Assembly: GCA_937139405.1 (NCBI GenBank)
Contig: CAKZPV010000033.1
Coordinates: 124,001-188,000, forward strand
Direction: 5' to 3'
Origin: an uncultured Nitrospirota bacterium
GTDB taxonomy: Bacteria; Nitrospirota; Nitrospiria; Nitrospirales; UBA8639
DNA: 64,000 bases
The stretch's first letter is position 1; the number at the start of each line of letters is the position of its first letter. Below are positions 1-64,000 of this stretch, one piece after another. The notes beneath the pieces were generated by a model that ran no database searches, was not told the origin of the DNA, and saw only the letters and a program-made list of their open reading frames with translations. Made by a program: the position numbers and the translations under genes.

Positions 1-395
1 GCGTGGTAGATGTCGGGGATAGCTTTCCTCTCGTTCCTAAAAACCGTCTAAGTGTGACAGGCACAGCCTATCCTGTTACAGGGTTAAGCCTGTCGCTTAG
101 TGGACTGTATGCCAGTACGCAATTCTTGCAGGGAGATGAAAGTAATAACCAGGATCGATTGGCTGGGTATTTTGTGTTAAATGGTCGAATGGCTTATGAA
201 CATGCGGTGCCTGGTGGAATCCTGAAGGGGTTTTTGTCTGTCAATAATTTACTCAATAACAATTATTTCACCTCGGGAATTTATGCGGCTAATCGAATAA
301 CTGGCGGAGGAGCGACTCAGCAGTTCGTCGTGCCCGCTCCAGGTATTGGATTTTTTGCAGGTGTGAATTATCGTTTCGAGAGTTTTCCCTTCTGA
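1..395 (+). CDS. TonB-dependent receptor, C-terminal fragment (5' end outside window)
   Basis: The frame is open from the window edge, so the true start lies upstream; the GTG at 3 is probably internal. The visible 130 residues show alternating hydrophobic beta-strand patterns, a receptor-like segment FLSVNNLLNNNYF (the family's usual N-L-x-N-x-x-Y stretch before the last strands), and a C-terminal aromatic residue (NYRFESFPF) as expected for a BamA-inserted outer-membrane barrel. It is therefore the last strands of a TonB-dependent receptor. It lies just upstream of cobalamin riboswitch 1, so a role in corrinoid or metal-chelate uptake is possible, but the ligand cannot be read from this fragment. 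Confidence 0.8.
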   Translation, partial: VVDVGDSFPLVPKNRLSVTGTAYPVTGLSLSLSGLYASTQFLQGDESNNQDRLAGYFVLNGRMAYEHAVPGGILKGFLSVNNLLNNNYFTSGIYAANRITGGGATQQFVVPAPGIGFFAGVNYRFESFPF

Positions 396-524
396 ACGCA
401 ACTACTATTAGAAAGGTTGAGCTAGAGTGAAGCTCGCTTTCATCAAAATTCAAGATGTGGTCTTATCCGTAGAATGATTAACGGGTGTTCATTGTTTATT
501 CATCATTTTACAAAGGAGGAGGGT

Positions 525-700
525 TGTTTAGAAGAATGTAGGCAATTTGTGATGGGGAAGCTGGTGTAAATCCAGCACGGTGCCGCCACTGTAAGCGGGG
601 AGTGATTCTGCAATTGGCCATTGTGGGCTGTAAGCCCATGAGAAGGCGCAGAGAAGCGAGAATCCGCAAGTCAGGAAACCCAACCATTGTTTCTTCCATA
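525..700 (+). promoter_or_regulatory. Cobalamin riboswitch 1 (btuB leader)
   Basis: Hallmarks of the AdoCbl-type aptamer occur in order: the GGGAAGCTGGTGTAAATCC block (about 555-573), GCACGGTGCCGCCACTGTAA (about 574-593), a small TGGGCT/AGCCCA stem (624-638), and the B12 box AAGTCAGGAAACC (668-680). It sits in a 335-base gap before a BtuB-type receptor. By family knowledge, bound coenzyme B12 represses the downstream operon. Confidence 0.95.
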
Positions 701-704
701 AAAC

Positions 705-724
705 CCCTTCGAGCTAAAGGGAGG
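705..724 (+). promoter_or_regulatory. Shine-Dalgarno-masking hairpin of riboswitch 1
   Basis: CCCTT (705-709) can pair with AAGGG (717-721), leaving a seven-base loop. The 3' arm overlaps the Shine-Dalgarno run AAAGGGAGG (716-724), which lies six bases before the ATG at 731. No terminator with a T-run follows, so control is inferred to be translational. Confidence 0.55.
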
Positions 725-730
725 TGGGTG

Positions 731-2746
731 ATGTCCACGACGGTATCTCTTCGATTTTCTCTTCAGGTCTTTTTGTGTACTCTTGTTTCTCTCGCCTTGC
801 ATGGTGGTTTTCCACATTGGGTTCTTGCCCTTGATGATCCAAATGCTGAACCTGTCCACACATTAGATCCCCTGGTGGTGACGGCCACCAAAACCCCAAA
901 ACCCTTAAGTCATTCGACCAGTGCTGTTGAAATCATTACAGCAGAAGATTTCCAACGAAGGAATATTCGGACTGTGGTCGATGCACTCGGCTTTAGCCAA
1001 GGTGCAGCGGTCTTTTCATCCGGTGGGCCAGGAACCACTTCCACTCTTAGGCTTCGAGGAGGATCACCTGATCAGACGTTAGTGTTGATCGATGGTGCGA
1101 TTGTGAATAGCGGCACGCTCGGACGTTTCAATTTTGGGACGTTAACGACAGACAATATTGAGTCGGTGACGGTGCTTCGTGGTGCACAGAGCATGTTGTG
1201 GGGTTCTGATGCGATTGGAGGAGTGGTGGATATTCGCACGAAACGTGGTGAAGGCGTTCCTGTTGCTAGGATTTTTTCAGAATACGGTTCCTTCAATTCA
1301 ATGCGTGAAGGAGGAAGTTTGGCAGGAAAAGTTGGCCTCGTCGACCTTTTTATGTCGTTATCCCGTTGGGATATGACGAAGTTTTCTTCAATTAATTACC
1401 AGCGAGGAGCTAGCGAACGTGATGCGCTGCGTAATTGGCAGGCCTCGTCCTTGTTGGGGGTGGCAGGGCCGTGGGATGGCCGGTTAGAGGTGGCTTTTCG
1501 GTGGATTAATAATGATATCGATTTAGATAGCTCCAGTACACGCAGTGGTGGTCCCTTCGATGTGCTTAAAGCGAAGACCTCAAGTCGTCAATACATTTAT
1601 AGCGGAAGCTACTATCAACCTCTCACTGACTGGTGGGATCAGAAAATTACATTGTCTCAGGCTCGCCAGACGACTGTTACACAGGCTGGAACTCAACGAT
1701 TAGGGCTAACATCAGGGTTGCTGAGTACACCTAGTCAAGCTGGGAATTCCGATATTCGAACACGGAGTAATCGGATTGAATGGCAGAGTAATTTTCAAAT
1801 TGGGAAACCTGTCTTGTTGACAGTTGGCTACCAATTTCGAGAACAACTTGGAAAAAATAAAGGAACGTTTTCGGAAAAAATCAATTCCAGTCACGCTGGA
1901 TTTGCGCAAGTCCAAGTTAATCTGTTTGATCAATTTTTTGCCACGGGTGGGTTTCGACAAGATGCCCATAATTCGTTTGGTGATTCAACGACCTATCGAG
2001 TCACAGGTGGATACCTTTTAAAAGAGACTGGGACAAAAATTCGAGGAAGTTACGCCACCGGTTTTCGTGCTCCAGATATCAATGAATTGTTTTTCCCAAA
2101 TTTTGGTAATCCCGATCTAAAGGCTGAGAAGAGCAAAAGCCTTGATGTGGGTATTGATCAAAGCTTATTTGATCAACGTTTGTCGATCAGTGTGGGGTAT
2201 TTCTGGAATCGTTATCGACAATTGATTGCCAGTGCGTTTGATCCTGTTAACTGTGGTGCATTGTCAGCCTTTGGCTCTTGTGCTCAAAACATTGGAAGTG
2301 CAAAAGCGCAGGGGTGGGAAACAAGTGTGAAACTTCTGGTGGCCAGAGATCTTCCCTTTTTAAAGAGGTTAGATGTGCAGGGACAATACACCTACACGCT
2401 GACTAGAGACTCGATGACCGCTGCCCGGTTGCAACGGTGGCCGGTTCATCAGGCCAGTGCCTTCCTGTCCTATCAACCAGTTGATCCTATGGTACTCACG
2501 GTTTCCTTTCGGTATGTCGGATCTCGGTTTAACGTCACAGGAAATCGGCAACCCCTTCCGGATTTTCATGTGATTAATTTTTCTGCTTCTTATGATATCA
2601 CCAACAATTTTCAAGGATACGTCCGGGTTGAGAATATCTTGAATCGGAATTATGAGGAAATTCGTTTTTTTGGTACGGCAGTGCGTTCAGTGTTTGGCGG
2701 TGTGCGAGTGCAGTTTGATCTTCCGGTGGGTGATCTCAATCCATGA
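731..2746 (+). CDS. btuB: BtuB-type TonB-dependent vitamin B12 receptor
   Basis: 671-residue outer-membrane receptor that should import cobalamin or other corrinoids using TonB energy. The start is ATG 731, six bases after GGAGG; the frame extends further upstream only into the riboswitch. A signal peptide covers about residues 1-34, the TonB box DPLVVTAT is at 46-53, and the plug domain (about 60-170) has the BtuB-like series VLIDGAIVNS, ESVTVLRGAQSMLWGSDAIG. The barrel follows with LNRNYEEIRFFG near the end. The C-terminus is not an aromatic residue (VGDLNP), slightly unusual for a barrel. The riboswitch in front supports the B12 assignment. The stop overlaps cbiA by four bases (ATGA), so the two are cotranscribed. 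Confidence 0.9.
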   Translation: MSTTVSLRFSLQVFLCTLVSLALHGGFPHWVLALDDPNAEPVHTLDPLVVTATKTPKPLSHSTSAVEIITAEDFQRRNIRTVVDALGFSQGAAVFSSGGPGTTSTLRLRGGSPDQTLVLIDGAIVNSGTLGRFNFGTLTTDNIESVTVLRGAQSMLWGSDAIGGVVDIRTKRGEGVPVARIFSEYGSFNSMREGGSLAGKVGLVDLFMSLSRWDMTKFSSINYQRGASERDALRNWQASSLLGVAGPWDGRLEVAFRWINNDIDLDSSSTRSGGPFDVLKAKTSSRQYIYSGSYYQPLTDWWDQKITLSQARQTTVTQAGTQRLGLTSGLLSTPSQAGNSDIRTRSNRIEWQSNFQIGKPVLLTVGYQFREQLGKNKGTFSEKINSSHAGFAQVQVNLFDQFFATGGFRQDAHNSFGDSTTYRVTGGYLLKETGTKIRGSYATGFRAPDINELFFPNFGNPDLKAEKSKSLDVGIDQSLFDQRLSISVGYFWNRYRQLIASAFDPVNCGALSAFGSCAQNIGSAKAQGWETSVKLLVARDLPFLKRLDVQGQYTYTLTRDSMTAARLQRWPVHQASAFLSYQPVDPMVLTVSFRYVGSRFNVTGNRQPLPDFHVINFSASYDITNNFQGYVRVENILNRNYEEIRFFGTAVRSVFGGVRVQFDLPVGDLNP

Positions 2747-4167
2747 AACTTCCACGCATTCTGATCGCAGGAACGTCGAGTGGGGTAGGGAAGACGACGG
2801 TGACGTTGGCGCTCTTGGCTGCGTTTCGAAGCCAAGGGCACCAGGTTCAGCCATTTAAGGCGGGGCCTGATTTTATTGACCCTGGGCACCACCAGATGGC
2901 CAGCGGGCGAGAATCTCGAAATTTGGATGGGTGGATGTTAGGTGCAGACTTGAATCGTACAACGTTTCAACGCGCGGCTCAGGATGCAGATCTTTCTATT
3001 ATTGAAGGAATGATGGGGCTTTTTGATGGAAGTTCGCCGATCAACGAAATAGGGAGTAGTGCGGAATTAGCGAAACAATTGAATGCTCCTGTTCTTTTAG
3101 TTGTGGATGGTAGTGCCATGGCAAGGTCAGCTGCCGCTATGGTGTTTGGCTATACCAATTTTGATCCGGATGTGAAGATTGCAGGGGTCGTGTTTAATCG
3201 CATCAAAAGGGAGCGCCATTATCATATCTTGAAGGAGGCCGTTGAAAAAGAAACCAATATATCGGTTGTCGGCTATATACAACCAAATACTGAGTTGACC
3301 ATTCCTGATCGTCATTTGGGATTGCGCACGGCGTTGGAAGGAAAGGATCCGACGTTCTATTCCCGATTGGGGCAAGCTGTGACCTCTACTCTGGATGTAG
3401 AGGCGATTGCACTGTTGGCAGAAGCGGCTTTGGATTGGGAGGATGCTGTCGTATCGACAAGACGTCCAGCCGTTGAAGTTATTGAGGAACCTGTCAGAGT
3501 TGCTGTGGCCCATGACCCAGCCTTTTGTTTTTACTACCCAGATAATTTAGCTCTTCTCGAACAAGCCGGAGGGAGCCTCTGTCGATTCTCTCCGATGAAC
3601 GATGTCTCCATTCCTGATGCGGATGTGCTGTATTTAGGGGGAGGATATCCAGAAATTTACGCGAAAGCCTTAGCGAAAAATTCCAGCATGCGGCAGTCGA
3701 TTAAGACCTTTGCTCAGAATGGAGGAGTGATCTATGCCGAATGTGGTGGACTGCTCTATTTGACCAATGCGTTGAAGGATTTTGATGGGACTCAGTATGA
3801 CATGGTTGGCATCATTCCCGCGGAAGCCGTGATGAGTCGCGCCCACATGACGTTGGGGTATCGGGCGCTAACCTTGACGCAGTCGAGTGCGGTTGGAGAG
3901 CCTGGCATGTGTGTTCGTGGACATGAATTTCACTATTCAACGATCCAGCCGCAAGGGAGCCTTGACTACGTGGGACAGCTGACTGATGCACAGGGACGGG
4001 ATCGAGGTCCTGATGGCATTGTGGTCGGAAATGTGACGGCCTTCTATACGCATTTGCATTTTTCCACTCTCTCTCAAATTCCTGCAGCATTACTTCAAGC
4101 TGCGAGAAGTCATGACTCTCCATCGTTTCTAGAAGAAAGCTCATCTTCAGATGAACATGATTCTTAA
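2743..4167 (+). CDS. cbiA: Cobyrinic (or hydrogenobyrinic) acid a,c-diamide synthase
   Basis: 474-residue glutamine-dependent amidase of the CbiA/CobB family, which amidates the a and c side chains of the corrin ring in the cytoplasm using ATP. The N-terminal dethiobiotin-synthetase-like domain has the P-loop GTSSGVGKTT (10-19) and the FKAGPDFIDPGHH motif. The C-terminal class I glutamine amidotransferase domain has the nucleophile in YAECGG (Cys334) and downstream HEFHYS and YTHLHF. Length is typical. It overlaps btuB by four bases and the next gene by 17. Whether the substrate already contains cobalt cannot be decided from sequence; the neighbouring CobN-like gene could suggest the late-insertion route, but see that entry. 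Confidence 0.92.
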   Translation: MKLPRILIAGTSSGVGKTTVTLALLAAFRSQGHQVQPFKAGPDFIDPGHHQMASGRESRNLDGWMLGADLNRTTFQRAAQDADLSIIEGMMGLFDGSSPINEIGSSAELAKQLNAPVLLVVDGSAMARSAAAMVFGYTNFDPDVKIAGVVFNRIKRERHYHILKEAVEKETNISVVGYIQPNTELTIPDRHLGLRTALEGKDPTFYSRLGQAVTSTLDVEAIALLAEAALDWEDAVVSTRRPAVEVIEEPVRVAVAHDPAFCFYYPDNLALLEQAGGSLCRFSPMNDVSIPDADVLYLGGGYPEIYAKALAKNSSMRQSIKTFAQNGGVIYAECGGLLYLTNALKDFDGTQYDMVGIIPAEAVMSRAHMTLGYRALTLTQSSAVGEPGMCVRGHEFHYSTIQPQGSLDYVGQLTDAQGRDRGPDGIVVGNVTAFYTHLHFSTLSQIPAALLQAARSHDSPSFLEESSSSDEHDS

Positions 4168-7100
4168 GCAATCCGTACTCGTGTGTGGTTGGATGCTGAT
4201 GTTGTTCTTGCCATTTGTCAATCTCGCGCTTGCGAAGACCCTCACGGTCATTGTGTCTGATCGTTCCGCCGCTGATTTGGCTGCTGGAGCAGATTACTTT
4301 CATCGGCGACATGCTCAATACAAATTGGTATTTCGATCGAATACCCAAATTTCGAGGATGAGCGATGCGGATGTGAATCGGCTGTTCGAGGAAAGTGATG
4401 CCATGATGACGGTGGCAATCTTTGGTGATACAGCCGTTCGACTTCAGAGCCTACTTCCAAGGCATGAGTCAAAACTGATGTTGGTGATTAATTCCACACC
4501 TGCCCTGATTAGGCATTCTCGTGATGTTTCTGGGCCGTTGTTCCGTGATGTGAATGATAATGATTTTAAACAGATTGTGCGATCTCCCCATGAAGATGAA
4601 ACCCTCACGGAATGGGTAAAGGCACTCACTCGACAATTTCCCCGTCAGGAAACTTGGATCAGAGCCAAAGGTTATTGGCAGGCCCGTGGGCAGGAAAATA
4701 TTTCTAATCTGATTGCGCTTGTCTTCGAATTGCTAGATGCGGATATTCAACCTGGTGCCATGAGGTCACGAGAGACCATTCGTCTCTATCATCAGGGAGC
4801 TATGGTCGATCTCCAGATGCTGACCTTGCAACCAGGAAAGCCATGGATCGCCATTATTGATCAGGATCGTGGTGACTCTAAAGGGAATATTGATTTGATT
4901 AATCAACTCTGTTCGGCCGCACAAAGAGAAAATTTGGATTGTCTTGCTCTCTTCGCTCTCTGGGGAGAAAGTAGTACGCAAGCACTGAAAATGCTTGAAG
5001 GGTTACAGGCAAACGCTCCCTTAGTTGCGATCGTCTCGCTCCAAGATTTTGTCATTGGTGGTGGTGAAGGACGAGAGCAATCTACGAAATGGCTTTCTCG
5101 TCTCAATGTCCCAGTCTTGAAGGGAATTCGTCTGACTGATCGCTCCCGGCATCAATGGATGTTATCGGAGGATGGGTTGCCGTGGAATTCCGTGCATTAT
5201 CGGATTGCGATGCCTGAATTGCAGGGGATTAGCCAACCATTGGTTCTTGCCACGGCGGCAACTTCGTGGATTCATGCATTGACCGGATTGCGCCTCAGTA
5301 TTACTGAACCCCTTCCAGAGCAAGTAGAACGCATCGTGAAACGCATAAGTGGGTGGTCTCGATTGCGAACAAAGTCGAATGCTGAAAAGCGGGTGGCCAT
5401 TGTCTACTATAACCACCCACCAGGTCGACATAATATTGGTGCAGATAATCTTGATGTACCGTCGAGTTTGTTGACGATCCTCACACAGATGAATAAGCAA
5501 GGCTATATGACCGGAGAGTTGCCCGAGTCGCCGCAAGCCCTCTTGGAGCGCATACAAGATCAGGGCGTGAACCTGCCAGAGGATGCTGGAGCGTTAGAGC
5601 AGATGTCTCAGGGCATCACGACGGTGAGCACAAGTGATTATGTCCCCTGGTTCAAAGCCCTTCCCAAGCAACTGCAGGCTGAGATGGAGCAGGGGCCACT
5701 CGGGTATCTTCATGAGAGTTTGCGCGTGGCGATTAAGAGGAATGAACTAGTTCTTGCTAAAAAACTCTTGGAACGAGTGATGGGAGATGTGCGGTATGTT
5801 CTTGATGGTGCTGATCATTCGAGCCGCGACCGAGCTAGAGATCTTTTAGCACAACTAGAAAATGAATATCGCGGACTTATCAACGGGGGAGCTGACTGGG
5901 GAGAAGCTTTGGTGTTCAATCGTGCGATCCGTGATACATCTATTGAAGGGTTGCGGGGGTGGGGGCAAGCACCTGGGCGAGTGATGGTCCATGAGGAGAA
6001 GATTTTGATTCCTGGGATTCAGTTTGGAAATATTTTTATTGGTCCCCAGCCACCACGAGGCTGGGAGTTGAACGAGGAACTGCTCCATGCCAATGCCACG
6101 TTTCCTCCGACTCATCAGTATTGGGCTTTTTATTCTTGGCTCACTCATGAATTTTCAGCCGACGCGATGATTCATCTCGGTCGACATTCCACTTACGAAT
6201 TTTTGCCACGCCATGGAACAGGTGTTGGTCCACTTGATTATTCCTGGCACATGGCTGGAATGATTCCGGGTATTTATCCCTATATTGTGGATGGAGTCGG
6301 TGAAGGTATTCAGGCTAAACGGCGAGGGCTGGCTGTCATGGTGAGTCATTTAACACCCCCATTGAGTACGACTGAACTCTATGATGATCTTCTCGGTTTG
6401 CGACAACTCGTCGAAAGTTTTGAGGCGGCCGATCCAGACCCAAATTCGCCTGCCCGAGTCCGTACAGTCGCCGCCATCCGTGAACGGATTGATGCTCTGC
6501 ATCTACGAGATGAACTGACTGTGAGTATGGCCGCAGAATTGAGCATTCGAGGAATAGAGTTTGAGGAAGTCGATGATAATCTTCTTGTACATGAAACAGG
6601 ACATTATCTGACCAAGTTGCAAGAAAACTTTATGCCTCTCGGTCTTCACGTATTTGGGAAGGATTGGGAAGAGGCGGCCATCAATACCATGATGGCCTCT
6701 ATTATGGGAGATGCCGATGCGACGTCAGAAGATGCAGCTAGACGCCAGGACCTGAGGAATTCACCAAAGGAAGAAAGACGTTCATTATTCGATGCCTTGG
6801 CGGGTGGGTTTGTGGAACCTGGGAAAGGTAATGATCCCATTCGGACGCCTGAGGTCTTGCCAACGGGACGAAATTTTCATGCTCTGGATGGAAGTCTCTT
6901 ACCGACTCCCTTAGGTTTTGTACTGGGGAAAGAATTGGCAACAAAAGCTCGAGCAGATAGTCCAGCATCTCCAGATGGCAAAGAATCTGTGATTCTTTGG
7001 GCTTCTGATGCGGTTCGCGACGAAGGTGCCATGATTGCCTTTGGATTAGATATGTTGGGGATCGAGCCAATGTGGAATAGTCGGGGTATCCTCACTCGAA

Positions 7101-8485
7101 TTCACCGAGTTCCTTTGGAGAAAGAGCGTGAGCGGCGCGATGTTGTGTTTGTGACTTCAGGCTTGTTTCGGGATTTATATGGCGGACAGTTGGAATGGTT
7201 AGACAAAGGTGTGTTGCTCGCATTGGATGGCGCGAGTTCAACGATACGTAAAGAGCATCCCGCATTGGTTCCTGCTCTTCAGGCGGCATTAGGGCCGTTA
7301 GGCTCGCTGGCTATTGGTGGGAAGGAATCGTTGAAGGACAATCGTGTGGCTGCGCATTGGGTGAAAGAAGCGAAGACCCTTTTGGATAAAAATATCGAAG
7401 TTGGATCAGCCGGACGTCAGGCAAGTCTTCGAATCTTTGGGGCAGCGCCAGGATCGTATGGGGCCGGAGTCAATAAGCTTGCTGAACGTTCAGGAGCGTG
7501 GGAAGACCGAAAAGAACTGGCGGCGGCGTATCTCAATCGGATGGGACATGCCTATGGTGTGGGATATCGTGGAGAACGGATGCAAGAGCAATTCTCTTCT
7601 AATGTGACTCAGGTTGAACATACATATTTAGGCCGTGCCAGCAATCTCTATGGTCTCTTAGATAATAATGATGCGTTTGATTATTTAGGTGGGTTGAGCC
7701 TTGCGGTTGAAACGCTTACCGGTTCGCCTCCTCGCGCCCGTATTGTTCAGCATGCTGATCCCAAGAATCCGAAACTCATCAATTTAGATCAGGCTCTTCT
7801 GACAGAATTCCGTGGCCAATTTCTCAATCCTCAATGGTTAAAGCCATTAATGCAGCATGAGTATGCGGGCGCTCGGACGATGGGCAGTGAATTCTTAGAA
7901 TATCTTTGGGGATGGCAAGTTACGAATCCCGATATTATTACGAGTGCGATGTGGGATGAAGTTAAGTCTGTCTATCTTGATGATCGATATGACATCGGCC
8001 TCGATGAATTTCTGGAGCATGGGCAAAATGTTCATGTGAAAACGAATATGGTCGCGGTGATGCTGGTTGCGGCCCAGAAAGGTTTTTGGAATGCTGATGA
8101 AGGTACGTTACAAGAACTTAGTCAAAGTTTTGCGAATTTAATTATTACACATGGTTTGCCAGGCAGTGGCCATACTCGACCGGACCATCCACTTTTTGCC
8201 TGGATTGCTGATCGTCTTGATGCCGATCAACAACAGAAATTAGACGACGTGATAGATCGTGCACGGATCCAGGAAGAGGTTGCTGAAACATCTGTGACAA
8301 CCATTGCAGAAATTGAGGTAGGGCCGACGGCTGAAATGGAAGATCAGCGGCAAGTTGAACCCACCGAAGGAAGCATTGATGGCGTCAGGTCTTATCTCTG
8401 GGTGTTCTTGACTCTCCTTGCCTTGTTATTGGTTTTTGGTATTCGTAGGGGAAGTCGCAAGCCTGTGAGCAACTCTCATGTTTAA
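4151..8485 (+). CDS. Membrane-anchored CobN/HmuS-like chelatase
   Basis: 1444-residue member of the CobN/magnesium-chelatase H family. Unlike classical cytoplasmic CobN it has an apparent signal sequence (about 1-29, ending LALAK) and a C-terminal transmembrane segment (about 1415-1431) followed by basic residues RRGSRK, preceded by an acidic linker. This predicts a periplasmic body held in the inner membrane. The region matching the CobN H-x-G-x-H-G-x-x-E motif reads [15 protein letters not shown] (from His675). No CobS/CobT-type AAA chelatase subunits lie nearby; instead ExbB-like and DUF2149 genes follow with overlapping ends, as I recall for HmuS in haem-uptake operons of Bacteroidota. 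Family membership is clear. The metal, the substrate and the direction of the reaction are inference. Confidence 0.85.
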
Positions 8486-8915
8486 TGGCCAAGTGATTAC
8501 CCTCATGCACGAATTTGTGTCTCTGCTCCTTTATCCCATTATTGTGGGGCTTGGTTGCATGATGATCTTGGCTGTGTGGGAAACTGGGATTGCAATTGGC
8601 GAACGGTTTTGGGGATTGAGAGAGAGTTCGGACGACATCGATACCCAGGTTTTTGAACAGATGGCAAGGCGGCGACTTGAACGGACTGATATCTTAACGC
8701 GTGTGTCGCCTATGTTGGGTTTAATGGGGACGTTGATTCCATTAGGTCCAGGATTGGCAGGATTGGGACAAGGTGATCTCTCTATTCTGACCAACGCTGT
8801 CACCGTGGCGTTTGATACGACGGTCATGGGCTTATTAGCTGGAATTATCGGATTTGTGCTTGGCCGTCTTCGTCGTCGCTGGTATGACGAGATCCTCAGT
8901 GTCGAGAAATCGTAA
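8478..8915 (+). CDS. MotA/TolQ/ExbB-family proton-channel protein
   Basis: 145-residue inner-membrane protein with three hydrophobic segments (about 10-34, 74-95 and 102-130). It carries the ExbB/TolQ-type passage [20 protein letters not shown] followed by [20 protein letters not shown], which lines the proton path in this family. The start ATG 8478 lies inside the end of the CobN-like gene (eight-base overlap), so translation is probably coupled. ExbB-type proteins convert proton-motive force into work on periplasmic partners. Here the partner is inferred to be the CobN-like protein and/or the DUF2149 protein, because a normal ExbD (periplasmic domain with an N-terminal helix) is absent and DUF2149 occupies its place. 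Confidence 0.85.
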
Positions 8916-8928
8916 TGGGAATTCTATT

Positions 8929-9231
8929 GTGAAACGTTCCGCCTGGCGCATCAGCCGATTTGATCAACAAGAAGAAGAGCCGTTGGGCCCCTTGGCGAAT
9001 TTTCTCGATATTATGCTGGTGTTCGCATGTGGTCTGATTGCGGCACTCGCTGCGCTAAGTCCGGATCTCATGGAACGACTAAGAACACCTCAAGTCGTGG
9101 AAAAAGGGCAAGAACTTCCAGATTTACCTCCTGGCATTCAAAGTATGGGATCCGGCTATGAATCAATGGGCCGAGTATTTCGCGACCCCAAAAATGGGAA
9201 ACTCTATCTCATAGAAGGAGAGAAGCAATAA
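8929..9231 (+). CDS. DUF2149-family membrane protein (ExbD-like position)
   Basis: About 100 residues. An acidic N-terminus (DQQEEEPLG) precedes one transmembrane helix (about residues 24-43, FLDIMLVFACGLIAALAAL), and a short periplasmic tail ends DPKNGKLYLIEGEKQ. The shape, with an aspartate at the helix start (FLDIMLVF), recalls ExbD/TolR and matches DUF2149 proteins as I remember them. I chose the GTG at 8929 because the family region begins right after it; GTG 8899 or ATG 8884 would overlap the ExbB-like gene by 17 or 32 bases. No strong Shine-Dalgarno decides it. It is the last gene of the operon before riboswitch 2. Confidence 0.7.
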   Translation: MKRSAWRISRFDQQEEEPLGPLANFLDIMLVFACGLIAALAALSPDLMERLRTPQVVEKGQELPDLPPGIQSMGSGYESMGRVFRDPKNGKLYLIEGEKQ

Positions 9232-9261
9232 CAAAAGTCTCGATTGATCCTTTTTTTTAAT

Positions 9262-9436
9262 ATCGTTCATCCGGTTTAGGGAAGTTTGGTGAAAGACCAA
9301 CGCTGTCCCGCAACTGTAACGGGAACGAACGCCATTGATTGCCACTGTCTTTGTAGATGGGAAGGCTTGGTTAGTAGGCTGCCCGAAGTCAGGAAACCTG
9401 GCCGGATTTTTATAGAGCATCCTCGTGGAAAGGGAT
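9262..9436 (+). promoter_or_regulatory. Cobalamin riboswitch 2
   Basis: Aptamer elements in order: GGGAAGTTTGGTGAAAGACC (about 9280-9299), CGCTGTCCCGCAACTGTAAC (9301-9320), GCCACTG (9341-9347), GGGAAGGC (about 9359-9366) and the B12 box AAGTCAGGAAACC (9386-9398). A hairpin ATCCT/GGGAT (9419-9423 with 9432-9436) overlaps the Shine-Dalgarno AAAGGGA (9429-9435), five bases before the ATG at 9441. Its loop CGTGG can pair with CCAC at 9342-9345, the expected kissing interaction. Control is therefore probably at translation initiation. Confidence 0.95.
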
Positions 9437-9440
9437 AACG

Positions 9441-11612
9441 ATGAAACGTGTTTACCTCGTCTGTCTTGGGCTTGTGTTCTTGTTCGTCATGGCCTCTGTG
9501 GCCTTAGGTAATGATCCAAGTGGTTCATTGGAGGCAGATGACTCTCCCCCCACTCAATTGGATGAAGTGCTCGTCACCGCAACTGAGTTGTCGGTACTTG
9601 CGCCACCTTCCACAAGTAGTCGGCTCGGTTTGTCTCCCGTAGAGACTCCCGCCTCCATTCATATCATTGATCATGTTGCGTTAAAAAAGAATGGGTATAA
9701 GCAGGTGTCTAAAACGATTGAGCAAGCACCTGGTGTTATTTGGGGAGCTTCGCCTGCACAGCCCTTCAGTTTTTCGATGAGAGGATTTACGGAAAATCAA
9801 ATTACGATTTTGCGAAATGGGATTTGGCTCGGACCGGGGTCGATGAGCGGTCGTCCACAAAATGGATTCAATCTTGATCGAATTGAATTACTGAAAGGAC
9901 CCGCATCTGTCTTGCATGGACAGGGGGCCATAGCAGGAACTTTAAACATGGTGACGAAGAAACCTTCTCAAAATGGCGAGACATCCTGGGAAAATTTGGT
10001 GTCGTACGGCAGGTTTAACACCATAAAGTTAGGCTCAGGCGTGGGAGGACAATTGCACGACACCCTTTGGTATCGCGCGGATATCAGCCACTCGTCGTCT
10101 GATGGATACGTGAACGATGCTGCCTCACGATCATTGAATGTCACAGGGACCCTCCTGTGGAAACCTCTTGAAGACTTTGAAGTGACTCTTGGTTTCGACT
10201 ACCTCAAGGATCGTTTGCCAAATTACTGGGGGACGCTGCTCGTGTCGAAGGCATTTGGAACGAAGCCTCTTAAGGGGGTCGTTGAAACAACGGATGGAAG
10301 AACTATTGATAAACGGACGCGATTCGAAAACTATAATGTGGCGAATGAGAAGGTGAATTCACATCAATATTTTACGCATCTGGATCTTGCCTGGACAGTG
10401 AACTCTGCCTTTTCTCTTCATAATACATTCTATTATTTTGATGCGGAACGTCATTGGCGAAATGCCGAAACGTATAGCTTTAATGCTGCAACGAGTTTGA
10501 TTGATCGTGATCGTTTTTTTGTGTCACATGATCAACAGACCGTTGGCAATCGTCTGTATGGAACATTAACAAATAGTCTAGCAAGCATGGCGAATCGGGC
10601 TTTGCTTGGTGTGGACTTCAGTTATGTGGACTTTACCAGACGAAGCCGGTTCTTTGGGAATGTGGATAGTGTTGACCCCTTCAATCCAAGCCCTGGGCGG
10701 TTCGACGATCCTTCGCAGACGTTTTTGAATCCGACTAAGATCACAACGGTAGCTGTGTTTGTGGAAGATTCATTGGAAGTCACCTCTCGCGCACGTCTTG
10801 TCGCTGCCCTTCGCCAAGATTTTATTCATCTCGATCGGGACAGTTTTAATTTAGATGGGAGTTTTAATTCTACGAATGCTTTTGAGCGATCTTTTCGACC
10901 CTTGAGCTGGCGACTGGGGTTTGTCTATGAATTCGATCAGGCCTTGGTGGGTTACGTTCAGTGGACATCGGGTGCCGATCCTGTGGGGTCTAATATTTTC
11001 TTAGTCAATGGGAATCAGGACTTTGATTTGACGAAAGTGCAGCAATGGGAAGTTGGGATGAAATCTCGATTTTTTGATAATCGAGCAGAGGTCACCTTGG
11101 CCTTGTACCATATTGAGAGAAAAGACATTCTGGTTGCGACGGGCAGTGGAGGTCAGGTTGATAATGTTGGAAAACAACAGTCCAGCGGGCTTGAATTAGA
11201 AGCAGCATTTCAACCGACATCTCATTGGAGTCTAGGAGGGAATACGGCCTATACCTATGCCGAATTTGAATCATTTGGCGCCAATACAGGGAATCGGCCT
11301 GCCAATGTTCCCAGGTGGGTGATGAATGCTTGGACAAATTATCAGAATATATTTGGGTTGCCTTTTGATGTAGGGGCAAGGTTTCGGTATGTCAGTGCTC
11401 GATTTAATAATAATGCCAATACCGTCACTCTCAAAAGTTATGAGATCGTGGACCTCCATTTGGGCTACCGGAAAGGGCCAGTACGAGTGCTCGTACGGGT
11501 GAGTAATCTCTTTGATACGGTCTATGCCTATTGGGGAGATACGTTTTATCCTGATCAGGTCTTGCTGGGATCGCCACGGACCTATGAATTTAACGTCCAA
11601 ATCGATTTCTAA
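9441..11612 (+). CDS. TonB-dependent receptor of siderophore type under B12 riboswitch control
   Basis: 723-residue outer-membrane receptor. It has a signal peptide (1-23), a TonB box DEVLVTAT (41-48), a plug with ETPASIHIID, SFSMRGFTENQITILRNGIW and RIELLKGPASVLHGQGAIAG, and a barrel ending in a terminal phenylalanine (FNVQIDF). The plug wording (PxSxxVI near the start, LKGPASxLxGxGxxxGxxNxVTKxP) is that of ferric-siderophore receptors of the FhuA/FpvA class, not BtuB. Yet a cobalamin riboswitch controls it directly and a PepSY protein follows after five bases. Likely ligands are a corrinoid or a cobalt-chelate; a plain ferric siderophore would be odd under this control. Confidence 0.85.
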   Translation: MKRVYLVCLGLVFLFVMASVALGNDPSGSLEADDSPPTQLDEVLVTATELSVLAPPSTSSRLGLSPVETPASIHIIDHVALKKNGYKQVSKTIEQAPGVIWGASPAQPFSFSMRGFTENQITILRNGIWLGPGSMSGRPQNGFNLDRIELLKGPASVLHGQGAIAGTLNMVTKKPSQNGETSWENLVSYGRFNTIKLGSGVGGQLHDTLWYRADISHSSSDGYVNDAASRSLNVTGTLLWKPLEDFEVTLGFDYLKDRLPNYWGTLLVSKAFGTKPLKGVVETTDGRTIDKRTRFENYNVANEKVNSHQYFTHLDLAWTVNSAFSLHNTFYYFDAERHWRNAETYSFNAATSLIDRDRFFVSHDQQTVGNRLYGTLTNSLASMANRALLGVDFSYVDFTRRSRFFGNVDSVDPFNPSPGRFDDPSQTFLNPTKITTVAVFVEDSLEVTSRARLVAALRQDFIHLDRDSFNLDGSFNSTNAFERSFRPLSWRLGFVYEFDQALVGYVQWTSGADPVGSNIFLVNGNQDFDLTKVQQWEVGMKSRFFDNRAEVTLALYHIERKDILVATGSGGQVDNVGKQQSSGLELEAAFQPTSHWSLGGNTAYTYAEFESFGANTGNRPANVPRWVMNAWTNYQNIFGLPFDVGARFRYVSARFNNNANTVTLKSYEIVDLHLGYRKGPVRVLVRVSNLFDTVYAYWGDTFYPDQVLLGSPRTYEFNVQIDF

Positions 11613-11617
11613 ACAAG

Positions 11618-13063
11618 ATGGGTCTTTCGGCGATGCGCTTTCTTATTCCGGTTCATCGATGGTTGGGAGCTCTGCTTTGCCTGTTCTTTGCCATGTGGTT
11701 TCTGAGTGGCGCGGTCCTGATCTATCACCCGTTTCCATCGTTATCTGAATCAGAACGTCTTGCACATAGCGCTAGCATTGATCTTTCACGAATTGTCATC
11801 TCACCTTTAAGAGCTATTGAATCCTCAGGAATAGAACTTCCAGCACGCTTGCGGGTCATCGATGTGGATGGGGAACCGGCTTATATTGTTCATTCCCATA
11901 AGGATTCATTGAAGGTGATCGGAGTCGAAACAGGAAAAGAGCTGCCTCCTGTGACTCTTGAAGGGGCGAGGCGCATTGCCTCACAATTTTTTGAGCAAGC
12001 TCCTGCAGAGATTATTGGACCTCTAGATTACGATCAATGGATTGTCCATCAACGGTTTGATGCGTATCGACCGTTCTATCGGATTCATTTTGATGACTTA
12101 CAGCACACGGTTCTTTATGTATCAACGAGGACGGGCGAAGTGTCGCAACAAACACGACGCTCTGAACGTGCTTGGAATTATATTGGAGCGGTGGCTCATT
12201 GGATCTATCCCATGATCTTGCGTCAGCATTGGGTGCTGTGGGATCAAGTGGTCTGGCTTCTTTCATTCCTTGGCGTTGTCACGACAGGTGTAGGGTTATG
12301 CATAGGTGTGGTTCGCTTTCGTCAAGCCAGGCGGAGCATGCGAGAACGTGCCTTGAGTCCTTTTTCAGGTTGGTTACGATGGCACCATCTTTTAGGCCTC
12401 GTTTTTGGAATCATTGTATTCACTTGGATGTTGAGTGGTTGGTTATCAATGGATCATGGCCGGTTGTTTTCAATGTCTAGTCCTACCGCAAGACAAATAC
12501 AGAATTTTCAGGGCGTCTCACTTAGCCAAGTGGCCAAATCGATAAAGCCCGCAGCTTTAGAAACATTAGGAGAGATTAAAGAACTAGAATTCCTAGCTGT
12601 TGGCAGGCGTCCCTTAGTGCTCGCCAAAGGATCAGAGACTCAACTGTATACTCCCGTAGAGTCGTATGGTTTTTCTTCATTCATTTTGACCAAAGAGGAA
12701 GTGGTTGATGCCGTAAAGCAGGTCTGGTTCGGGTTTGAAATACTGCAGATTGAAGAAATTAAACCTGATGATTCATATGGGCATTTACGAGAAGGACCTT
12801 TCCCGAAACAGACATTGAGAGTCGGGCTGGATGATCCTAACCAAACATGGGTTCATGTTGATATGCAGACAGGTACGATTGTGTCAGTGATGGATCACAG
12901 TCGTCGAATCTATCGTTGGTTGTTCAATGGCTTACACAGTTTAGATTTTCCTGGGTTGATTGAAAGGCGACCTCTTTGGGATGTGGTAATGTTCACGCTG
13001 CTCACCTTAGGCTTTCTATTTAGTCTGACAGGAGTAGTCGTAGGATGGAAAAAAGTGCTGTAG
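11618..13063 (+). CDS. PepSY-domain transmembrane protein (putative reductase partner of the receptor)
   Basis: 481-residue inner-membrane protein of the PepSY-associated TM family. Hydrophobic helices are visible at about 10-33 (following HRWLGALL), 200-230, 253-274 (following WHHLLGLV) and the C-terminus (about 455-478). Two PepSY-like soluble stretches, including YDQWIVHQRFD and DDPNQTWVHVDMQTG, lie between them. Family members next to siderophore receptors (for example FoxB-like proteins) are thought to reduce the imported metal at the inner membrane. Paired here with a B12-regulated receptor, it may reduce a cobalt or corrinoid cargo; that is inference. The start ATG 11618 follows the receptor stop by five bases. 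Confidence 0.8.
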   Translation: MGLSAMRFLIPVHRWLGALLCLFFAMWFLSGAVLIYHPFPSLSESERLAHSASIDLSRIVISPLRAIESSGIELPARLRVIDVDGEPAYIVHSHKDSLKVIGVETGKELPPVTLEGARRIASQFFEQAPAEIIGPLDYDQWIVHQRFDAYRPFYRIHFDDLQHTVLYVSTRTGEVSQQTRRSERAWNYIGAVAHWIYPMILRQHWVLWDQVVWLLSFLGVVTTGVGLCIGVVRFRQARRSMRERALSPFSGWLRWHHLLGLVFGIIVFTWMLSGWLSMDHGRLFSMSSPTARQIQNFQGVSLSQVAKSIKPAALETLGEIKELEFLAVGRRPLVLAKGSETQLYTPVESYGFSSFILTKEEVVDAVKQVWFGFEILQIEEIKPDDSYGHLREGPFPKQTLRVGLDDPNQTWVHVDMQTGTIVSVMDHSRRIYRWLFNGLHSLDFPGLIERRPLWDVVMFTLLTLGFLFSLTGVVVGWKKVL

Positions 13064-13193
13064 GTTTGGAGGTTTTCGTAGGGGCCTAACTGTGTTTCGA
13101 GTAGGAAATTCCTGCACACGATTTTAAGTGGGGATAGGAAAAAAACTTGGAATACTTTTGGCACGACCTGAAAAGGGAGAGGCCGAGGGTTCC

Positions 13194-13223
13194 TTGACAA
13201 GATGTAAGATACCCTTCTAGAGT
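13194..13223 (+). promoter_or_regulatory. Sigma-70-type promoter for the riboswitch 3 operon
   Basis: TTGACA (13194-13199), an 18-base spacer and TAGAGT (13218-13223). The -35 is perfect and the -10 matches four of six bases. The predicted start site, near 13230, falls just before the riboswitch 3 aptamer. Confidence 0.5.
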
Positions 13224-13234
13224 CGTTCGAAACA

Positions 13235-13510
13235 TATAAGGAATGAATGGTGGGAAGTAGGTGTAAATCCTGCACGGTCCCGCCGCTGTAACTGGAGACG
13301 AACCTCGCATTGGCCACTTTCCGTAGAAGTAAGGTGTAAAAAATAAGTAGTAAGGAGGTAATTTTTTATGCTCCTCACTTCTAAGAATTTACTCCTTATT
13401 GATGCTCGGATGGGAAGGCGCGAGTAGTAGGTCAGCACTATTATTAGCTGAACTTCAGAAGTCAGAATACCCCATTTATTTTTAAGCCAACATTCCCTCG
13501 TGGCAGGGGA
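13235..13510 (+). promoter_or_regulatory. Cobalamin riboswitch 3 (cobO operon leader), enlarged
   Basis: Aptamer blocks: GGTGGGAAGTAGGTGTAAAT (13248-13267), CCTGCACGGTCCCGCCGCTG, TGGCCACTT (13311-13319), ATGGGAAGGCGCGAG (about 13410-13424) and a B12 box variant AAGTCAGAATACC (13459-13471). A post-box hairpin (13493-13510) has loop CGTGGC; GTGGC (13500-13504) is complementary to GCCAC (13313-13317), the expected L5-L13 kissing pair. Between the GGCCAC element and GGGAAGGC sits an extra long palindrome (13331-13397), so the aptamer is much longer than its two neighbours. Confidence 0.93.
13331..13397 (+). repeat. Palindromic element inserted inside riboswitch 3
   Basis: Two 27-base arms (13331-13357 and 13371-13397) pair at 20 of 27 positions around a 13-base loop. 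The inner arm ends are TAAGGAG and CTCCTCA, the style of the other intergenic palindromes in this window. It lies in a peripheral loop of the aptamer and would form a coaxial extension that leaves the core blocks intact. Confidence 0.7.
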
Positions 13511-13537
13511 AGTGGTGAGGATGAAGAACTGGGTGCA

Positions 13538-13573
13538 ATCCTCAAGGTTACGCAAGCCTTGGGGATTTTTTTT
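13538..13573 (+). terminator. Intrinsic terminator, likely expression platform of riboswitch 3
   Basis: ATCCTCAAGGTT (13538-13549) pairs with AAGCCTTGGGGAT read backwards (13555-13566): 12 pairs including two G-U, loop ACGCA, then eight T (13566-13573). It lies between the aptamer and the cobO start, so B12 binding probably causes premature termination. Confidence 0.85.
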
Positions 13574-13611
13574 GAGAAAAATTCTTGAAGGTCATAAAAA
13601 AGGAACTAGTC

Positions 13612-14208
13612 ATGTCGAATTCGGATCATCAAGCTCGCATGGAACGTTTGAAATCTTCAGTGGATCGGCGAATTGCTGCGGCCCAAGATGAAAAAGGTTT
13701 GTTAGTGGTGCATACGGGCGCTGGGAAGGGGAAAACTACGGCAGCATTGGGGATGGCCATCCGATGTCTTGGGCATGGGATGAACGTGGCTGTCGTGCAG
13801 TTTATTAAAGGTGCGATTGATACCGCGGAAGAACGAATTCTTAAAGGCTTTGGTGATCAGGTGGTGTTTCTTCGTATGGGGGAAGGCTATACCTGGGAAA
13901 CACAAGATCGAGAACGCGATAAGGCTGTAGCTCAAGAAGCCTGGGCAGAAGTGGAAAAATTTCTTCAGGATCCAAGATTTAGCATGGTGGTGTTGGATGA
14001 ATTAAATATTGCCATCCATCATGAGTATGTCTCTCTCGAACAGGTCTTGACCGCTGTGGAACAGCGGCCTCCTATGTTGCATGTCGTGATTACTGGGCGA
14101 GGCGCAAAGCCAGAGTTGATTGACGCGGCTGACTTGGTTTCGGAAATGAAGATGATCAAGCATCCCTTTCGAAATGGGATTAAGGCTCAAAAGGGAGTTG
14201 AGTTTTGA
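13612..14208 (+). CDS. cobO: Cob(I)yrinic acid a,c-diamide adenosyltransferase, CobA/BtuR type
   Basis: 198-residue cytoplasmic enzyme that transfers the adenosyl group of ATP to Co(I) corrinoids. The P-loop variant HTGAGKGKTTAALG lies near residue 36, followed by VAVVQFIKG, MGEGYTW and VVLDELNIA, all standard for the CobA/CobO/BtuR family. ATG 13612 was chosen because AAGGA sits seven bases before it; an earlier ATG at 13585 lacks such a site and would add a nine-residue extension. It is the first gene after riboswitch 3 and its terminator, and its stop overlaps the bluB TTG start. A second, unrelated adenosyltransferase follows two genes later. Confidence 0.93.
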   Translation: MSNSDHQARMERLKSSVDRRIAAAQDEKGLLVVHTGAGKGKTTAALGMAIRCLGHGMNVAVVQFIKGAIDTAEERILKGFGDQVVFLRMGEGYTWETQDRERDKAVAQEAWAEVEKFLQDPRFSMVVLDELNIAIHHEYVSLEQVLTAVEQRPPMLHVVITGRGAKPELIDAADLVSEMKMIKHPFRNGIKAQKGVEF

Positions 14209-14942
14209 CGGCACACAAGGAAACGGTCAGAGGAGCATTTTCTAGTGACGAGCGTGATGCTGTGTATCGAGCCATTTTTGAACGACGAGACGTTCGCAAA
14301 GATTTTATTCCTGATGCCATTCCAGAAGACACACTACGTCGAATGTTGATGGCTGCACATCATGCTGGATCGGTTGGCTATATGCAGCCGTGGGATTTCT
14401 TGGTCATTCAGGAGGCCGCAACGAAGCAAGCAATAAAAAATATTTTCGTCGACGCAAATAATGCTGCGGCCCTACGGTATGAAGGAGAGAAGGCTGATCT
14501 GTATCGAAGCTTGAAACTTGAAGGCATCGAAGAAGCTCCCATGAATATTTGTGTGACGTGTACTCGCAAGCGAGGCGGTCCTTCTGTCTTAGGCCGTGCA
14601 ACGGTCCCAGAAACCGATTTGTACAGTACGTGTTGCGCCATCCAAAATCTCTGGCTTGCTGCTCGAGCGGAAGGTGTTGGTGTGGGTTGGGTGTCCATTC
14701 TGGATTATGAGGCGTTAAAAAACGTTTTAGGGATTCCTTCACCTGTATGGATTGTGGCCTATTTGTGTATAGGCTATGTCAGAGCGTTTGGTGATCAACC
14801 GGATCTTGAAAAAGCTGGCTGGCGCAAACGATTGCCGCTTGAACAACTTGTGCATTATGGACAATGGGGAAATTGTGTGAAAGCTGATACGGCTCATGAA
14901 GCAGAAGGGAATCTCATAGTCAACCGAAATGGGCAACATTAA
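14205..14942 (+). CDS. bluB: 5,6-dimethylbenzimidazole synthase
   Basis: 245-residue flavoenzyme that destroys reduced FMN with O2 to make dimethylbenzimidazole, the lower ligand of B12. It has the nitroreductase-like fold signature with the BluB passages RRDVRKDF, HHAGSVGYMQPWDFLVI and GVGWVSILDYEALKNVLGIP. The start is a TTG at 14205 whose bases overlap the cobO TGA; GGGAG lies about eight bases upstream and no ATG or GTG lies close in frame. The enzyme needs molecular oxygen, so the organism meets O2 at least at times. The product feeds CobT, encoded three genes downstream. Confidence 0.93.
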   Translation: MTAHKETVRGAFSSDERDAVYRAIFERRDVRKDFIPDAIPEDTLRRMLMAAHHAGSVGYMQPWDFLVIQEAATKQAIKNIFVDANNAAALRYEGEKADLYRSLKLEGIEEAPMNICVTCTRKRGGPSVLGRATVPETDLYSTCCAIQNLWLAARAEGVGVGWVSILDYEALKNVLGIPSPVWIVAYLCIGYVRAFGDQPDLEKAGWRKRLPLEQLVHYGQWGNCVKADTAHEAEGNLIVNRNGQH

Positions 14943-14955
14943 GGAGACTCACGCT

Positions 14956-15555
14956 ATGCGCATTTCAAAAGTCTACACACGCACAGGGGATGCTGGGAAA
15001 ACTCGATTAGCTGGAGGGCAAGAGGTCTGGAAGGATTCGGTTCGTGTGGAAGCCTATGGAACCGTAGACGAATTGAATTCCATGCTTGGTTTGGCCCGCG
15101 TATCGAATGAACAGTCTGGAACAAATACGGATGCATCTCATTTTATGGAAAAGACTCTGAAGTGGACACAAAATAAGTTATTTGATTTGGGCGGTATTCT
15201 AGCAACAGCTCCTGGGGAGTCATTCCCGAATATGCCCACCGTGACTGCTTCGGATGTAACCCATGTAGAAGATCTTATTGATGAATGTCAAAAGGACCTC
15301 GCACCATTGAAGGAATTTATTTTGCCAGGTGGTGGACAGATTGCCTCCCTGTTGCATGTGGCACGAACAATCTGCCGTCGTGCTGAGCGGCTCTGTGTCA
15401 CGTTGGCCAAGGAAGAATCGGTTGAGAGGGAACTGGTCACCTTTCTGAATCGATTGAGCGATGCGTTGTTTGTCTTTGCCCGTTGGGTAGCAAAACAACA
15501 TGGAGAGCCGGAATTATTATGGGAACGAGAACCGGAACAACCTGCTAAGTCTTAA
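14956..15555 (+). CDS. pduO: Cob(I)alamin adenosyltransferase, PduO type
   Basis: 199 residues. The N-terminal YTRTGDAGKTRLAGGQ and later VEAYGTVDELNSMLGLAR, FILPGGG and ARTICRRAER are the defining motifs of PduO/MMAB adenosyltransferases, where the TGD-GxT loop and RxxxRRAER helix bind ATP at a subunit interface. ATG 14956 is preceded by AAGGAG (14941-14946); an upstream in-frame ATG (14929) inside bluB is less likely. It makes adenosylcobalamin from Co(I)balamin, duplicating the chemistry of cobO by an unrelated fold. In the same transcript as bluB and cobU. Confidence 0.93.
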   Translation: MRISKVYTRTGDAGKTRLAGGQEVWKDSVRVEAYGTVDELNSMLGLARVSNEQSGTNTDASHFMEKTLKWTQNKLFDLGGILATAPGESFPNMPTVTASDVTHVEDLIDECQKDLAPLKEFILPGGGQIASLLHVARTICRRAERLCVTLAKEESVERELVTFLNRLSDALFVFARWVAKQHGEPELLWEREPEQPAKS

Positions 15556-15566
15556 GAATTTTTGCT

Positions 15567-16142
15567 ATGCCATCTGTTCGTCAAACGGGTTTTCGACCTC
15601 ACAAGAAACAAAAAAAAAACATATCAGAGTCACGACTGATCTTTGTTCTTGGTGGTGCGCGATCGGGGAAAAGCTCCTTTGCGTTACAACAGGGAAGAGG
15701 CAAAAATCCTCGGGCGTTTCTTGCCACATCTGAGCCGTTCGATTCCGAAATGACCATTCGTATTCAGAAGCACAAACGGTCACGAGGGCAAGGGTGGAAA
15801 ACATTCGAAGTTCCCATTCAGCTAACTGAATGGTTTGAATCAGATGGCGAGAGCTATTCCAGCGTCGTAGTGGATTGTTTGACGCTATGGCTGAATAATC
15901 TTCTTCGAGACAAGGTGCAAGTACGTCACGTTCCGTCTCGCATCCGAAAGCTGTTGAAAGCCATAAGAGCTTGCCCGGCTCAGGTTGTGATGGTGAGCAA
16001 TGAACTTGGATTGGGGATTGTTCCAGGAGATGCCGTGAGTCGCGAATTTCGTGATGTCGCTGGACGGATCAATCAGCTCATTGCCGCGGAGGCAGACGAA
16101 GTCTATTTTTTAGTGAGTGGCATACCACTCCGCATGAAGTAA
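15567..16142 (+). CDS. cobU: Adenosylcobinamide kinase / GTP:adenosylcobinamide-phosphate guanylyltransferase
   Basis: 191-residue bifunctional enzyme that phosphorylates adenosylcobinamide and then attaches GMP. The P-loop is FVLGGARSGKSSFAL (residues about 26-40); VVVDCLTLWLNNLL and VSNELGLGIVPGDAVSREFR are conserved CobU/CobP blocks. The first 22 residues are a basic leader (RPHKKQKKN) not typical of the family, so a shorter start is possible, but no better start codon with a ribosome site is evident. It lies four bases before cobT. Confidence 0.93.
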   Translation: MPSVRQTGFRPHKKQKKNISESRLIFVLGGARSGKSSFALQQGRGKNPRAFLATSEPFDSEMTIRIQKHKRSRGQGWKTFEVPIQLTEWFESDGESYSSVVVDCLTLWLNNLLRDKVQVRHVPSRIRKLLKAIRACPAQVVMVSNELGLGIVPGDAVSREFRDVAGRINQLIAAEADEVYFLVSGIPLRMK

Positions 16143-16146
16143 TAGT

Positions 16147-17238
16147 ATGCCGAAAAAATATTCTCCATTGATGCAGAGCACGATAGCAGCCGTTCAGCCT
16201 ATGAGCCGAGATTTCCATGCTCGTGCTCTATTGGCGTTGGATCATCTCACCAAGCCGGTTGGGAGTTTAGGACGGTTAGAGGAATTGGCTGCGAAATATG
16301 TGGCCATATCGCAGGAGCTTCCGCCTGTCATGCCTCAACCGGTCATTTTGACATTAGCGGCAGATCATGGTGTCGCTCGTGAGGGTGTCAGTGCCTATCC
16401 TTCCTCCGTCACGGCGCAAATGGTCTTGAACTTTTTAAATGGTGGAGCGGCCATTAATGTCTTAGCGAGACAGGTTGACGCTAAAATACGAGTTGTTGAT
16501 ATGGGCGTTGAAACTAATCTTGGCACCCATTCGTGTTTGCTTGTTCACAAAATTGGGAATGGGACCAACAATTTTGCCGATGGCCCTGCTATGTCCCGAG
16601 AACAGGCTATGCAAAGTATTGAGGTTGGCATAGGTCTAGCTCAAGATGCCTATGCCGATGGTTTGCGAGTGATTGGCCTTGGAGAGATGGGTATCGGTAA
16701 TACGACAGCCAGCAGCGCCATTGCAGCGGTCATGATGGGACAACCGGTTGCTGGGGTGACAGGAAAAGGCACTGGTGTTGATGGCGAGCGGCTTGCGAAG
16801 AAGATTCAGGTGGTTGAGAAGAGCATTCAATTGAATCAACCTGACGCCAATGATCCTGTGGATGTTCTTGCCAAAGTTGGTGGATTTGAAATTGGTGGAT
16901 TGGTTGGGCTGATAGTGGGTGGCGCCGCTTGCCGCATTCCCGTCGTCTTGGATGGATTCATTTCCGGTGCAGCCATGCTTTTAGCTAAGACATTGGTTCC
17001 TGCTTGCCAAGACTATGTTATTCCTTCTCACTGTTCTGCAGAAAGTGGCCATCGCAGGATATTAGAATATCTGGGCTTGCATCCGTTGCTTGATTTAGAT
17101 CTTCGTCTTGGGGAAGGGACGGGAGCCTGTCTGGCTATTGGGCTTGTGCAAGCAAGTCTTGCCTGCTTGAGAGACATGGCCACATTTGACAGTGCCGGTG
17201 TCGACGGAGCCGAAACAGCGGTGCCGGGGCCTGTATGA
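16147..17238 (+). CDS. cobT: Nicotinate-nucleotide--dimethylbenzimidazole phosphoribosyltransferase
   Basis: 363-residue cytoplasmic enzyme that makes alpha-ribazole phosphate from nicotinate mononucleotide and dimethylbenzimidazole. Seen: LTKPVGSLGRLE near the start, TLAADHGVAREGVSAYPSSV, GLGEMGIGNTTASSA and the C-terminal RLGEGTGACLA, whose glutamate is the catalytic base in this family. Full length. The preceding bluB gene supplies its base. It overlaps cobS by four bases (ATGA). This is the NaMN transferase and not the aerobic cobaltochelatase subunit that shares the name cobT. Confidence 0.95.
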   Translation: MPKKYSPLMQSTIAAVQPMSRDFHARALLALDHLTKPVGSLGRLEELAAKYVAISQELPPVMPQPVILTLAADHGVAREGVSAYPSSVTAQMVLNFLNGGAAINVLARQVDAKIRVVDMGVETNLGTHSCLLVHKIGNGTNNFADGPAMSREQAMQSIEVGIGLAQDAYADGLRVIGLGEMGIGNTTASSAIAAVMMGQPVAGVTGKGTGVDGERLAKKIQVVEKSIQLNQPDANDPVDVLAKVGGFEIGGLVGLIVGGAACRIPVVLDGFISGAAMLLAKTLVPACQDYVIPSHCSAESGHRRILEYLGLHPLLDLDLRLGEGTGACLAIGLVQASLACLRDMATFDSAGVDGAETAVPGPV

Positions 17239-17999
17239 AGCATGCCTGGGGTGGCTTCGCATTGGCCTGCCAGTTTCTGACGATCATTCCTTTCCCATCA
17301 CGATGGATCCCAGAAACAATTCCATCGACTTTTTCGATGGCTCTTCGGTGGTTTCCCGTGGTGGGGTTTCTGCTTGGCATAGGGTTAGTGGCGATGGATC
17401 GGGCGTTGGAAGATCTTTTCGCACCCGTTGTGTTGAATCTCATTATTCTATCTCTCTATGTGGCGGTGACCGGAGGGCTACATCAAGATGGGTTGGCTGA
17501 TACCGTGGATGCGCTGGCTGGGGGGACCACACCGGAGCACCGCTTGGAAATTTTTCGTGATTCGCATATTGGTGCACTAGGGGTTACGGGCTTAGTGTTG
17601 AGTCTTGGCCTTCGCTACGCGGGTTTGATGGCTTTGCCTGGTGGGATGAGAGAATTCACGTTGCTCTGTATGCCGGTGGTCGGACGATGGTCGATGGTGT
17701 TAGGCGTATGGAAATCTATCTATCCTCGTGTTAAAGGTTTGGGGGCCTCGTTTATTCGGAACTGCTCATCAGTTGATGTCGTGATTGCGTCGCTAGCCTT
17801 AGCCATTATGGTTGGTGCATTTTTCGGGCCGATGTCAGCAGTGCTTGTACTATGCGTTGGATCCATCCTTGTTCGAGCCTATGTGTGGTGGATTTCCAGG
17901 AAAATTGGTGGCATTACCGGGGATATTCTTGGATCGATCAATGAAGGTATTGAAATCATCTTTATCCTATGCGCTCCGATGTTTCTGTTCCTTGTTTGA
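17235..17999 (+). CDS. cobS: Adenosylcobinamide-GDP ribazoletransferase (cobalamin synthase)
   Basis: 254-residue polytopic inner-membrane enzyme that joins alpha-ribazole (phosphate) to adenosylcobinamide-GDP. The N-terminal ACQFLTIIPFP and the acidic VTGGLHQDGLADTVDALAGG followed by RLEIFRDSHIGALGV are the CobS signature; several hydrophobic helices follow. Start overlaps the cobT stop. It is followed by a small CWC gene and then cbiB, another integral membrane enzyme that works one step earlier. Confidence 0.94.
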   Translation: MKHAWGGFALACQFLTIIPFPSRWIPETIPSTFSMALRWFPVVGFLLGIGLVAMDRALEDLFAPVVLNLIILSLYVAVTGGLHQDGLADTVDALAGGTTPEHRLEIFRDSHIGALGVTGLVLSLGLRYAGLMALPGGMREFTLLCMPVVGRWSMVLGVWKSIYPRVKGLGASFIRNCSSVDVVIASLALAIMVGAFFGPMSAVLVLCVGSILVRAYVWWISRKIGGITGDILGSINEGIEIIFILCAPMFLFLV

Positions 18000-18018
18000 A
18001 TTTTTATAGAAATTCGAA

Positions 18019-18225
18019 ATGAGCCGAATGTATCCAAAAACATGTGAACGATGTGGGCAAGGGTTTGATTGCGGTCTGTCCCGATGCTGGTGTGGTGACT
18101 TTCCTGTGAACGATATTCAATATGAGAAAATTATCAAACAGTATCATGATTGTTTGTGCCCATCTTGTTTAGCGAAAATTACCAAATCTTTCCCATCGTC
18201 GCCTTCCGCTGATGCTTTAGCCTAG
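18019..18225 (+). CDS. Small cysteine-rich CWC-type protein
   Basis: 68 residues with eight cysteines, most in pairs: CERCGQGFDCG, SRCWCGDFP and CLCPSCLAK. The C-W-C core and overall layout match the cysteine-rich CWC family (probable zinc binder) as I recall it. It is placed 19 bases after cobS and five bases before cbiB on the same strand, so it is cotranscribed with the nucleotide-loop genes. Its function is not known; a role in metal handling for the pathway is only a suggestion from position. Upstream GAAATTCGAAATG gives no strong ribosome site. Confidence 0.8.
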   Translation: MSRMYPKTCERCGQGFDCGLSRCWCGDFPVNDIQYEKIIKQYHDCLCPSCLAKITKSFPSSPSADALA

Positions 18226-18230
18226 TCCTG

Positions 18231-19184
18231 ATGGATGTCTTCCTGGGGTATAAATTTTTAGCCGTGTGTTTCTTGGATGTCATATTGGGTGATCCTCGCT
18301 GGTTTCCCCATCCTGTTCGTGTCATGGGGTCTGTGATTCACCGTGGTGAACAGTTGATCTTTGCATTGTGCCAGAGTGCTTTTGCAAAGAAATCGGCGGG
18401 GATGGTGTTGGCGCTTGGGTTGCCGTGTGGATGTTATGTCCTGGTTCAGGAGATGATCCGGTATATGGATTCGTTGAATGAGATCTTCGGTATTCTCACA
18501 TGGATTGTTGTGGGATATACCACATTGGCTGCCCGAGATTTATGGGATCACGCTATGGGTGTGTATCGGGCAATGACTGAACATGGTTTACCTGCAGCTC
18601 GTTTGGCTGTAGGACGATTAGTGGGACGTGATACAGCCTCTCTTTCTGAACCTGATGTTGTTCGAGCCGCGATTGAATCGGTTTCAGAAAATACATCCGA
18701 TGGTATCGCTGCGCCGCTTTTTTACTTGGCGTTGGGTGGGCCGTCTTTAGCCATGGCATATAAGGCGGTGAATACGTTGGACTCGATGATTGGGTATCGT
18801 AATGCACGGTATCAAGATTTTGGATGGGCGTCTGCACGATTAGATGATTTGGCCAATTGGATTCCCGCACGGCTAACCGCTGTGAGTATTAATGTGGCGG
18901 CTGCTTTTCTATTGGGAAGAGGACGGATATCTTGGCGGACCTGTTGGCGCGATGCGCGAAAACACTCTAGTCCGAATAGTGGATGGCCAGAAGCGGCAAT
19001 GGCTGGAGCTCTTGGAGTTCAGTTAGGTGGGGTGAATGAATATGGTGGCCTTGTTGAGAAGAGAGCAACGCTAGGAGATTCTGGTCGTCCCTTAATTTCT
19101 TCCCTAATACCTCTCACCCTTCAAATCATGACATGCGCTTCCCTCTTTCTTTTGGGACTATTCTTGATGATGGTGATGTGGTGA
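18231..19184 (+). CDS. cbiB: Adenosylcobinamide-phosphate synthase (CbiB/CobD)
   Basis: 317-residue inner-membrane enzyme that attaches aminopropanol phosphate to adenosylcobyric acid. Seen: LDVILGDPRWFPHPVRVMG near the N-terminus, AARDLWDHAMGVYRAM, LSEPDVVRAAIESVSENTSDGIAAPLFY, and DSMIGYRNARYQDFGWASARLDD, the usual conserved blocks. Hydrophobic stretches fit a polytopic protein. It ends overlapping the next gene by four bases (GTGA), placing it in one unit with cobD, which supplies the aminopropanol phosphate. Confidence 0.94.
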   Translation: MDVFLGYKFLAVCFLDVILGDPRWFPHPVRVMGSVIHRGEQLIFALCQSAFAKKSAGMVLALGLPCGCYVLVQEMIRYMDSLNEIFGILTWIVVGYTTLAARDLWDHAMGVYRAMTEHGLPAARLAVGRLVGRDTASLSEPDVVRAAIESVSENTSDGIAAPLFYLALGGPSLAMAYKAVNTLDSMIGYRNARYQDFGWASARLDDLANWIPARLTAVSINVAAAFLLGRGRISWRTCWRDARKHSSPNSGWPEAAMAGALGVQLGGVNEYGGLVEKRATLGDSGRPLISSLIPLTLQIMTCASLFLLGLFLMMVMW

Positions 19185-20317
19185 ATCTCAATGAAGTGCA
19201 TGGCGGAAAGGTCTATCAGATTGCGAAACAGCTTGGTCGTTCTGTTGAAACACTTATCGACTTCAGTGCTAGTGTGAATCCGTTAGGGCCCCCGGCGTCG
19301 GTGTTGAATGCGATGCATCTGGCAGTCAACGGGTGTCAGCATTATCCTGATCCGCATTCCGAAGAGCTTCGGGCGCAGTTGGCTCATGAGCATAAGATTT
19401 CCGTGGAATCAATTGTCGCGGGCAATGGTTCGGCAGAAATCATTCGGATGCTTCCCAAAGCGTTAGGCCTATGTCGTGGACTTATCGTTGGTCCGACCTT
19501 TTCAGAATTTGAAAACTCTCTTCGATTAGTTGGCGGCCAGTGCATATCTGTAGACGCGGTTTCTGCTCAGCGCTATGCGCCCCCGCTTGAGAAGCTTTAT
19601 GAAGTTCTGAAGGAATGGAAGCTGGCCGCCAGCAAGAAAAATCATAAGGCTGTATTTCACACTCATACCGTGTTTGTCTGTAACCCGAATAGTCCTACGG
19701 GTCGACGCATTTTGCTCCGAGACCTTCGGAAGGTTGTAGATGAGGTTCATCGCGTTGGTTGTTGGATAATCGTGGATGAAGCCTTTATAGATTGGTGTCC
19801 CTCGCATTCTTTGATAAAAGACATTTCAATCTACCCACGATTACTTATCCTTCGGAGTTTCACAAAATTTTTTTCGATTCCAGGCATTCGCCTCGGATAC
19901 CTGGTCGGTGAACCAACGGTGGTCGAATCAATACGAAGACATCTTTCTCCGTGGTCCGTGAATCATGTGGCACAGGTTGCGGGTGTGGAGGCGCTAGCAG
20001 ATGTCCGTTTTCGGAAACGAAGCCGAGGGTTTATTCAGCAGGAACGTATTCGTTTTTTGAGTCAATTGCGGACGATTCCTGGCTTGAGGGTTATTCCTTC
20101 TCAGGCTAATTTCGTGATGGTGGAAGTATCCAATCATGTTGTGGCTGAAGCCCTCGTGGCTCGACTGCAGGAGCAGGGGATATTAGTCAGAAATTGCCAG
20201 ACATTTTCTGGCGTGACGAAGCCCGCTCTCCGATTTGCTGTTCGGCTGAGGCGAGAGAATGATCGCTTGGTGCAGGCCTTAAAAAGATTCTCAAAGATAT
20301 CTGGAGTTCAGATATAG
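19181..20317 (+). CDS. cobD: L-threonine-O-3-phosphate decarboxylase
   Basis: 378-residue PLP enzyme of the histidinol-phosphate aminotransferase fold; it makes (R)-1-amino-2-propanol phosphate for CbiB. Seen: EVHGGKVYQIAKQLG, IDFSASVNPLGPP, FVCNPNSPTGR, IIVDEAFIDW and the lysine motif RSFTKFFSIPGIRLGYLVG, where the lysine binds PLP. I chose GTG 19181, overlapping the cbiB TGA; the frame is open back to an ATG at 19133, but that would overlap cbiB by 52 bases and add residues unlike the family. GTG 19178 is equally possible. Last gene of the riboswitch 3 operon. Confidence 0.9.
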   Translation: MNLNEVHGGKVYQIAKQLGRSVETLIDFSASVNPLGPPASVLNAMHLAVNGCQHYPDPHSEELRAQLAHEHKISVESIVAGNGSAEIIRMLPKALGLCRGLIVGPTFSEFENSLRLVGGQCISVDAVSAQRYAPPLEKLYEVLKEWKLAASKKNHKAVFHTHTVFVCNPNSPTGRRILLRDLRKVVDEVHRVGCWIIVDEAFIDWCPSHSLIKDISIYPRLLILRSFTKFFSIPGIRLGYLVGEPTVVESIRRHLSPWSVNHVAQVAGVEALADVRFRKRSRGFIQQERIRFLSQLRTIPGLRVIPSQANFVMVEVSNHVVAEALVARLQEQGILVRNCQTFSGVTKPALRFAVRLRRENDRLVQALKRFSKISGVQI

Positions 20318-20361
20318 ATAGGCGCAAGATGGTCCGGTCGATGAATGTCTGGTCGCCTGTC
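20317..20361 (+). terminator. Possible weak terminator after cobD
   Basis: GATAGGCG (20317-20324) can pair with CGCCTGTC (20354-20361), eight pairs with one G-U, and TCAGATTTTTAGGGTTTT follows. The 29-base loop is long, so this is only a candidate. Confidence 0.3.
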
Positions 20362-20469
20362 TCAGATTTTTAGGGTTTTCGTTAGAATCACACGTTTAAT
20401 ATGGTATAACTAAGGTATTGGTCTCATAGGTGAACCCCAATAGATGCAAGATAAGATTGGATACATGTT

Positions 20470-20916
20470 GTGACAGGTCAAATAAAAAAGACGATTAGCG
20501 TTGTTGCGGTATTGCTTCTTTTCGTAGGGGGATGGATGCTGAATAATTCTCTGCAGCCCACCGTCTCTCGTTTGCAACATACAGATCCTTTAGCAGGAGA
20601 AGCCTTGGAGTTAGTCAAAACACATCTCTCCCGTGAGGGGTACACCTTGGAGGAAGAGCTACAACTTTTTGTCGATCAATTGAAAGCGAAGGGCATCCCT
20701 CATAAGGAAGAAGAATGGCAAGTGGCTGTTCAAAAAGATAAATATGTGGTGCGGAAGATTGTACGAGAAAAGGGGACAGTGGAGTGGATTGAGCGGGAGT
20801 TTGCATGGCGGGTTGATGTGAACGAAAAGTCGATTCGGGTCATTTCCTTAGCCGCGCAACATTTTATGCCTTTTGAAAATTTGCCTCCTCTTCCGCATCA
20901 AGAAGAAATTTCTTAA
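20470..20916 (+). CDS. Hypothetical protein with N-terminal membrane anchor
   Basis: 148 residues; I do not recognise the family. One hydrophobic helix (about residues 9-24, VVAVLLLFVGGWML) precedes a charged soluble region with a helical stretch (ALELVKTHLSREGYTLEEEL) and a beta-rich part (WQVAVQKDKYVVRKIV, WAWRVD-like FAWRVDVNE). It is probably anchored in the inner membrane facing the periplasm. The start is a GTG with a weak upstream ribosome site. It converges on the Rieske gene with only four bases between stops. Confidence 0.7.
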   Translation: MTGQIKKTISVVAVLLLFVGGWMLNNSLQPTVSRLQHTDPLAGEALELVKTHLSREGYTLEEELQLFVDQLKAKGIPHKEEEWQVAVQKDKYVVRKIVREKGTVEWIEREFAWRVDVNEKSIRVISLAAQHFMPFENLPPLPHQEEIS

Positions 20917-20920
20917 TTGT

Positions 20921-21250
20921 CTACGACGATTGAGCCGGCAGCAGAATTTGGATAGTTTCGTCTACGATGCGAACTTCATAGCAGGCGACATTCAAGCTTG
21001 GGGTGGGATTTTTCTGGCAGACTCCGGTTGGGATATGAAATTTCCAGTCATGCCACGGACATGCAACGTATTCTCCTACTATGGCCCCTTCTCCTAACGG
21101 ACCACCAGCATGAGGGCAAGTGTTATCAAGCGCATAGATGTGACCATCAATATTAAAGAGAGCCACACCGCAATCTTCGGCCTCAACGCTGGCGCATGTG
21201 CCGGGAGGGAGGTCGTTGACTTTGGCAATGGAAATAAAATCTGTTGACAT
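20921..21250 (-). CDS. Rieske [2Fe-2S] ferredoxin-like protein
   Basis: 109 residues. The Rieske ligands are complete: C45-P-H47 (NTCPHAGG) and C64-P-W-H67 (VACPWHDWKF), 17 residues apart. The sequence is soluble with no signal peptide or membrane helix, so it resembles the small NirD/BphF-type ferredoxins that serve oxygenases or reductases. No oxygenase partner is adjacent. The start ATG at 21250 faces away from the HNH gene, and about 145 bases separate the two divergent genes. Confidence 0.9.
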   Translation of the reverse strand: MSTDFISIAKVNDLPPGTCASVEAEDCGVALFNIDGHIYALDNTCPHAGGPLGEGAIVGEYVACPWHDWKFHIPTGVCQKNPTPSLNVACYEVRIVDETIQILLPAQSS

Positions 21251-21323
21251 GAAGATCGTAACCGAGCAAAACCCTTAATATATCAATTTTTTCTTGAGGC
21301 AACAACTAGCGTAATAAGACTCT

Positions 21324-21352
21324 TGATTCTCGGTATTCCGAATGATATAGGA
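21324..21352 (+). promoter_or_regulatory. Candidate sigma-70-type promoter for the HNH gene
   Basis: TTGATT (21324-21329), 17 bases, then TATAGG (21347-21352). Each box has two mismatches or fewer from consensus and the site lies 43 bases before the start. Confidence 0.35.
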
Positions 21353-21395
21353 TCATCGTTTTGCTAATTTTCTGATTGAACCTGCGCGGCCAATT

Positions 21396-21932
21396 ATGGA
21401 AATGACGTTACTACTGAATGCTTCCTATGAACCACTTCGGGTGGTGCATTGGCAAAAAGCCATTAATTTGTTGTGGCAGGGGAAGGTCGAAGTTCTTGAG
21501 TTTTATGAGCGTGATATTCGAGGCGTCTCGATTTCTTTTAAATTGCCGTCAGTCATGCGCTTATTGAATTTTGTCAAAATACGATCACAACATCATGCCG
21601 TTAAATTCTCCAGGATCAATATTTTTACTCGTGATCGATATACATGCCAATATTGCTGCAAGAGGGTGCCAACTGAAGATCTGACGTTTGACCACGTTCT
21701 TCCTATTGCGAAAGGGGGACGGAAGACATGGGAAAATATCGTCACGGCATGTTGGCGATGTAATAATCGAAAAAGCGGGAGAACGCCAAAAGAGGCGGGC
21801 ATGAAGTTGCTGAAGGTCCCCGTTAAGCCAAGATGGACTCCTCGATTGACCTTGATGATTGGCATTCGGAATGCCCCAGAAAGTTGGCGAGATTATCTGT
21901 ATTGGAATCTAGAATTGGATGCGGATTCCTAA
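21396..21932 (+). CDS. HNH endonuclease family protein
   Basis: 178 residues. The centre holds a zinc-ribbon HNH module: FTRDRYTCQYCCKR, then TFDHVLPIAKGGRKTWEN with the catalytic D-H, and VTACWRCNNRKSGRTPKEAG completing the CxxC pairs and the N-x-x-x-x-R-K-S-G motif. The N-terminal MTLLLNASYEPLRVVHWQKA is typical of a widespread stand-alone subgroup found in many bacterial chromosomes. No methylase, immunity gene or phage context is visible, so the biological role is open. ATG 21402 could serve as an alternative start. Confidence 0.88.
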   Translation: MEMTLLLNASYEPLRVVHWQKAINLLWQGKVEVLEFYERDIRGVSISFKLPSVMRLLNFVKIRSQHHAVKFSRINIFTRDRYTCQYCCKRVPTEDLTFDHVLPIAKGGRKTWENIVTACWRCNNRKSGRTPKEAGMKLLKVPVKPRWTPRLTLMIGIRNAPESWRDYLYWNLELDADS

Positions 21933-22142
21933 CGAAATATTGGGCCTTTTATTCCCTGCCTTCATACCCTGGTGATTATCCAATGTGGAAATCATTCGGA
22001 AAACCGTAATTCCTTTCTTTAATCAGATAATTTGTGCCTGCAAGCGAAACTCTCCTATTGCAAATGAGAGATACAGAAAGGCTCCCACATTCCTTGTCTT
22101 TGATCCCCCCAAGGAAAAATTAGGGCAAGTTCTTTAGCGCAA

Positions 22143-22180
22143 GGAGCTTCTTAATTCTGTGATTTCTTTTAAGAAGCTTC
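22143..22180. repeat. 12-bp perfect inverted repeat with 14-base loop
   Basis: GGAGCTTCTTAA (22143-22154) pairs with TTAAGAAGCTTC (22169-22180), one G-U included. It overlaps the stop codon of the reverse-strand zinc-ribbon gene. No T-run follows on either strand, so it may be a stabilising or Rho-type 3' hairpin. Confidence 0.5.
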
Positions 22181-22321
22181 GATCAAGGGAATTGGCGCTC
22201 GTTCGGCTTGTTTACGTCGGCCACAATTAATACAGACCAATACAAGAAGCGACATACCCGACTCCATGTCTACTTCGCGATCAAGTAACATGCTTCCTTG
22301 GCATTTTTCGCAAGTATGCAT
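22169..22321 (-). CDS. 50-residue zinc-ribbon protein
   Basis: A short gene with a clean coding signature. The protein starts MHTCEKCQGSMLLDREVD and continues with VCINCGRRKQAE, giving two CxxC pairs (C4/C7 and C30/C33), a minimal zinc ribbon. A Shine-Dalgarno GGAG (complement of 22329-22332) lies seven bases before the ATG, and the stop TAA falls in a 12-bp hairpin. I do not know its function; similar short CxxC proteins bind nucleic acids or act as metal-bound adaptors. It is alone in an 860-base gap between HNH and metallopeptidase genes. Confidence 0.72.
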   Translation of the reverse strand: MHTCEKCQGSMLLDREVDMESGMSLLVLVCINCGRRKQAERAPIPLIEAS

Positions 22322-22791
22322 ATGAAAACTCCGTGGTGCGACCCGTCAAGCGTTGAGAGAAATGGTGATTTGAAGATCCTGCAACAGAAAGCAAGGAAGG
22401 TAGAATCTTTTGATTCTTGCCGCTGTTCAAAACGACTGCATGCCTCTTAAATCGCTGACGTGGATAAAAAGGAAAATAAAAAAGAAAAATAAACATGAAC
22501 AACAACGGTACGATGGATGAATAACGTCCTTTAAAAAAGAGGGCAATCTACCATAGCCCTAAGTGCAAAAGCTACGAATGGAGTGCTCGTGTTTTTTCAA
22601 GATGGAGAAGTGAGAGATCATGATTGAGGAATAGAGCCATGAAAAGATATGTACGTGAAGATTTGTTCTTGATGGACCGATGAAGCATGATGAATAGTTG
22701 GATAATTTATGGTACAGGTGGAGTACGTCTTGATGATTCTTGTTCCAAAACCTCATTAGCAAATGACGAGAGATAAGGTGTTCTCTTTATA
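22322..22791. other. Intergenic region without a recognisable gene
   Basis: 470 bases. The reverse-strand open frames here (for example 22281-22505) have no family signature and an implausible aromatic-rich start. A TATAAT at 22788-22793 overlaps the annotated ATG of the next gene but has no convincing -35. The 236 bases from 21933 to 22168 likewise hold nothing I can support beyond the hairpin at 22143. Confidence 0.5.
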
Positions 22792-23835
22792 ATGTCAGGT
22801 AGTGAAGAGAAAATGAACGCTTCTGTGCCGGATTGGGTTTCCTTGTCTGATGAACAATTGTTGGATCTTCGGATCTGTGATTTGAAGTTGCGTATTCCGG
22901 GCACGGAACTGAATAAATGTGTACGACAATTATCTCGGGAATTGCAAAGCCATGGTTTGATCTTTCGTCCGCATATTTGGTTGTCGGACGATTGGTATTC
23001 TCCTGATGGCGTGCCTGGACTGGCCGCTCCGTTTTATATGGGGCATCCGCGGTTGGCTAAATTGGAAATGAATCAAATGCTCGAGGTTGAAGGTGGGACA
23101 TTTGATGGGTGCATGCGTATTCTTCGCCATGAAACTGGTCATGCCATTGAAAATGCTTACCACTTGCGGCGTCGCCGTTCCCGACAGCAAATGTTTGGCA
23201 AAAGCTCAGTTCCGTACCCTGATTGTTATTTGCCCAAACCGTATAGCAAAAGTTTTGTCTTACATTTGGATATGTGGTACGCGCAAAGCCACCCGGATGA
23301 AGATTTTGCCGAAACCTTTGCGGTTTGGTTAACCCCGGGCTCTCATTGGCGTGAACGGTATGCGGGTTGGCCAGCTCTGAAAAAATTAGAATATATGGAT
23401 ACGGTGATGAAAGAATTAGTGGGTGTGCCACCGATCGTCACGAAAAAGGAACGCGTGGACCCCATTGGGCGTTTAAAGAAAACCCTGCGCGAACATTATC
23501 AACGTAAGCGTGAACGTTACGGCTTAGATTACCCTAATTTTTATGCGCGAGATTTGCGCCGGTTATTCTCAGGTGATCCTGAGAAGGCTGATCATCCACC
23601 CGCTGCATCGTTCATCCGGAAATTTCGCAAAGAGGTGCGTCGGAAAGTGGCTGAATGGACAGGAGAATATCAGTACACTATTGATCAGGTTTTGCAAGAT
23701 ATGATTACCCATTGTCGCCAGAAAAACTTACGATTGGCAATTTCTGAAGATCGAGCCAAAGTCGATTTTACGATCTTGTTAACCGTCCAAACCATGAACT
23801 ACTTACATGGCGGACGACATCGGATGGTGCTATGA
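22792..23835 (+). CDS. Putative zinc-binding metallopeptidase
   Basis: 347 residues. The zincin motif RHETGHAIENAY (His about 111 and 115) is followed by a downstream metal-ligand candidate in HPDEDFAETFAVWLTPG, where the E-D-F-A-E-T-F segment is the usual third-ligand helix. The C-terminal third is basic and helical (KKTLREHYQRKRERYGL). No signal peptide, so cytoplasmic. I recall this as a family of putative zinc-binding metallopeptidases often next to ATP-grasp ligases; here the stop overlaps the ligase start by four bases (ATGA). ATG 22813, preceded by GAAGAGAAA, is an alternative start. The substrate is unknown. Confidence 0.82.
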   Translation: MSGSEEKMNASVPDWVSLSDEQLLDLRICDLKLRIPGTELNKCVRQLSRELQSHGLIFRPHIWLSDDWYSPDGVPGLAAPFYMGHPRLAKLEMNQMLEVEGGTFDGCMRILRHETGHAIENAYHLRRRRSRQQMFGKSSVPYPDCYLPKPYSKSFVLHLDMWYAQSHPDEDFAETFAVWLTPGSHWRERYAGWPALKKLEYMDTVMKELVGVPPIVTKKERVDPIGRLKKTLREHYQRKRERYGLDYPNFYARDLRRLFSGDPEKADHPPAASFIRKFRKEVRRKVAEWTGEYQYTIDQVLQDMITHCRQKNLRLAISEDRAKVDFTILLTVQTMNYLHGGRHRMVL

Positions 23836-24854
23836 GAAAACTGCGAGTTATGGCTCTCATGCATCAAGACTTGGTTCCACCTGATAATCCTGAAGGTGTA
23901 GATCTGGCTTCGGTAGATTGGAAAACAGAGTTTGATGTGTTGACGACGTTGGCGGATTTAGGTCATGACGTCACAGCTTTGGGTGTTCGAGATGATTTGC
24001 GGGTGATTGATCAAGTCGTGAATGATTGGAAGCCGCATATCGCATTTAATTTATTAGAAGAATTCAATGGCAATCCCGAGTTTGATCAAAATGTTGTCTC
24101 TTACTTGGAACTATTAGGTGTTCCCTATACCGGTTGTAATCCCAAAGGGCTCGTGCTGACACGTGATAAAGGGTGGTCAAAAAAAATCATGGCCTATCAT
24201 GGAATTCGCTGCCCGGATTTTGCTGTTTTTCCTATGGGACGAGCCATCAAGTGGGCAGGGGAATTCCCGTTTCCTGTTATTGTGAAATCGATTAGCGAGG
24301 AGGCGTCCCTGGGTATTTCTCAAGCTTCGATTGTTCATGACGAAGAGAAATTAAAGGAGCGGGTGGAATTCGTTCATCAGAATGTTGGGACAAGTGCGAT
24401 TGCCGAACGATATATTGAGGGGCGAGAGTTGTATGTGGGAGTGCTAGGGAATCGCCGTTTACAGGTGTTGCCTGTGTGGGAGTTAGATTTAAAAAATCTC
24501 CCACCCGATGCACTGCCGATTGCGACTGCTCGTGTGAAATGGAGTGTGAAATACCAAAAGAAATATGATATCCAATCTGGAGAAGTGGAAGGTCTGAGTC
24601 CAAAGCTCGTGCGAGCCATTCAACGCACCGCTAAGCGCGTTTATCATATTTTAGGTCTGAATGGGTATGCGCGGATGGATTTTCGCCTTGATTCGAGGAA
24701 TCATCTGTACTTTTTAGAAGCCAATCCCAACGCCCAGTTGGCCTACGGGGAAGATCTAGCCGAGTCAGCTGAACGCGCGGGAATGTCCTATGAGGCTCTT
24801 ATTCAACGTATTCTTAACATTGGGTTGAGCTGGAAACCTGACGCTCAACGGTAA
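23832..24854 (+). CDS. ATP-grasp ligase related to D-alanine--D-alanine ligase
   Basis: 340 residues. It follows the D-Ala-D-Ala-ligase plan: an N-terminal domain with AFNLLEEFNGNPEFDQNVVSYLELLGVPYTGC, the lysine loops GLVLTRDKGWSKKI and FPVIVKSISEEASLGIS, AERYIEGRELYVGVLG, and a C-terminal RMDFRLDSRNHLYFLEANPNAQL, whose E-x-N-x-N binds Mg-ATP. It is unlikely to be the cell-wall Ddl, because the gene is coupled to a metallopeptidase and not to mur genes. It probably makes a peptide or amide bond in a small product or on a protein; the substrate is not evident. Confidence 0.88.
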   Translation: MRKLRVMALMHQDLVPPDNPEGVDLASVDWKTEFDVLTTLADLGHDVTALGVRDDLRVIDQVVNDWKPHIAFNLLEEFNGNPEFDQNVVSYLELLGVPYTGCNPKGLVLTRDKGWSKKIMAYHGIRCPDFAVFPMGRAIKWAGEFPFPVIVKSISEEASLGISQASIVHDEEKLKERVEFVHQNVGTSAIAERYIEGRELYVGVLGNRRLQVLPVWELDLKNLPPDALPIATARVKWSVKYQKKYDIQSGEVEGLSPKLVRAIQRTAKRVYHILGLNGYARMDFRLDSRNHLYFLEANPNAQLAYGEDLAESAERAGMSYEALIQRILNIGLSWKPDAQR

Positions 24855-24955
24855 AGCGTGGATTGATTGTTTTCTGTCTACTAAGCTCCTATCATTATCC
24901 CTTCCGTTATTTCTAACAGTTTCTATTGAGGATCTATATATACGAGAGGATTTGT

Positions 24956-25564
24956 ATGATACGCAAGACAATTTCTATTCTATGTTCAGCCATAGTCATC
25001 GGAGTGATCGTATTATCCTTGCCGACAACAAGTATGGGCAAGAGTGACTGGCAGCAATTCAAAAATCATGGGCTGGTACTTTCTTACCCGTCCGAATGGA
25101 AACGGATGAGTCCCAAAAGTACAGACAAAATTCAAGCGATGTTGAATCAACAATTACAAGGGATAGGCAATACTCAGGTGTCTGTTATCGGCCTCGATGT
25201 GTTGCTCAACCTACCCGCCTTTCGTGTGATGATTGCCAAAGAACAGTTTGTATCTGTTCCATCACCGGAATATCTCATTGAGGAAAGAGGAAAGTTTTTG
25301 ACCGAAGCTCAAATGCAGGGAGGCGTAGATTCATATGGGAAGATGAAGCTCCTCACAATCAATGGGCATTCCGCTATTGAATTTCACGATGTGGACAAAG
25401 GCACACGAGGCTATAGCAGCAGCGTTCGCTTATTGTGTGGGAAGGACACGTGGCACATTACTTTTACTGGCAGCACCAAATCCACGTATCAAGAATATCG
25501 CCCGCAGATTGAACGAATGATGCAGTCAATGTTCCTTCTCGATCAATGTGAAGTCGGGCTCTGA
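24956..25564 (+). CDS. Secreted hypothetical protein, PsbP/DUF1795-like pattern
   Basis: 202 residues. ATG 24956 follows GAGAGGA by six bases; an upstream in-frame ATG (24926) lacks a ribosome site. The signal peptide is about residues 1-28 (ISILCSAIVIGVIVLSLP, cut near SMG). The mature part begins with a phrase typical of lipid- or thylakoid-type PsbP-like domains (NHGLVLSYPSEWKRMSP) and has a later VRLLCGKDTWHITFTG, with a closing helix IERMMQSMFLL. This looks like a small periplasmic or lumen-facing alpha/beta domain. Function unknown. Confidence 0.75.
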   Translation: MIRKTISILCSAIVIGVIVLSLPTTSMGKSDWQQFKNHGLVLSYPSEWKRMSPKSTDKIQAMLNQQLQGIGNTQVSVIGLDVLLNLPAFRVMIAKEQFVSVPSPEYLIEERGKFLTEAQMQGGVDSYGKMKLLTINGHSAIEFHDVDKGTRGYSSSVRLLCGKDTWHITFTGSTKSTYQEYRPQIERMMQSMFLLDQCEVGL

Positions 25565-25666
25565 ATCAGCGTCTACTTAGTCAGCCTACTAATTCAATTG
25601 TCACCGACATCGTTGTTGTGCAAAATTGTGATGCTCAAAAAGAGTGTCTGATCGATTTTCTGTGAT

Positions 25667-25835
25667 GCCGGGTTTCGTCCCGGCGAACGAGCCACTTTTG
25701 TTTCGGCAAAAGTAGCGAAAACCATGTTGGCCGTGGCGTGGCCCTTCGGGTTCCTTGCGCGGTTCGCCGACTTCGGCGGCGCGCAAACTCGCTACGCTCA
25801 AACAATGCGCACCTTTTCCCAGGTGTCGGCTGCAC
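25667..25835. repeat. Cluster of consecutive GC-rich palindromes
   Basis: At least four stem-loops in 120 bases: GCCGGG/CCCGGC (25667-25684), ACTTTTG/CAAAAGT (25694-25713), GGCC/GGCC with CCCTTCGGG (25729-25750), and a nested TTGCGCG/CGCGCAA (25755-25786) enclosing CGCCG/CGGCG. GGCT/AGCC follows near 25828. Composition is clearly richer in GC than the flanks. It overlaps no credible gene; the reverse frames over it are low-complexity arginine and serine. It resembles the compound REP-like repeats dispersed in other genomes. Confidence 0.6.
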
Positions 25836-25882
25836 GGCTCAGCCACATCACTAGGCCAGGTTCTTTTGACCTTTGCCTCACC

Positions 25883-26287
25883 TTACGGAACTGACTTCAT
25901 TCTTTCGGCAATGTCATTGGATATTCCAAAAAAGAAACTCCATATTTCGTGCATTTCCTCACCAAGAACCCTCACATTTACATTATGTGGCTTAGGGAAA
26001 GAAGGCTCCTGTGTTTTTGAAATGGGATAGCGAAACGCAAAGGCATCGCGTGAGGGTGCAATGCTTAAGAATTTATTAATTCTATTTTCAATTTCAAAAA
26101 TTTTGTTTGAAAAATCCTCGTCATAGGTCTCTGTTAAAAGCTCCTTACATTTTCTCCGGAGTTTTGGAATCTCATGCCCTTGCTCGGTTTTTTCGAATTT
26201 TCCTAACAACGCTCCACAATCATCTATGATACTTTTGAGGGTAAGTTCGAGATATTGTAGATATAAGAAGCACAGTGGGTGAACCAC
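25883..26287 (-). CDS. Hypothetical protein, 5' end possibly decayed
   Basis: 134 residues from a GTG, with coding-like composition (KCKELLTETYDEDFSNKIFEIE, FRYPISKTQEPSFPKPHNVN). The same frame stays open for 28 more codons upstream and reads YAESYKKAGDILIERVEKQ, which looks like protein, up to a TGA at 26372-26374. No ATG lies in that extension. Beyond several stops, the same frame again reads PISFADLAASTYEN near 26450-26490. This suggests a gene whose 5' part has been damaged by an insertion or deletion. I do not recognise the family; a HEPN-like helical protein is one guess. Confidence 0.5.
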   Translation of the reverse strand: MVHPLCFLYLQYLELTLKSIIDDCGALLGKFEKTEQGHEIPKLRRKCKELLTETYDEDFSNKIFEIENRINKFLSIAPSRDAFAFRYPISKTQEPSFPKPHNVNVRVLGEEMHEIWSFFFGISNDIAERMKSVP

Positions 26288-26596
26288 AGAATCTGCGCGA
26301 CTTTTTTGTTTTTCAACCCGTTCTATTAGAATATCTCCTGCCTTTTTATAACTCTCAGCATAATAAAAAAATCAACAGAACTATCCAGACATCAGTAGTT
26401 GTAGGAATCAGAGCCTTTCCTATAGGGTTCTTCAGAGTCCGTGTTAGTTTTCATAGGTTGATGCTGCTAAGTCTGCAAATGAAATAGGAAATTTTGATAA
26501 TCTAACTACAATTTACCCCTGATATTGTAAGAGCACTTTGTATTTTTTTGATATGGGGACGTTCTCGAGTAGGAAAATCTCAGTCAGTTCAAAAAT
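26288..26596. other. Gap with remnant coding traces and no intact gene
   Basis: 309 bases of AT-rich sequence. The reverse strand holds the upstream extension and disconnected remnant described for the preceding gene. The + strand frame 26275-26487 is a shadow with no family features. Confidence 0.4.
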
Positions 26597-26947
26597 TTAG
26601 TTGAAAGCGAGGAAACGGTCGCAGCCGTCGATGATGTTGGAGAGAATGACAAGCCCACAGAAATTGACTTCTTTGCCGTAGCCGTCTGTTGAAAGGTTGT
26701 GCTGTTGGCATCCATACGCACAGACAAAGAGTTTGAGGCCTTCTTTCCCTAATTCCGCAAATCGGGGATCCTTCAGATTGAGGACCCCTTCATCAATAAA
26801 ATAGAGGTAGGTATCGACCTTATTGGCTAACGCTATTTTGGAGAGTTGATAGACTGTTTCGGCATTGGGGTTTTCTGGGGCTGTTGAAAGGAGAAGGCCC
26901 AGTTTTTTGTTGGCTAAAATAGGGTTGGGTATGGTGGGTTGATCCAT
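26597..26947 (-). CDS. DsrE-family protein
   Basis: 116 residues. ATG at 26947 follows AGGAAA closely; the longer frame from 27022 would read through the promoter. The alpha/beta pattern of the DsrE/TusD fold is visible (KKLGLLLSTAPENPNAETVYQLSKIAL, TYLYFIDEGVLNL), with a cysteine pair FVCAYGCQQHNLS where the family carries a sulfur-binding cysteine. DsrE-like proteins relay sulfane sulfur or bind small partners. No dsr genes are nearby; the divergent neighbour is the molybdopterin operon, which also uses sulfur transfer, so a link is possible but unproven. Confidence 0.8.
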   Translation of the reverse strand: MDQPTIPNPILANKKLGLLLSTAPENPNAETVYQLSKIALANKVDTYLYFIDEGVLNLKDPRFAELGKEGLKLFVCAYGCQQHNLSTDGYGKEVNFCGLVILSNIIDGCDRFLAFN

Positions 26948-26987
26948 TGGATTTCCTATAGGTTTGGATTCGTTCGTAATCCTGAGT

Positions 26988-27017
26988 TTTATAGGGTGGC
27001 ATAGGGTCCTTGTCAAG
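26988..27017 (-). promoter_or_regulatory. Sigma-70-type promoter for the DsrE-like gene
   Basis: On the reverse strand TTGACA (27017-27012), an 18-base spacer and TATAAA (26993-26988), 41 bases before the start codon. Both boxes are near perfect. Confidence 0.65.
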
Positions 27018-27040
27018 CACAATAAGGCCCTTCCTTGGCT

Positions 27041-27070
27041 TGACCAGGGTTTTCACGCCTCTCTATAATT
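27041..27070 (+). promoter_or_regulatory. Sigma-70-type promoter for the moa operon
   Basis: TTGACC (27041-27046), an 18-base spacer, TATAAT (27065-27070). Transcription should start near 27077, giving a leader of about 47 bases that contains a small TTTCAA/TTGAAA hairpin before moaC. It is back to back with the DsrE promoter. Confidence 0.7.
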
Positions 27071-27123
27071 TTAAGGTTTTCAAGCATTTTTGAAAGTTCA
27101 ACTATAGAATCTTTGGTCGTGCT

Positions 27124-27633
27124 ATGAGTCAATTGACGCATTTTAATGAATCGGGTCGGGCACGCATGGTGGATGTGACCGATAAACAGCCCACTGCGCG
27201 TGTGGCAGTGGCTCAGGGGAAGGTTTGGATGCTTCCGGAAACCCTTGAAAAGATTCAAAAAGGGCGCATAGCTAAAGGAGATGTTCTGGCTGTGGCACAA
27301 GTCGCAGGGGTGATGGGTGCCAAGCGGACACCTGATGTGATTCCCATGTGCCATCCGTTATTATTATCCGGTGTGGATGTGAACTTTTCTGAAGATATCA
27401 AACTGAATACTTCCGGGCGTTGCTCGATTACAATTGAAGCGACAGTCAAGACCTCAGGGAATACAGGAGTGGAGATGGAAGCCATGACTGCCGTCTCGGT
27501 GGCCGCTTTGACTATCTACGATATGTGTAAGGCTGTGGATAAAGGGATGGAGTTTGGTGATATTTTTCTAGTCTCTAAATCCGGTGGGAAGTCCGGGATG
27601 TACCAGCGCGGTTCTGTTAAGGGTGAAGGATAA
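27124..27633 (+). CDS. moaC: Cyclic pyranopterin monophosphate synthase
   Basis: 169-residue cytoplasmic enzyme that closes the pyranopterin ring after MoaA. Conserved segments seen: ARMVDVTDKQPTARVAVA, MCHPLLLSGVDV, GNTGVEMEAMTAVSVAALTIYDMCKAVDKGM and the C-terminal SKSGGKSGMYQRG, which holds the catalytic lysine. Full length and first gene of moaC-moaD-moaE-moaA, directly behind a strong promoter. Confidence 0.95.
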   Translation: MSQLTHFNESGRARMVDVTDKQPTARVAVAQGKVWMLPETLEKIQKGRIAKGDVLAVAQVAGVMGAKRTPDVIPMCHPLLLSGVDVNFSEDIKLNTSGRCSITIEATVKTSGNTGVEMEAMTAVSVAALTIYDMCKAVDKGMEFGDIFLVSKSGGKSGMYQRGSVKGEG

Positions 27634-27654
27634 GGTCTTTTCCCCTTATTCCTT
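27626..27654 (+). repeat. Short hairpin over the moaC stop codon
   Basis: AAGGATAAGG (27626-27635) pairs with CCTTATTCCTT (27644-27654) with one bulge, followed by ACGAAAAA. The tail CCTTACGAAAAA is shared with the palindrome before fliO (54979-54990), tying it to the dispersed palindrome family. Confidence 0.45.
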
Positions 27655-27676
27655 ACGAAAAACTCGAGCTTTACTT

Positions 27677-27931
27677 ATGGTACAAGTTAAACTCTTTGGC
27701 ATGTTGAAAACATTTGTGGCGGGGAGCAGTATGGTGGAGATAGCTTTGTCAGACGGGGCGCACGTGAAAGATCTTGTGGATTCTCTCCATACACAATACC
27801 CAGAATTAGGCGAACTCTTACATCAGAAAAAAGTCGTGGTGTCGGTGAACCAGGAAATTGCGCATTGGGACACGGCCCTTGTTGCATCGGATGAAATCGC
27901 CTTACTGCCGCCTTTTGCGGGTGGGGCATAG
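27677..27931 (+). CDS. moaD: Molybdopterin synthase sulfur carrier subunit
   Basis: 84-residue ubiquitin-like protein: MVQVKLFGMLKTFVAG at the start and DEIALLPPFAGGA at the end. In MoaD the C-terminal Gly-Gly is adenylated and thiocarboxylated, then inserted in MoaE. Here one alanine follows the Gly-Gly, which would block activation unless it is removed or tolerated. ATG 27677 is used; the frame extends into moaC, but a start there makes no family sense. Its neighbours moaC, moaE and moaA leave no doubt about the role. Confidence 0.88.
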   Translation: MVQVKLFGMLKTFVAGSSMVEIALSDGAHVKDLVDSLHTQYPELGELLHQKKVVVSVNQEIAHWDTALVASDEIALLPPFAGGA

Positions 27932-27978
27932 ACGTGAATGACCGCAATCCTATGGTTATGAACTGAGGAAGGTGCGTT

Positions 27979-28422
27979 ATGGCTGTTGAGACAGAAGAAG
28001 GTATGCTGGTTCGTGTTCAACTGGAGAATTTTTCTATTGATCAAGAACTAGAACGCATTCGAGCTCGTTCCACAAAAATTGGTGGGATCGCAATGTTCTT
28101 AGGGACTGCTCGGGATCACTCCAAGGGGCATGATGTGAGTTCTATGACCTTTGAACATTATGAAGGCATGGCCCAAAAAAAATTAAAAGAAATCCGCGAG
28201 CGTGCTTTGCAAGACTTTGACATTATTGAAGCGTTGGTTCTCCATCGGTATGGCCCTATCGAAATTGGGGAAAATATTGTGTTGATTATTGTTGGAGCTG
28301 AACATCGAGCCGATGCGTTCAAGGCCTGCCAATGGTGTATTGATGAATTGAAAAAAATTACGCCGATATGGAAAATGGAATACACGCCACAGGGTGATGT
28401 CTGGGTTGAGGAACATCCCTAA
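27979..28422 (+). CDS. moaE: Molybdopterin synthase catalytic subunit
   Basis: 147 residues. FLGTARDHSKGHDVSSMTFEHYEGMA, RYGPIEIGENIVLIIVGAEHRADAF, CQWCIDELKKITPIWKME and a final EEHP are the MoaE motifs, with the active-site lysine in KKITPIWK. It transfers two sulfurs from MoaD to the pterin. A ribosome site GAGGAAGG precedes the ATG. The stop overlaps moaA by one base (TAATG). Confidence 0.95.
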   Translation: MAVETEEGMLVRVQLENFSIDQELERIRARSTKIGGIAMFLGTARDHSKGHDVSSMTFEHYEGMAQKKLKEIRERALQDFDIIEALVLHRYGPIEIGENIVLIIVGAEHRADAFKACQWCIDELKKITPIWKMEYTPQGDVWVEEHP

Positions 28423-29483
28423 TGAACACCAGTCAATCACAAGTGTTGCCTGAGCCTGCGAAAGATTTGTTTGGCAGGCCGTTACGATCCCTACGAGTGT
28501 CGGTCACAGATCGGTGCAATTTGCGCTGTCAGTATTGTATGCCGGAAGAAGAATATGTGTGGTTGCCTCGTGAGACCTTGTTAACTTTTAAAGAGATTGT
28601 GTTTCTGACAGAACTCTTTTCTGAACAGGGTGTCGATCGTGTTCGTATTACCGGAGGGGAACCGTTACTCCGAAAAGATTTGGCTTCTTTGATTGGGATG
28701 CTCCAGAAGAATACCCGCATTAAAGACATTGCGATGACCACCAATGGGGTGTTGCTGGCAGAACATGCGCAGAATCTTTTCGATGCGGGGTTGCACCGTA
28801 TTACTGTGAGCCTGGATACGTTGAAGCCCGAACGATTTAAGGCCTTGACCCGACGAGACACTTTGGCCCAGGTCTTTGAAGGCATTGAATCGGTCGGTCG
28901 GGTTGGGTTTAGCGGATTAAAGTTAGATACTGTGGCAATGAAGGGCTATAACGACGACGAACTCATTCCACTCATTGAGTATGGGAAACGGGTCAACGGC
29001 GAAGTGCGGTTCATTGAATATATGGATGTCGGTGGAGCGAACGATTGGTCTGCAGATAAGGTACTTTCACGCAAAGAAATTCTTACGATGCTCGCCCAAT
29101 ATTATGGGCCCATTGAGCCCGTGGCTGAGATCAGTTCAGCTCCTGCTCAGCGATTCCGGCTTCCTGATGGAGCCACAGTTGGTATTATCCCGTCTACGAC
29201 AATGCCATTTTGTTCCACCTGTGATCGTAGCCGCTTGACGGCTGATGGGATGTGGCTTCTGTGCCTGTACGCTAAATCTGGTCTGGATTTACGAAAGCCT
29301 ATTCGGGACAGACGTTCTCGTGAGGATTTGGTCTCCATGATTCAATCAGTCTGGGAGACGCGTCGAGATCGTGGTGCGGAAGAGCGCAAAGAGCTTGAAA
29401 CCAGCACCGGTCGTGGGCGATTTATTGATATTGATCGATTGCGTCAAGATCCGCATTTGGAGATGCATGCCAGAGGAGGGTAA
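28422..29483 (+). CDS. moaA: GTP 3',8-cyclase (radical SAM)
   Basis: 353-residue radical-SAM enzyme, the first step of molybdenum cofactor synthesis. The SAM cluster is C32-x3-C36-x2-C39 (TDRCNLRCQYCMP), RITGGEPLLRKDL follows, and the second cluster is in FCSTCDRSRLTADGMWLLCLY. The chain ends ARGG: the C-terminal Gly-Gly that reaches into the active site in characterised MoaA proteins is present. Last gene of the moa operon; a 233-base gap follows. Confidence 0.96.
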   Translation: MNTSQSQVLPEPAKDLFGRPLRSLRVSVTDRCNLRCQYCMPEEEYVWLPRETLLTFKEIVFLTELFSEQGVDRVRITGGEPLLRKDLASLIGMLQKNTRIKDIAMTTNGVLLAEHAQNLFDAGLHRITVSLDTLKPERFKALTRRDTLAQVFEGIESVGRVGFSGLKLDTVAMKGYNDDELIPLIEYGKRVNGEVRFIEYMDVGGANDWSADKVLSRKEILTMLAQYYGPIEPVAEISSAPAQRFRLPDGATVGIIPSTTMPFCSTCDRSRLTADGMWLLCLYAKSGLDLRKPIRDRRSREDLVSMIQSVWETRRDRGAEERKELETSTGRGRFIDIDRLRQDPHLEMHARGG

Positions 29484-29716
29484 AGTTCGTTGATAATTTG
29501 TGGTAACGATGTGTTCCTTTCTCTTGCTCATCTGCTTTCCTAACGTTTTTCTTGCCGGTTCTCTCACCCTGTGCTAGAGTTTTTTACAGCTCAATTTGAA
29601 CGGAATTGATCGATTCTCTTTGTGCCTCAATTTTTTCTTTCCAAGAGTATTTCTTTCATATGTCTCACATGAATCATGTGGTTGTTTCAGCCAGATTAGA
29701 AGGGGCGTGAGCGTTA

Positions 29717-30571
29717 GTGGGATGGTTTAAGCGCAGCAAACAAGAAAATTCGAAAGAGAGTTCCGTCAATATTATGGAAGGCATGTGGATTAAATGTACG
29801 GTCTGTCGAGCCATCATTTTTAAACGTGAAGTTGATCGAAATCTCAAAGTCTGCCCGAAATGTTCGTATCATTTTCCCATGTTGATTGCGGAGCGCGTAG
29901 AGTTGTTGGCTGATGCTGGAACATTTCAGGAGTGGGATGCTGATCTTGTGCCTAATGATCCATTGGAATTTGAAGATACACTGCCCTATAAAACGCGCAT
30001 TCAAAACGCTCAACGGAAAACAAGTAGACAGGAGGCCATTCTTACAGGCTCGTGCCAAATACAGGAGATTACGGTTGCTGTTGGTGTTTTTGATTTTTCG
30101 TTCATGGGTGGCAGTATGGGGTCGGTTGTGGGAGAAAAAATTTGCCGTGCTATTGATCGTGCGGTGATTGACCATCTCCCGTTTTTGTTGGTGACAACTT
30201 CTGGTGGCGCACGGATGCAAGAGGGCACGTTGTCTCTTATGCAAATGGCGAAAACGGCTTCAGCTATTGCTAATCTTCAAGAAGCTCGATTGCCCTATGT
30301 CGTCTTATTGACTGATCCGACGTTTGGAGGAGTCACAGCTAGCGTGGCGATGTTAGGGGATATTATTCTTGCCGAGCCAAAGGCGTTGATTGGATTCGCA
30401 GGGCCGCGTGTGATCGAACAAACCATTAAACAACGACTGCCTGAGGGGTTCCAACGTGCTGAATTTTTGTTGGACCATGGCATGATTGATCAAATCGTGA
30501 GTCGAAAAGTTCTGAAGTCTACTCTCGCCACTCTGCTCTCTCATTGCGGAGCCGGTGCTGTGCCCGCTTAG
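29717..30571 (+). CDS. accD: Acetyl-CoA carboxylase carboxyltransferase subunit beta
   Basis: 284 residues. The N-terminal zinc ribbon C27-x2-C30-x15-C46-x2-C49 (WIKCTVCRAIIF, KVCPKCSYHF) precedes the crotonase-type core with FDFSFMGGSMGSVVGEK, TSGGARMQEG and TDPTFGGVTASVAMLGDI. It forms the carboxyltransferase with AccA (not in window) for malonyl-CoA. The start is GTG 29717. The 3' end overlaps the possible early start of folC; accD-folC adjacency is a common arrangement. Confidence 0.95.
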   Translation: MGWFKRSKQENSKESSVNIMEGMWIKCTVCRAIIFKREVDRNLKVCPKCSYHFPMLIAERVELLADAGTFQEWDADLVPNDPLEFEDTLPYKTRIQNAQRKTSRQEAILTGSCQIQEITVAVGVFDFSFMGGSMGSVVGEKICRAIDRAVIDHLPFLLVTTSGGARMQEGTLSLMQMAKTASAIANLQEARLPYVVLLTDPTFGGVTASVAMLGDIILAEPKALIGFAGPRVIEQTIKQRLPEGFQRAEFLLDHGMIDQIVSRKVLKSTLATLLSHCGAGAVPA

Positions 30572-30618
30572 GCTGTTCCTTCCTTTCTTGGTTCATTGCC
30601 GATCATTTGGCGACTCGC

Positions 30619-31917
30619 GTGTTAACCTATCCAGCAACTCTTGATTATCTGTTTGCTCTTCACCGTTTTGGGGTCAAGCTTGGGCTTGAGGCCATCAGCA
30701 ATCTTCTTCAACACCTAAATAACCCACAACATTCGTACGCCACTCTTCATATAGGTGGGACCAATGGGAAAGGGTCTTCTGCCGCGATGGTGGCAGCTAT
30801 GCTGCAAGCTGGTGGCTATCGCGTTGGTTTGTATACGTCGCCGCATTTGATTGATTTTCGTGAACGCATACGAGTCCAAGGCGAGGATATTTCAGAAGAG
30901 CATGTGTGTGAATTAACTGCATCCCTTCGAGGAATTGCTGATCCGCTCGGCTCTCTGACGTTTTTTGAATTAACGACAGCGATGGCTTTTCAATATTTCC
31001 AGGATCAAGAAGTCGATATTGCTATTATCGAAGTTGGACTGGGTGGCCGGTTCGATGCGACAAATGTGCTAGATCCATTAGGAGTCTTAATTACAGGGAT
31101 TGGGCTGGACCATGAGATATATCTTGGCCAGAACCTTCAAGCCATTGCCAGAGAAAAAGCGGGCATTATTCAGCGCAATGTCCCAGTTGTGTTAGGAAAG
31201 ATGTCGGACAATGTAGCACAAGTATTTGAAGAGAAGGCTTTAATACAGCAAGCGCCGTTATCTCGATTTGGCAAAGACTTTTCTATCTCGGAAACTGGGC
31301 CAACAGAATTTACCTACAAGGGGCATCGAGATATCTTTCCTGGTTTGCATATGAATCTGCTGGGACGATATCAGATGCACAATGCCGCTTGTGCGCTGGC
31401 CTTACTGGAATCAGCAAAGACTGAACGATTTCCTCTTTCTTCCGCCGCGATCAGATGTGGCTTGCGCGATGTTTCTTGGAAAGGTCGTCTAGAAATTGTG
31501 CAACATGACCCGATGGTCATTTTAGATGGAGCTCATAATCCCTTAGGCGCGCAGGCCTTGTTTGACTTTCTCCAATCACAACTTCATGATTGTCCTGGCC
31601 GAAAAATTATTCTTGTTCTTGGGATGATGCACGATAAGAATCATGCCGAGTATTTGCAGATTCTCCTCCCTCTTGTTGATACGTTGATTGTCACGCAACC
31701 GCACATGAATCGAGCTGCGACGGTAGATGAGCTTCGTCAGGTTGTGCGAAGAAGTGACTTGGATTTCTATGCCATTGTTGAACCATGGGAAGCCTATTGT
31801 CACGCGCAAGTTCTTGCTCGGCCCTCTGACCTGATTTGCGTCACGGGTTCGTTGTTTTTAGTTGGCGAAATCTCGAAACATTTGATTCCGCCAACGTCAT
31901 CATTTGGCAAAAACTGA
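30619..31917 (+). CDS. folC: Folylpolyglutamate synthase / dihydrofolate synthase
   Basis: About 432 residues. YPATLDYLFALHRFGVKLGLE opens the FolC fold, followed by the P-loop HIGGTNGKGSSAAM, YTSPHLIDFRERIRV, IIEVGLGGRFDATNV and VILDGAHNPLGAQALF. It adds glutamate to dihydropteroate or folate with ATP. The exact start is unclear: I used GTG 30619, which fits family length; the frame is open to 30544 inside accD, and TTG 30607 is another option. No clear ribosome site helps. It ends two bases before lptD. Confidence 0.9.
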   Translation: MLTYPATLDYLFALHRFGVKLGLEAISNLLQHLNNPQHSYATLHIGGTNGKGSSAAMVAAMLQAGGYRVGLYTSPHLIDFRERIRVQGEDISEEHVCELTASLRGIADPLGSLTFFELTTAMAFQYFQDQEVDIAIIEVGLGGRFDATNVLDPLGVLITGIGLDHEIYLGQNLQAIAREKAGIIQRNVPVVLGKMSDNVAQVFEEKALIQQAPLSRFGKDFSISETGPTEFTYKGHRDIFPGLHMNLLGRYQMHNAACALALLESAKTERFPLSSAAIRCGLRDVSWKGRLEIVQHDPMVILDGAHNPLGAQALFDFLQSQLHDCPGRKIILVLGMMHDKNHAEYLQILLPLVDTLIVTQPHMNRAATVDELRQVVRRSDLDFYAIVEPWEAYCHAQVLARPSDLICVTGSLFLVGEISKHLIPPTSSFGKN

Positions 31918-31919
31918 AC

Positions 31920-34145
31920 ATGATCAGATCTATGAGGCTTCTATTCCGGCTGTTGATATGTATGGTTGGGGTATTTCCCCTCCCCATGCATGTGTTGGCG
32001 GAGTCTCCCGCTAATACACAACAAGTGAATACGGAAAATTCTCGCGGCACACCAGTTGAAATAACCGCGGATCGCATTGAGTATGATCAAGCACGTGAAG
32101 AATATCACGCAATCGGATCCGTCGATTTGACTCGAGGACCTATGCGACTGACGGCGGATGATGCGACTCTTCAGAAATTAACCGGCCGTCTCATTGCAGT
32201 TGGCCATGCACATCTTCGTGATCAGCAGGCTGATGTATGGGCGGAGCGACTTGAACTGAATATGAATACGGAAGCTGGAGTTCTCACAACCGGAAAGATT
32301 TTTGGAAAGAAGCGGAATTCTTTTGTCACTGGGCGGCGTCTCCAGCGGTTTTCCGAAACACATTATCGAGTCAAGGAAGGTTCCTTTACGAATTGTGATG
32401 CCAAAGATGGTGAAATTCCGGCGTGGCGTTTTACATTTGATGATGTGGACTTAGATTATGAAGATAGTCTGTCTGGAAGGGGAGTCTGGTTCAATGTGAA
32501 TGATGTTCCCGTCATTCCATTACCAACCTTTCAATATCCGCTGGGAGCGGAACGAAAAAGTGGGTTGCTCGTTCCGACAATTGGTATCGATAATTCGTTT
32601 GGATTTACCTATCGCCAAGGATTTTTTTGGGCAATGACGCCGAGCCAAGATTTGACAATTTCGCCAAAAATATTGACCGAACGTGGTTTTGGGGGAGACT
32701 TGAATTACCGGTATGTCTGGAGTCGTGAGGCCAAAGGGCAATGGTTTATGAATGCATTATATGACACGGAACAAGACCGGAAGCGTTTTCAGTTTCGAGG
32801 TGCCCATGCTCAACAATTTACACCGAATCTTTCTTTCCGCATGAATTTGAATTACTCAACAGACCAACAGTTCTTGCAGGATTTGAGTAGTTCCGGGGTT
32901 CAGCGTGCATTACCTAGCCAAGAGTCCAATCTTACGTTGCTCCAGCGCTTAGATCATGGAGCGTTATATCTCTGGGGCCAATATTTACAGCCATTGAATG
33001 CGGGAGGGGATACGACGTTTCAACGGTTGCCAGAAGTCGGCCACCGTTTTTTCCATCCTGGGCTATTGGGGAGCCCGCTTGAACTTACGGCGGATACGAC
33101 TTTTGTTCATTTTTGGCGTGAAGAAGGCTTTCGTGTGAGTCGATTGGATTTCTTGCCAGGTCTGTCGATGGAAGGGTTGCATCTGGGACATACCGTTGGA
33201 TTTCGCCCTCAAGTTAAATTTCGGGAAGTCGCCTATTCTCGCGGGCTAACAGATACATCAAGACAATATCGGGAAACATATTGGCTCGGGGCTGAGGCAT
33301 TTTCCAATATTACGAAACGATTCTCTCTGGGAAATTATGGCTCGGTCAGGCATTCGGCAAAACCAAATATCATTTATGAATATGTTCCTCAAACAAGACA
33401 AGCCAAGCTTGTGAACATTGATGCTGTTGATGATCTCATCAATAAAAGTCTGCTGACCTATTCCTTCAAAAATCGAGTGAGCCATCAAGGACAAGCTGGT
33501 GCATCCAGCACATGGTTAGATCTGTTAGTGGCACAAAGTTATCATGTGGGAGATCCACCACCCTTGGCATCAAAATTTTCAGATATTTGGACACGCGGTG
33601 AATTTCATCAGCCGTTGGGAAGCACGAACCTTCTCTCTGCTTTTACTCTGAGAGTTGATGCCTTTGTGGATCATACCCAAAAAGAACTCACGCAATTGAA
33701 TACCGATGGGCTTATTCAAGGTCATAGAGCATGGTACTTCTCAGTTGGTCAACGGTATTCAAAGGCCGGATCACGGACTCGTCGCGGTGATATTTGGAAT
33801 CCTATTTCATTCAATGAAGTCTTGGCACCAGCTGAAAAAATTCTCTATCTTACTGCTGGAGGGGGAGTACGTTTGCCGGGAGGATTCACCATTGGTTCAC
33901 GTTGGTATCATGACTTCCGCACAGGGGAGACGGCGGAGTTGGATGTTGTCGCGCTGTATCAGAATCCCTGTCGTTGTTTTTCAGTCGGGCTGTATTACCT
34001 GCGGTTTCCCGATCGAGAGCAATATGATTTCTTGATCAGCCTGACAGGGCTGTGGGGGGGGCAGGGAAATGGCACACAATTGATGAGGGATATCTTGGGG
34101 CCTATTATGCAAGGAGATCGTGGTGTTCCCTGGGATTATCGCTAA
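31920..34145 (+). CDS. lptD: LPS-assembly protein LptD
   Basis: 741 residues. Signal peptide (about 1-34, VGVFPLPMHVLAES), an N-terminal OstA/LptA-like jellyroll (PVEITADRIEYDQAREEYHAIGS split over residues 50-75, ADDATLQKLTGRLIAVGHAHL), then a large beta-barrel with PTFQYPLGAERKSGLLVP and GFTYRQGFFW. LptD inserts lipopolysaccharide in the outer leaflet with LptE (not seen). This implies an LPS-bearing outer membrane. ATG 31920 directly follows the folC stop; ATG 31932 is an alternative. Cotranscription with folC and the next gene is likely. Confidence 0.92.
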   Translation: MIRSMRLLFRLLICMVGVFPLPMHVLAESPANTQQVNTENSRGTPVEITADRIEYDQAREEYHAIGSVDLTRGPMRLTADDATLQKLTGRLIAVGHAHLRDQQADVWAERLELNMNTEAGVLTTGKIFGKKRNSFVTGRRLQRFSETHYRVKEGSFTNCDAKDGEIPAWRFTFDDVDLDYEDSLSGRGVWFNVNDVPVIPLPTFQYPLGAERKSGLLVPTIGIDNSFGFTYRQGFFWAMTPSQDLTISPKILTERGFGGDLNYRYVWSREAKGQWFMNALYDTEQDRKRFQFRGAHAQQFTPNLSFRMNLNYSTDQQFLQDLSSSGVQRALPSQESNLTLLQRLDHGALYLWGQYLQPLNAGGDTTFQRLPEVGHRFFHPGLLGSPLELTADTTFVHFWREEGFRVSRLDFLPGLSMEGLHLGHTVGFRPQVKFREVAYSRGLTDTSRQYRETYWLGAEAFSNITKRFSLGNYGSVRHSAKPNIIYEYVPQTRQAKLVNIDAVDDLINKSLLTYSFKNRVSHQGQAGASSTWLDLLVAQSYHVGDPPPLASKFSDIWTRGEFHQPLGSTNLLSAFTLRVDAFVDHTQKELTQLNTDGLIQGHRAWYFSVGQRYSKAGSRTRRGDIWNPISFNEVLAPAEKILYLTAGGGVRLPGGFTIGSRWYHDFRTGETAELDVVALYQNPCRCFSVGLYYLRFPDREQYDFLISLTGLWGGQGNGTQLMRDILGPIMQGDRGVPWDYR

Positions 34146-34161
34146 CTGGTCTTTTCAATTT

Positions 34162-34803
34162 ATGAATAAACCGAATGAAGCGATATTCTTTGCGCTCGTC
34201 GTATGTTTAGGGGTGGGAATAGGGCAAGCTGTTTGCGAAGCCCAGGATGTGGTGTCGGATCGAGTGAGTATTACTTCTCACCAGGGGCAATTGTTTGGCC
34301 TGACGTCGGGAGAGGGGGTTGCGCGCCAAGTATTGCGTGCTGGTGAACGGGTTTTAGTTTTGGAAGCGAAGGGTGTAACAGGATTTGTCCAAACCTCCAC
34401 ACGATTATTTGGATTTTCTGGCAAGCTTCGGCGATGGGTTCCCATTACTCTTTCGACGGCAGAACGTATTCTCAAATGGACTGTGACGTCTCGAATGGTC
34501 ATTGTCGAAGGCAATCAATCGACGTATGGATTTCAGAGTGATCTTGGACGGTGGAAACGTGAAGCTTGGGGAGCGGGTGAATCTCTACAAACCAGCGCTA
34601 TCGAAGACTTCATTGCTGTGATAGTGACAGACCGTAGGGCGCTAGGATTTTCTGCCTTCACCGGGGGATTTTTTCCTCGTGATCTGCCCGTGGATAATCA
34701 GATATATAATATTCAAATCAATGACAATATTGCGATTCTTCATTTGTCTGATTTCATGTTAGTCTTTCGGGCAGGGTTGGCCATTTGGGCTGAATTGCCT
34801 TAA
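34162..34803 (+). CDS. Secreted protein with short repeated beta motifs
   Basis: 213 residues, family not recognised. The N-terminal signal-like helix IFFALVVCLGVGIGQAVCEA precedes a beta-rich chain with a recurring phrase: QLFGLTSGEG, RLFGFSGKLRRW, STYGFQSDLGRW and RALGFSAFTGGFF, spaced about 45 residues apart. That spacing suggests a small propeller or solenoid. It lies 16 bases after lptD on the same strand, hinting at an envelope role. ATG 34162 is chosen because it clears the lptD stop; the frame also has an earlier ATG at 34120 inside lptD. Confidence 0.7.
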   Translation: MNKPNEAIFFALVVCLGVGIGQAVCEAQDVVSDRVSITSHQGQLFGLTSGEGVARQVLRAGERVLVLEAKGVTGFVQTSTRLFGFSGKLRRWVPITLSTAERILKWTVTSRMVIVEGNQSTYGFQSDLGRWKREAWGAGESLQTSAIEDFIAVIVTDRRALGFSAFTGGFFPRDLPVDNQIYNIQINDNIAILHLSDFMLVFRAGLAIWAELP

Positions 34804-34837
34804 TGATGGGGTTGTGAACAGTAAAAATGAAAAGTAA

Positions 34838-34918
34838 GGCTGAGTAGTGAAGAGTCAGGAGTTGAGGAGTGGAATAGAAATACCGATAGTTTTCCTCCTC
34901 ACTATGTCTCTTTCAGTA
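34838..34918 (+). repeat. Dispersed intergenic palindrome (degenerate copy)
   Basis: A purine-rich arm containing GTGAAGAGTCAGGAGTTGAG and GAGGAGTGGAA is followed by a pyrimidine-rich arm TTTTCCTCCTCACTATG. The arms pair imperfectly. The phrase GTGAAGAGTCAGGAG recurs almost unchanged at 42219 and 63717. Confidence 0.5.
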
Positions 34919-34923
34919 GAGAC

Positions 34924-35151
34924 TTAATTGGAAGAGAGACTACTGGCTGGTTCTGTTTGTTTAGTGAGTCCTGGGTAATCCACACCGATGGGGGTATGTG
35001 AACAGTACTGGCTCCACCATTGAATCACTTCTTGGAGAAACGGGTCTTCCGGTCCAGTGGCAAAGAGGTGGCCATAGAGATAGCCTGTTTGGGTATCAAA
35101 CAGGATGAATATCGGCATTGATGCAGGTTCTGGAAGTGGTGTTATATCCAT
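34924..35151 (-). CDS. Small hypothetical protein (75 aa)
   Basis: 75 residues: MDITPLPEPASMPIFILFD, TQTGYLYGHLFATGPEDPF, LQEVIQWWSQYCSHTPIGVD, then a polar tail. Composition is protein-like, with a tryptophan-rich helix and proline-bounded strands, but I recognise no family. Upstream AGAGATAAG is only a fair ribosome site. It is the only reverse-strand candidate between the lptD cluster and the flagellar regulators. Confidence 0.5.
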   Translation of the reverse strand: MDITPLPEPASMPIFILFDTQTGYLYGHLFATGPEDPFLQEVIQWWSQYCSHTPIGVDYPGLTKQTEPASSLSSN

Positions 35152-35470
35152 GTATGTCTTATCTCTGAGCCCCGGACAGTCTTATGGTTCTTACTGCTTA
35201 TCGGTTGTAGGTAAGGCTTCCTTAAGATGAATTGAGTCAGGGAGGACGAAGAGCCATGTGCATGAGAAAAGATGCCGAAAAATCACAAGATTTAAAATCT
35301 GAAGTGGTTGTGGATATGAGACACACTTGAACTAAATCCTGTGTGTACCCCCTTGACCTCCCATGTGAAATGCGGTAGCTATGGCTTAGGTTGTGTCAGT
35401 GAGACAAAAGAGCGAGTTCAGTGATCGGTTCTAATATTGTGCGTCGTTCGATTTATGAGGGAGACGAGTT
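35152..35470 (+). other. Leader region before the first sigma-54 regulator
   Basis: 319 bases. A 24-codon open frame (ATG 35256 to TGA 35330) encodes a polar peptide with no features I can interpret. TTGACC at 35353 could be a -35 box but has no good -10 at 16-18 bases. No sigma-54 site is seen. Confidence 0.35.
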
Positions 35471-36931
35471 ATGGAAAAAGTAAGATCGAGTACATCCCTA
35501 GTGAGCGATCGGGTGGCCAGGATTCTTTTAGTTGAAGATGAACGAGATGTTCGGGAAACCATCAAACTTCAATTAGAAGATGAAGGGCACGAAGTCACTG
35601 AAACTGATTCAGGAACTCAAGCTCTCATACTCGCAGAATCGTCTTCCTTCGATCTTATGTTGACCGATGTCATGATACCTGACCTTAATGGCATTGAACT
35701 CGTTCAGCAGATGAATCAATGGCCATCACGACCGGTGACAATCGTGATGACGGGATATGGATCTGTAGAAATGGCAGTAAATGCCATTAAAGCCGGAGCC
35801 TTTGATTTTCTCTCCAAGCCATTTTCCGTTGATGTGTTGAGTGCCACCGTATCTAGTGCGTTACGAGTGAAAACACTGCAAGATGAAAATACGGAACTTA
35901 AAAAAACTGTCAAAGGACAATTTAGTTTAGGAAAGTTGGTGAGTTCAAGTCAGGTGATGAAGGAAGTGTTTCAGCTCATCAATTGTGTAGCAGATACTGA
36001 TAGTACTGTGCTTATTTTAGGCGAGAGTGGGACGGGGAAGGAGCTAATTGCGCAAACCATTCACAGTAATAGTACACGCCATCAAGGGAATCTTATACCA
36101 GTGAACTGTGGTGCCATTCCTGAAGCTCTCTTAGAAAGTGAATTATTTGGGCATGAAAAGGGGGCGTTTACTGGTGCTGTGGCAGCTCGAATTGGCCGAT
36201 TTGAGTTAGCCTCAGGTGGAACTATTTTCTTGGACGAAATTGGAGATTTGAGTCCTCCTCTTCAAGTGAAATTGCTTCGAGTGCTGCAAGAACGCACTTT
36301 TGAACGGGTAGGAGGGACTCGAACATATAAAGCAGATGCCAGGGTCATTGCGGCGACGAATCAAGATCTTGAAAGTTTAGTGATGGCCAAACAATTTAGA
36401 GAAGATCTTTTTTACCGACTCAACGTTGTGCCCGTGTTGGTTCCACCTTTGCGCCAGCGTGTGGAAGACATTCCTCTCTTATTGCAGCATTTTCTTGATA
36501 TGTTTAATGAGCGACGTAAAGCCGAATTGACCGGCGTGTCTGAGCAGGCCATGGCCCTGCTCTGTGAGTATCCATGGCCTGGTAATGTTCGAGAAATCAG
36601 CAATATTGTTGAACGAATCGCCATCTTGAAACGACGAGGCATGATTGAACCTGAAGATTTGCCTGAGAAAATTCGACGTCTCCCATCAGATCATCTTCCC
36701 GCGATGCCTGCGGCTATTCCGATTGGTGGGTTAGATCTTTCGCGAGCGGTAGAAGAATTTGAAAACCGTTTAATTCTCGAAGCTCTTGAGCGGACCAATT
36801 GGGTGAAAAGCAAAGCGGCGCGTCTCCTACAAATCAATCGCACCACGCTTATTGAAAAATTGAAAAAGAAATCTCTTGCTGAAGTCGTGGCTCAGCGAGC
36901 TACTCCCCCTGAAGATCTTGTTGGCGCCTAA
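35471..36931 (+). CDS. NtrC-family sigma-54-dependent response regulator
   Basis: 486 residues. A receiver domain (16-130) has the acidic pocket VEDE (21-24), phosphoacceptor Asp66 (LTDVMIPD) and lysine FLSKPF. The AAA+ domain has Walker A GESGTGKE, the sigma-54-contacting loop [15 protein letters not shown] and [10 protein letters not shown]. The C-terminal Fis-type helix-turn-helix ends [21 protein letters not shown]. It should activate sigma-54 promoters after phosphorylation or another cue. Position before a flagellar cluster with sigma-54 sites suggests a FleQ/FlrA-like master role, although unlike FleQ it keeps an intact receiver. AGGGAGACGAG precedes the ATG. Confidence 0.9.
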
Positions 36932-37119
36932 TAGTTTTTAGCTGTTTCCCTCTTTCTGTTTGTTCAGATTCTGTTTCCTCTCCATCAGCCTAAATTTCTG
37001 ACCATTCCGTCAACCACTTGACGCCGGCAGTTTCTTCCCAGCAAGACGATTTCCCTAAAAACCCTTCGTTTTTCAACAAGATTTCAGATCAGTTTCTTGG
37101 AGACAGGTAAGAAATACTC

Positions 37120-37135
37120 GGGTCCGAATATTGCT
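37120..37135 (+). promoter_or_regulatory. Candidate sigma-54 promoter before the TPR gene
   Basis: GGGTCCGAATATTGCT: the -24 GG and -12 GC are exactly 12 bases apart and TTGCT is intact, while the upstream TGGCA half is weaker (two of five). It is 36 bases before GTG 37171. Confidence 0.45.
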
Positions 37136-37170
37136 GAATAAGCGTAGGAGGTTTGGAGGACCTACGTAAC

Positions 37171-39243
37171 GTGAGAAGTTTTCTCTGGATAGTCGGAGTG
37201 GTTGTCCTTTGGCCTAGTACAGCAGTGGGTGGGTTTTGCTCGGAATTCCCCTGGCATTCTCCTCGAGATATGGTCATGCCAAATTTAGTCAACGAAGGTC
37301 AAAGAGCCATGCAGTCAGGGTTGTTGTTAGAAGCGCGGGAATTATTTTCTACCTATCTTTTGGAACAACAAGAAGGCGTGTTTGCAGATGGAGCGGAGTG
37401 GGCGGTGGCCTCCCTTCCCGATGTATCAGATGAGCCAGGAAATGAATTTTTGAAACAGATCCAGCGCCTCCAAACCATGAAAGCTGCACATCCGGATAGT
37501 GTGTATGCACCATGGGCATTGTGTTCAATGGGACAACTGTATTGGGATGCCGGATGGCATTCTGAAGCCAATGCCTTATTTGAGGAATTTCTAGGGGCCT
37601 ATCCCGATCATCCTTTGGCTGGTGGCGTGATGGTCGAAACCGGGTTGGGCTTTTTGGAAAATCAACAACTTCTCGAAGCCGCATTGATACTTCGTCGAGT
37701 CGTCGAAGAGCCGAAGTGGGAAGCACATCGCCTAAAGGGGGCGCTAGGATTGGCTAAGGCCACGGCCATGTCTAAGGCGTGGAAGCAAGCTTATTATTGG
37801 TACCGAGTTGTAGAAGCCGAAAATCCTGAGCTGATTCAGCGGTCTGAGGGTTCCTCATATTATTACGGGTTGACGGAACTGGCTGTTGGAAATCCCAATA
37901 ATGCGATTCCTCGATTTTTGAACGCGGTAAACCTTCATCCGAAGCAAAAGTTTGCGGGACAGGCATTGATTCGTATTTCTGGAAAATTGTTAGAAGAAGG
38001 CCATGATTTCTTGTCTCTATGGTTTGCAGAGGAAGCAAAACGACGTTTTAAAGGCAAGGAATTTGGTCGTCGTGGGCAAGCGGCACAAGTCCGGTGGGTC
38101 GTGAGTTATTTGTCCAAAGACCATTCGAAAAAAGAATGGGACAATGTCTATCAACGCTTGAATGATTTGGAAATCTACTTGTCGGTATCTTGGGATAATG
38201 TCGTGGAGATGGCTCGAAGCTTGAGCCAAGCTCCTGAACCCGATTTAGTAGAAGAAAGCCTCTTGTGGATGGGGCGAGGGTACCACATGATTGAAGATAT
38301 CCCTGCTGCCATTCGGTCATTCACGCGTCTAGCTATTGTAGCCTCCTCAGACACATCGCGAGAAGAAGCGCAACATGGATTAAGCACTATTCTCAATAAG
38401 AAAATTCTATCCTTCTATGATCAGCAAGATTGGGTACGACTACTAAAATTTCATGAAGAGCAACAAGAGGGATTTCAATTAATTCCATTGACGCGTGAGC
38501 ATGTGCAAATCGTGGCTCAGGCCTATCAAAATGTGAATCTACCGTCGAAAGCTATGCAATGGTATGACCAATTATTGCAAGACTATCCAAAGAGTCCTTT
38601 GCGGGAAGAAATCTTTGCGCAAAAAGTCTTTCTGGCTGAAGACCAAGGTAATATGCCGCTGGTTCGAAGCGCTGGTGAGATGTATCGTCGTGAGTATGCA
38701 GATGGTCAATGGCGAGCTGAAGTCTCTACTGCTTTAGGGATGGAAGCGTTGGCTCGTGAAGACTATGTCCAGGCGATTCAACAACTGTCTGCTATTGTCG
38801 AACATACTCATGATAAAGGTTTGCAACGGTATGTGCTCCGGAATCGAGCTCGTGCGTATCAAGAGACAGGGAAGAGAGATTTAGCACATCAAGACCTACG
38901 ACAAGTTGTGGCTCTTAATCCATTGGAAATGGCTAATGTCATACGATTGGGAGATTTTCTATTTGACCAAGGCGACTTTGCCGATGCCGCATCGCTGTAT
39001 GACCAAGTGCTTTCCTCTAAAGCGCCTGTGGCATTGAAAGCCTGGGCAAAATATCGGTGGGGACTGTCATTAGAGTATCAGGGGCAGGCGACTGAATCTC
39101 AAAAACTCTTGGCAGAAGTAAGGCAATTAGAAACACGATCACCAGAGTTTGAAAATACCATTCGCGCCGCCGCTGTTGCGGTGTTAGATGAATTTTCTCT
39201 CCAAGAGAAACCGGAGGTCAGGAAGGCGAATGAGGGAAGTTAA
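37171..39243 (+). CDS. Exported TPR-repeat protein
   Basis: About 690 residues. A hydrophobic N-terminus (FLWIVGVVVLWPSTAVGG) looks like a signal peptide or anchor. The rest is helical repeat with TPR-like pairs, for example YAPWALCSMGQLYWDAGWHSEA, DHPLAGGVMVETGLG, AMQWYDQLLQDYPKSPL and LGDFLFDQGDFADAASLYDQV. TPR scaffolds assemble protein complexes; the enclosing two-component genes suggest a periplasmic sensor or motor accessory role, which is inference. GTG 37171 is chosen with GGAGG upstream; a TTG at 37153 is also in frame but sits on the ribosome site. It overlaps the kinase gene by 14 bases. Confidence 0.8.
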   Translation: MRSFLWIVGVVVLWPSTAVGGFCSEFPWHSPRDMVMPNLVNEGQRAMQSGLLLEARELFSTYLLEQQEGVFADGAEWAVASLPDVSDEPGNEFLKQIQRLQTMKAAHPDSVYAPWALCSMGQLYWDAGWHSEANALFEEFLGAYPDHPLAGGVMVETGLGFLENQQLLEAALILRRVVEEPKWEAHRLKGALGLAKATAMSKAWKQAYYWYRVVEAENPELIQRSEGSSYYYGLTELAVGNPNNAIPRFLNAVNLHPKQKFAGQALIRISGKLLEEGHDFLSLWFAEEAKRRFKGKEFGRRGQAAQVRWVVSYLSKDHSKKEWDNVYQRLNDLEIYLSVSWDNVVEMARSLSQAPEPDLVEESLLWMGRGYHMIEDIPAAIRSFTRLAIVASSDTSREEAQHGLSTILNKKILSFYDQQDWVRLLKFHEEQQEGFQLIPLTREHVQIVAQAYQNVNLPSKAMQWYDQLLQDYPKSPLREEIFAQKVFLAEDQGNMPLVRSAGEMYRREYADGQWRAEVSTALGMEALAREDYVQAIQQLSAIVEHTHDKGLQRYVLRNRARAYQETGKRDLAHQDLRQVVALNPLEMANVIRLGDFLFDQGDFADAASLYDQVLSSKAPVALKAWAKYRWGLSLEYQGQATESQKLLAEVRQLETRSPEFENTIRAAAVAVLDEFSLQEKPEVRKANEGS

Positions 39244-40096
39244 ATCGACAGGTGCGTCTTCTTCGGTCCAGATACTGAAGGAGAAAAGTGAATGCCGATT
39301 CCTACACGAGAATTCTGTCCCGTTTGTCAAGAAATCTTCGTTGCATGTGTCCCTCAAAAAAACTGAGGTAGATCCTCTGTCCTCTCTGACTCAGGAAGAG
39401 CATGACAATCGTTTAGCGACACTTGGAAGACAGGTTGGTCGTCTTGCTCATGATATCCGGAATCCTTTGTCGAGCATTGAATGGTTTGCCACTCTGTTGG
39501 GGCAAACGCATCATAATGCTGAAGAGCGGAAAGAATTGGCTGATCATTGTATTCAAGCCGTTCGTTCCTTGGATCATTTGGTGTCCAACATGTTGGTCTT
39601 CAGTGCTCCTTTGCATACTGAGCGAGAGTCTGTGGATCTCTTGGCGATATTAAATGATCTAGAGCTCTTGGCGATGTATCCCTTACAACAAAAACGAGTG
39701 ACGATTCATCGTCATTGGAAAGGACAAGCCTCAACGATTCATGGGCATGAAACCTTATTAAAGCAAGGACTCCTTAATCTCCTCATGAATGCGGTTCATG
39801 CGTCAGAGCCAGGTAGTTCAATTGAGATTCACTGTCGACATGAATCACATTTGTTTGTTGAGCAAGGGAAGCCCTGCTTGAAAAATGGGACTGCTCTTCG
39901 AATTCGTGACTATGGGTGCGGAATGTCCAAGAAAGAACGTGCACAGATGTTTCGTCCGTTTTATTCAAAGAGAAAAGGAGGGACGGGACTTGGCCTTTCA
40001 ATTGTTAAACAGATTGTTCATATTCATCACGGTTTGATTGATATCACTAGTCAACAAGGAAAAGGGACGACTGTCGATCTCTTTTTCCCGCAGTAA
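39230..40096 (+). CDS. Soluble sensor histidine kinase (FleS/FlrB-like)
   Basis: 288 residues without membrane helices. The phosphorylatable His74 lies in RLAHDIRNPLSSIEWFATLL; the ATP-binding domain has NAVHASEPGSSIEI (N box), IRDYGCGMSKKE (G1) and GGTGLGLSIVKQIV (G2). No recognisable PAS domain precedes the dimerisation helix, only a short polar N-terminus. ATG 39230 follows AGGAAGG and overlaps the TPR gene. The response regulator starts 12 bases after the stop, so the pair is the likely FleSR/FlrBC system that turns on mid-class flagellar genes. Confidence 0.88.
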   Translation: MREVKSTGASSSVQILKEKSECRFLHENSVPFVKKSSLHVSLKKTEVDPLSSLTQEEHDNRLATLGRQVGRLAHDIRNPLSSIEWFATLLGQTHHNAEERKELADHCIQAVRSLDHLVSNMLVFSAPLHTERESVDLLAILNDLELLAMYPLQQKRVTIHRHWKGQASTIHGHETLLKQGLLNLLMNAVHASEPGSSIEIHCRHESHLFVEQGKPCLKNGTALRIRDYGCGMSKKERAQMFRPFYSKRKGGTGLGLSIVKQIVHIHHGLIDITSQQGKGTTVDLFFPQ

Positions 40097-40107
40097 AGGA
40101 GAATGGC

Positions 40108-41496
40108 ATGCTAGATACTGAGAGTGGGGTGAGCCGCGGCATTCTGGTTGTCGAAGACGACGAACAGTTGCAGACAGCATTGACCAAAGTCTTGAGCCAG
40201 CAGGGCTATGAGGTCACGGTAGCCCGAGATGGTTATGAAGGCTTAGAACATGTTGAACGGGATGCTCCTTGGCTTGTGCTCACTGATCTCAGTCTACCTG
40301 GAAAAGGGGGGATGGAGTTTTTACGTGAAGTCCGAACGCAAGGATATCATATGCCTGTTGTCGTGATGACGGCCTATGGGGGTGTGGATGTTGCGGTGGA
40401 AGCCCTGAAATATGGGGCCACTGATTTTCTTCAGAAGCCATTTCCCTTCGATCGGTTGGAGAAGCTTATTCAACAGTTGGATGATGATCGGAGCGAACCA
40501 GGGCATGTCACGACCGGACCTCAAGAAGAGACTCAGTATGGTAAGGACCAAGAAGGGTTTCTGACACGAGACCCTAAAGTGCTGCAAACCTTGAAAATGC
40601 TGGATATGGTGGCAAGTAGTTCGGCAACTATCTTAATTCAAGGGGAAAGTGGGACGGGAAAAGAAGTATTGGCTCGCCATATCCATCGGAAGAGCACTCG
40701 GGCTCATCAACCCTTTGTGGCCATTAATTGCGCAGCATTGCCTGAAGGTCTCTTAGAAAGTGAATTATTCGGCTATGAGAAAGGCGCCTTTACGGGAGCG
40801 TTGAGCAGACGTGCTGGAAAATTCGAGTTGGCCCATCAAGGCACTTTGTTATTGGACGAAATTGGGGAGATGAGTTTAGGTCTACAAGCGAAACTATTGC
40901 GGGTTCTCCAGGAACGAGAGGTGGATCGCTTGGGGTCGCGGCAGCCTATTCCGGTAGATGTGAGAGTCATTGTCACCACTAATCGGAATCTTGCGCAAGA
41001 AGTCCAGGCCGGACGGTTTCGTGAAGATGTGTATTATCGATTGAGCGTGATGCCCTTTACGCTTCCGCCGCTTCGGGATCGGCCAGAGGATATTCAGTTA
41101 TTGGCAGAGCAATTTTCTCATCGTTCATTTCAGCGAAATCATCGGTCTTGGCATGGTATTTCCGATGAGGCCATGATGTATTTGAAAAGTCGACCCTGGA
41201 GAGGAAATGTTCGTGAATTAGAAAATGTGATCGAGAGGGGAGTGCTGCTGGCGGATAATGGTCCCTTGCAAGTCGAACATTTTCAATTTGACGAACCGAC
41301 TTTAACATCTGCTCCAACGCATGCGCCTACAGGAACCATATGGGAAATGGAACGAGATCTCATTCTGCGAACATTAGAAGCACATAATAGTAATCGAACT
41401 CATGCGGCCAGGACATTGGGAATCAGCATTCGAACATTACGCAATAAATTACGGGAATACCGAGAACTCAATGGTGGGCTTTCATTAGGCGTCTAG
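40108..41496 (+). CDS. Sigma-54-dependent response regulator (FleR/FlrC-like)
   Basis: 462 residues. Receiver with VEDDEQ, Asp60 (LTDLSLPG) and LQKPFPFDRL. AAA+ core with [45 protein letters not shown] and RGNVRELENVIERG. The C-terminal Fis-like helix-turn-helix is HAARTLGISIRTLRNKLREY, the wording usual in FlrC/FleR. ATG 40108 is six bases after AAAGGAG. A candidate sigma-54 promoter for flgB lies 190 bases downstream, so its target may be the adjacent operon. Confidence 0.9.
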   Translation: MLDTESGVSRGILVVEDDEQLQTALTKVLSQQGYEVTVARDGYEGLEHVERDAPWLVLTDLSLPGKGGMEFLREVRTQGYHMPVVVMTAYGGVDVAVEALKYGATDFLQKPFPFDRLEKLIQQLDDDRSEPGHVTTGPQEETQYGKDQEGFLTRDPKVLQTLKMLDMVASSSATILIQGESGTGKEVLARHIHRKSTRAHQPFVAINCAALPEGLLESELFGYEKGAFTGALSRRAGKFELAHQGTLLLDEIGEMSLGLQAKLLRVLQEREVDRLGSRQPIPVDVRVIVTTNRNLAQEVQAGRFREDVYYRLSVMPFTLPPLRDRPEDIQLLAEQFSHRSFQRNHRSWHGISDEAMMYLKSRPWRGNVRELENVIERGVLLADNGPLQVEHFQFDEPTLTSAPTHAPTGTIWEMERDLILRTLEAHNSNRTHAARTLGISIRTLRNKLREYRELNGGLSLGV

Positions 41497-41686
41497 AATT
41501 TTGAACGTGCCATGTTGGTCTGTCGCTATGGTTTGAGGATGGAAAGCAAAATGACTGTCCAGAGGACAGGCGGAAATAAATTCCGATAATAGGAAATATT
41601 TGCTTAGAAAATTTTTCCTCGGATAGGAAAACTGTTCTCGTGTCGAATGTTAGGCATGGTCATGTTTCAATTACGAACAATAGCAG

Positions 41687-41702
41687 TGGCATCGGTGTTG
41701 CT
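41687..41702 (+). promoter_or_regulatory. Sigma-54 promoter before flgB
   Basis: TGGCATCGGTGTTGCT matches TGGCA (-24) and TTGCT (-12) with the required 12-base GG-to-GC spacing. It is 97 bases before the flgB ATG, in a 302-base gap that otherwise holds only a 26-codon open frame (41656-41736). Confidence 0.75.
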
Positions 41703-41798
41703 GGTTATGTCAGTGGCTTCATGCATGGTTGCCTAAAGAAGAGAAGTTTCTCGTAAATTAGAGATTGGCAAAATGAGTAGAGACAAAGGAGTCGCTCG

Positions 41799-42206
41799 AT
41801 GATGATTTCTCCATGGGATGCAGGAACCCACTTATATGAACGAGCGTTGGATGTACGGAGTGCTATTCATGAAACCATTGCTTCCAATATGGCGAATGAA
41901 GAAACCCCGGGGTACAAGGCCAGACACTTACCGTTCCGAGAGACCTTTTCAGCGATTCTTCAAGGGGAGAGCCCTATAGGTTCGGCGAGCACGAATTCTC
42001 GTCACATTGGTGTAGGTTCTAATGGCAGCGAAATTTTTCATCATACAATCAAACAGAATGTGGGAGCTGGTCTCGATGAAAATACGGTCAATTTAGAAAA
42101 AGAGATGACGTTAATGGCGGAAAATACCATTCTGTATATGGCCGTGAGTCAATTTTTAGATGGACGCTTTGAAGGGTGGAAAAAAGCGATTGATGAAGGG
42201 CGATAA
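41799..42206 (+). CDS. flgB: Flagellar proximal rod protein FlgB
   Basis: 135 residues. The N-terminal rod motif is present (ERALDVRSAIHETIASNMANEETPGYKA, whose A-N-x-x-T-P-G-Y-K is diagnostic). The C-terminal part has VNLEKEMTLMAENTILYMA. FlgB forms the base of the rod on the MS-ring with FlgC, FlgF and FlgG. First gene of the rod, MS-ring, export and hook operon; the ATG follows AAAGGAG. It has no signal peptide, as expected for a type III-exported protein. Confidence 0.94.
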   Translation: MMISPWDAGTHLYERALDVRSAIHETIASNMANEETPGYKARHLPFRETFSAILQGESPIGSASTNSRHIGVGSNGSEIFHHTIKQNVGAGLDENTVNLEKEMTLMAENTILYMAVSQFLDGRFEGWKKAIDEGR

Positions 42207-42211
42207 TATCA

Positions 42212-42274
42212 ATGAGGAGTGAAGGGTCAGGAGAAAAGAAGTCTCGAAATTATTCCTCATGCTTTACGTATCAT
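42212..42274 (+). repeat. Dispersed intergenic palindrome between flgB and flgC
   Basis: Arms of 25 bases (42212-42236, ATGAGGAGTGAAGGGTCAGG at its start; 42250-42274, TTATTCCTCATGCTTTACG at its start) pair at about 17 of 25 positions around a 13-base loop. It lies inside an operon, so it is transcribed as a hairpin. Confidence 0.6.
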
Positions 42275-42314
42275 GAAGAATTGTACGTTTCGATACTCGT
42301 GAAAGGAGACAATT

Positions 42315-42758
42315 ATGAATCTTGATCGCGTGTTTGCGGTTGTCGGATCGGCATTAGACTCTCAGCGACAACGATTAAATATCATCGCTAGCAATCTTGC
42401 CAATGCAGAATCCACACGTTCACCCAACGGAGGTCCCTATATTCGACGAGATGTCGTCCTGCAGGCCGTTTCTCCAGATAATTCATTTCACTCAGTTTTT
42501 AACGGGGCGTTTGCAGATCAAGCAGGGCCTGCCGCGGTCCGGGTGACCGACATTATTCAAGATGAACGTCCGTTACGTGTGGTGTACGAGCCTGATCATC
42601 CCGATGCTGATGAGAAAGGATATCTCCATATGCCAAACGTCAATCCCATTGAGGAAATGGTGAACCTTATGTCAGCGACGAGGGCCTATGAGGCAAATAT
42701 TGCTGTCATGGAAACCGGGAAAACGATGACGCTTCGGGCATTGGAGATGGGTCGATAA
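42315..42758 (+). CDS. flgC: Flagellar proximal rod protein FlgC
   Basis: 147 residues: VGSALDSQRQRLNIIASNLANAEST is the FlgC N-terminal rod helix, YIRRDVVLQAV and GYLHMPNVNPIEEMVNLMSA follow, and the C-terminal ATRAYEANIAVMETGKTM is characteristic. It follows flgB after 108 bases that contain a palindrome; AAAGGAG precedes the ATG. Forms the rod with FlgB and is exported by the type III apparatus. Confidence 0.95.
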   Translation: MNLDRVFAVVGSALDSQRQRLNIIASNLANAESTRSPNGGPYIRRDVVLQAVSPDNSFHSVFNGAFADQAGPAAVRVTDIIQDERPLRVVYEPDHPDADEKGYLHMPNVNPIEEMVNLMSATRAYEANIAVMETGKTMTLRALEMGR

Positions 42759-42803
42759 TGGTTTGGTTCGAGAAGAGTAAAAAGTAAAGAAAGGAATTTG
42801 TCT

Positions 42804-43106
42804 ATGGATTATTCCATGATCAAAGCTATTGAAGCCATTCCTGAGCCCTTTGGAGGCTCAACTGTGAAGGCAGCCTCGCAAGGAGGACAGGGTTTTGGCG
42901 ATATCCTCAAAAACGCTGTGGAGTCTGTGAACTCCATGCAGCATGAAGCTGGCCGCTTAGAGGACGCTGTGGCGAAAGGGGAAAATGTCAACATTCATCA
43001 AGCGGTGATTGCGGGAGAAAAAGCCGGACTCTCCTTTAAGTTACTTATGCAAGTGAGAAATAAGATGATTGATGCCTATACGGAAGTCATGCGGATGCAA
43101 GTGTAA
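42804..43106 (+). CDS. fliE: Flagellar hook-basal body protein FliE
   Basis: 100 residues. ATG 42804 lies eight bases after AAAGAAAGGA; a TTG at 42798 is also in frame but less likely. FGDILKNAVESVNSMQHEAGRLEDAVAKGE and HQAVIAGEKAGLSFKLLMQVRNKMIDAYTEVMRMQV are the FliE hallmarks. It links the MS-ring to the proximal rod. The usual order flgB-flgC-fliE-fliF holds. Confidence 0.94.
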   Translation: MDYSMIKAIEAIPEPFGGSTVKAASQGGQGFGDILKNAVESVNSMQHEAGRLEDAVAKGENVNIHQAVIAGEKAGLSFKLLMQVRNKMIDAYTEVMRMQV

Positions 43107-43183
43107 TTTTACTAGATTCGTTGAAAGTTTAAGTGTTCTCCCACTCGTATATGTCATACGTTTCTTTGTGAGCCTTTAATAAT

Positions 43184-44785
43184 ATGGCAACGTTCTCAGA
43201 AAGTCTAACGACGAATTTTCAGACCTTGAGTCTAGGACAACGCATTGGGGTCGTGGTGGTGCTGGCTTTAGCCATCGCCACCATTCCAATGTTGATGATT
43301 CTAGGAAAAGAACCGGAACTTGTTGTGTTGTTTTCTCAATTAGATTCGGAAGATACTCGAGCGATTATTCAAGAGCTGGGGAAACAAGGGGTCACCTATG
43401 AGGTGGGCGAAGGTGGCAATACCATCAAAGTGCCAGCCGAACGCGTCCATGAATTGCGCTTGCAGCTTGCCTCTGCCGGTCTTCCTGAATCAGCTGGGGT
43501 AGGATTTGAAATTTTCGATCGCACTGGATTAGGGACCACGCCGTTTACCCAACAAATGAATTATCGGCGAGCGTTACAAGGAGAATTGGCTCGCACAATT
43601 AGCCAAATTGCGCAAATCGATCGTGTTCGGGTGCATTTGGTTATTCCTGAGAAACGGTTGTTCGCCTCTGAACAAAAGCCAGCTCAAGCAGCGGTTGTAC
43701 TGACCTTGAAACGAGGGAGTCCCTTAGGATCCACGCAGGTGCAAGGAATTGTTCATTTGGTAGCGAGTAGTGTTGAGGGTTTAGAACCTGGCCAAGTCAC
43801 CGTTGTGGATAATCATGGAGAAGTCCTCAGCCAAAATTCTGCAGATGAAGAAGCTCAATTGACCGCCACACAAATCGAGACCCAACGCCGAGTCGAACAT
43901 GATTTGGAACAACGAGTTCAGACGATGTTGGATCAAGTTTTGGGGCGGGATAAATCGGTTGTGCGCGTGACGGCTCCATTGGAGTTTCGCCAAGTTGAGA
44001 TTACGGAAGAGAGTTTTGATCCGAACAGTCAAGTTGTTCGTAGTGAAAATCGGAGTCAGGAAAAAGTCACTGAGAAGGGTTCAGGGGCACAAGCCGGAGT
44101 CCCTGGTGTCCGAAGCAATGTTCCCACTGAACTGAAGGCTACAGGAGGCTCGGGTCCCAAAGAAGCCAAGCGAAAGAATGAAACGTTGAATTATGAAGTG
44201 AATCGGAAAGTCAGCAAGATTATTGAACCCACTGGGGCGATACAACGATTAAGTGTCGCAGTATTGGTAGATGGGATCTACAAGACTGCGGAAAATGTCG
44301 ATGGAGATGCTGAAAATGCGACGACTGAACAGACCTATGTGGCACGATCCGAACAGGAAATACAAAATCTCATTCTCATCGTAAAAAAAGCAGTCGGTTT
44401 TTCGGAAGAGCGTGGTGACCAAATCGAGATGGTGAATGTGCCATTCGAGACGCCTCCTATTCAGGAGGGCGAAGAGGGGATGACCGCAGGTGTGCAGGCA
44501 TTTGTGGGGACATGGGGCGGATTTTTGAAGCCCGTGCTGTTTTTCTTCTTAGGTGTGATGGTCCTCTGGTTTGTGGTACGGCCGATGGCCTTGAATTTGA
44601 GTAAGCCGTCGGCCCCAGCGGTGGCGCTGCCTCAGGCGGGGCTGCCGGCCACAGTAACCGAGTATGAAGCACAGATTACTGAGACGCCTCAAGATCAAGC
44701 CATTAAGCTCGCGGCTGATAATCCAGCTTCCGCCGCTCAAGTTATTCGTACATGGATCAAAGAAGAACAAGAGCAGAAGGCCTAA
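43184..44785 (+). CDS. fliF: Flagellar MS-ring protein FliF
   Basis: 533 residues. It has an N-terminal membrane helix (VVVLALAIATIPMLMIL), the ring-building passages LVVLFSQLDSEDTRAIIQEL and VGFEIFDRTGLGTTPFTQQMNYRRALQGELARTI split by a short gap, a proline/glycine-poor periplasmic region, and a C-terminal helix (FLKPVLFFFLGVMVLWFVV) followed by a cytoplasmic tail ending VIRTWIKEEQEQKA that binds FliG. Full length. The stop is three bases from the fliG GTG start. Confidence 0.95.
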   Translation: MATFSESLTTNFQTLSLGQRIGVVVVLALAIATIPMLMILGKEPELVVLFSQLDSEDTRAIIQELGKQGVTYEVGEGGNTIKVPAERVHELRLQLASAGLPESAGVGFEIFDRTGLGTTPFTQQMNYRRALQGELARTISQIAQIDRVRVHLVIPEKRLFASEQKPAQAAVVLTLKRGSPLGSTQVQGIVHLVASSVEGLEPGQVTVVDNHGEVLSQNSADEEAQLTATQIETQRRVEHDLEQRVQTMLDQVLGRDKSVVRVTAPLEFRQVEITEESFDPNSQVVRSENRSQEKVTEKGSGAQAGVPGVRSNVPTELKATGGSGPKEAKRKNETLNYEVNRKVSKIIEPTGAIQRLSVAVLVDGIYKTAENVDGDAENATTEQTYVARSEQEIQNLILIVKKAVGFSEERGDQIEMVNVPFETPPIQEGEEGMTAGVQAFVGTWGGFLKPVLFFFLGVMVLWFVVRPMALNLSKPSAPAVALPQAGLPATVTEYEAQITETPQDQAIKLAADNPASAAQVIRTWIKEEQEQKA

Positions 44786-44788
44786 CTG

Positions 44789-45784
44789 GTGAGTGAGAAT
44801 TTATCAGGATATGAAAAAGCGGCAATCTTGTTATTAGCCATTGGAGAGAGTGCGGCCGTGGAAGTGCTGAAGGTCTTGGATCAAAAAGATATTCGGCAGA
44901 TTGGGGCGTATTTGGGGGCGCTCGTCAATGTAGGGCAAGAAGAGCATCGCTATGTTTTAAAGGAATTTAGAGAACTAGCTGGGGCCTCAGGTTTAAGTGT
45001 TGAAGGAAAAACCTATTTGGCTAAAATTCTGAATGCGGCGTTGGGGAAAGACAAAGCGCGACGTATTTTGAGCTCTCTCAATAATTCAGAAAATGCTGGT
45101 TTTGAAACGTTGAAATCGTTAGATGCGGTATCAATTGCGAATTTGCTGACGTATGAGCACCCACAGACGGGAGCGCTTATTTTGGCGAACTTAGAGTCAG
45201 ATCAAGCCGCCCAGATTTTGTCTTTGCTACCTGCGCATAAACGAGACGCTGTGGTGTATCGCTTAGCCACAACAGAAGAAGTGTCTCCCAATATGGTGGA
45301 TGAATTAAACGGCGTTCTTCAGGAAGAGTTGCGTTTAGGATCGTCAAAGAATGCTGTTCCTGTTGGAGGAACAGGCTTGGTTGCAGAAATATTGAATTCC
45401 GTCAAGAAAAATGTAGAAGGCGAAATCTTTACATCGCTGGAATCAAAAGACCCGGATGTTGCAGAAGAAATACGTGGGAAAATGTTTGTCTTTGAAGATC
45501 TCGAATCAGTGGATGATCGAGGTATGCAAGAAGTATTGCGTGAAGTAAGCAAAGAAGAACTCCTCTTGGCCCTCAAGCCTGTTGAAGGTCCGCTCCGTGA
45601 TAAATTCCTCAACAATATGTCTAGTCGTGCTGCGGAATCTCTGAAGGAAGATATGGAGACTCGAGGTCCAGTCAAACTGAGTGATGTGGAATTGGCACAA
45701 CAAAATATTATCAAGACTGTACAACGTTTAGCTGGTGAAGGTCGAGTTGCTCTCGGAGGCAAAGGTGAAGAGCAGATGGTCTAA
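44789..45784 (+). CDS. fliG: Flagellar motor switch protein FliG
   Basis: 331 residues from a GTG. LSGYEKAAILLLAIGESAAVEVLKVL begins the N-terminal domain (two runs split at residue 20), EHPQTGALILANLESDQAAQIL is the EHPQ motif of the middle domain, and the C-terminal torque helix carries SRAAESLKEDMETRGPVKLSDVE with the conserved charged residues that face the stator. It sits on FliF and holds FliM. Confidence 0.96.
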   Translation: MSENLSGYEKAAILLLAIGESAAVEVLKVLDQKDIRQIGAYLGALVNVGQEEHRYVLKEFRELAGASGLSVEGKTYLAKILNAALGKDKARRILSSLNNSENAGFETLKSLDAVSIANLLTYEHPQTGALILANLESDQAAQILSLLPAHKRDAVVYRLATTEEVSPNMVDELNGVLQEELRLGSSKNAVPVGGTGLVAEILNSVKKNVEGEIFTSLESKDPDVAEEIRGKMFVFEDLESVDDRGMQEVLREVSKEELLLALKPVEGPLRDKFLNNMSSRAAESLKEDMETRGPVKLSDVELAQQNIIKTVQRLAGEGRVALGGKGEEQMV

Positions 45785-45797
45785 GATTGGCACACGT

Positions 45798-46403
45798 ATG
45801 GAACAACAAGGGCAGGTGCAAAAATTTGAAATGGCAGAATTGGTGCCAAGAGGTGCCAGGGAGCAGGATGAGGAAGTTCAATCACACGATTGTTCAGAGT
45901 TACAACAACAGGCATTTGAACAAGGTCGTCTGAAAGGCACTGAAGAAGGACGTGCGCAATGTCAGGCCAAAGTTGATGAAGCACTCAAGCGGATTATTCA
46001 TTTGACCAATCAAATCGGGCGTGCCCGAGTAGCAGCGATGGAAGAGCAGGACCGCGATATCGTGGAAGTCGCATTAGCTATTTCCCAAAAAATCATTATG
46101 CGAGAGATCGAAACTGACAAAGAATTCATTGTTCGTCAAGTGCGTCAGATTCTTGGACTGCTTCTCAATAAGACTCTTGTGACGCTCAAGGTGAACCCTC
46201 AAGATTTCAACCTGTTGAAGCCAATTCACGAAGCTTTACAGACAGAATTTCTTGATGGTGATCATTTAATCATTGAAGAGGATGAAGATATACAGCCTGG
46301 CGGGTGTCTGGTAGAACAGGCGGGATTGCAGTTGGATGGACGTCTTCAGCAGCAACTCGAGACCGTGGCGACCGAATTTGGTTTGGAAGGTTCTCCCTTA
46401 TGA
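45798..46403 (+). CDS. fliH: Flagellar assembly protein FliH
   Basis: 201 residues. A glutamate/glutamine-rich helical region with GxxxG-like spacing (AFEQGRLKGTEEGRAQCQAK) leads to VEVALAISQKIIMREIE and a C-terminal domain DGDHLIIEEDEDIQPGGCLVE; these are FliH/YscL hallmarks. FliH inhibits and docks the export ATPase FliI. ATG 45798 is 14 bases after the fliG stop; longer forms reach back into fliG. The end overlaps fliI by four bases. Confidence 0.9.
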   Translation: MEQQGQVQKFEMAELVPRGAREQDEEVQSHDCSELQQQAFEQGRLKGTEEGRAQCQAKVDEALKRIIHLTNQIGRARVAAMEEQDRDIVEVALAISQKIIMREIETDKEFIVRQVRQILGLLLNKTLVTLKVNPQDFNLLKPIHEALQTEFLDGDHLIIEEDEDIQPGGCLVEQAGLQLDGRLQQQLETVATEFGLEGSPL

Positions 46404-47743
46404 GCCTGAATGTGATTCAACAGCGACTGGATGAACTTTCGACGACGACTGTGACAGGCCGAGTAGTAAAAGCCGTAGGATTAACCTTAGAAGCAACAGG
46501 TTCAGGGGCAGCGGTTGGGCAGCGGTGTCATATCTATAGTCAGAGGCGGCAATCTATTCTTGAAGGAGAAGTCATTGGATTTCGAGAACAACGAGTCATT
46601 GTCATGCCGTTTGGTCCAGTCCGAGGGATTAGTGCGGGGGATTATGTTCGCTACGATACTAGCTCTCCACGATTGCTGGTGGGACAGCATTTGTTGGGCC
46701 GAGTGGTCGATGGCCTAGGTCAGCCAATTGATGCTAAGGGTCCGCTTCCACGGAGTCAACGCTATGCATTGTATGCTCCGGCTCCCGCACCGCTTCTGCG
46801 CAAACGAATCATGACCCCAATGGATTTAGGCATTCAATCAATGAATGCGTTATTGACTTGTGGTGTCGGGCAAAAAATGGGAATTTTTGCAGGGAGTGGT
46901 GTGGGGAAGAGTGTGTTAATGGGTATGTTCTGCCGTCATACCAAAGCAGACGTCAATGTGATCGCTTTAGTGGGGGAAAGGGGACGAGAAGTCAAAGAAT
47001 TCTTAGAGCGGGATTTAGGAGAGGAAAGTCTTCGTCGAACCGTGGTGGTTGTGGCGACTTCAGACCAATCGCCGCTGGTGCGTGTTCGAGCGGTCTTTGT
47101 GGCGACCGCGATTGCCGAATATTTTCGTGATCAAGGCAATCAAGTTCTTCTCTTGGTGGACTCACTCACGCGTTTGGCTCATGCCCAACGAGAAGTCGGG
47201 CTTGCAGCCGGAGAGCCGCCTACGACCAAAGGGTACCCGCCATCGGTGTTTACCCTGTTCCCTCAAGTCTTGGAGCGAGTCGGGCCACTAGAGAAAGGTT
47301 CGATCACGGGACTCTATACAGTATTAGTGGATGGCGATGATATAAACGATCCTATTGCCGATTCGATGCGGTCCATTTTAGATGGACATATTGTGTTATC
47401 TCGCCAATTAGCCATGCAGGGCCATTTTCCCGCCATTGACGTGCTTCAAAGCGTCAGTCGTGTGATGTCAGATATTGTCTCTGACGCACATGCTCAAGCT
47501 GCCAGGACGGTGATTCAGTCAATGGCTGAATACCGAAACTCAGAAGATTTGATTAATTTAGGAGCCTATCAACAAGGGAGTAATGCGAGTTTAGATGCGG
47601 CCATTCAGATGAAAAAACCAATTGATCAGTATCTCAGGCAAAGCCGTGAAGCAGGGGTGAGTCTTGCGGATAGTTGGCAACATCTTGAGGCGTTGGCTAC
47701 TCAAATTCGAAGTTTCAACGTTGTAAAGGGTAGAACCACATGA
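46400..47743 (+). CDS. fliI: Flagellum-specific ATPase FliI
   Basis: 447 residues. The start ATG overlaps the fliH TGA. Walker A is GIFAGSGVGKSVLMG; VALVGERGREVKEFLERDLG, Walker B LLLVDSLTRLAHAQRE and GYPPSVFTLFPQVLERVG are typical of type III secretion ATPases related to F1 beta. It energises flagellar export with FliH and FliJ, both adjacent. The fliH and fliJ ends overlap it, indicating coupled translation. Confidence 0.96.
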   Translation: MSLNVIQQRLDELSTTTVTGRVVKAVGLTLEATGSGAAVGQRCHIYSQRRQSILEGEVIGFREQRVIVMPFGPVRGISAGDYVRYDTSSPRLLVGQHLLGRVVDGLGQPIDAKGPLPRSQRYALYAPAPAPLLRKRIMTPMDLGIQSMNALLTCGVGQKMGIFAGSGVGKSVLMGMFCRHTKADVNVIALVGERGREVKEFLERDLGEESLRRTVVVVATSDQSPLVRVRAVFVATAIAEYFRDQGNQVLLLVDSLTRLAHAQREVGLAAGEPPTTKGYPPSVFTLFPQVLERVGPLEKGSITGLYTVLVDGDDINDPIADSMRSILDGHIVLSRQLAMQGHFPAIDVLQSVSRVMSDIVSDAHAQAARTVIQSMAEYRNSEDLINLGAYQQGSNASLDAAIQMKKPIDQYLRQSREAGVSLADSWQHLEALATQIRSFNVVKGRTT

Positions 47744-48183
47744 ATTGGACGACATTACTGAGATTTCGAAAGCAAGTAGAAGACTTAGCTCGGGAAGGGG
47801 TCGTATTAGCAGAATGGGAAAAGAGTCAAGAAGTCACGACCCGTGAAGAGCTAAATCATGAAATGGGGATGGTCGTAACTGAATTAGAACAACAGATACA
47901 AATGGGTATTGATACTTTAGCTGCCGAGGAACGCTATCAATGGCTAGATCAACTGGGAGTCGCAATGGAAGAACGCACGCAGCAAATTCAGCAGTTGGAA
48001 AAATCCTTAGTGGGGCTCCGAGAGAAGTTGAAAAAGGCCTATCATGCCAGACGGGTTGTCGAGTTGGTCATTGCGAAAAAAGAGGCAGCAGTCTTGAAGA
48101 AGGTTGCTGAACAGGAACAACGTATTCAAGAAGACATCTCTGCCCATACCTTTGCCACCTGTCACCACGAAGAAATGACCTAG
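47740..48183 (+). CDS. fliJ: Flagellar export protein FliJ
   Basis: 147 residues, almost wholly coiled coil: RFRKQVEDLAREGVVLAEWE, TREELNHEMGMVVTELEQQ, KAYHARRVVELVIAKKEAAV. FliJ sits in the FliI hexamer like a gamma stalk. Identity rests on the coiled-coil length, the position after fliI and the ATGA overlap; sequence conservation in this family is low. Confidence 0.85.
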   Translation: MNWTTLLRFRKQVEDLAREGVVLAEWEKSQEVTTREELNHEMGMVVTELEQQIQMGIDTLAAEERYQWLDQLGVAMEERTQQIQQLEKSLVGLREKLKKAYHARRVVELVIAKKEAAVLKKVAEQEQRIQEDISAHTFATCHHEEMT

Positions 48184-48190
48184 TCGCACA

Positions 48191-48802
48191 ATGTTGCCTA
48201 GTCGACGCATGATTCCATGGTGGTTTGTTGTCGTGGTGTTATCGGCCACGGCGGTGTGGTCTGTGCAAGCGACGACCGAACAGCCAGCCAGTGAAATGCC
48301 AGAAAATCAACATGTTGACGAAAATGGATCTGATGAGCCACGCAATGCAGAAACCACGTTATTAGAGGATCTACAGGCTCGACTGAAAAAGGTTGAAGAG
48401 CGGGAACGTAGTTTGCAACTTCGCGAAGAACAGGTTGTCGGGTTGCAGCAAGATTTAGAAGCGTTGGCGGCACGACAAGCCAAAGAAGCCAAGCGATTGG
48501 AAAAAGAAGCCTCGGCGTTGAGTGAAGAGCAACGGCGATATCTGGAACAGGATCCAGCGCTTGTACATTTGCTGAAGATTTATGAATCCATGGATCCCGA
48601 AGAAGGGGCATTACGAATTGAAAAAATGCGAGAAGGGTTAGCCTTAGATATTCTCGCAGGAATTAAAAATAAAAAAGCGGCAGGAATTCTCGCAGGTATG
48701 AATCCAAGAAAAGCAGCAAAACTTTCTGAAGGGCTTCGGAAATACCGTGAAATAAAATTGAAACGCCGAGTGAAAGAGAAAGTGCCAAACAATAAATCAT
48801 GA
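48191..48802 (+). CDS. MotE-like periplasmic flagellar protein
   Basis: 203 residues. A signal-type helix (IPWWFVVVVLSATAVWS) is followed by a coiled coil (ARLKKVEERERSLQLREEQV onward) and a C-terminal MgtE-N-like helical domain: YESMDPEEGALRIEKMREGL, ALDILAGIKNKKAAGILAGM, NPRKAAKLSEGL. That layout is the one of MotE, the MotC chaperone of alpha-proteobacteria, and of unnamed genes between fliJ and fliK elsewhere. It may act at the periplasmic face of the motor; that is inference. ATG 48209 is an alternative start. It overlaps fliK by four bases. Confidence 0.75.
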   Translation: MLPSRRMIPWWFVVVVLSATAVWSVQATTEQPASEMPENQHVDENGSDEPRNAETTLLEDLQARLKKVEERERSLQLREEQVVGLQQDLEALAARQAKEAKRLEKEASALSEEQRRYLEQDPALVHLLKIYESMDPEEGALRIEKMREGLALDILAGIKNKKAAGILAGMNPRKAAKLSEGLRKYREIKLKRRVKEKVPNNKS

Positions 48803-50370
48803 ACGTTCTCCTCCCACACTTTGCCAGTCCTCAGAGCGGTCCCAATGCGATTGGTGGTCAAGAAACAGGGCTGGAACCATTGGTTGCAGAGAGTAACAAT
48901 CAATCAACTCGATCAGGCCAAGCATCCTCCCCAGAATTTTCTCAAGTGCTTCGTCAGTATGATGCGACTCCAATATTTCTCACTAATCTGCAAACGATTG
49001 CTTCGGCGTCCGGTCAAGGAAATGACACGTTACAGTCTTCTCTGTCTCAAGACAATCCCCGTAATCCTGAGTTGTTAATCGGTTCAGATTTGATCGAAAA
49101 TGCGTTGGATGAATCTCACCTTTACAAGCTCCAGCTATTTCAGGAAGTCTCCGATTTGCGAGAAACTGCTCTGAATGCTGTGTCAGTTACGACGAGTGTT
49201 GTGTCTTCGGGAGTGCCTGTTCCAACGACTGCACTCGCTTCTTTCAAGGGAATTCAAGTTCCGGTAAATGGTTTGTTGCAGGGGAGGACCGTACAAGCAA
49301 CGGGTGAGGAACGAAATTTGAGCCAAGTAAAGCAAACTTCTGAAATTGAAAGCCAACTTTTTCGAAAGACACAAACGTCCTTACCCAAAGGACTTCAGGT
49401 AGCACCGGTTTCTCAACAGGTTCCTCCAGGACCTGAGAGCAAGACTTCATCTTTGGGATTGAATCAGAAGGAAGTCTTGTTGACTCGTCCAAGTGCTCAA
49501 CTGGTGAAAGATATTCCAAGGGGATTCCCACAGATTGAACGAATAGGCCATGAAGACGACGGCTTAAAGACTCCCATACTTCAGCGCGTTGTAAGCCCAT
49601 CGGCTGGTTCTCTTAATTTGCGATCGAATGACCTTCTACCCGTGACGGCAGCCCAACAGGAGGGTCCTATAGGATTTACGCAGACGCGACCAACAAGTCC
49701 GTTGGCAGTCAAACCGATACCTGGTATTTCATCGGTGCTGAATGATGGGTCGAGTCCGGTTGTTGAAAACCGTGCAACTCTTCAAGGCGATCTACTTGGA
49801 GAACCAATCTCTCATGGGAAAGGAGATCGGGCTCAAACCATGGTGGAGGCATCAAGCAAACATCTGGGAGTGGAGCAAAACGGAGGGCAAGGATTGGGGA
49901 GTGGAATGAATCATTCTTCACATTCTCAATCGAGGTTCCAGGAACCATCAGCGTTTCTTGCTCAAGGAGTGGGGGCACGGGGTGTGGAACGAGGGCCAGA
50001 ATTTCCTATGCCAACTCTTCAACGGCTACAAATGGATGTCCAAATATCTGACACCCAGAGGGTGTCGATAGATGTGGGCGTACAGAATAGGCTAGTCTCA
50101 GCCGGATTGGTCGTGGATCATTCGGTGTTGCGAAATCTTGCCGCCCAATTTGTTCCTCAACTCGAAAATCAATTGAGTCAAGTTGATTTGGAATTACAAG
50201 AATTTTCAGCAGAAGTTCGTGAGGAACCTGAACAGCAGACAGGAACGCTGTTTGATAAGTCTCGATCTCATAACTCAGAAGAATCTCGGCAACGTTCTGA
50301 ACACGAATCTCACTTAACCCACATTCCGTTTGATAGTCAAGGAGGACAAGGATTGCATCTTGTCGCATGA
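48799..50370 (+). CDS. fliK: Flagellar hook-length control protein FliK
   Basis: 523 residues. The long middle is low in conserved order and rich in Gln, Ser, Pro and Thr, as in FliK rulers. The C-terminal part LQRLQMDVQISDTQRVSIDV and VVDHSVLRNLAAQFVPQLEN is a weak match to the FliK C-domain that switches export specificity. Assignment rests mainly on size, composition and the place between the fliJ/MotE-like genes and flgD. It has no signal peptide. A 45-base gap with AGAAGGAG precedes flgD. Confidence 0.75.
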   Translation: MNVLLPHFASPQSGPNAIGGQETGLEPLVAESNNQSTRSGQASSPEFSQVLRQYDATPIFLTNLQTIASASGQGNDTLQSSLSQDNPRNPELLIGSDLIENALDESHLYKLQLFQEVSDLRETALNAVSVTTSVVSSGVPVPTTALASFKGIQVPVNGLLQGRTVQATGEERNLSQVKQTSEIESQLFRKTQTSLPKGLQVAPVSQQVPPGPESKTSSLGLNQKEVLLTRPSAQLVKDIPRGFPQIERIGHEDDGLKTPILQRVVSPSAGSLNLRSNDLLPVTAAQQEGPIGFTQTRPTSPLAVKPIPGISSVLNDGSSPVVENRATLQGDLLGEPISHGKGDRAQTMVEASSKHLGVEQNGGQGLGSGMNHSSHSQSRFQEPSAFLAQGVGARGVERGPEFPMPTLQRLQMDVQISDTQRVSIDVGVQNRLVSAGLVVDHSVLRNLAAQFVPQLENQLSQVDLELQEFSAEVREEPEQQTGTLFDKSRSHNSEESRQRSEHESHLTHIPFDSQGGQGLHLVA

Positions 50371-50415
50371 GATCATAGTTAACGTGACGAATGAGAGAAG
50401 AAGGAGTATAGAACG

Positions 50416-51072
50416 ATGGATCCGATAACACCCACAACAGCGACCTCCACGATCTCGGGCCAACGGGATGTGCAGAATGCCGTGGAAGAACTAGGATCCG
50501 AAGTCTTTCTACGATTGCTCGTCACACAGTTACAAAGTCAAGACCCAACGAATCCAACTCAGAATGAAGACTTTGTGGCACAGCTGGCACAATTTACGAC
50601 GTTGGAACAAGCCACGAATACTACGGATCTGCTACAGCAATTAGTGGATCAACGATCTGAATTGGACATTGTCAGCCTCTTAGGGCGGGATATTGTCACG
50701 GAAGGGGATATTCTCACCTTGGATAAAGACAATGAGCCGGTCCTGTCGTATGTGTTAGGAGAGGACACCAGAAAAATAAAGGTTCAAATTCTTGATAAAG
50801 ATGAACATGTCATCAGAAATCTTGTAGTAAATCAAATTCAAAAATCCGGTGCGCATGAAATACCTTGGGATGGGCTTGATGATAATGGAAAACGTCCACC
50901 GGAAGGTCCCTATCGATATGTGATTGAGGCCTTGAATGAAAAAGATAAAGTAGTGAACGTACGGACGTTTTCACAGGAGAGGGTCGCGAGTCTGTTGCCA
51001 GGCACCGATGAACCGGTCGTGGTAGCCAGTGGAAGGACCTATGGTACGGAGGATATCTTTTCAATTCGGTAA
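50416..51072 (+). CDS. flgD: Flagellar hook cap protein FlgD
   Basis: 218 residues. FLRLLVTQLQSQDPTNPTQN then DFVAQLAQFTTLEQATN is the FlgD N-terminal signature. A tudor/Ig-like C-terminal region follows, with KSGAHEIPWDGLDDNGKRPP and EGPYRYVIEAL. It caps the growing hook and lets FlgE assemble. The next gene is flgE, in line. Confidence 0.94.
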   Translation: MDPITPTTATSTISGQRDVQNAVEELGSEVFLRLLVTQLQSQDPTNPTQNEDFVAQLAQFTTLEQATNTTDLLQQLVDQRSELDIVSLLGRDIVTEGDILTLDKDNEPVLSYVLGEDTRKIKVQILDKDEHVIRNLVVNQIQKSGAHEIPWDGLDDNGKRPPEGPYRYVIEALNEKDKVVNVRTFSQERVASLLPGTDEPVVVASGRTYGTEDIFSIR

Positions 51073-51134
51073 AGCATAATTGCAGATATTAATGATGTGG
51101 CAGGGACGCCTCAAGAACGAAGGAGAGAGAATCG

Positions 51135-52460
51135 ATGGGTATTACATCAGCGTTTTTTGCCGCGACGAGTGGAATCAATGCAACCAGCCGGGCGCTCAGT
51201 GAAATCGGGAATAACATTGCCAATGCGCAGACAGTCGGGTACAAAAGCCGGTCCGTTTCCTTTGGAGATTTATTTGGTGCCACCATCGGTGGCGGGGGAA
51301 CGTCTAATGCTTTAGTAGAAGGACGAGGAGTACGGGTCTTGGGAATCGACCCAAGTTTTACTCAAGGGTCCTTGCAAACGACCTCAAATGCATTGGATTT
51401 GGCCATTGATGGTGATGGGTTTTTTCAGGTTAACGATGCAATAGGAAGTACGTTCTTTTCTCGAGCGGGTCAATTTAGTGTTGATTCAAGTGGCGCGATT
51501 GTGAGTCCCGCAGGTTTACGACTTCAAGGGTTCCAAGTGGATACCAGTGGAAATGTGACAGGAGCTATTGGCGATTTAACTCTTACGACAACTCAACAGA
51601 TTGGCGTTCCTACGACAGAAGTAGATGTGAGTGGAAATCTTAAGGCGGACGAGCCAATCATTGCTCCAACGAACGCACAGCTATTAGCTGATCCCTCAAA
51701 CCCTTCTAATACCCACCATACTACCCCTGTTCGCGTTTTTGATTCACTGGGCGTAGGGCATGACGTGAATGTGCTGTATGCAAAAACCGCCAACAACACT
51801 TGGCAGTATAGTGTGCTTGCAAATAATAATGAAGTGACCGTTCTTCCGGCGAATGAAAATACGACGACCGGCAATGCTTTAGTAGCGCAAGGAACTCTAA
51901 CCTTCAATTCAAGTGGGTTGTTGTTGACCGAAAGTAATCCAGCGGGCCATGCTATCACATTTTCGAATGGATCGGCTGCAGCGAATATCATATTCGATTT
52001 TGGAACAAGTATTACAACCGACGGTGGAGCGGGAACCGATGGATTTTTGCAGCAAGGTTCCGCATCCGTGAATTTGGCTTTGTCTCAAGATGGTTTTGCC
52101 AATGGGACGCTAATTGGAACAAACATTGGAGAAGATGGAACGATCACGGGACGATTTTCAAATGGTACAACCCAAAATCTCGGGCAGGTGGCTTTGACCC
52201 GATTTATTAATCCTGACGGGCTTGCGCCTATAGGGAGAAATTTGTTTATCCAATCCGGAGATTCTGGAACACCTTTGATTGGGAGTCCTGGTTCAGGTTC
52301 TTTTGGAAAGGTTTCGGCGAGCACTTTAGAAGCTTCTAATGTTGATTTGGGGGATGAGTTAGTGGATATGATCACCATGCAGCGTGGCTTTCAGGCTAAC
52401 TCCCGAATCATCACTACAACCAATGATCTTCTTGGAGAACTGGTGAACCTGGCTCGTTAA
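51135..52460 (+). CDS. flgE: Flagellar hook protein FlgE
   Basis: 441 residues. The N-terminus SGINATSRALSEIGNNIANAQTVGYKSRS (rod/hook motif in two runs) and the C-terminus VDLGDELVDMITMQRGFQAN SRIITTTNDLLGELVNL are the conserved axial helices. The middle carries the variable hook domains (VDVSGNLKADEPI, RVFDSLGVGHDVNV). It is the last gene before a strong terminator. AAGGAGAGAGA precedes the ATG. Confidence 0.95.
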   Translation: MGITSAFFAATSGINATSRALSEIGNNIANAQTVGYKSRSVSFGDLFGATIGGGGTSNALVEGRGVRVLGIDPSFTQGSLQTTSNALDLAIDGDGFFQVNDAIGSTFFSRAGQFSVDSSGAIVSPAGLRLQGFQVDTSGNVTGAIGDLTLTTTQQIGVPTTEVDVSGNLKADEPIIAPTNAQLLADPSNPSNTHHTTPVRVFDSLGVGHDVNVLYAKTANNTWQYSVLANNNEVTVLPANENTTTGNALVAQGTLTFNSSGLLLTESNPAGHAITFSNGSAAANIIFDFGTSITTDGGAGTDGFLQQGSASVNLALSQDGFANGTLIGTNIGEDGTITGRFSNGTTQNLGQVALTRFINPDGLAPIGRNLFIQSGDSGTPLIGSPGSGSFGKVSASTLEASNVDLGDELVDMITMQRGFQANSRIITTTNDLLGELVNLAR

Positions 52461-52484
52461 TTTCTCATTGCGGAGTGAATCAGA

Positions 52485-52523
52485 AGCCCCCTGCCAGCAT
52501 GCGCTGACAGGGGGCTTTTTTTT
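52485..52523 (+). terminator. Strong intrinsic terminator after flgE
   Basis: AGCCCCCTG (52485-52493) pairs with CAGGGGGCT (52508-52516), with an inner CAGC/GCTG stem, followed by eight T (52516-52523). It ends the flgB to flgE transcript. Confidence 0.93.
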
Positions 52524-52700
52524 GATAAATGTGTACCCTGAGGCAATTTATTCCCCTCGTCAAAGGTTCCAGCATCATGCCAGGAAACTGACGAAACTAT
52601 TCAGAATCTCTTGAGGAATTATATGAATGAGTACTAGCAAAGCCGCTGCTTTTATTGATGTTTTTCATTTTTGAAAGGATAAGGATGTAAGCGCAATGAG

Positions 52701-52716
52701 TGGCATAGAGGTTGCT
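52701..52716 (+). promoter_or_regulatory. Sigma-54 promoter before fliL
   Basis: TGGCATAGAGGTTGCT: TGGCA and TTGCT at exact spacing. It lies 58 bases before the fliL start and 178 bases after the flgE terminator. The rest of the 250-base gap shows no gene. Confidence 0.8.
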
Positions 52717-52773
52717 CACTTTGTAAGAGGAAGCTTGGGCTCCTTAAATAATTTTTGCATGTGAGGTTACGGT

Positions 52774-53271
52774 ATGGCTGAAGAAGAAGCCAAAGAGGCA
52801 CCCCCAGCAGCAGCGGGTTCAGGAAAGAAAATGATGATGTTAGGGCTGGTTGGAGTCCTCCTGCTCGGAGGGGGTGGAGGTGCTGCATGGTTTTTCATGG
52901 GAAGCGGAGACAAGGCAGAGGGAGAGAAACATGCAAAGAAAGATCATGATGAGGAACATGCTGATGAGCCTGGGCCGGTTATGGAACTGGAACCGTTTCT
53001 CCTCAACTTAGCCGATCGGGAAGAACTTCGATTTCTCAAAGTCACGATTAAAGTCGAGTTAGATCGGCCAGAAGAAAAAACAGATTATCCGAATAAAGTT
53101 CCAGCCATCCGTGATGCCCTACTTGTGTTGCTTAGCAGTAAGGAATCGCAATTACTACGAACGGTCAATGGGAAACGGAGGATTCGGGAGGAGATTATGA
53201 CACGCGTCAATGGGGTGATGAGCAAAGGAAAAATTACGAATGTGTTCTTTACAGATTTCATTATTCAATAG
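52774..53271 (+). CDS. fliL: Flagellar basal body-associated protein FliL
   Basis: 165 residues. One transmembrane helix (MMMLGLVGVLLLGGGGGAAW) is followed by a charged KHAKKDHDEEHADE linker and the SPFH-like FliL domain: ELEPFLLNLADREELRFLKV, PAIRDALLVLLSSKESQLL, INVFFTDFIIQ-like end (NVFFTDFIIQ). It stabilises the stator at the motor. First gene after the sigma-54 site. Confidence 0.93.
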   Translation: MAEEEAKEAPPAAAGSGKKMMMLGLVGVLLLGGGGGAAWFFMGSGDKAEGEKHAKKDHDEEHADEPGPVMELEPFLLNLADREELRFLKVTIKVELDRPEEKTDYPNKVPAIRDALLVLLSSKESQLLRTVNGKRRIREEIMTRVNGVMSKGKITNVFFTDFIIQ

Positions 53272-53275
53272 TTCA

Positions 53276-53377
53276 GTGGAAAGGAAAAATACGAAAGCAG
53301 ATGCACGTTTAAAGAAAGGGAAAAAGGCGGTCTAGTCTTAACTACTTTCTTTGTGCGTCTCGTCTTTCCCTTCTCAC
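53276..53377 (+). repeat. Dispersed intergenic palindrome before fliM
   Basis: GTGGAAAGGAAAAATACGAA and AGATGCAC with AAAGAAAGGG form one arm; CTTTCTTTGTGCGTCTCG and TCTTTCCCTTCTCAC form the other. The outer and inner parts pair with several mismatches. It fills most of the 125-base fliL-fliM gap. Confidence 0.5.
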
Positions 53378-53396
53378 GATTTATCAAGTCAGGCCT

Positions 53397-54380
53397 ATGG
53401 AAAAAATACTGAGTCAAGATGAAGTTGATGCGTTACTCCGTGGAGTTTCAGATGGAGATGTTGAAACCGAAGCTGAAGAGGTTGAAGAGCTTCAAGATGG
53501 ACCGATTCCCTATGACCTAGGCAATCAGGAATGGGTGATCCGGGGGCGCATGCCGACTCTGGATGTCATTCATCAACAATTTTCTCGGCTGTTTCGTCTT
53601 GCTCTGAGTGAAATGCTTCGAAAAACTGTTGAAGTGACTATCACAAACCAATCCGTTTTAAAATTTGGTGAGTTCACCAAACGTCTTCCCGTTCCGGCCT
53701 ATCTTCAAATCATTTCAATGGAACCTCTTCGTGGTACGGCGATGGTGGCCACCGACGCTGCCACCGTATATCTGCTTGTTGATCATTTTTTTGGTGGAGC
53801 AGGGCAAACCCATGTGAAACCGGAAGGCCAGGATTTTACGCTGATTGAACAGCGTGTCATGCGGACGGTGATGGCCATGGGATTGAAGGATTTGGCAAAA
53901 GCTTGGGAACCCGTTCAAAAAGTTGGGATCAAACCTGTTCGAGCAGAGATGAATCCTCAACTTGCTTCTATCGTGTTACCAGCAGATGTCGTCATTGTGG
54001 TGACACTAGGCATAGAACTTGGCAATTCCGTGGGAGACCTTCATCTCTGTCTCCCGTATGCCATGTTGGAACCTATTCGAGAACGGCTACAAGTCAGTTT
54101 TCAAAGTGATTTTTACGAAGTGGATCATGGGTGGGTCAAGCGCTTTTCCAACAGACTGAAGGATGCTCCTATCTGTATTTCTGTGGCCTTGGGAGAAACG
54201 GAGTTATCCGTGGAAGAGTTTATGCATTTTAAACCTGGGGATGTATTTATGCTGAATCAATCCACCACACAACCGCTGGTCGCCACAGTGGAAGGTGTCC
54301 CAAAATTTTTGGGATTTCCAGGCACAACGAAGGGCACACAGTCGTTTCAAATACAAGAGATGATGGCGATACCCGAGTAA
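53397..54380 (+). CDS. fliM: Flagellar motor switch protein FliM
   Basis: 327 residues. The N-terminal SQDEVDALLRGV is the CheY-P binding helix. QFSRLFRLALSEMLRKTVEV and PVPAYLQIISMEPLRGTAMV belong to the CheC-like middle domain, and the SpoA-type C-domain has LGETELSVEEFMHFKPGDVF. The C-ring switch protein that sets rotation direction. Palindrome-containing gap upstream; fliN follows after 61 bases. Confidence 0.95.
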   Translation: MEKILSQDEVDALLRGVSDGDVETEAEEVEELQDGPIPYDLGNQEWVIRGRMPTLDVIHQQFSRLFRLALSEMLRKTVEVTITNQSVLKFGEFTKRLPVPAYLQIISMEPLRGTAMVATDAATVYLLVDHFFGGAGQTHVKPEGQDFTLIEQRVMRTVMAMGLKDLAKAWEPVQKVGIKPVRAEMNPQLASIVLPADVVIVVTLGIELGNSVGDLHLCLPYAMLEPIRERLQVSFQSDFYEVDHGWVKRFSNRLKDAPICISVALGETELSVEEFMHFKPGDVFMLNQSTTQPLVATVEGVPKFLGFPGTTKGTQSFQIQEMMAIPE

Positions 54381-54441
54381 GCTGATAAGTCGTGTCAAAA
54401 CATTGAGGGAACGATAACCCGAGGAAAGATGGAGATGATCT

Positions 54442-54915
54442 ATGAGTGATGAAGACAGCGTAGACCCGGATGCCTTTGATGCGGAGAAAGAAATGATGGA
54501 GGCCATGGCCCAGGAAACGGCCGAGCAGAGTGAGGTTCCCTTTGATGCCGAAAAAGAAATGATGGAAGCGATGGCGCAGGAAGCTGCGTCGAAGACAGAG
54601 AGTCCGTTGCCGTCATTAACACCACCGGCTGTTCCAGGACCAACGCCTCCTCAAGATGCCAATCTTGAGCGACTCTTAGATATTCCTCTGGTGTTATCTG
54701 CTCAATTAGGTAATACACGGATGCTCATCAAAGATTTGCTTCAACTTGGACCAGGGTCAATCGTGGAACTAGATAAATTGGCTGGTGAACCATTAGAGGT
54801 GTTGGTGAATGAGCGGCTCGTCGCTCGTGGTGAAGTTGTGATGGTGAACGAAAAATTTGGCATTCGTCTTACCGATGTGATCAGTCCATCGGAGCGAGTA
54901 AAAAAACTTAATTAA
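54442..54915 (+). CDS. fliN: Flagellar motor switch protein FliN with N-terminal repeat
   Basis: 157 residues. The C-terminal SpoA domain is standard: LLDIPLVLSAQLGNTRMLIK, LLQLGPGSIVELDKLAGEPL, VNERLVARGEVVMVNEKFGI and RLTDVISPSERVKKL. The first 50 residues carry a near-exact tandem repeat: FDAEKEMMEAMAQE occurs at residues about 13-26 and again at 33-46. The two copies differ at silent positions in the DNA, so the peptide is conserved, not just recently copied. FliN binds FliH in the C-ring; the repeat may be a docking motif, which is inference. Confidence 0.93.
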   Translation: MSDEDSVDPDAFDAEKEMMEAMAQETAEQSEVPFDAEKEMMEAMAQEAASKTESPLPSLTPPAVPGPTPPQDANLERLLDIPLVLSAQLGNTRMLIKDLLQLGPGSIVELDKLAGEPLEVLVNERLVARGEVVMVNEKFGIRLTDVISPSERVKKLN

Positions 54916-54982
54916 GGGTGTGAAGGGTGAGGCCTAAAGCGTAAGGAGATCAAAGTGGTTTTTACCTCAGGCTTCACACCTT
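54914..54982 (+). repeat. Dispersed intergenic palindrome between fliN and fliO
   Basis: GGTGTGAAG (54917-54925) pairs with CTTCACACC (54972-54980), and GAGG with CCTC inside. It ends CCTTACGAAAAA, ten bases before the fliO ATG. The clearest stem of the family in the flagellar region. Confidence 0.7.
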
Positions 54983-54992
54983 ACGAAAAATT

Positions 54993-55400
54993 ATGGATTT
55001 AACACATGAAGCTCTCAAAATGGCTGGAGCCTTGGCTGTCGTCGTCTCTGTTCTTTTAGGAGGACTGGCTTGGGTGAGACGGACGTTTGGGGAAACTCCA
55101 GGAATAGGCGGAGAACCGTTGATGCGTGTGTTGGGTGGGCTACGAGTTGGAACAGGAAAACAAATTATGCTGGTCGATGTAGCCGGTGAAGTCTTAGTTC
55201 TAGGAACAACCGCGAGAGAAATGACTCTCTTAACGAAGATTACTGACGAAGAACGTGCGAGCCGGATGCGCTCATTGGCCAATCCGGTTGCAGGTCGTAT
55301 TGGGGCGTGGGTTGGTCAATGGACACAGACGGGTAGAGAAAAAACCAAAGTTCATTCTTTCTCTCCGTCGGCTTCAGCAAGGATCACAAAATGTTCATGA
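54993..55400 (+). CDS. fliO: Flagellar biosynthetic protein FliO
   Basis: 135 residues. It has one N-terminal membrane helix (ALAVVVSVLLGGLAWVRRTF) and a FliO-type cytoplasmic domain with LRVGTGKQIMLVDVAGEVLVLGTTAREMTLL (in two runs) and a basic tail. FliO helps assemble the FliP ring. Position before fliP, with overlapping ends, supports it. The C-terminus (KTKVHSFSPSASARITKCS) is short for the family but not broken. Confidence 0.85.
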   Translation: MDLTHEALKMAGALAVVVSVLLGGLAWVRRTFGETPGIGGEPLMRVLGGLRVGTGKQIMLVDVAGEVLVLGTTAREMTLLTKITDEERASRMRSLANPVAGRIGAWVGQWTQTGREKTKVHSFSPSASARITKCS

Positions 55401-56197
55401 AGGAAGCAAAAAACAATTCAGAGGCTCGGACAGTCAGATGGCTTCGATGTCTTGGGATAATTTTACTGTGTCTTATAGGGTATGTCATTGCTGGACCCTT
55501 CAGTGCGTTCGCGCAAGCGACTAAAGATCCCACTATTAGTTTACAAGTGTCTGGTTTAGACGCCACCGAACCATGGACATTTGGTCTACGTATTCTCTTT
55601 ATGCTGACGGTCCTCACGTTGGCGCCTGCTCTACTCATGTTAGTGACGTCCTTTACTCGTGTGGTCATTGTTCTGGGTTTGTTGCGGCAAGCGCTGGGAA
55701 CGCTGCATGCCCCACCGAATCAAGTCATGATTGGCTTAGCCTTGTTTCTGACCTTATTCATCATGATGCCAGTGTGGGAAAAGGTTCAAACAGAAGCCTT
55801 GAATCCGTTCCTTGAGAATCAGGTGACGCAAGAAGTGGCCATGCAACGCGCGATCGAACCGATTCGAGAGTTCATGTTGAAACAAGTCCGAGAAAAAGAC
55901 TTGGGCTTATTTATGAGTATGGGGAAAATTCCAGACCCTCAGACTGTCAAGGATGTTCCCCTGCATGTTCTCGTCCCTGCCTTTGTTACAAGTGAATTAC
56001 GAACGGCTTTTCAGATTGGGTTTTTAATTTATGTTCCATTTCTAGTGATCGATATGATTGTAGCCAGCACGCTGATGTCGATGGGCATGATGATGCTGCC
56101 GCCAATCATGATTTCGCTTCCGTTTAAACTCGTCTTATTTGTGCTAGCTGATGGGTGGTTCTTGGTCGTAGGTTCCTTGATGAACAGTTTTCAATAA
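55391..56197 (+). CDS. fliP: Flagellar biosynthetic protein FliP
   Basis: 268 residues. A cleavable signal peptide (LGIILLCLIGYVIAGPFSAFA) starts the chain, as usual for FliP. LTLAPALLMLVTSFTRVVIVLGLLRQALG, LALFLTLFIMMPVWEKV and FQIGFLIYVPFLVIDMIVASTLMSMGMMMLPP (all in shorter matching runs) are the export-gate helices. Core of the type III export gate with FliQ and FliR. The start ATG 55391 follows AAGGA by seven bases and overlaps fliO by ten. Confidence 0.96.
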   Translation: MFMKEAKNNSEARTVRWLRCLGIILLCLIGYVIAGPFSAFAQATKDPTISLQVSGLDATEPWTFGLRILFMLTVLTLAPALLMLVTSFTRVVIVLGLLRQALGTLHAPPNQVMIGLALFLTLFIMMPVWEKVQTEALNPFLENQVTQEVAMQRAIEPIREFMLKQVREKDLGLFMSMGKIPDPQTVKDVPLHVLVPAFVTSELRTAFQIGFLIYVPFLVIDMIVASTLMSMGMMMLPPIMISLPFKLVLFVLADGWFLVVGSLMNSFQ

Positions 56198-56213
56198 CAA
56201 AATTCCGTAAGAC

Positions 56214-56251
56214 GTGAAGTAGACGATTGAGGAAATTGTCTTAGGCTTCAC
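56214..56251 (+). repeat. Short hairpin between fliP and fliQ
   Basis: GTGAAG (56214-56219) pairs with CTTCAC (56246-56251); inside, AGACGAT and ATTGTCT can also pair approximately. A reduced member of the GTGAAG/CTTCAC palindrome family. Confidence 0.4.
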
Positions 56252-56295
56252 CAAGGAACCCAAACGTTTGGCATTTAGAAAAGAGGAGAGAAGCT

Positions 56296-56565
56296 GTGAC
56301 TCCAGAAGGTGTGATGGCAGTTGGGCAAGAGGCGATTAAAACCATTTTAATGGTAGCAGGGCCTATGTTGGGATTGAGCTTAATCGTGGGCCTCATGGTT
56401 AGTGCGTTTCAAGCCATGACTCAAATCAATGAAATGACGCTCACGTTTTTGCCGAAAATTATCACCATGTTCATTGTCTTGTTATTCATGTTTCCATGGA
56501 TGCTTCAAATTATCATAGGGTTTATGACTGGCGTATGGGGACAGATTCCTGAAATGGCACAATGA
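56296..56565 (+). CDS. fliQ: Flagellar biosynthetic protein FliQ
   Basis: 89 residues with two hydrophobic helices: TILMVAGPMLGLSLIVGLMVSAFQA, QINEMTLTFLPKI and MFIVLLFMFPWMLQII. All match FliQ. The start is a GTG preceded by GAGGAGAG. Second export-gate component; the 98-base gap before it contains a small hairpin. Confidence 0.94.
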   Translation: MTPEGVMAVGQEAIKTILMVAGPMLGLSLIVGLMVSAFQAMTQINEMTLTFLPKIITMFIVLLFMFPWMLQIIIGFMTGVWGQIPEMAQ

Positions 56566-56670
56566 GAACAGTAAGAGGTCAGAAGCAAAAAGCGAAAACT
56601 ATCAATAATAGCCAGGCAAATTATTTTTCATGTTTCTTTCTCTTTACTCCTTACGCGTCACTCCTAACTC
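56566..56670 (+). repeat. Dispersed intergenic palindrome between fliQ and fliR
   Basis: The 5' arm has AACAGTAAGAGGTCAGAAGC and AAAAAGCGAAA; the 3' arm reads TTTCTTTCTCTTTACTCC then TTACGCGTCACTCCTAACTC. Pairing is imperfect but runs along both arms. It fills most of the 133-base gap. Confidence 0.55.
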
Positions 56671-56698
56671 TTTTTTTCCGAACGAAATGATATAGACG

Positions 56699-57484
56699 GT
56701 GTTGCAATGGGATTTCGCGATTCAACAGGTTTGGCAATTTGTGGTGGTTTTGGTGCGCACGGCGGTTATTTTATCGGCTTTGCCTTTGCTGGGAGGCCGA
56801 ACAGTTCCCAAGCGCATCAAAGTTGGTTTGGCTGCCGCCATTGCCGTGGTGTTGATGCCGGTTGTGACGTTTACTCTTCCTCCCAATTGGTTGGAACCGG
56901 GACATTTGATTATGGCCTTGGGCGCGGAGATACTGGTCGGATTAGTTCTCGGTTTTGCCATGCGATTAGTAATGGCCGCGGTCGAATTGGCGGGAAACGT
57001 TCTAGGTTTTCAAGTCGGGTTTGCCATGGCCAATGTGCTCGATCCGGTGTCACAGGTGCAGACCCCGGTCTTTGGGCAATTGATGACGGTTTTGGCGACT
57101 CTGTTGTATTTTCAAGTGGATGGACATCTGTTGGTGCTGTTGGCTTTGGGCAGTAGCTTCCAATTGATTCCTCCGTTTGGTGCACACTTAAGTAGCCCAC
57201 TCCTTCCTGATGTCACAGGTTTGATACAAACGACGTATGAGACGGGAATGCAGTTGGCATTCCCGGTGATGGCCGCGACGTTCCTTGTACATATCACTAT
57301 GGGTATATTGGGACGACTTGTTCCGCAAATGAATATTTTGCTCACGAGCTTTCCCATTACGATTTCTGTGGGGCTTCTTGTTTTAGGGCTTGGCTTGCCA
57401 TTTATCGCTCTCGTTTTTCAACAGTCGGTGTTGGGTATGGAGACCGTTCTCTGGGAGCTTTTACAGGGGTTAGGACATGGCTGA
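56699..57484 (+). CDS. fliR: Flagellar biosynthetic protein FliR
   Basis: 261 residues, polytopic. VRTAVILSALPLLGGRTVPKRIKVGLA, LGAEILVGLVLGFAMRLV, ELAGNVLGFQVGFAMANVLDPVSQ and the C-terminal FPITISVGLLVLGLGLPFI are FliR/SctT blocks (each seen in shorter exact runs). The start is GTG 56699; the family normally starts a few residues before the first helix. It overlaps flhB by eight bases. Confidence 0.94.
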   Translation: MLQWDFAIQQVWQFVVVLVRTAVILSALPLLGGRTVPKRIKVGLAAAIAVVLMPVVTFTLPPNWLEPGHLIMALGAEILVGLVLGFAMRLVMAAVELAGNVLGFQVGFAMANVLDPVSQVQTPVFGQLMTVLATLLYFQVDGHLLVLLALGSSFQLIPPFGAHLSSPLLPDVTGLIQTTYETGMQLAFPVMAATFLVHITMGILGRLVPQMNILLTSFPITISVGLLVLGLGLPFIALVFQQSVLGMETVLWELLQGLGHG

Positions 57485-58556
57485 AGATAAGGATGGCGGA
57501 GAAAAATCCGAACAACCGACTGCGAAAAAATTAGCGGACGCCCGTCGTAAAGGGCAGGTGCCACTTACTCGAGAATTGCCTCCATTGTTCGTGTTGTTAG
57601 GCGGTGTTGGGGCGATAACTCTCTGGGCTCCTCAGATGCTGAAACAGTTCTCTGGACATTACCGGCATTGGTTGGAGCAAGCCGGCACATTGCAGCTTGA
57701 TGAAACGACGCTGTATGTCTTGCTGTTAAACATTACACATAACGCGTTTGTGCCCCTCATTCCGTTTGGACTCATTGTGGCAGTGCTAGCCTTGACGGCT
57801 CTGTTAATGCAAACAGGGCCCTTATGGATAGAGGAAGGTTTGCAACCCAAACCCGACAAATTGAACCCCAAAAATGGGATTAAGCGCCTGTTTTCATGGA
57901 AAGGCGTCATGGAACTTTTAAAATCTCTAGCCAAAGTCGCTTTGGTTGCAGGAATACTGTACGGCGTGATGTCCGAGAGTATGCGGCATCTTGTTCAGTT
58001 GCCCATCCATAGTCTTTTTGAATCAGTTGGAATAACTTGGGATTTGGTGCAAAGCATCGTGTGGTCTGTGGGAGGCGCCTTGTTAATTGTTGCGATTGCC
58101 GATTTTGTGTATCAACGGTGGCAGCATAACGAAGACTTAAAAATGACCAAGCAGGAAGTCAAAGACGAATCGAAAGATGTAGAAGGGGATCCACAGATAC
58201 GGTCTCGTCGCCTCAGTATACAACGGGAACGATCACGGCAACGTATGTTGCAAGCTGTCCCCAAAGCCGACGTCATTATTACCAACCCGACACATTTGGC
58301 TGTGGCTCTCCGGTATGACACTCAGAACATGGATGCACCAGTCGTCGTGGCCAAAGGAGCAGGGTTCATGGCGGAAAAAATTAAACAAATTGCTCGCCAT
58401 GCCAATGTGCCGATTCTTGAAAATCGAAGTTTGGCTCGAGGTCTGTTCAAAGCCTCAAAGGTGGGTCAAGAAATTCCAGCGGCCTTGTATCAAGCGGCGG
58501 CAGAAGTATTGGCTTATGTCTATCGTTTACGAAACCCACAAGAGCAAGCTAGTTAG
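57477..58556 (+). CDS. flhB: Flagellar biosynthetic protein FlhB
   Basis: 359 residues. KSEQPTAKKLADARRKGQVP at the N-terminus is the FlhB signature. Four hydrophobic segments follow, then a cytoplasmic domain with TKQEVKDESKDVEGDPQIRS and the autocleavage site ADVIITNPTHLAVALRYD; NPTH is intact, so substrate switching should be normal. ENRSLARGLFKASKVGQEIP is near the end. Works with FliK to switch from hook to filament export. Confidence 0.96.
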   Translation: MAEDKDGGEKSEQPTAKKLADARRKGQVPLTRELPPLFVLLGGVGAITLWAPQMLKQFSGHYRHWLEQAGTLQLDETTLYVLLLNITHNAFVPLIPFGLIVAVLALTALLMQTGPLWIEEGLQPKPDKLNPKNGIKRLFSWKGVMELLKSLAKVALVAGILYGVMSESMRHLVQLPIHSLFESVGITWDLVQSIVWSVGGALLIVAIADFVYQRWQHNEDLKMTKQEVKDESKDVEGDPQIRSRRLSIQRERSRQRMLQAVPKADVIITNPTHLAVALRYDTQNMDAPVVVAKGAGFMAEKIKQIARHANVPILENRSLARGLFKASKVGQEIPAALYQAAAEVLAYVYRLRNPQEQAS

Positions 58557-58564
58557 GAATTGAG

Positions 58565-60685
58565 ATGGCATTCGATACCGGAAAACTCAAGCTTGAACTC
58601 ACTCCGGGCCATTATGGAGATATTCTGCTGCCGTTGGGCGTCGTGGGTCTGCTATTGCTTATGCTCATGCCGCTTCCGCCCTTCCTGCTTGATCTATTTC
58701 TTTCCTTTAGCATTACCTTAGCGATGTTGATTTTGCTTGTCACGATGAATGCGGGACGGCCAGCTGAATTTTCCGTTTTTCCTTCGGTGGTCCTACTCAC
58801 GACCCTCTTCCGATTGGCTTTGAATATCGCTTCAACGCGAGCCATTTTGTTGCATGGAGCTGAAGGGCCTGCAGCGGCTGGAGAAGTGATCCGCGTGTTT
58901 GGCGAATTTGTGGTTGGAGGAAACTTTGCGGTTGGACTTGTCGTGTTTTCCATTCTTGTCATTATTAATTTTGTGGTGATCACGAAGGGAGCCACTCGTA
59001 TCGCCGAAGTCGCTGCCCGGTTTACCTTGGATGCCATGCCCGGCCGACAGATGAGTATTGATGCCGATTTGAATGCAGGCATCATTGACGAAGGAGAGGC
59101 TCGAAATCGACGGGAAATGATCTCTCAAGAAGCGGATTTTTATGGCTCAATGGATGGTGCCAGTAAGTTCGTTCGTGGTGATGCGATCGCGGCGTTGCTC
59201 ATCATATTTATCAATGTGTTGGGTGGGCTGGGTATCGGTGTTATGGATCATGGGATGTCGGTCGTTGATGCTGCGAAACGGTTTACATTGCTGACCGTGG
59301 GTGATGCCATTATTGCACAAATACCTGCGCTCATTATGTCCACAGCTGCCGGTATCATTATCACGCGTGTTTCCACAGATACGAGCCTTGGCCGGGACTT
59401 AACGGAGCAAATATTTTTCAATCCGCAATTGGTCGCTGCGGTGGCTAGCATATTGATCTTTTTAGGACTCATACCTGGGTTGCCACATGCGGCCTTTTTG
59501 CTCCTTGGGGCAATGACTGCAGGATTAGCCTATGTACTCTTTCAACGGAAACAAGAAGCAGAGGAGGCTGCCTCTCGTCCTCCCAAAAACATCGGAGCGC
59601 AAGATGACAAACCTGAAACGACTACTACGGAATCACTTGATACGGTTGCACCGCCCGATCTCTTGGAACTTCATGTGGGGTATGGCCTCGTGCCGTTTGT
59701 CGATCATGCGCAAGGCGGCGAACTCCTGGAACGAATCCGGGCGATTCGTAAGCAGACGGCGTTGGATATGGGTTTTGTCGTGCCCTCCGTTCATATTCGG
59801 GATAATTTGCAACTGAAGCCCCACGAATACGCCATTTTACTCAAAGGGATTCAGGTAGCCAAAGGCGAGTTGGTTCCCCGTCATTTACTAGCCATCAATC
59901 CGGGGCATGCCAAAAAGGGCTTAGAAGGGAAACCAGGACAGGATCCATGTTTTGGTTTGCCTGCCGTCTGGATTGCTCCTACCGAAAAAGAGCGGGCTCA
60001 AATGGAAGGCTATACCGTTGTGGATGGTCCTGCCATTGTAGCGACACATTTAACAGAACTGATCAAAACCAATGGGCATGAATTGCTGGGTCGACAAGAG
60101 GCCCAGAATTTGCTGGATAACCTCGCTAAGACGTATCCCAAGGTGGTGGATGAGCTCATTCCCACGCAATTATCTTTAGGAGGAGTGGTGAGAATCTTAC
60201 GGAATCTATTACGTGAACGAGTCTCCATTCGAGATTTACGGACCATTCTTGAAACTGTTGCCGATTACACCACTGTGAGTAAAGATCCTGACACCCTGAC
60301 GGAATATGCCCGGCAAAATTTATCCAGAACCATTTCTACACAATATGCCAACGCTGATGGTTTGGTTCATGTCGTGAGTCTCGATCCCATGTTAGATCGA
60401 CGGTTGACGGAAGTCATTAAACCTAGTGGAAGCAATCAAGAAGGCCTGTCCCCAGGTCTATTTAACCAAGTGATTGCGGCTGTACGGCAAGCGATTGAAC
60501 GAGTGGTTGAGCAGGGGTATCAGCCGATTGTGCTTTGTTCGCAGTCGATTAGATCGCAACTCTATCGTCTTGTGTCGCCTGGTGTTCATGCGCTTGCGGT
60601 ACTGTCGCCGAATGAGCTGGATCCAAAAACTAAAATTCAAGCTATTGAAGTTGTGAGGTTACCACATGAAGTTGAAACGGTTTGA
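58565..60685 (+). CDS. flhA: Flagellar biosynthesis protein FlhA
   Basis: 706 residues. The N-terminal half has many membrane helices with LPPFLLDLFLSFSITLAMLIL, FRLALNIASTRAILLHG and the conserved cytoplasmic FHIPEP-like loop (VTKGATRIAEVAARFTLDAMPGRQMSID, ADLNAGIIDEGEARNRR). The C-terminal export-platform domain has LGYGLVPFVD-like LHVGYGLVPFVD and QLSLGGVVRILRNLLRERVS IRDLRTILE. Full length. It overlaps flhF by 20 bases. Confidence 0.96.
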   Translation: MAFDTGKLKLELTPGHYGDILLPLGVVGLLLLMLMPLPPFLLDLFLSFSITLAMLILLVTMNAGRPAEFSVFPSVVLLTTLFRLALNIASTRAILLHGAEGPAAAGEVIRVFGEFVVGGNFAVGLVVFSILVIINFVVITKGATRIAEVAARFTLDAMPGRQMSIDADLNAGIIDEGEARNRREMISQEADFYGSMDGASKFVRGDAIAALLIIFINVLGGLGIGVMDHGMSVVDAAKRFTLLTVGDAIIAQIPALIMSTAAGIIITRVSTDTSLGRDLTEQIFFNPQLVAAVASILIFLGLIPGLPHAAFLLLGAMTAGLAYVLFQRKQEAEEAASRPPKNIGAQDDKPETTTTESLDTVAPPDLLELHVGYGLVPFVDHAQGGELLERIRAIRKQTALDMGFVVPSVHIRDNLQLKPHEYAILLKGIQVAKGELVPRHLLAINPGHAKKGLEGKPGQDPCFGLPAVWIAPTEKERAQMEGYTVVDGPAIVATHLTELIKTNGHELLGRQEAQNLLDNLAKTYPKVVDELIPTQLSLGGVVRILRNLLRERVSIRDLRTILETVADYTTVSKDPDTLTEYARQNLSRTISTQYANADGLVHVVSLDPMLDRRLTEVIKPSGSNQEGLSPGLFNQVIAAVRQAIERVVEQGYQPIVLCSQSIRSQLYRLVSPGVHALAVLSPNELDPKTKIQAIEVVRLPHEVETV

Positions 60686-61997
60686 AGCTCTCTCGTTACA
60701 AGAAGCGCTAGAAGCGGTAAAAGCAGAACTTGGTCCAGAAGCGGTCATTGTGTCGTCTCGCCGGATACAAAAAGCCGGAGGACTATTTGGTTTGCTTAGT
60801 CAGTCGGTGATTGAAGTCACCGCAGCGGTCGATCGATCAGCACAAAGTGAAGAAGCGCAGCCAGCGGTGACTTTAGATCGATCACTACAAGCTTTGCTCA
60901 AAAAACAAATACCTGCTCCTCCACTTGAACAACCAAAAGCGAAAAAAGAGCCGACGTTTTCTGAGCAGTTACAAGTCGCCACCGTGCTAGATCCGGTCAC
61001 GCAACATTTGCATGATATGAAAGAAGAGATTCAACGCTTACGAGAGTCTCAAAAAGATCCAGAGCAGGCCTTGGGGCCTTTGCGACAAGAATTGGAGGGG
61101 CTGCGTATCGTTGTCGGTGAAGTGTTGGGTAGTCAGATGCACAAACGGGTTGAAGGGTTGCCGGGTGATGTGCTCGAAGACTATCAAAGATTGCTTGGGT
61201 ATGGTCTCGATCCTCAACTGGCGCATGGTCTGTTGCGTACGGTTGTTGAAACGTTAGGGACGGCAGGGCTCGGAAATCGCGAGGCTGTAGCTGGGTTATT
61301 GCGAGAACGGATGGAAGAAGGCTTGGCGGTCTCGAATCCATCAGTTTCACGCCAATATGGTCAAAAAATCATGATGCTCGTTGGGCCGACAGGAGTGGGG
61401 AAAACGACCACGATTGCGAAGCTTGCTGGCCTGGCTCGCGAAAAAGATCCACATCAAAAAACAGTCTTGATTACCTTAGATACCTATCGTGTGGCTGCTG
61501 TGGAACAACTTCGCGTGTTTGCCAAAATTCTTAAGATTCCTTTAGAAGTTGCTGTCTCACAACAAGACTTTTTGGAATGTGTCGGGCGTCATCAGGAAGC
61601 TGATTTGGTTCTCATCGACACGGCTGGCCGAAGTCCCAAGGATCGAATCGGGCATGAGGAATTGGTTGCCATGACACGAGGCTCAATGAAAATCGAAACA
61701 CATTTAGTGCTCGCTGCACCGGTGGCTGAGTCAGTGCAACTGGAGACGATTCGCCGATATCAATCTTTGCCTATTCACAAAATTATCATGACGAAACTCG
61801 ACGAAACGTCCAGATTTGGAAGTCTGTATAACGTGTTGTCGCAGGCTGGAATTCCGGTGTCCTATTTGTCAGCGGGGCAACGTGTGCCAGAAGATCTTGA
61901 TGTTGCCACGCGTCAACTTCTTGTTGATCTTGTCTTGGGGAAAAAATCCACTGAGTTATGTGTTGAACTGCCTGTGTTTGCGGAGGTTGCTCACTAA
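60666..61997 (+). CDS. flhF: Flagellar GTPase FlhF
   Basis: 443 residues. An N-terminal basic/helical B domain (MKLKRFEALSLQEALEAVKA, ELGPEAVIVSSRRIQ) is followed by a variable linker and an SRP-type NG GTPase: GPTGVGKTTTIAKLAGLA, TLDTYRVAAVEQLRVFA, LIDTAGRSPKD and TKLDETSRFGSLYN. FlhF places the flagellum at the pole. The pair with flhG argues for polar flagellation. A ribosome site GAGG lies before the ATG inside flhA. Confidence 0.95.
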   Translation: MKLKRFEALSLQEALEAVKAELGPEAVIVSSRRIQKAGGLFGLLSQSVIEVTAAVDRSAQSEEAQPAVTLDRSLQALLKKQIPAPPLEQPKAKKEPTFSEQLQVATVLDPVTQHLHDMKEEIQRLRESQKDPEQALGPLRQELEGLRIVVGEVLGSQMHKRVEGLPGDVLEDYQRLLGYGLDPQLAHGLLRTVVETLGTAGLGNREAVAGLLRERMEEGLAVSNPSVSRQYGQKIMMLVGPTGVGKTTTIAKLAGLAREKDPHQKTVLITLDTYRVAAVEQLRVFAKILKIPLEVAVSQQDFLECVGRHQEADLVLIDTAGRSPKDRIGHEELVAMTRGSMKIETHLVLAAPVAESVQLETIRRYQSLPIHKIIMTKLDETSRFGSLYNVLSQAGIPVSYLSAGQRVPEDLDVATRQLLVDLVLGKKSTELCVELPVFAEVAH

Positions 61998-62929
61998 TGG
62001 CCGTATCCACTACTTCATCTGCGATACGATCAAGACTCAGCAAGCCTCGACGCCTGGATCAAGCCAGTGGGTTACGGGCTGCCATGAATCCGATTCCGTC
62101 AATTCGACCACAGGTGCAAGTCATTGCTGTCAGTTCTGGAAAAGGCGGAGTGGGAAAAACCAATGTGGTGGCTAATATTGCCGTGGCATCTGCGAGACAA
62201 GGCCGGAAGGTCTTGGTTATGGATGCAGATCTTGCGCTGGGGAATGTGGATATTCTCTTAGGGCTCACACCGCAATATACGATTGAAGATGTGCTCTCAG
62301 GACAACGGCGATTGGAAGATGTGCTGGTAACTGGTCCAGAAGGCATTCAGCTGCTTCCGGCGACATCGGGTGGCCAAGCCTTTACCCAGCTCACGCTTGA
62401 ACAACAGTTGATGTTGCAAACAGCTTTTCTCGAATTACCGCATACCCCAGATCTCTTGCTCATCGATTGTGCCGCAGGCATCTCTCCAAATGTTCTGTAC
62501 TTTAGTGTAGTGGCGCACGAAACTGTGGTGCTGGTTTCTCCAGATCCTACATCACTGACTGATGCCTATGCACTCATTAAAATTCTTTCTACACGCTATC
62601 ACTTACACACCTTCAGACTATTGATCAATAAAGTAAAAAATGTTCAAGAAAGCAAAGAAGTATTTCGTAAGTTTAGCTTGGTAACTGATCGTTTTTTGTC
62701 GGTCTCCCTGGATTACATGGGCTGCATTCCGTCAGATGAGTACGTCACGATGGCGGTGGCTCAGCAAAGAGCGGTGTGTGATCTCTACCCCCGTGCTCCA
62801 GCGAGTCGAGCATTGACCTCTCTGGTATCTACGATTCATGACTGGCAGAGGGATCAAGCTTGGCAAGGAGGCTTTCAATTATTTGGACCGTCGGCTTTAG
62901 CCGCGACTCGAACTGTGACGGAAGGATAA
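61997..62929 (+). CDS. flhG: Flagellar number regulator FlhG (FleN/YlxH), MinD-like ATPase
   Basis: 310 residues. The deviant Walker A SSGKGGVGKTNVVANIAVA, Walker A' VMDADLALGNVDILLGLTP, LLIDCAAGISPNVLYFSVVA and a C-terminal helical end are those of FlhG/FleN. It limits flagellar number with FlhF and, in FleN systems, restrains FleQ-type activators. The start overlaps the flhF stop by one base (TAATG). A basic N-terminal tail (RSRLSKPRRLDQASGLR) carries the DQAxGLR phrase that activates FlhF GTPase in characterised FlhG. Confidence 0.95.
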   Translation: MAVSTTSSAIRSRLSKPRRLDQASGLRAAMNPIPSIRPQVQVIAVSSGKGGVGKTNVVANIAVASARQGRKVLVMDADLALGNVDILLGLTPQYTIEDVLSGQRRLEDVLVTGPEGIQLLPATSGGQAFTQLTLEQQLMLQTAFLELPHTPDLLLIDCAAGISPNVLYFSVVAHETVVLVSPDPTSLTDAYALIKILSTRYHLHTFRLLINKVKNVQESKEVFRKFSLVTDRFLSVSLDYMGCIPSDEYVTMAVAQQRAVCDLYPRAPASRALTSLVSTIHDWQRDQAWQGGFQLFGPSALAATRTVTEG

Positions 62930-62932
62930 CGA

Positions 62933-63712
62933 ATGAAACGTGGTGCTGTGACAGCTGCTCTGGAAAAGCCCAAGACGGTGCTTCCAACGAAACTTTCGCT
63001 GAACAATCAAGAGCGCGAAAACCTCATTAAAGAATTCTTGCCGGTTATCAAATACATGGCCATGCGGTTGGCCATGCGGGTCTCGAGTGGGCTCAATGTC
63101 GAAGATCTGATGAGCGCAGGAATGGTGGGCCTCCTCGATGCGTTGACGAAGTTTGATCCTTCACGAGAAATTAAATTTCGTACTTATGCTGAATTTCGTA
63201 TTCGTGGCGCCATGCTTGATGAAATACGAGCCATGGATTGGGTCCCACGTTCTCTTCGCGAACGCATTGGGAAAATTCATCATGCCGCAAATGAATGGAC
63301 GAAGCGTAAAGGTCGTCCACCGACAGAAGCCGAATTAGCGGAATCTCTCGGTATGGAACCACAAGAAGTGGATGAGACACTCTTGCAAGCCAAAGGGGCG
63401 GTCGTATTGAGTTTGGATGATTTAGGGAGTAACGATGAAGATGCTCATCCTATTTTAGATGCTTTGGCCGACCGTGATCAGCCCAATCCGTTGGAATCGT
63501 TGGTGTCGGAAGATGCGCGTCGAGCCTTAGTCGACGCGATCGAGCGCTTGCCTGAACGCCAACGGTTGGTCTTAACCTTATACTATTTTGAAGAACTGAC
63601 CATGAAAGAAATCGGGGTCATTCTTCATGTGACAGAATCTCGTATCTGTCAACTGCATGCCCAGTCCATGGTTCGCTTGAAAGCACTTCTCCATTCTCGC
63701 CTTTCAAGATAA
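62933..63712 (+). CDS. fliA: RNA polymerase sigma factor for flagellar genes (sigma-28)
   Basis: 259 residues. Region 2: MAMRLAMRVSSGLNVEDLMSAG, GLLDALTKFDPSREIKFRTYAEFRIRGAMLDEIRAMDWVPRSLRE in shorter exact blocks. Region 3 has RKGRPPTEAELAESLGMEP; region 4 has LPERQRLVLTLYYFEELTMKEIGVILHVTESRICQLH (again in pieces). The fold and the place after flhG identify FliA, which transcribes late genes such as flagellin, none of which are in the window. Three bases after flhG. Confidence 0.96.
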   Translation: MKRGAVTAALEKPKTVLPTKLSLNNQERENLIKEFLPVIKYMAMRLAMRVSSGLNVEDLMSAGMVGLLDALTKFDPSREIKFRTYAEFRIRGAMLDEIRAMDWVPRSLRERIGKIHHAANEWTKRKGRPPTEAELAESLGMEPQEVDETLLQAKGAVVLSLDDLGSNDEDAHPILDALADRDQPNPLESLVSEDARRALVDAIERLPERQRLVLTLYYFEELTMKEIGVILHVTESRICQLHAQSMVRLKALLHSRLSR

Positions 63713-63717
63713 ATGAA

Positions 63718-63799
63718 GAAGTCAGGAGTGAATAGCAAGGAGTCAATTGTGAGCAGACAAATTAGTTGTATTGTTCTTCTTACACTTTTCTCTTGACCC
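63718..63799 (+). repeat. Dispersed intergenic palindrome after fliA
   Basis: GAAGTCAGGAGTGAATAGCA and AGGAGTCAAT form the 5' arm; ATTGTTCTTCTTACACTTTT and CTCTTGACCC form the 3' arm. About two thirds of positions pair. The phrase GTCAGGAGTGAA links it to the copies at 34852 and 42219. Confidence 0.5.
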
Positions 63800-63912
63800 A
63801 CAGTCTTTATTCCTGATTGTTTTCGCCATACCTTCCTCATTTTTTCTCTTGAGTTTCAAGGTAAATAAACCGAAAAAGAGCAAGTCGTATTTTATATGCC
63901 CAAGGTCCTGTC

Positions 63913-64000
63913 TTGAATGTTATTGAATCAGAGCAAGCTGTTGAACTGGTGAGGAAGGCGAGTCGACTTTCAGAGCCTAGCTATACCATCTTGCTGGTCG
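63913..64000 (+). CDS. Possible start of the next gene (cut by window end)
   Basis: From TTG 63913 the frame stays open to the window edge and reads NVIESEQAVELVRKASRLSE, followed by PSYTILLV, which looks like a genuine N-terminus. AAGGT lies nine bases upstream. No ATG or GTG is available in frame after the preceding TAA. Too little is present to name a family. Confidence 0.4.
   Translation, partial: MNVIESEQAVELVRKASRLSEPSYTILLV

Follow-up and report, generated by a model that had tools for sequence, protein, structure and literature searches.

Among the three cobalamin riboswitches (Rfam RF00174) in the window, by which we mean the whole 64,000-nucleotide stretch of DNA analysed here, the third (RS3) carries a long hairpin in a peripheral loop, which raises the question of where this hairpin came from and what it does to the riboswitch. 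A sequence-only reading of the window had proposed that a mobile palindrome, of a kind dispersed through the intergenic gaps, landed in this loop and was tolerated. All three leaders score above the gathering score of the covariance model, and a whole-genome search found five cobalamin riboswitches in this Nitrospirales assembly (4.46 Mb in 51 contigs). RS3 itself reached 53.1 bits compared to a gathering score of 31.5, with an alignment that covers model positions 46-168 and has the P1/P2 part outside its range. Judged by this score and by its core blocks, RS3 can be classed as a cobalamin riboswitch. It possesses a B12 box, a P10/J10-11/P11 block and an expression platform bearing a terminator (Rfam alignment, fold and consensus scan), and the core blocks and terminator are as intact as had been claimed. 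When the helix names of Escherichia coli btuB (PMC5359240) are applied, the segment from GCCACT to GGGAAGGC would correspond, in our own mapping, to P10-J10/11-P11-J11/10-P10'. The L13 partner of the kissing loop reads GTGGC in RS3 and GTGGGC in most relatives, and a kissing loop through GTGGC is plausible. A TTGACA element is likewise present upstream of most of the relatives' leaders that were read out, and the gene downstream of RS3 presumably encodes a cob(I)alamin adenosyltransferase.

Table. Positions, strand and basis of the features of RS3, its neighbourhood and the heptad palindromes in the window.
Feature	Positions	Strand	Basis and remarks
Riboswitch 1 (cobalamin)	504-702		Rfam
Riboswitch 2 (cobalamin)	9256-9419		Rfam
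Sigma-70-type promoter-like site, TTGACA-18-TAGAGT	13194..13223	+	Consensus scan, 10/12
RS3 cobalamin riboswitch aptamer	13252..13471	+	RF00174, model positions 46-168, 53.1 bits, gathering 31.5
Expanded P11/L11 segment between GCCACT (13313-13318) and GGGAAGGC (13412-13419)	13319..13411	+	Rfam alignment
Heptad palindrome (hairpin), inserted at P11 tip	13328..13400	+	Fold; lag-7 p = 0.0025
5' arm heptads GTAAGGT GTAAAAA ATAAGTA GTAAGGA	13329..13356	+	20.1 bits, matrix from G002/G005 arrays
3' arm, reverse-complement heptads ATAAGGA GTAAATT CTTAGAA GTGAGGA	13372..13399	-	15.6 bits, same G002/G005 matrix
B12-box core AGTCAGAATACC	13460..13471	+	Rfam alignment
Probable P13/L13 hairpin TTCCC-TCGTGGCA-GGGGAA (putative kissing-loop partner)	13494..13511	+	Sequence and fold
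Intrinsic terminator	13537..13567	+	13-pair stem plus T run, consensus scan
Presumed cobO-like gene, downstream of RS3	13612..14208	+	ORF; genus relatives full-length at 86-93%
Heptad palindrome	27616..27663		15.9 bits on - at 27636, 9.8 on + at 27616
Heptad palindrome	34840..34907		15.4 bits on +; CTCCTCACTATGT arm
Heptad palindrome, variable presence/absence among relatives	42212..42274 (arms 42212/42247)		20.1 / 11.0 bits; orthologous gaps
Heptad palindrome, site filled in most relatives	54920..54984 (arms 54920/54957)		25.6 / 14.9 bits; orthologous gaps
Heptad palindrome	56571..56668 (arms 56571/56641)		12.3 / 25.5 bits
Heptad palindrome	63714..63831 (63714/63770)		13.6 / 9.9 / 12.8 bits

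The loop between GCCACT and GGGAAGGC measures 93 nt in RS3, while its counterparts in riboswitches 1 and 2 are of the usual short kind. An extra palindrome of about 67 bases with 27-base arms, 20 of 27 paired, had been described here, and we recovered it as a 73-nt hairpin with 26 pairs in the minimum-energy structure, standing atop a short P11 foot. Its folding energy was equalled by 3 of 200 shuffles. The insert also holds TAAGGAGGT-N8-ATG at 13351-13370, and the ATG at 13368 opens a 19-codon frame that closes with TAG at 13425-13427. We found that the insert has a 7-base period, with a lag-7 self-identity of 0.41 compared to 0.27 in dinucleotide shuffles (p = 0.0025), and that its arms are ordered, with a + arm at 13329 followed by a - arm at 13372.

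Kinship with the intergenic palindromes had been argued from quoted strings, and these proved a weak link, since the window holds 22 matches to AAGTAGTAAGGAG at up to 3 mismatches compared to 11 expected (1 of 100 shuffles reaches 22). The kinship itself was upheld by an independent heptad matrix of 28 bases, which was built from dispersed arrays of two relatives (G002 and G005) using only the heptads that flank seed matches. Tandem GTNARGN pairs occur 6 times in the window compared to 0.27 expected, with none at the control periods 6 and 9 and 2 compared to 0.4 expected at period 8. The best matrix score per shuffled whole window (n = 50) averaged 14.0 and did not exceed 18.6; the 5' arm of RS3 is therefore exceptional by itself, and the 3' arm less so. 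A BLAST search of the insert against its own genome found no second copy, which by itself would count against a family, and the heptad matrix resolved this point. The true link between the RS3 hairpin and the intergenic palindromes is the 7-base period.

Most of the other top matrix matches in the window lie between long ORFs, are palindromic and show the same arm polarity as RS3. One match, at 32711 (14.4 bits), is inside a long ORF, and 3 of the 9 matches of at least 14 bits fall in ORFs under a crude ORF mask. When relatives were compared, the gap at 42207 had heptads in G000, G001, G005, G006 and G015 and none in the 11 other members read, and the gap at 54916 had heptads in most members, differing in letters and length. 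These orthologous gaps record gain or loss of heptads. Across the genus, triple GTNARG heptads number 98 in G005, 83 in G002, 73 in G006, 65 in G001 and 34 in G020, when overlapping matches within one array are counted separately; they are almost missing from some other members, and the reversed pattern occurs 0 to 6 times. Neighbouring arms always follow the order GTRAGG (+) and then its complement (-), at 16:0 in 160 kb of G002 and 8:0 in 31 kb of G005. Long tandem arrays of pure heptads, for example (CGCCTAA)n and (GTGAGGC)n, occur in L276 near 18680 (G005:C151), in G006:C38 and C64, and in G013:C477; one of them lies where a contig ends, a hint that assemblies break at arrays of this kind.

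Heptad palindromes also occupy L11 of cobalamin riboswitches across the Nitrospirales, in about six classes, many genera and at least two families. The GTRAGG class is found in the genus of RS3 and in G075, GTGATGA in N. lenta, G192 and G208, CGTTANN in G186 and G222, and AGCTGAN or CAGTNAN in G091, G094, G066, G077 and others; many matches to the order-wide pattern fell in coding sequence or in ordinary parts of the riboswitch core, and these were left out of the counts. The same pattern output contains further L11 inserts at G032:C1:761972, G194:C248:13379 and G219:C60:16699, two of them of other classes (GTCAATN and CAGTTAT). Long riboswitch spans in G051, G037, G138 and G230 turned out not to be L11 heptad inserts. 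In a set of 28 L11 inserts, which includes a few overlapping or near-identical entries, lag-7 identity was 0.445 compared to 0.248 (z = 22.5), lag 14 was also high, and other lags were near or slightly below chance. Single inserts such as L195, L196 and L288 do not reach significance alone; L195 (G000:C33:118523-118782) is a riboswitch of the same genome as RS3, just beyond the window, with a heptad-like L11 hairpin of its own (lag-7 alone, p = 0.06). Dispersed arrays of a genome's own L11 class were found in sampled stretches of G002 and G005 (GTRAGG), G192 (GTGATGA) and G186 (CGTNANN), so that three classes are matched in the few genomes sampled, and 100 kb each of G091 (AGCTGA class) and G222 contained no dispersed arrays of the L11 class.

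In the riboswitch of the first cob operon, 7 genus members have a filled L11 and 9 an empty one, with at least 3 filled/empty changes on the tree of a linked locus. Perfect triple heptads are more numerous in genomes with an insert at this site (Mann-Whitney p = 0.003, for draft genomes and uncorrected for kinship), yet G000 and G007 have the L11 insert and few perfect heptads. Among the relatives, no ancestral extension that differs from the intergenic palindromes turned up; their extensions are heptad palindromes as well. The idea that a hairpin was inserted in a peripheral loop while the aptamer core was preserved is borne out, and the idea of one landing is not: on these comparisons, L11 has been occupied repeatedly, and its hairpins have been gained, lost, replaced and inverted. 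The sequence-only reading was largely right, its observation being confirmed and its interpretation supported.

The inserts can move independently of the riboswitch core. Between N. lenta (L069) and G192 (L149), the inserts agree at 86 of 100 gapless positions and the cores at 130 of 231 columns, which makes this pair the clearest single case of transfer. In G005 and G006, the first-operon riboswitches have cores that are 96% identical and inserts that agree at 61 of 100 columns, and in another riboswitch of these two genomes the inserts are near-identical. The RS3 insert matches those of paralogous riboswitches in two relatives: the G001 insert at 82% over 88 nt and, when inverted, the G002 insert at 81% over 69 nt, where the asymmetric apex agrees as well; the orthologous leader of G018 also matches better when inverted. 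Opposite orientations could arise from re-insertion or from recombination between palindrome arms. Inheritance plays a part too, as the first cob operon inserts of G000, G006 and G007 are alignable and have been inherited vertically within a clade.

These comparisons bear on whether anything had to arrive from elsewhere. Local growth of the P11 loop, through slipped-strand duplication of 7 bases and arm-templated correction, would explain why pure tandem arrays exist and why one pair of related inserts differs by 14 nt in length. We regard it as highly improbable, and it is disfavoured already by the near-identity of inserts that sit in non-orthologous riboswitches of different species, whose cores differ widely, as well as by the match of the RS3 insert to paralogous riboswitches of other species in both orientations. 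Slippage accounts for tandem runs and 7-base indels, not for inserts common to riboswitches with different cores; since inserts are shared across such cores and match in both orientations, transfer of sequence is needed. This transfer might instead run from riboswitch to riboswitch, by gene conversion of paralogues through their conserved flanks, with the intergenic family supplying no more than the first insert. The RS3 insert does find its closest relatives among the inserts of other riboswitches, and the two riboswitches of G005 are 87% identical in the loop compared to 81% in the cores. We nevertheless consider conversion improbable, since the heptad class that fills this loop changes from lineage to lineage and has matching dispersed arrays in sampled genomes, since the G002 insert resembles intergenic hairpins of G006 and G015 (75-77% over 73-87 nt), and since opposite orientations are unexpected from plain conversion. 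Copying from a dispersed family, rather than local growth, probably underlies most cases.

As to the machinery of such copying, REP and REPIN elements are recognised by a terminal GTAG or CGTC tag and a linked TnpA-REP gene, and MITEs are marked by target-site duplications and transposase-type terminal repeats. To our knowledge, the definition of REPs and REPINs includes no heptad period. Y1 transposase (Y1_Tnp) genes occur in 20 of 21 genomes, heptad-rich or heptad-poor alike, and a link of the heptads to a Y1/REP-type transposase was set aside as not discriminating. No linked transposase, terminal motif or target duplication has come to light for the heptad palindromes, and we therefore call them mobile on the strength of their distribution. 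Between the filled L11 loop of G002 and the empty one of G010, no duplication was evident by eye, although the divergence of the flanks is too great for certainty.

The extension might also have a regulatory job, whether by tuning P11, by offering a site to a protein or by holding a small reading frame. The inserts retain their hairpin form, and there is a precedent in M. tuberculosis metE, where an upstream reading frame lies within a peripheral extension of the B12 riboswitch (PMC11260477). In three pairs of related inserts, however, we counted no both-sided base-pair changes, 1 to 4 one-sided changes and 2 to 8 broken pairs, the last number depending on the pair and on the direction of comparison. 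No covariation supporting a conserved insert helix was seen in these three pairs, a small sample in which the lack of compensatory changes favours tolerance over conserved function. The insert is also missing in close relatives, and the small frame of RS3 is probably a by-product of heptads resembling Shine-Dalgarno sequences, since its ATG is ATA in the related G001 insert. With this evidence on both sides, we judge a regulatory job to be decidedly improbable. In each of the 16 genus members that gave a full-length match, RNase P RNA measures 423-426 nt, a constant length that speaks against an insertion there of the kind reported for cyanobacteria and indicates, from this one other RNA, that not every structured RNA has been invaded.

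Altogether, these findings make it likely that the RS3 hairpin is a diverged member of a spreading family of heptad palindromes that is tolerated at the tip of P11. The arms of these short palindromes are built from degenerate 7-base repeats, which follow GTRAGGN in this genus and other heptads in other Nitrospirales. Its members would spread by copying to new sites, change fast both in sequence and, by heptad units, in length, and persist where a hairpin is harmless, as in intergenic gaps and at the P11 tip of adenosylcobalamin riboswitches. An insert at P11 would lengthen a peripheral stem and leave the J10/11-J11/10 block, the B12 box and the terminator in place. The stem of the RS3 insert presumably points away from the ligand pocket, and RS3, to judge from its preserved blocks, probably remains a working riboswitch in which the insert is close to neutral. 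It is conceivable, although on balance unlikely, that a self-copying heptad hairpin lands preferentially at the P11 tip, moved by a machinery that recognises arm polarity or the P11 loop; if so, riboswitch genes would be a repeated home of a new kind of miniature element. The filled, empty, replaced and inverted versions of this one loop form a natural series that would give a direct measure of how regulatory RNA tolerates insertion. Heptad repeats have been seen to spread in bacteria by no known mechanism, and this spread becomes testable here, since close relatives offer the same short site for comparison both with and without a hairpin.

What is new is the recurrent presence of palindromic heptad elements in one loop of the B12 riboswitch, heptamer repeats themselves being already known. 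A literature search on Nitrospira heptad repeats and on repeats in cobalamin riboswitches found nothing fitting, an absence that proves little given its poor coverage of subscription journals. Reportedly, a 1997 study, going by its title, dealt with short tandem repeats within the RNase P RNA of heterocystous cyanobacteria. Those repeats are likewise short, tandem and dispersed, and also lie inside a structured RNA gene; unlike them, the elements described here are palindromes in a riboswitch loop, with presence and absence, opposite orientations and several heptad classes. Heptamer repeats are also described in cyanobacteria more generally. Arrays of GGGAATC in Xanthomonas and GGGGAYT in Nostoc are G-rich and mainly intergenic, with some inverted repeats (PMC4692102), and TAACTGA repeats are described in the Beggiatoaceae (PMC4679880). 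As far as these texts go, the Nitrospirales repeats resemble them in being mainly intergenic and variable between related species, and differ in their heptads and in their occurrence in riboswitches, which the same portions of those reports do not mention (PMC4692102, PMC4679880). REPs and REPINs with TnpA-REP are short dispersed extragenic palindromes that propagate within genomes (PMC3733652, PMC3116915, PMC8266576), and to that extent the heptad palindromes, being short, dispersed, extragenic and apparently propagating, are like them. Compared to the adenosylcobalamin riboswitch of RF00174 with its P8-P12 extension, RS3 shares the core and differs by the repeat hairpin at the tip of P11.
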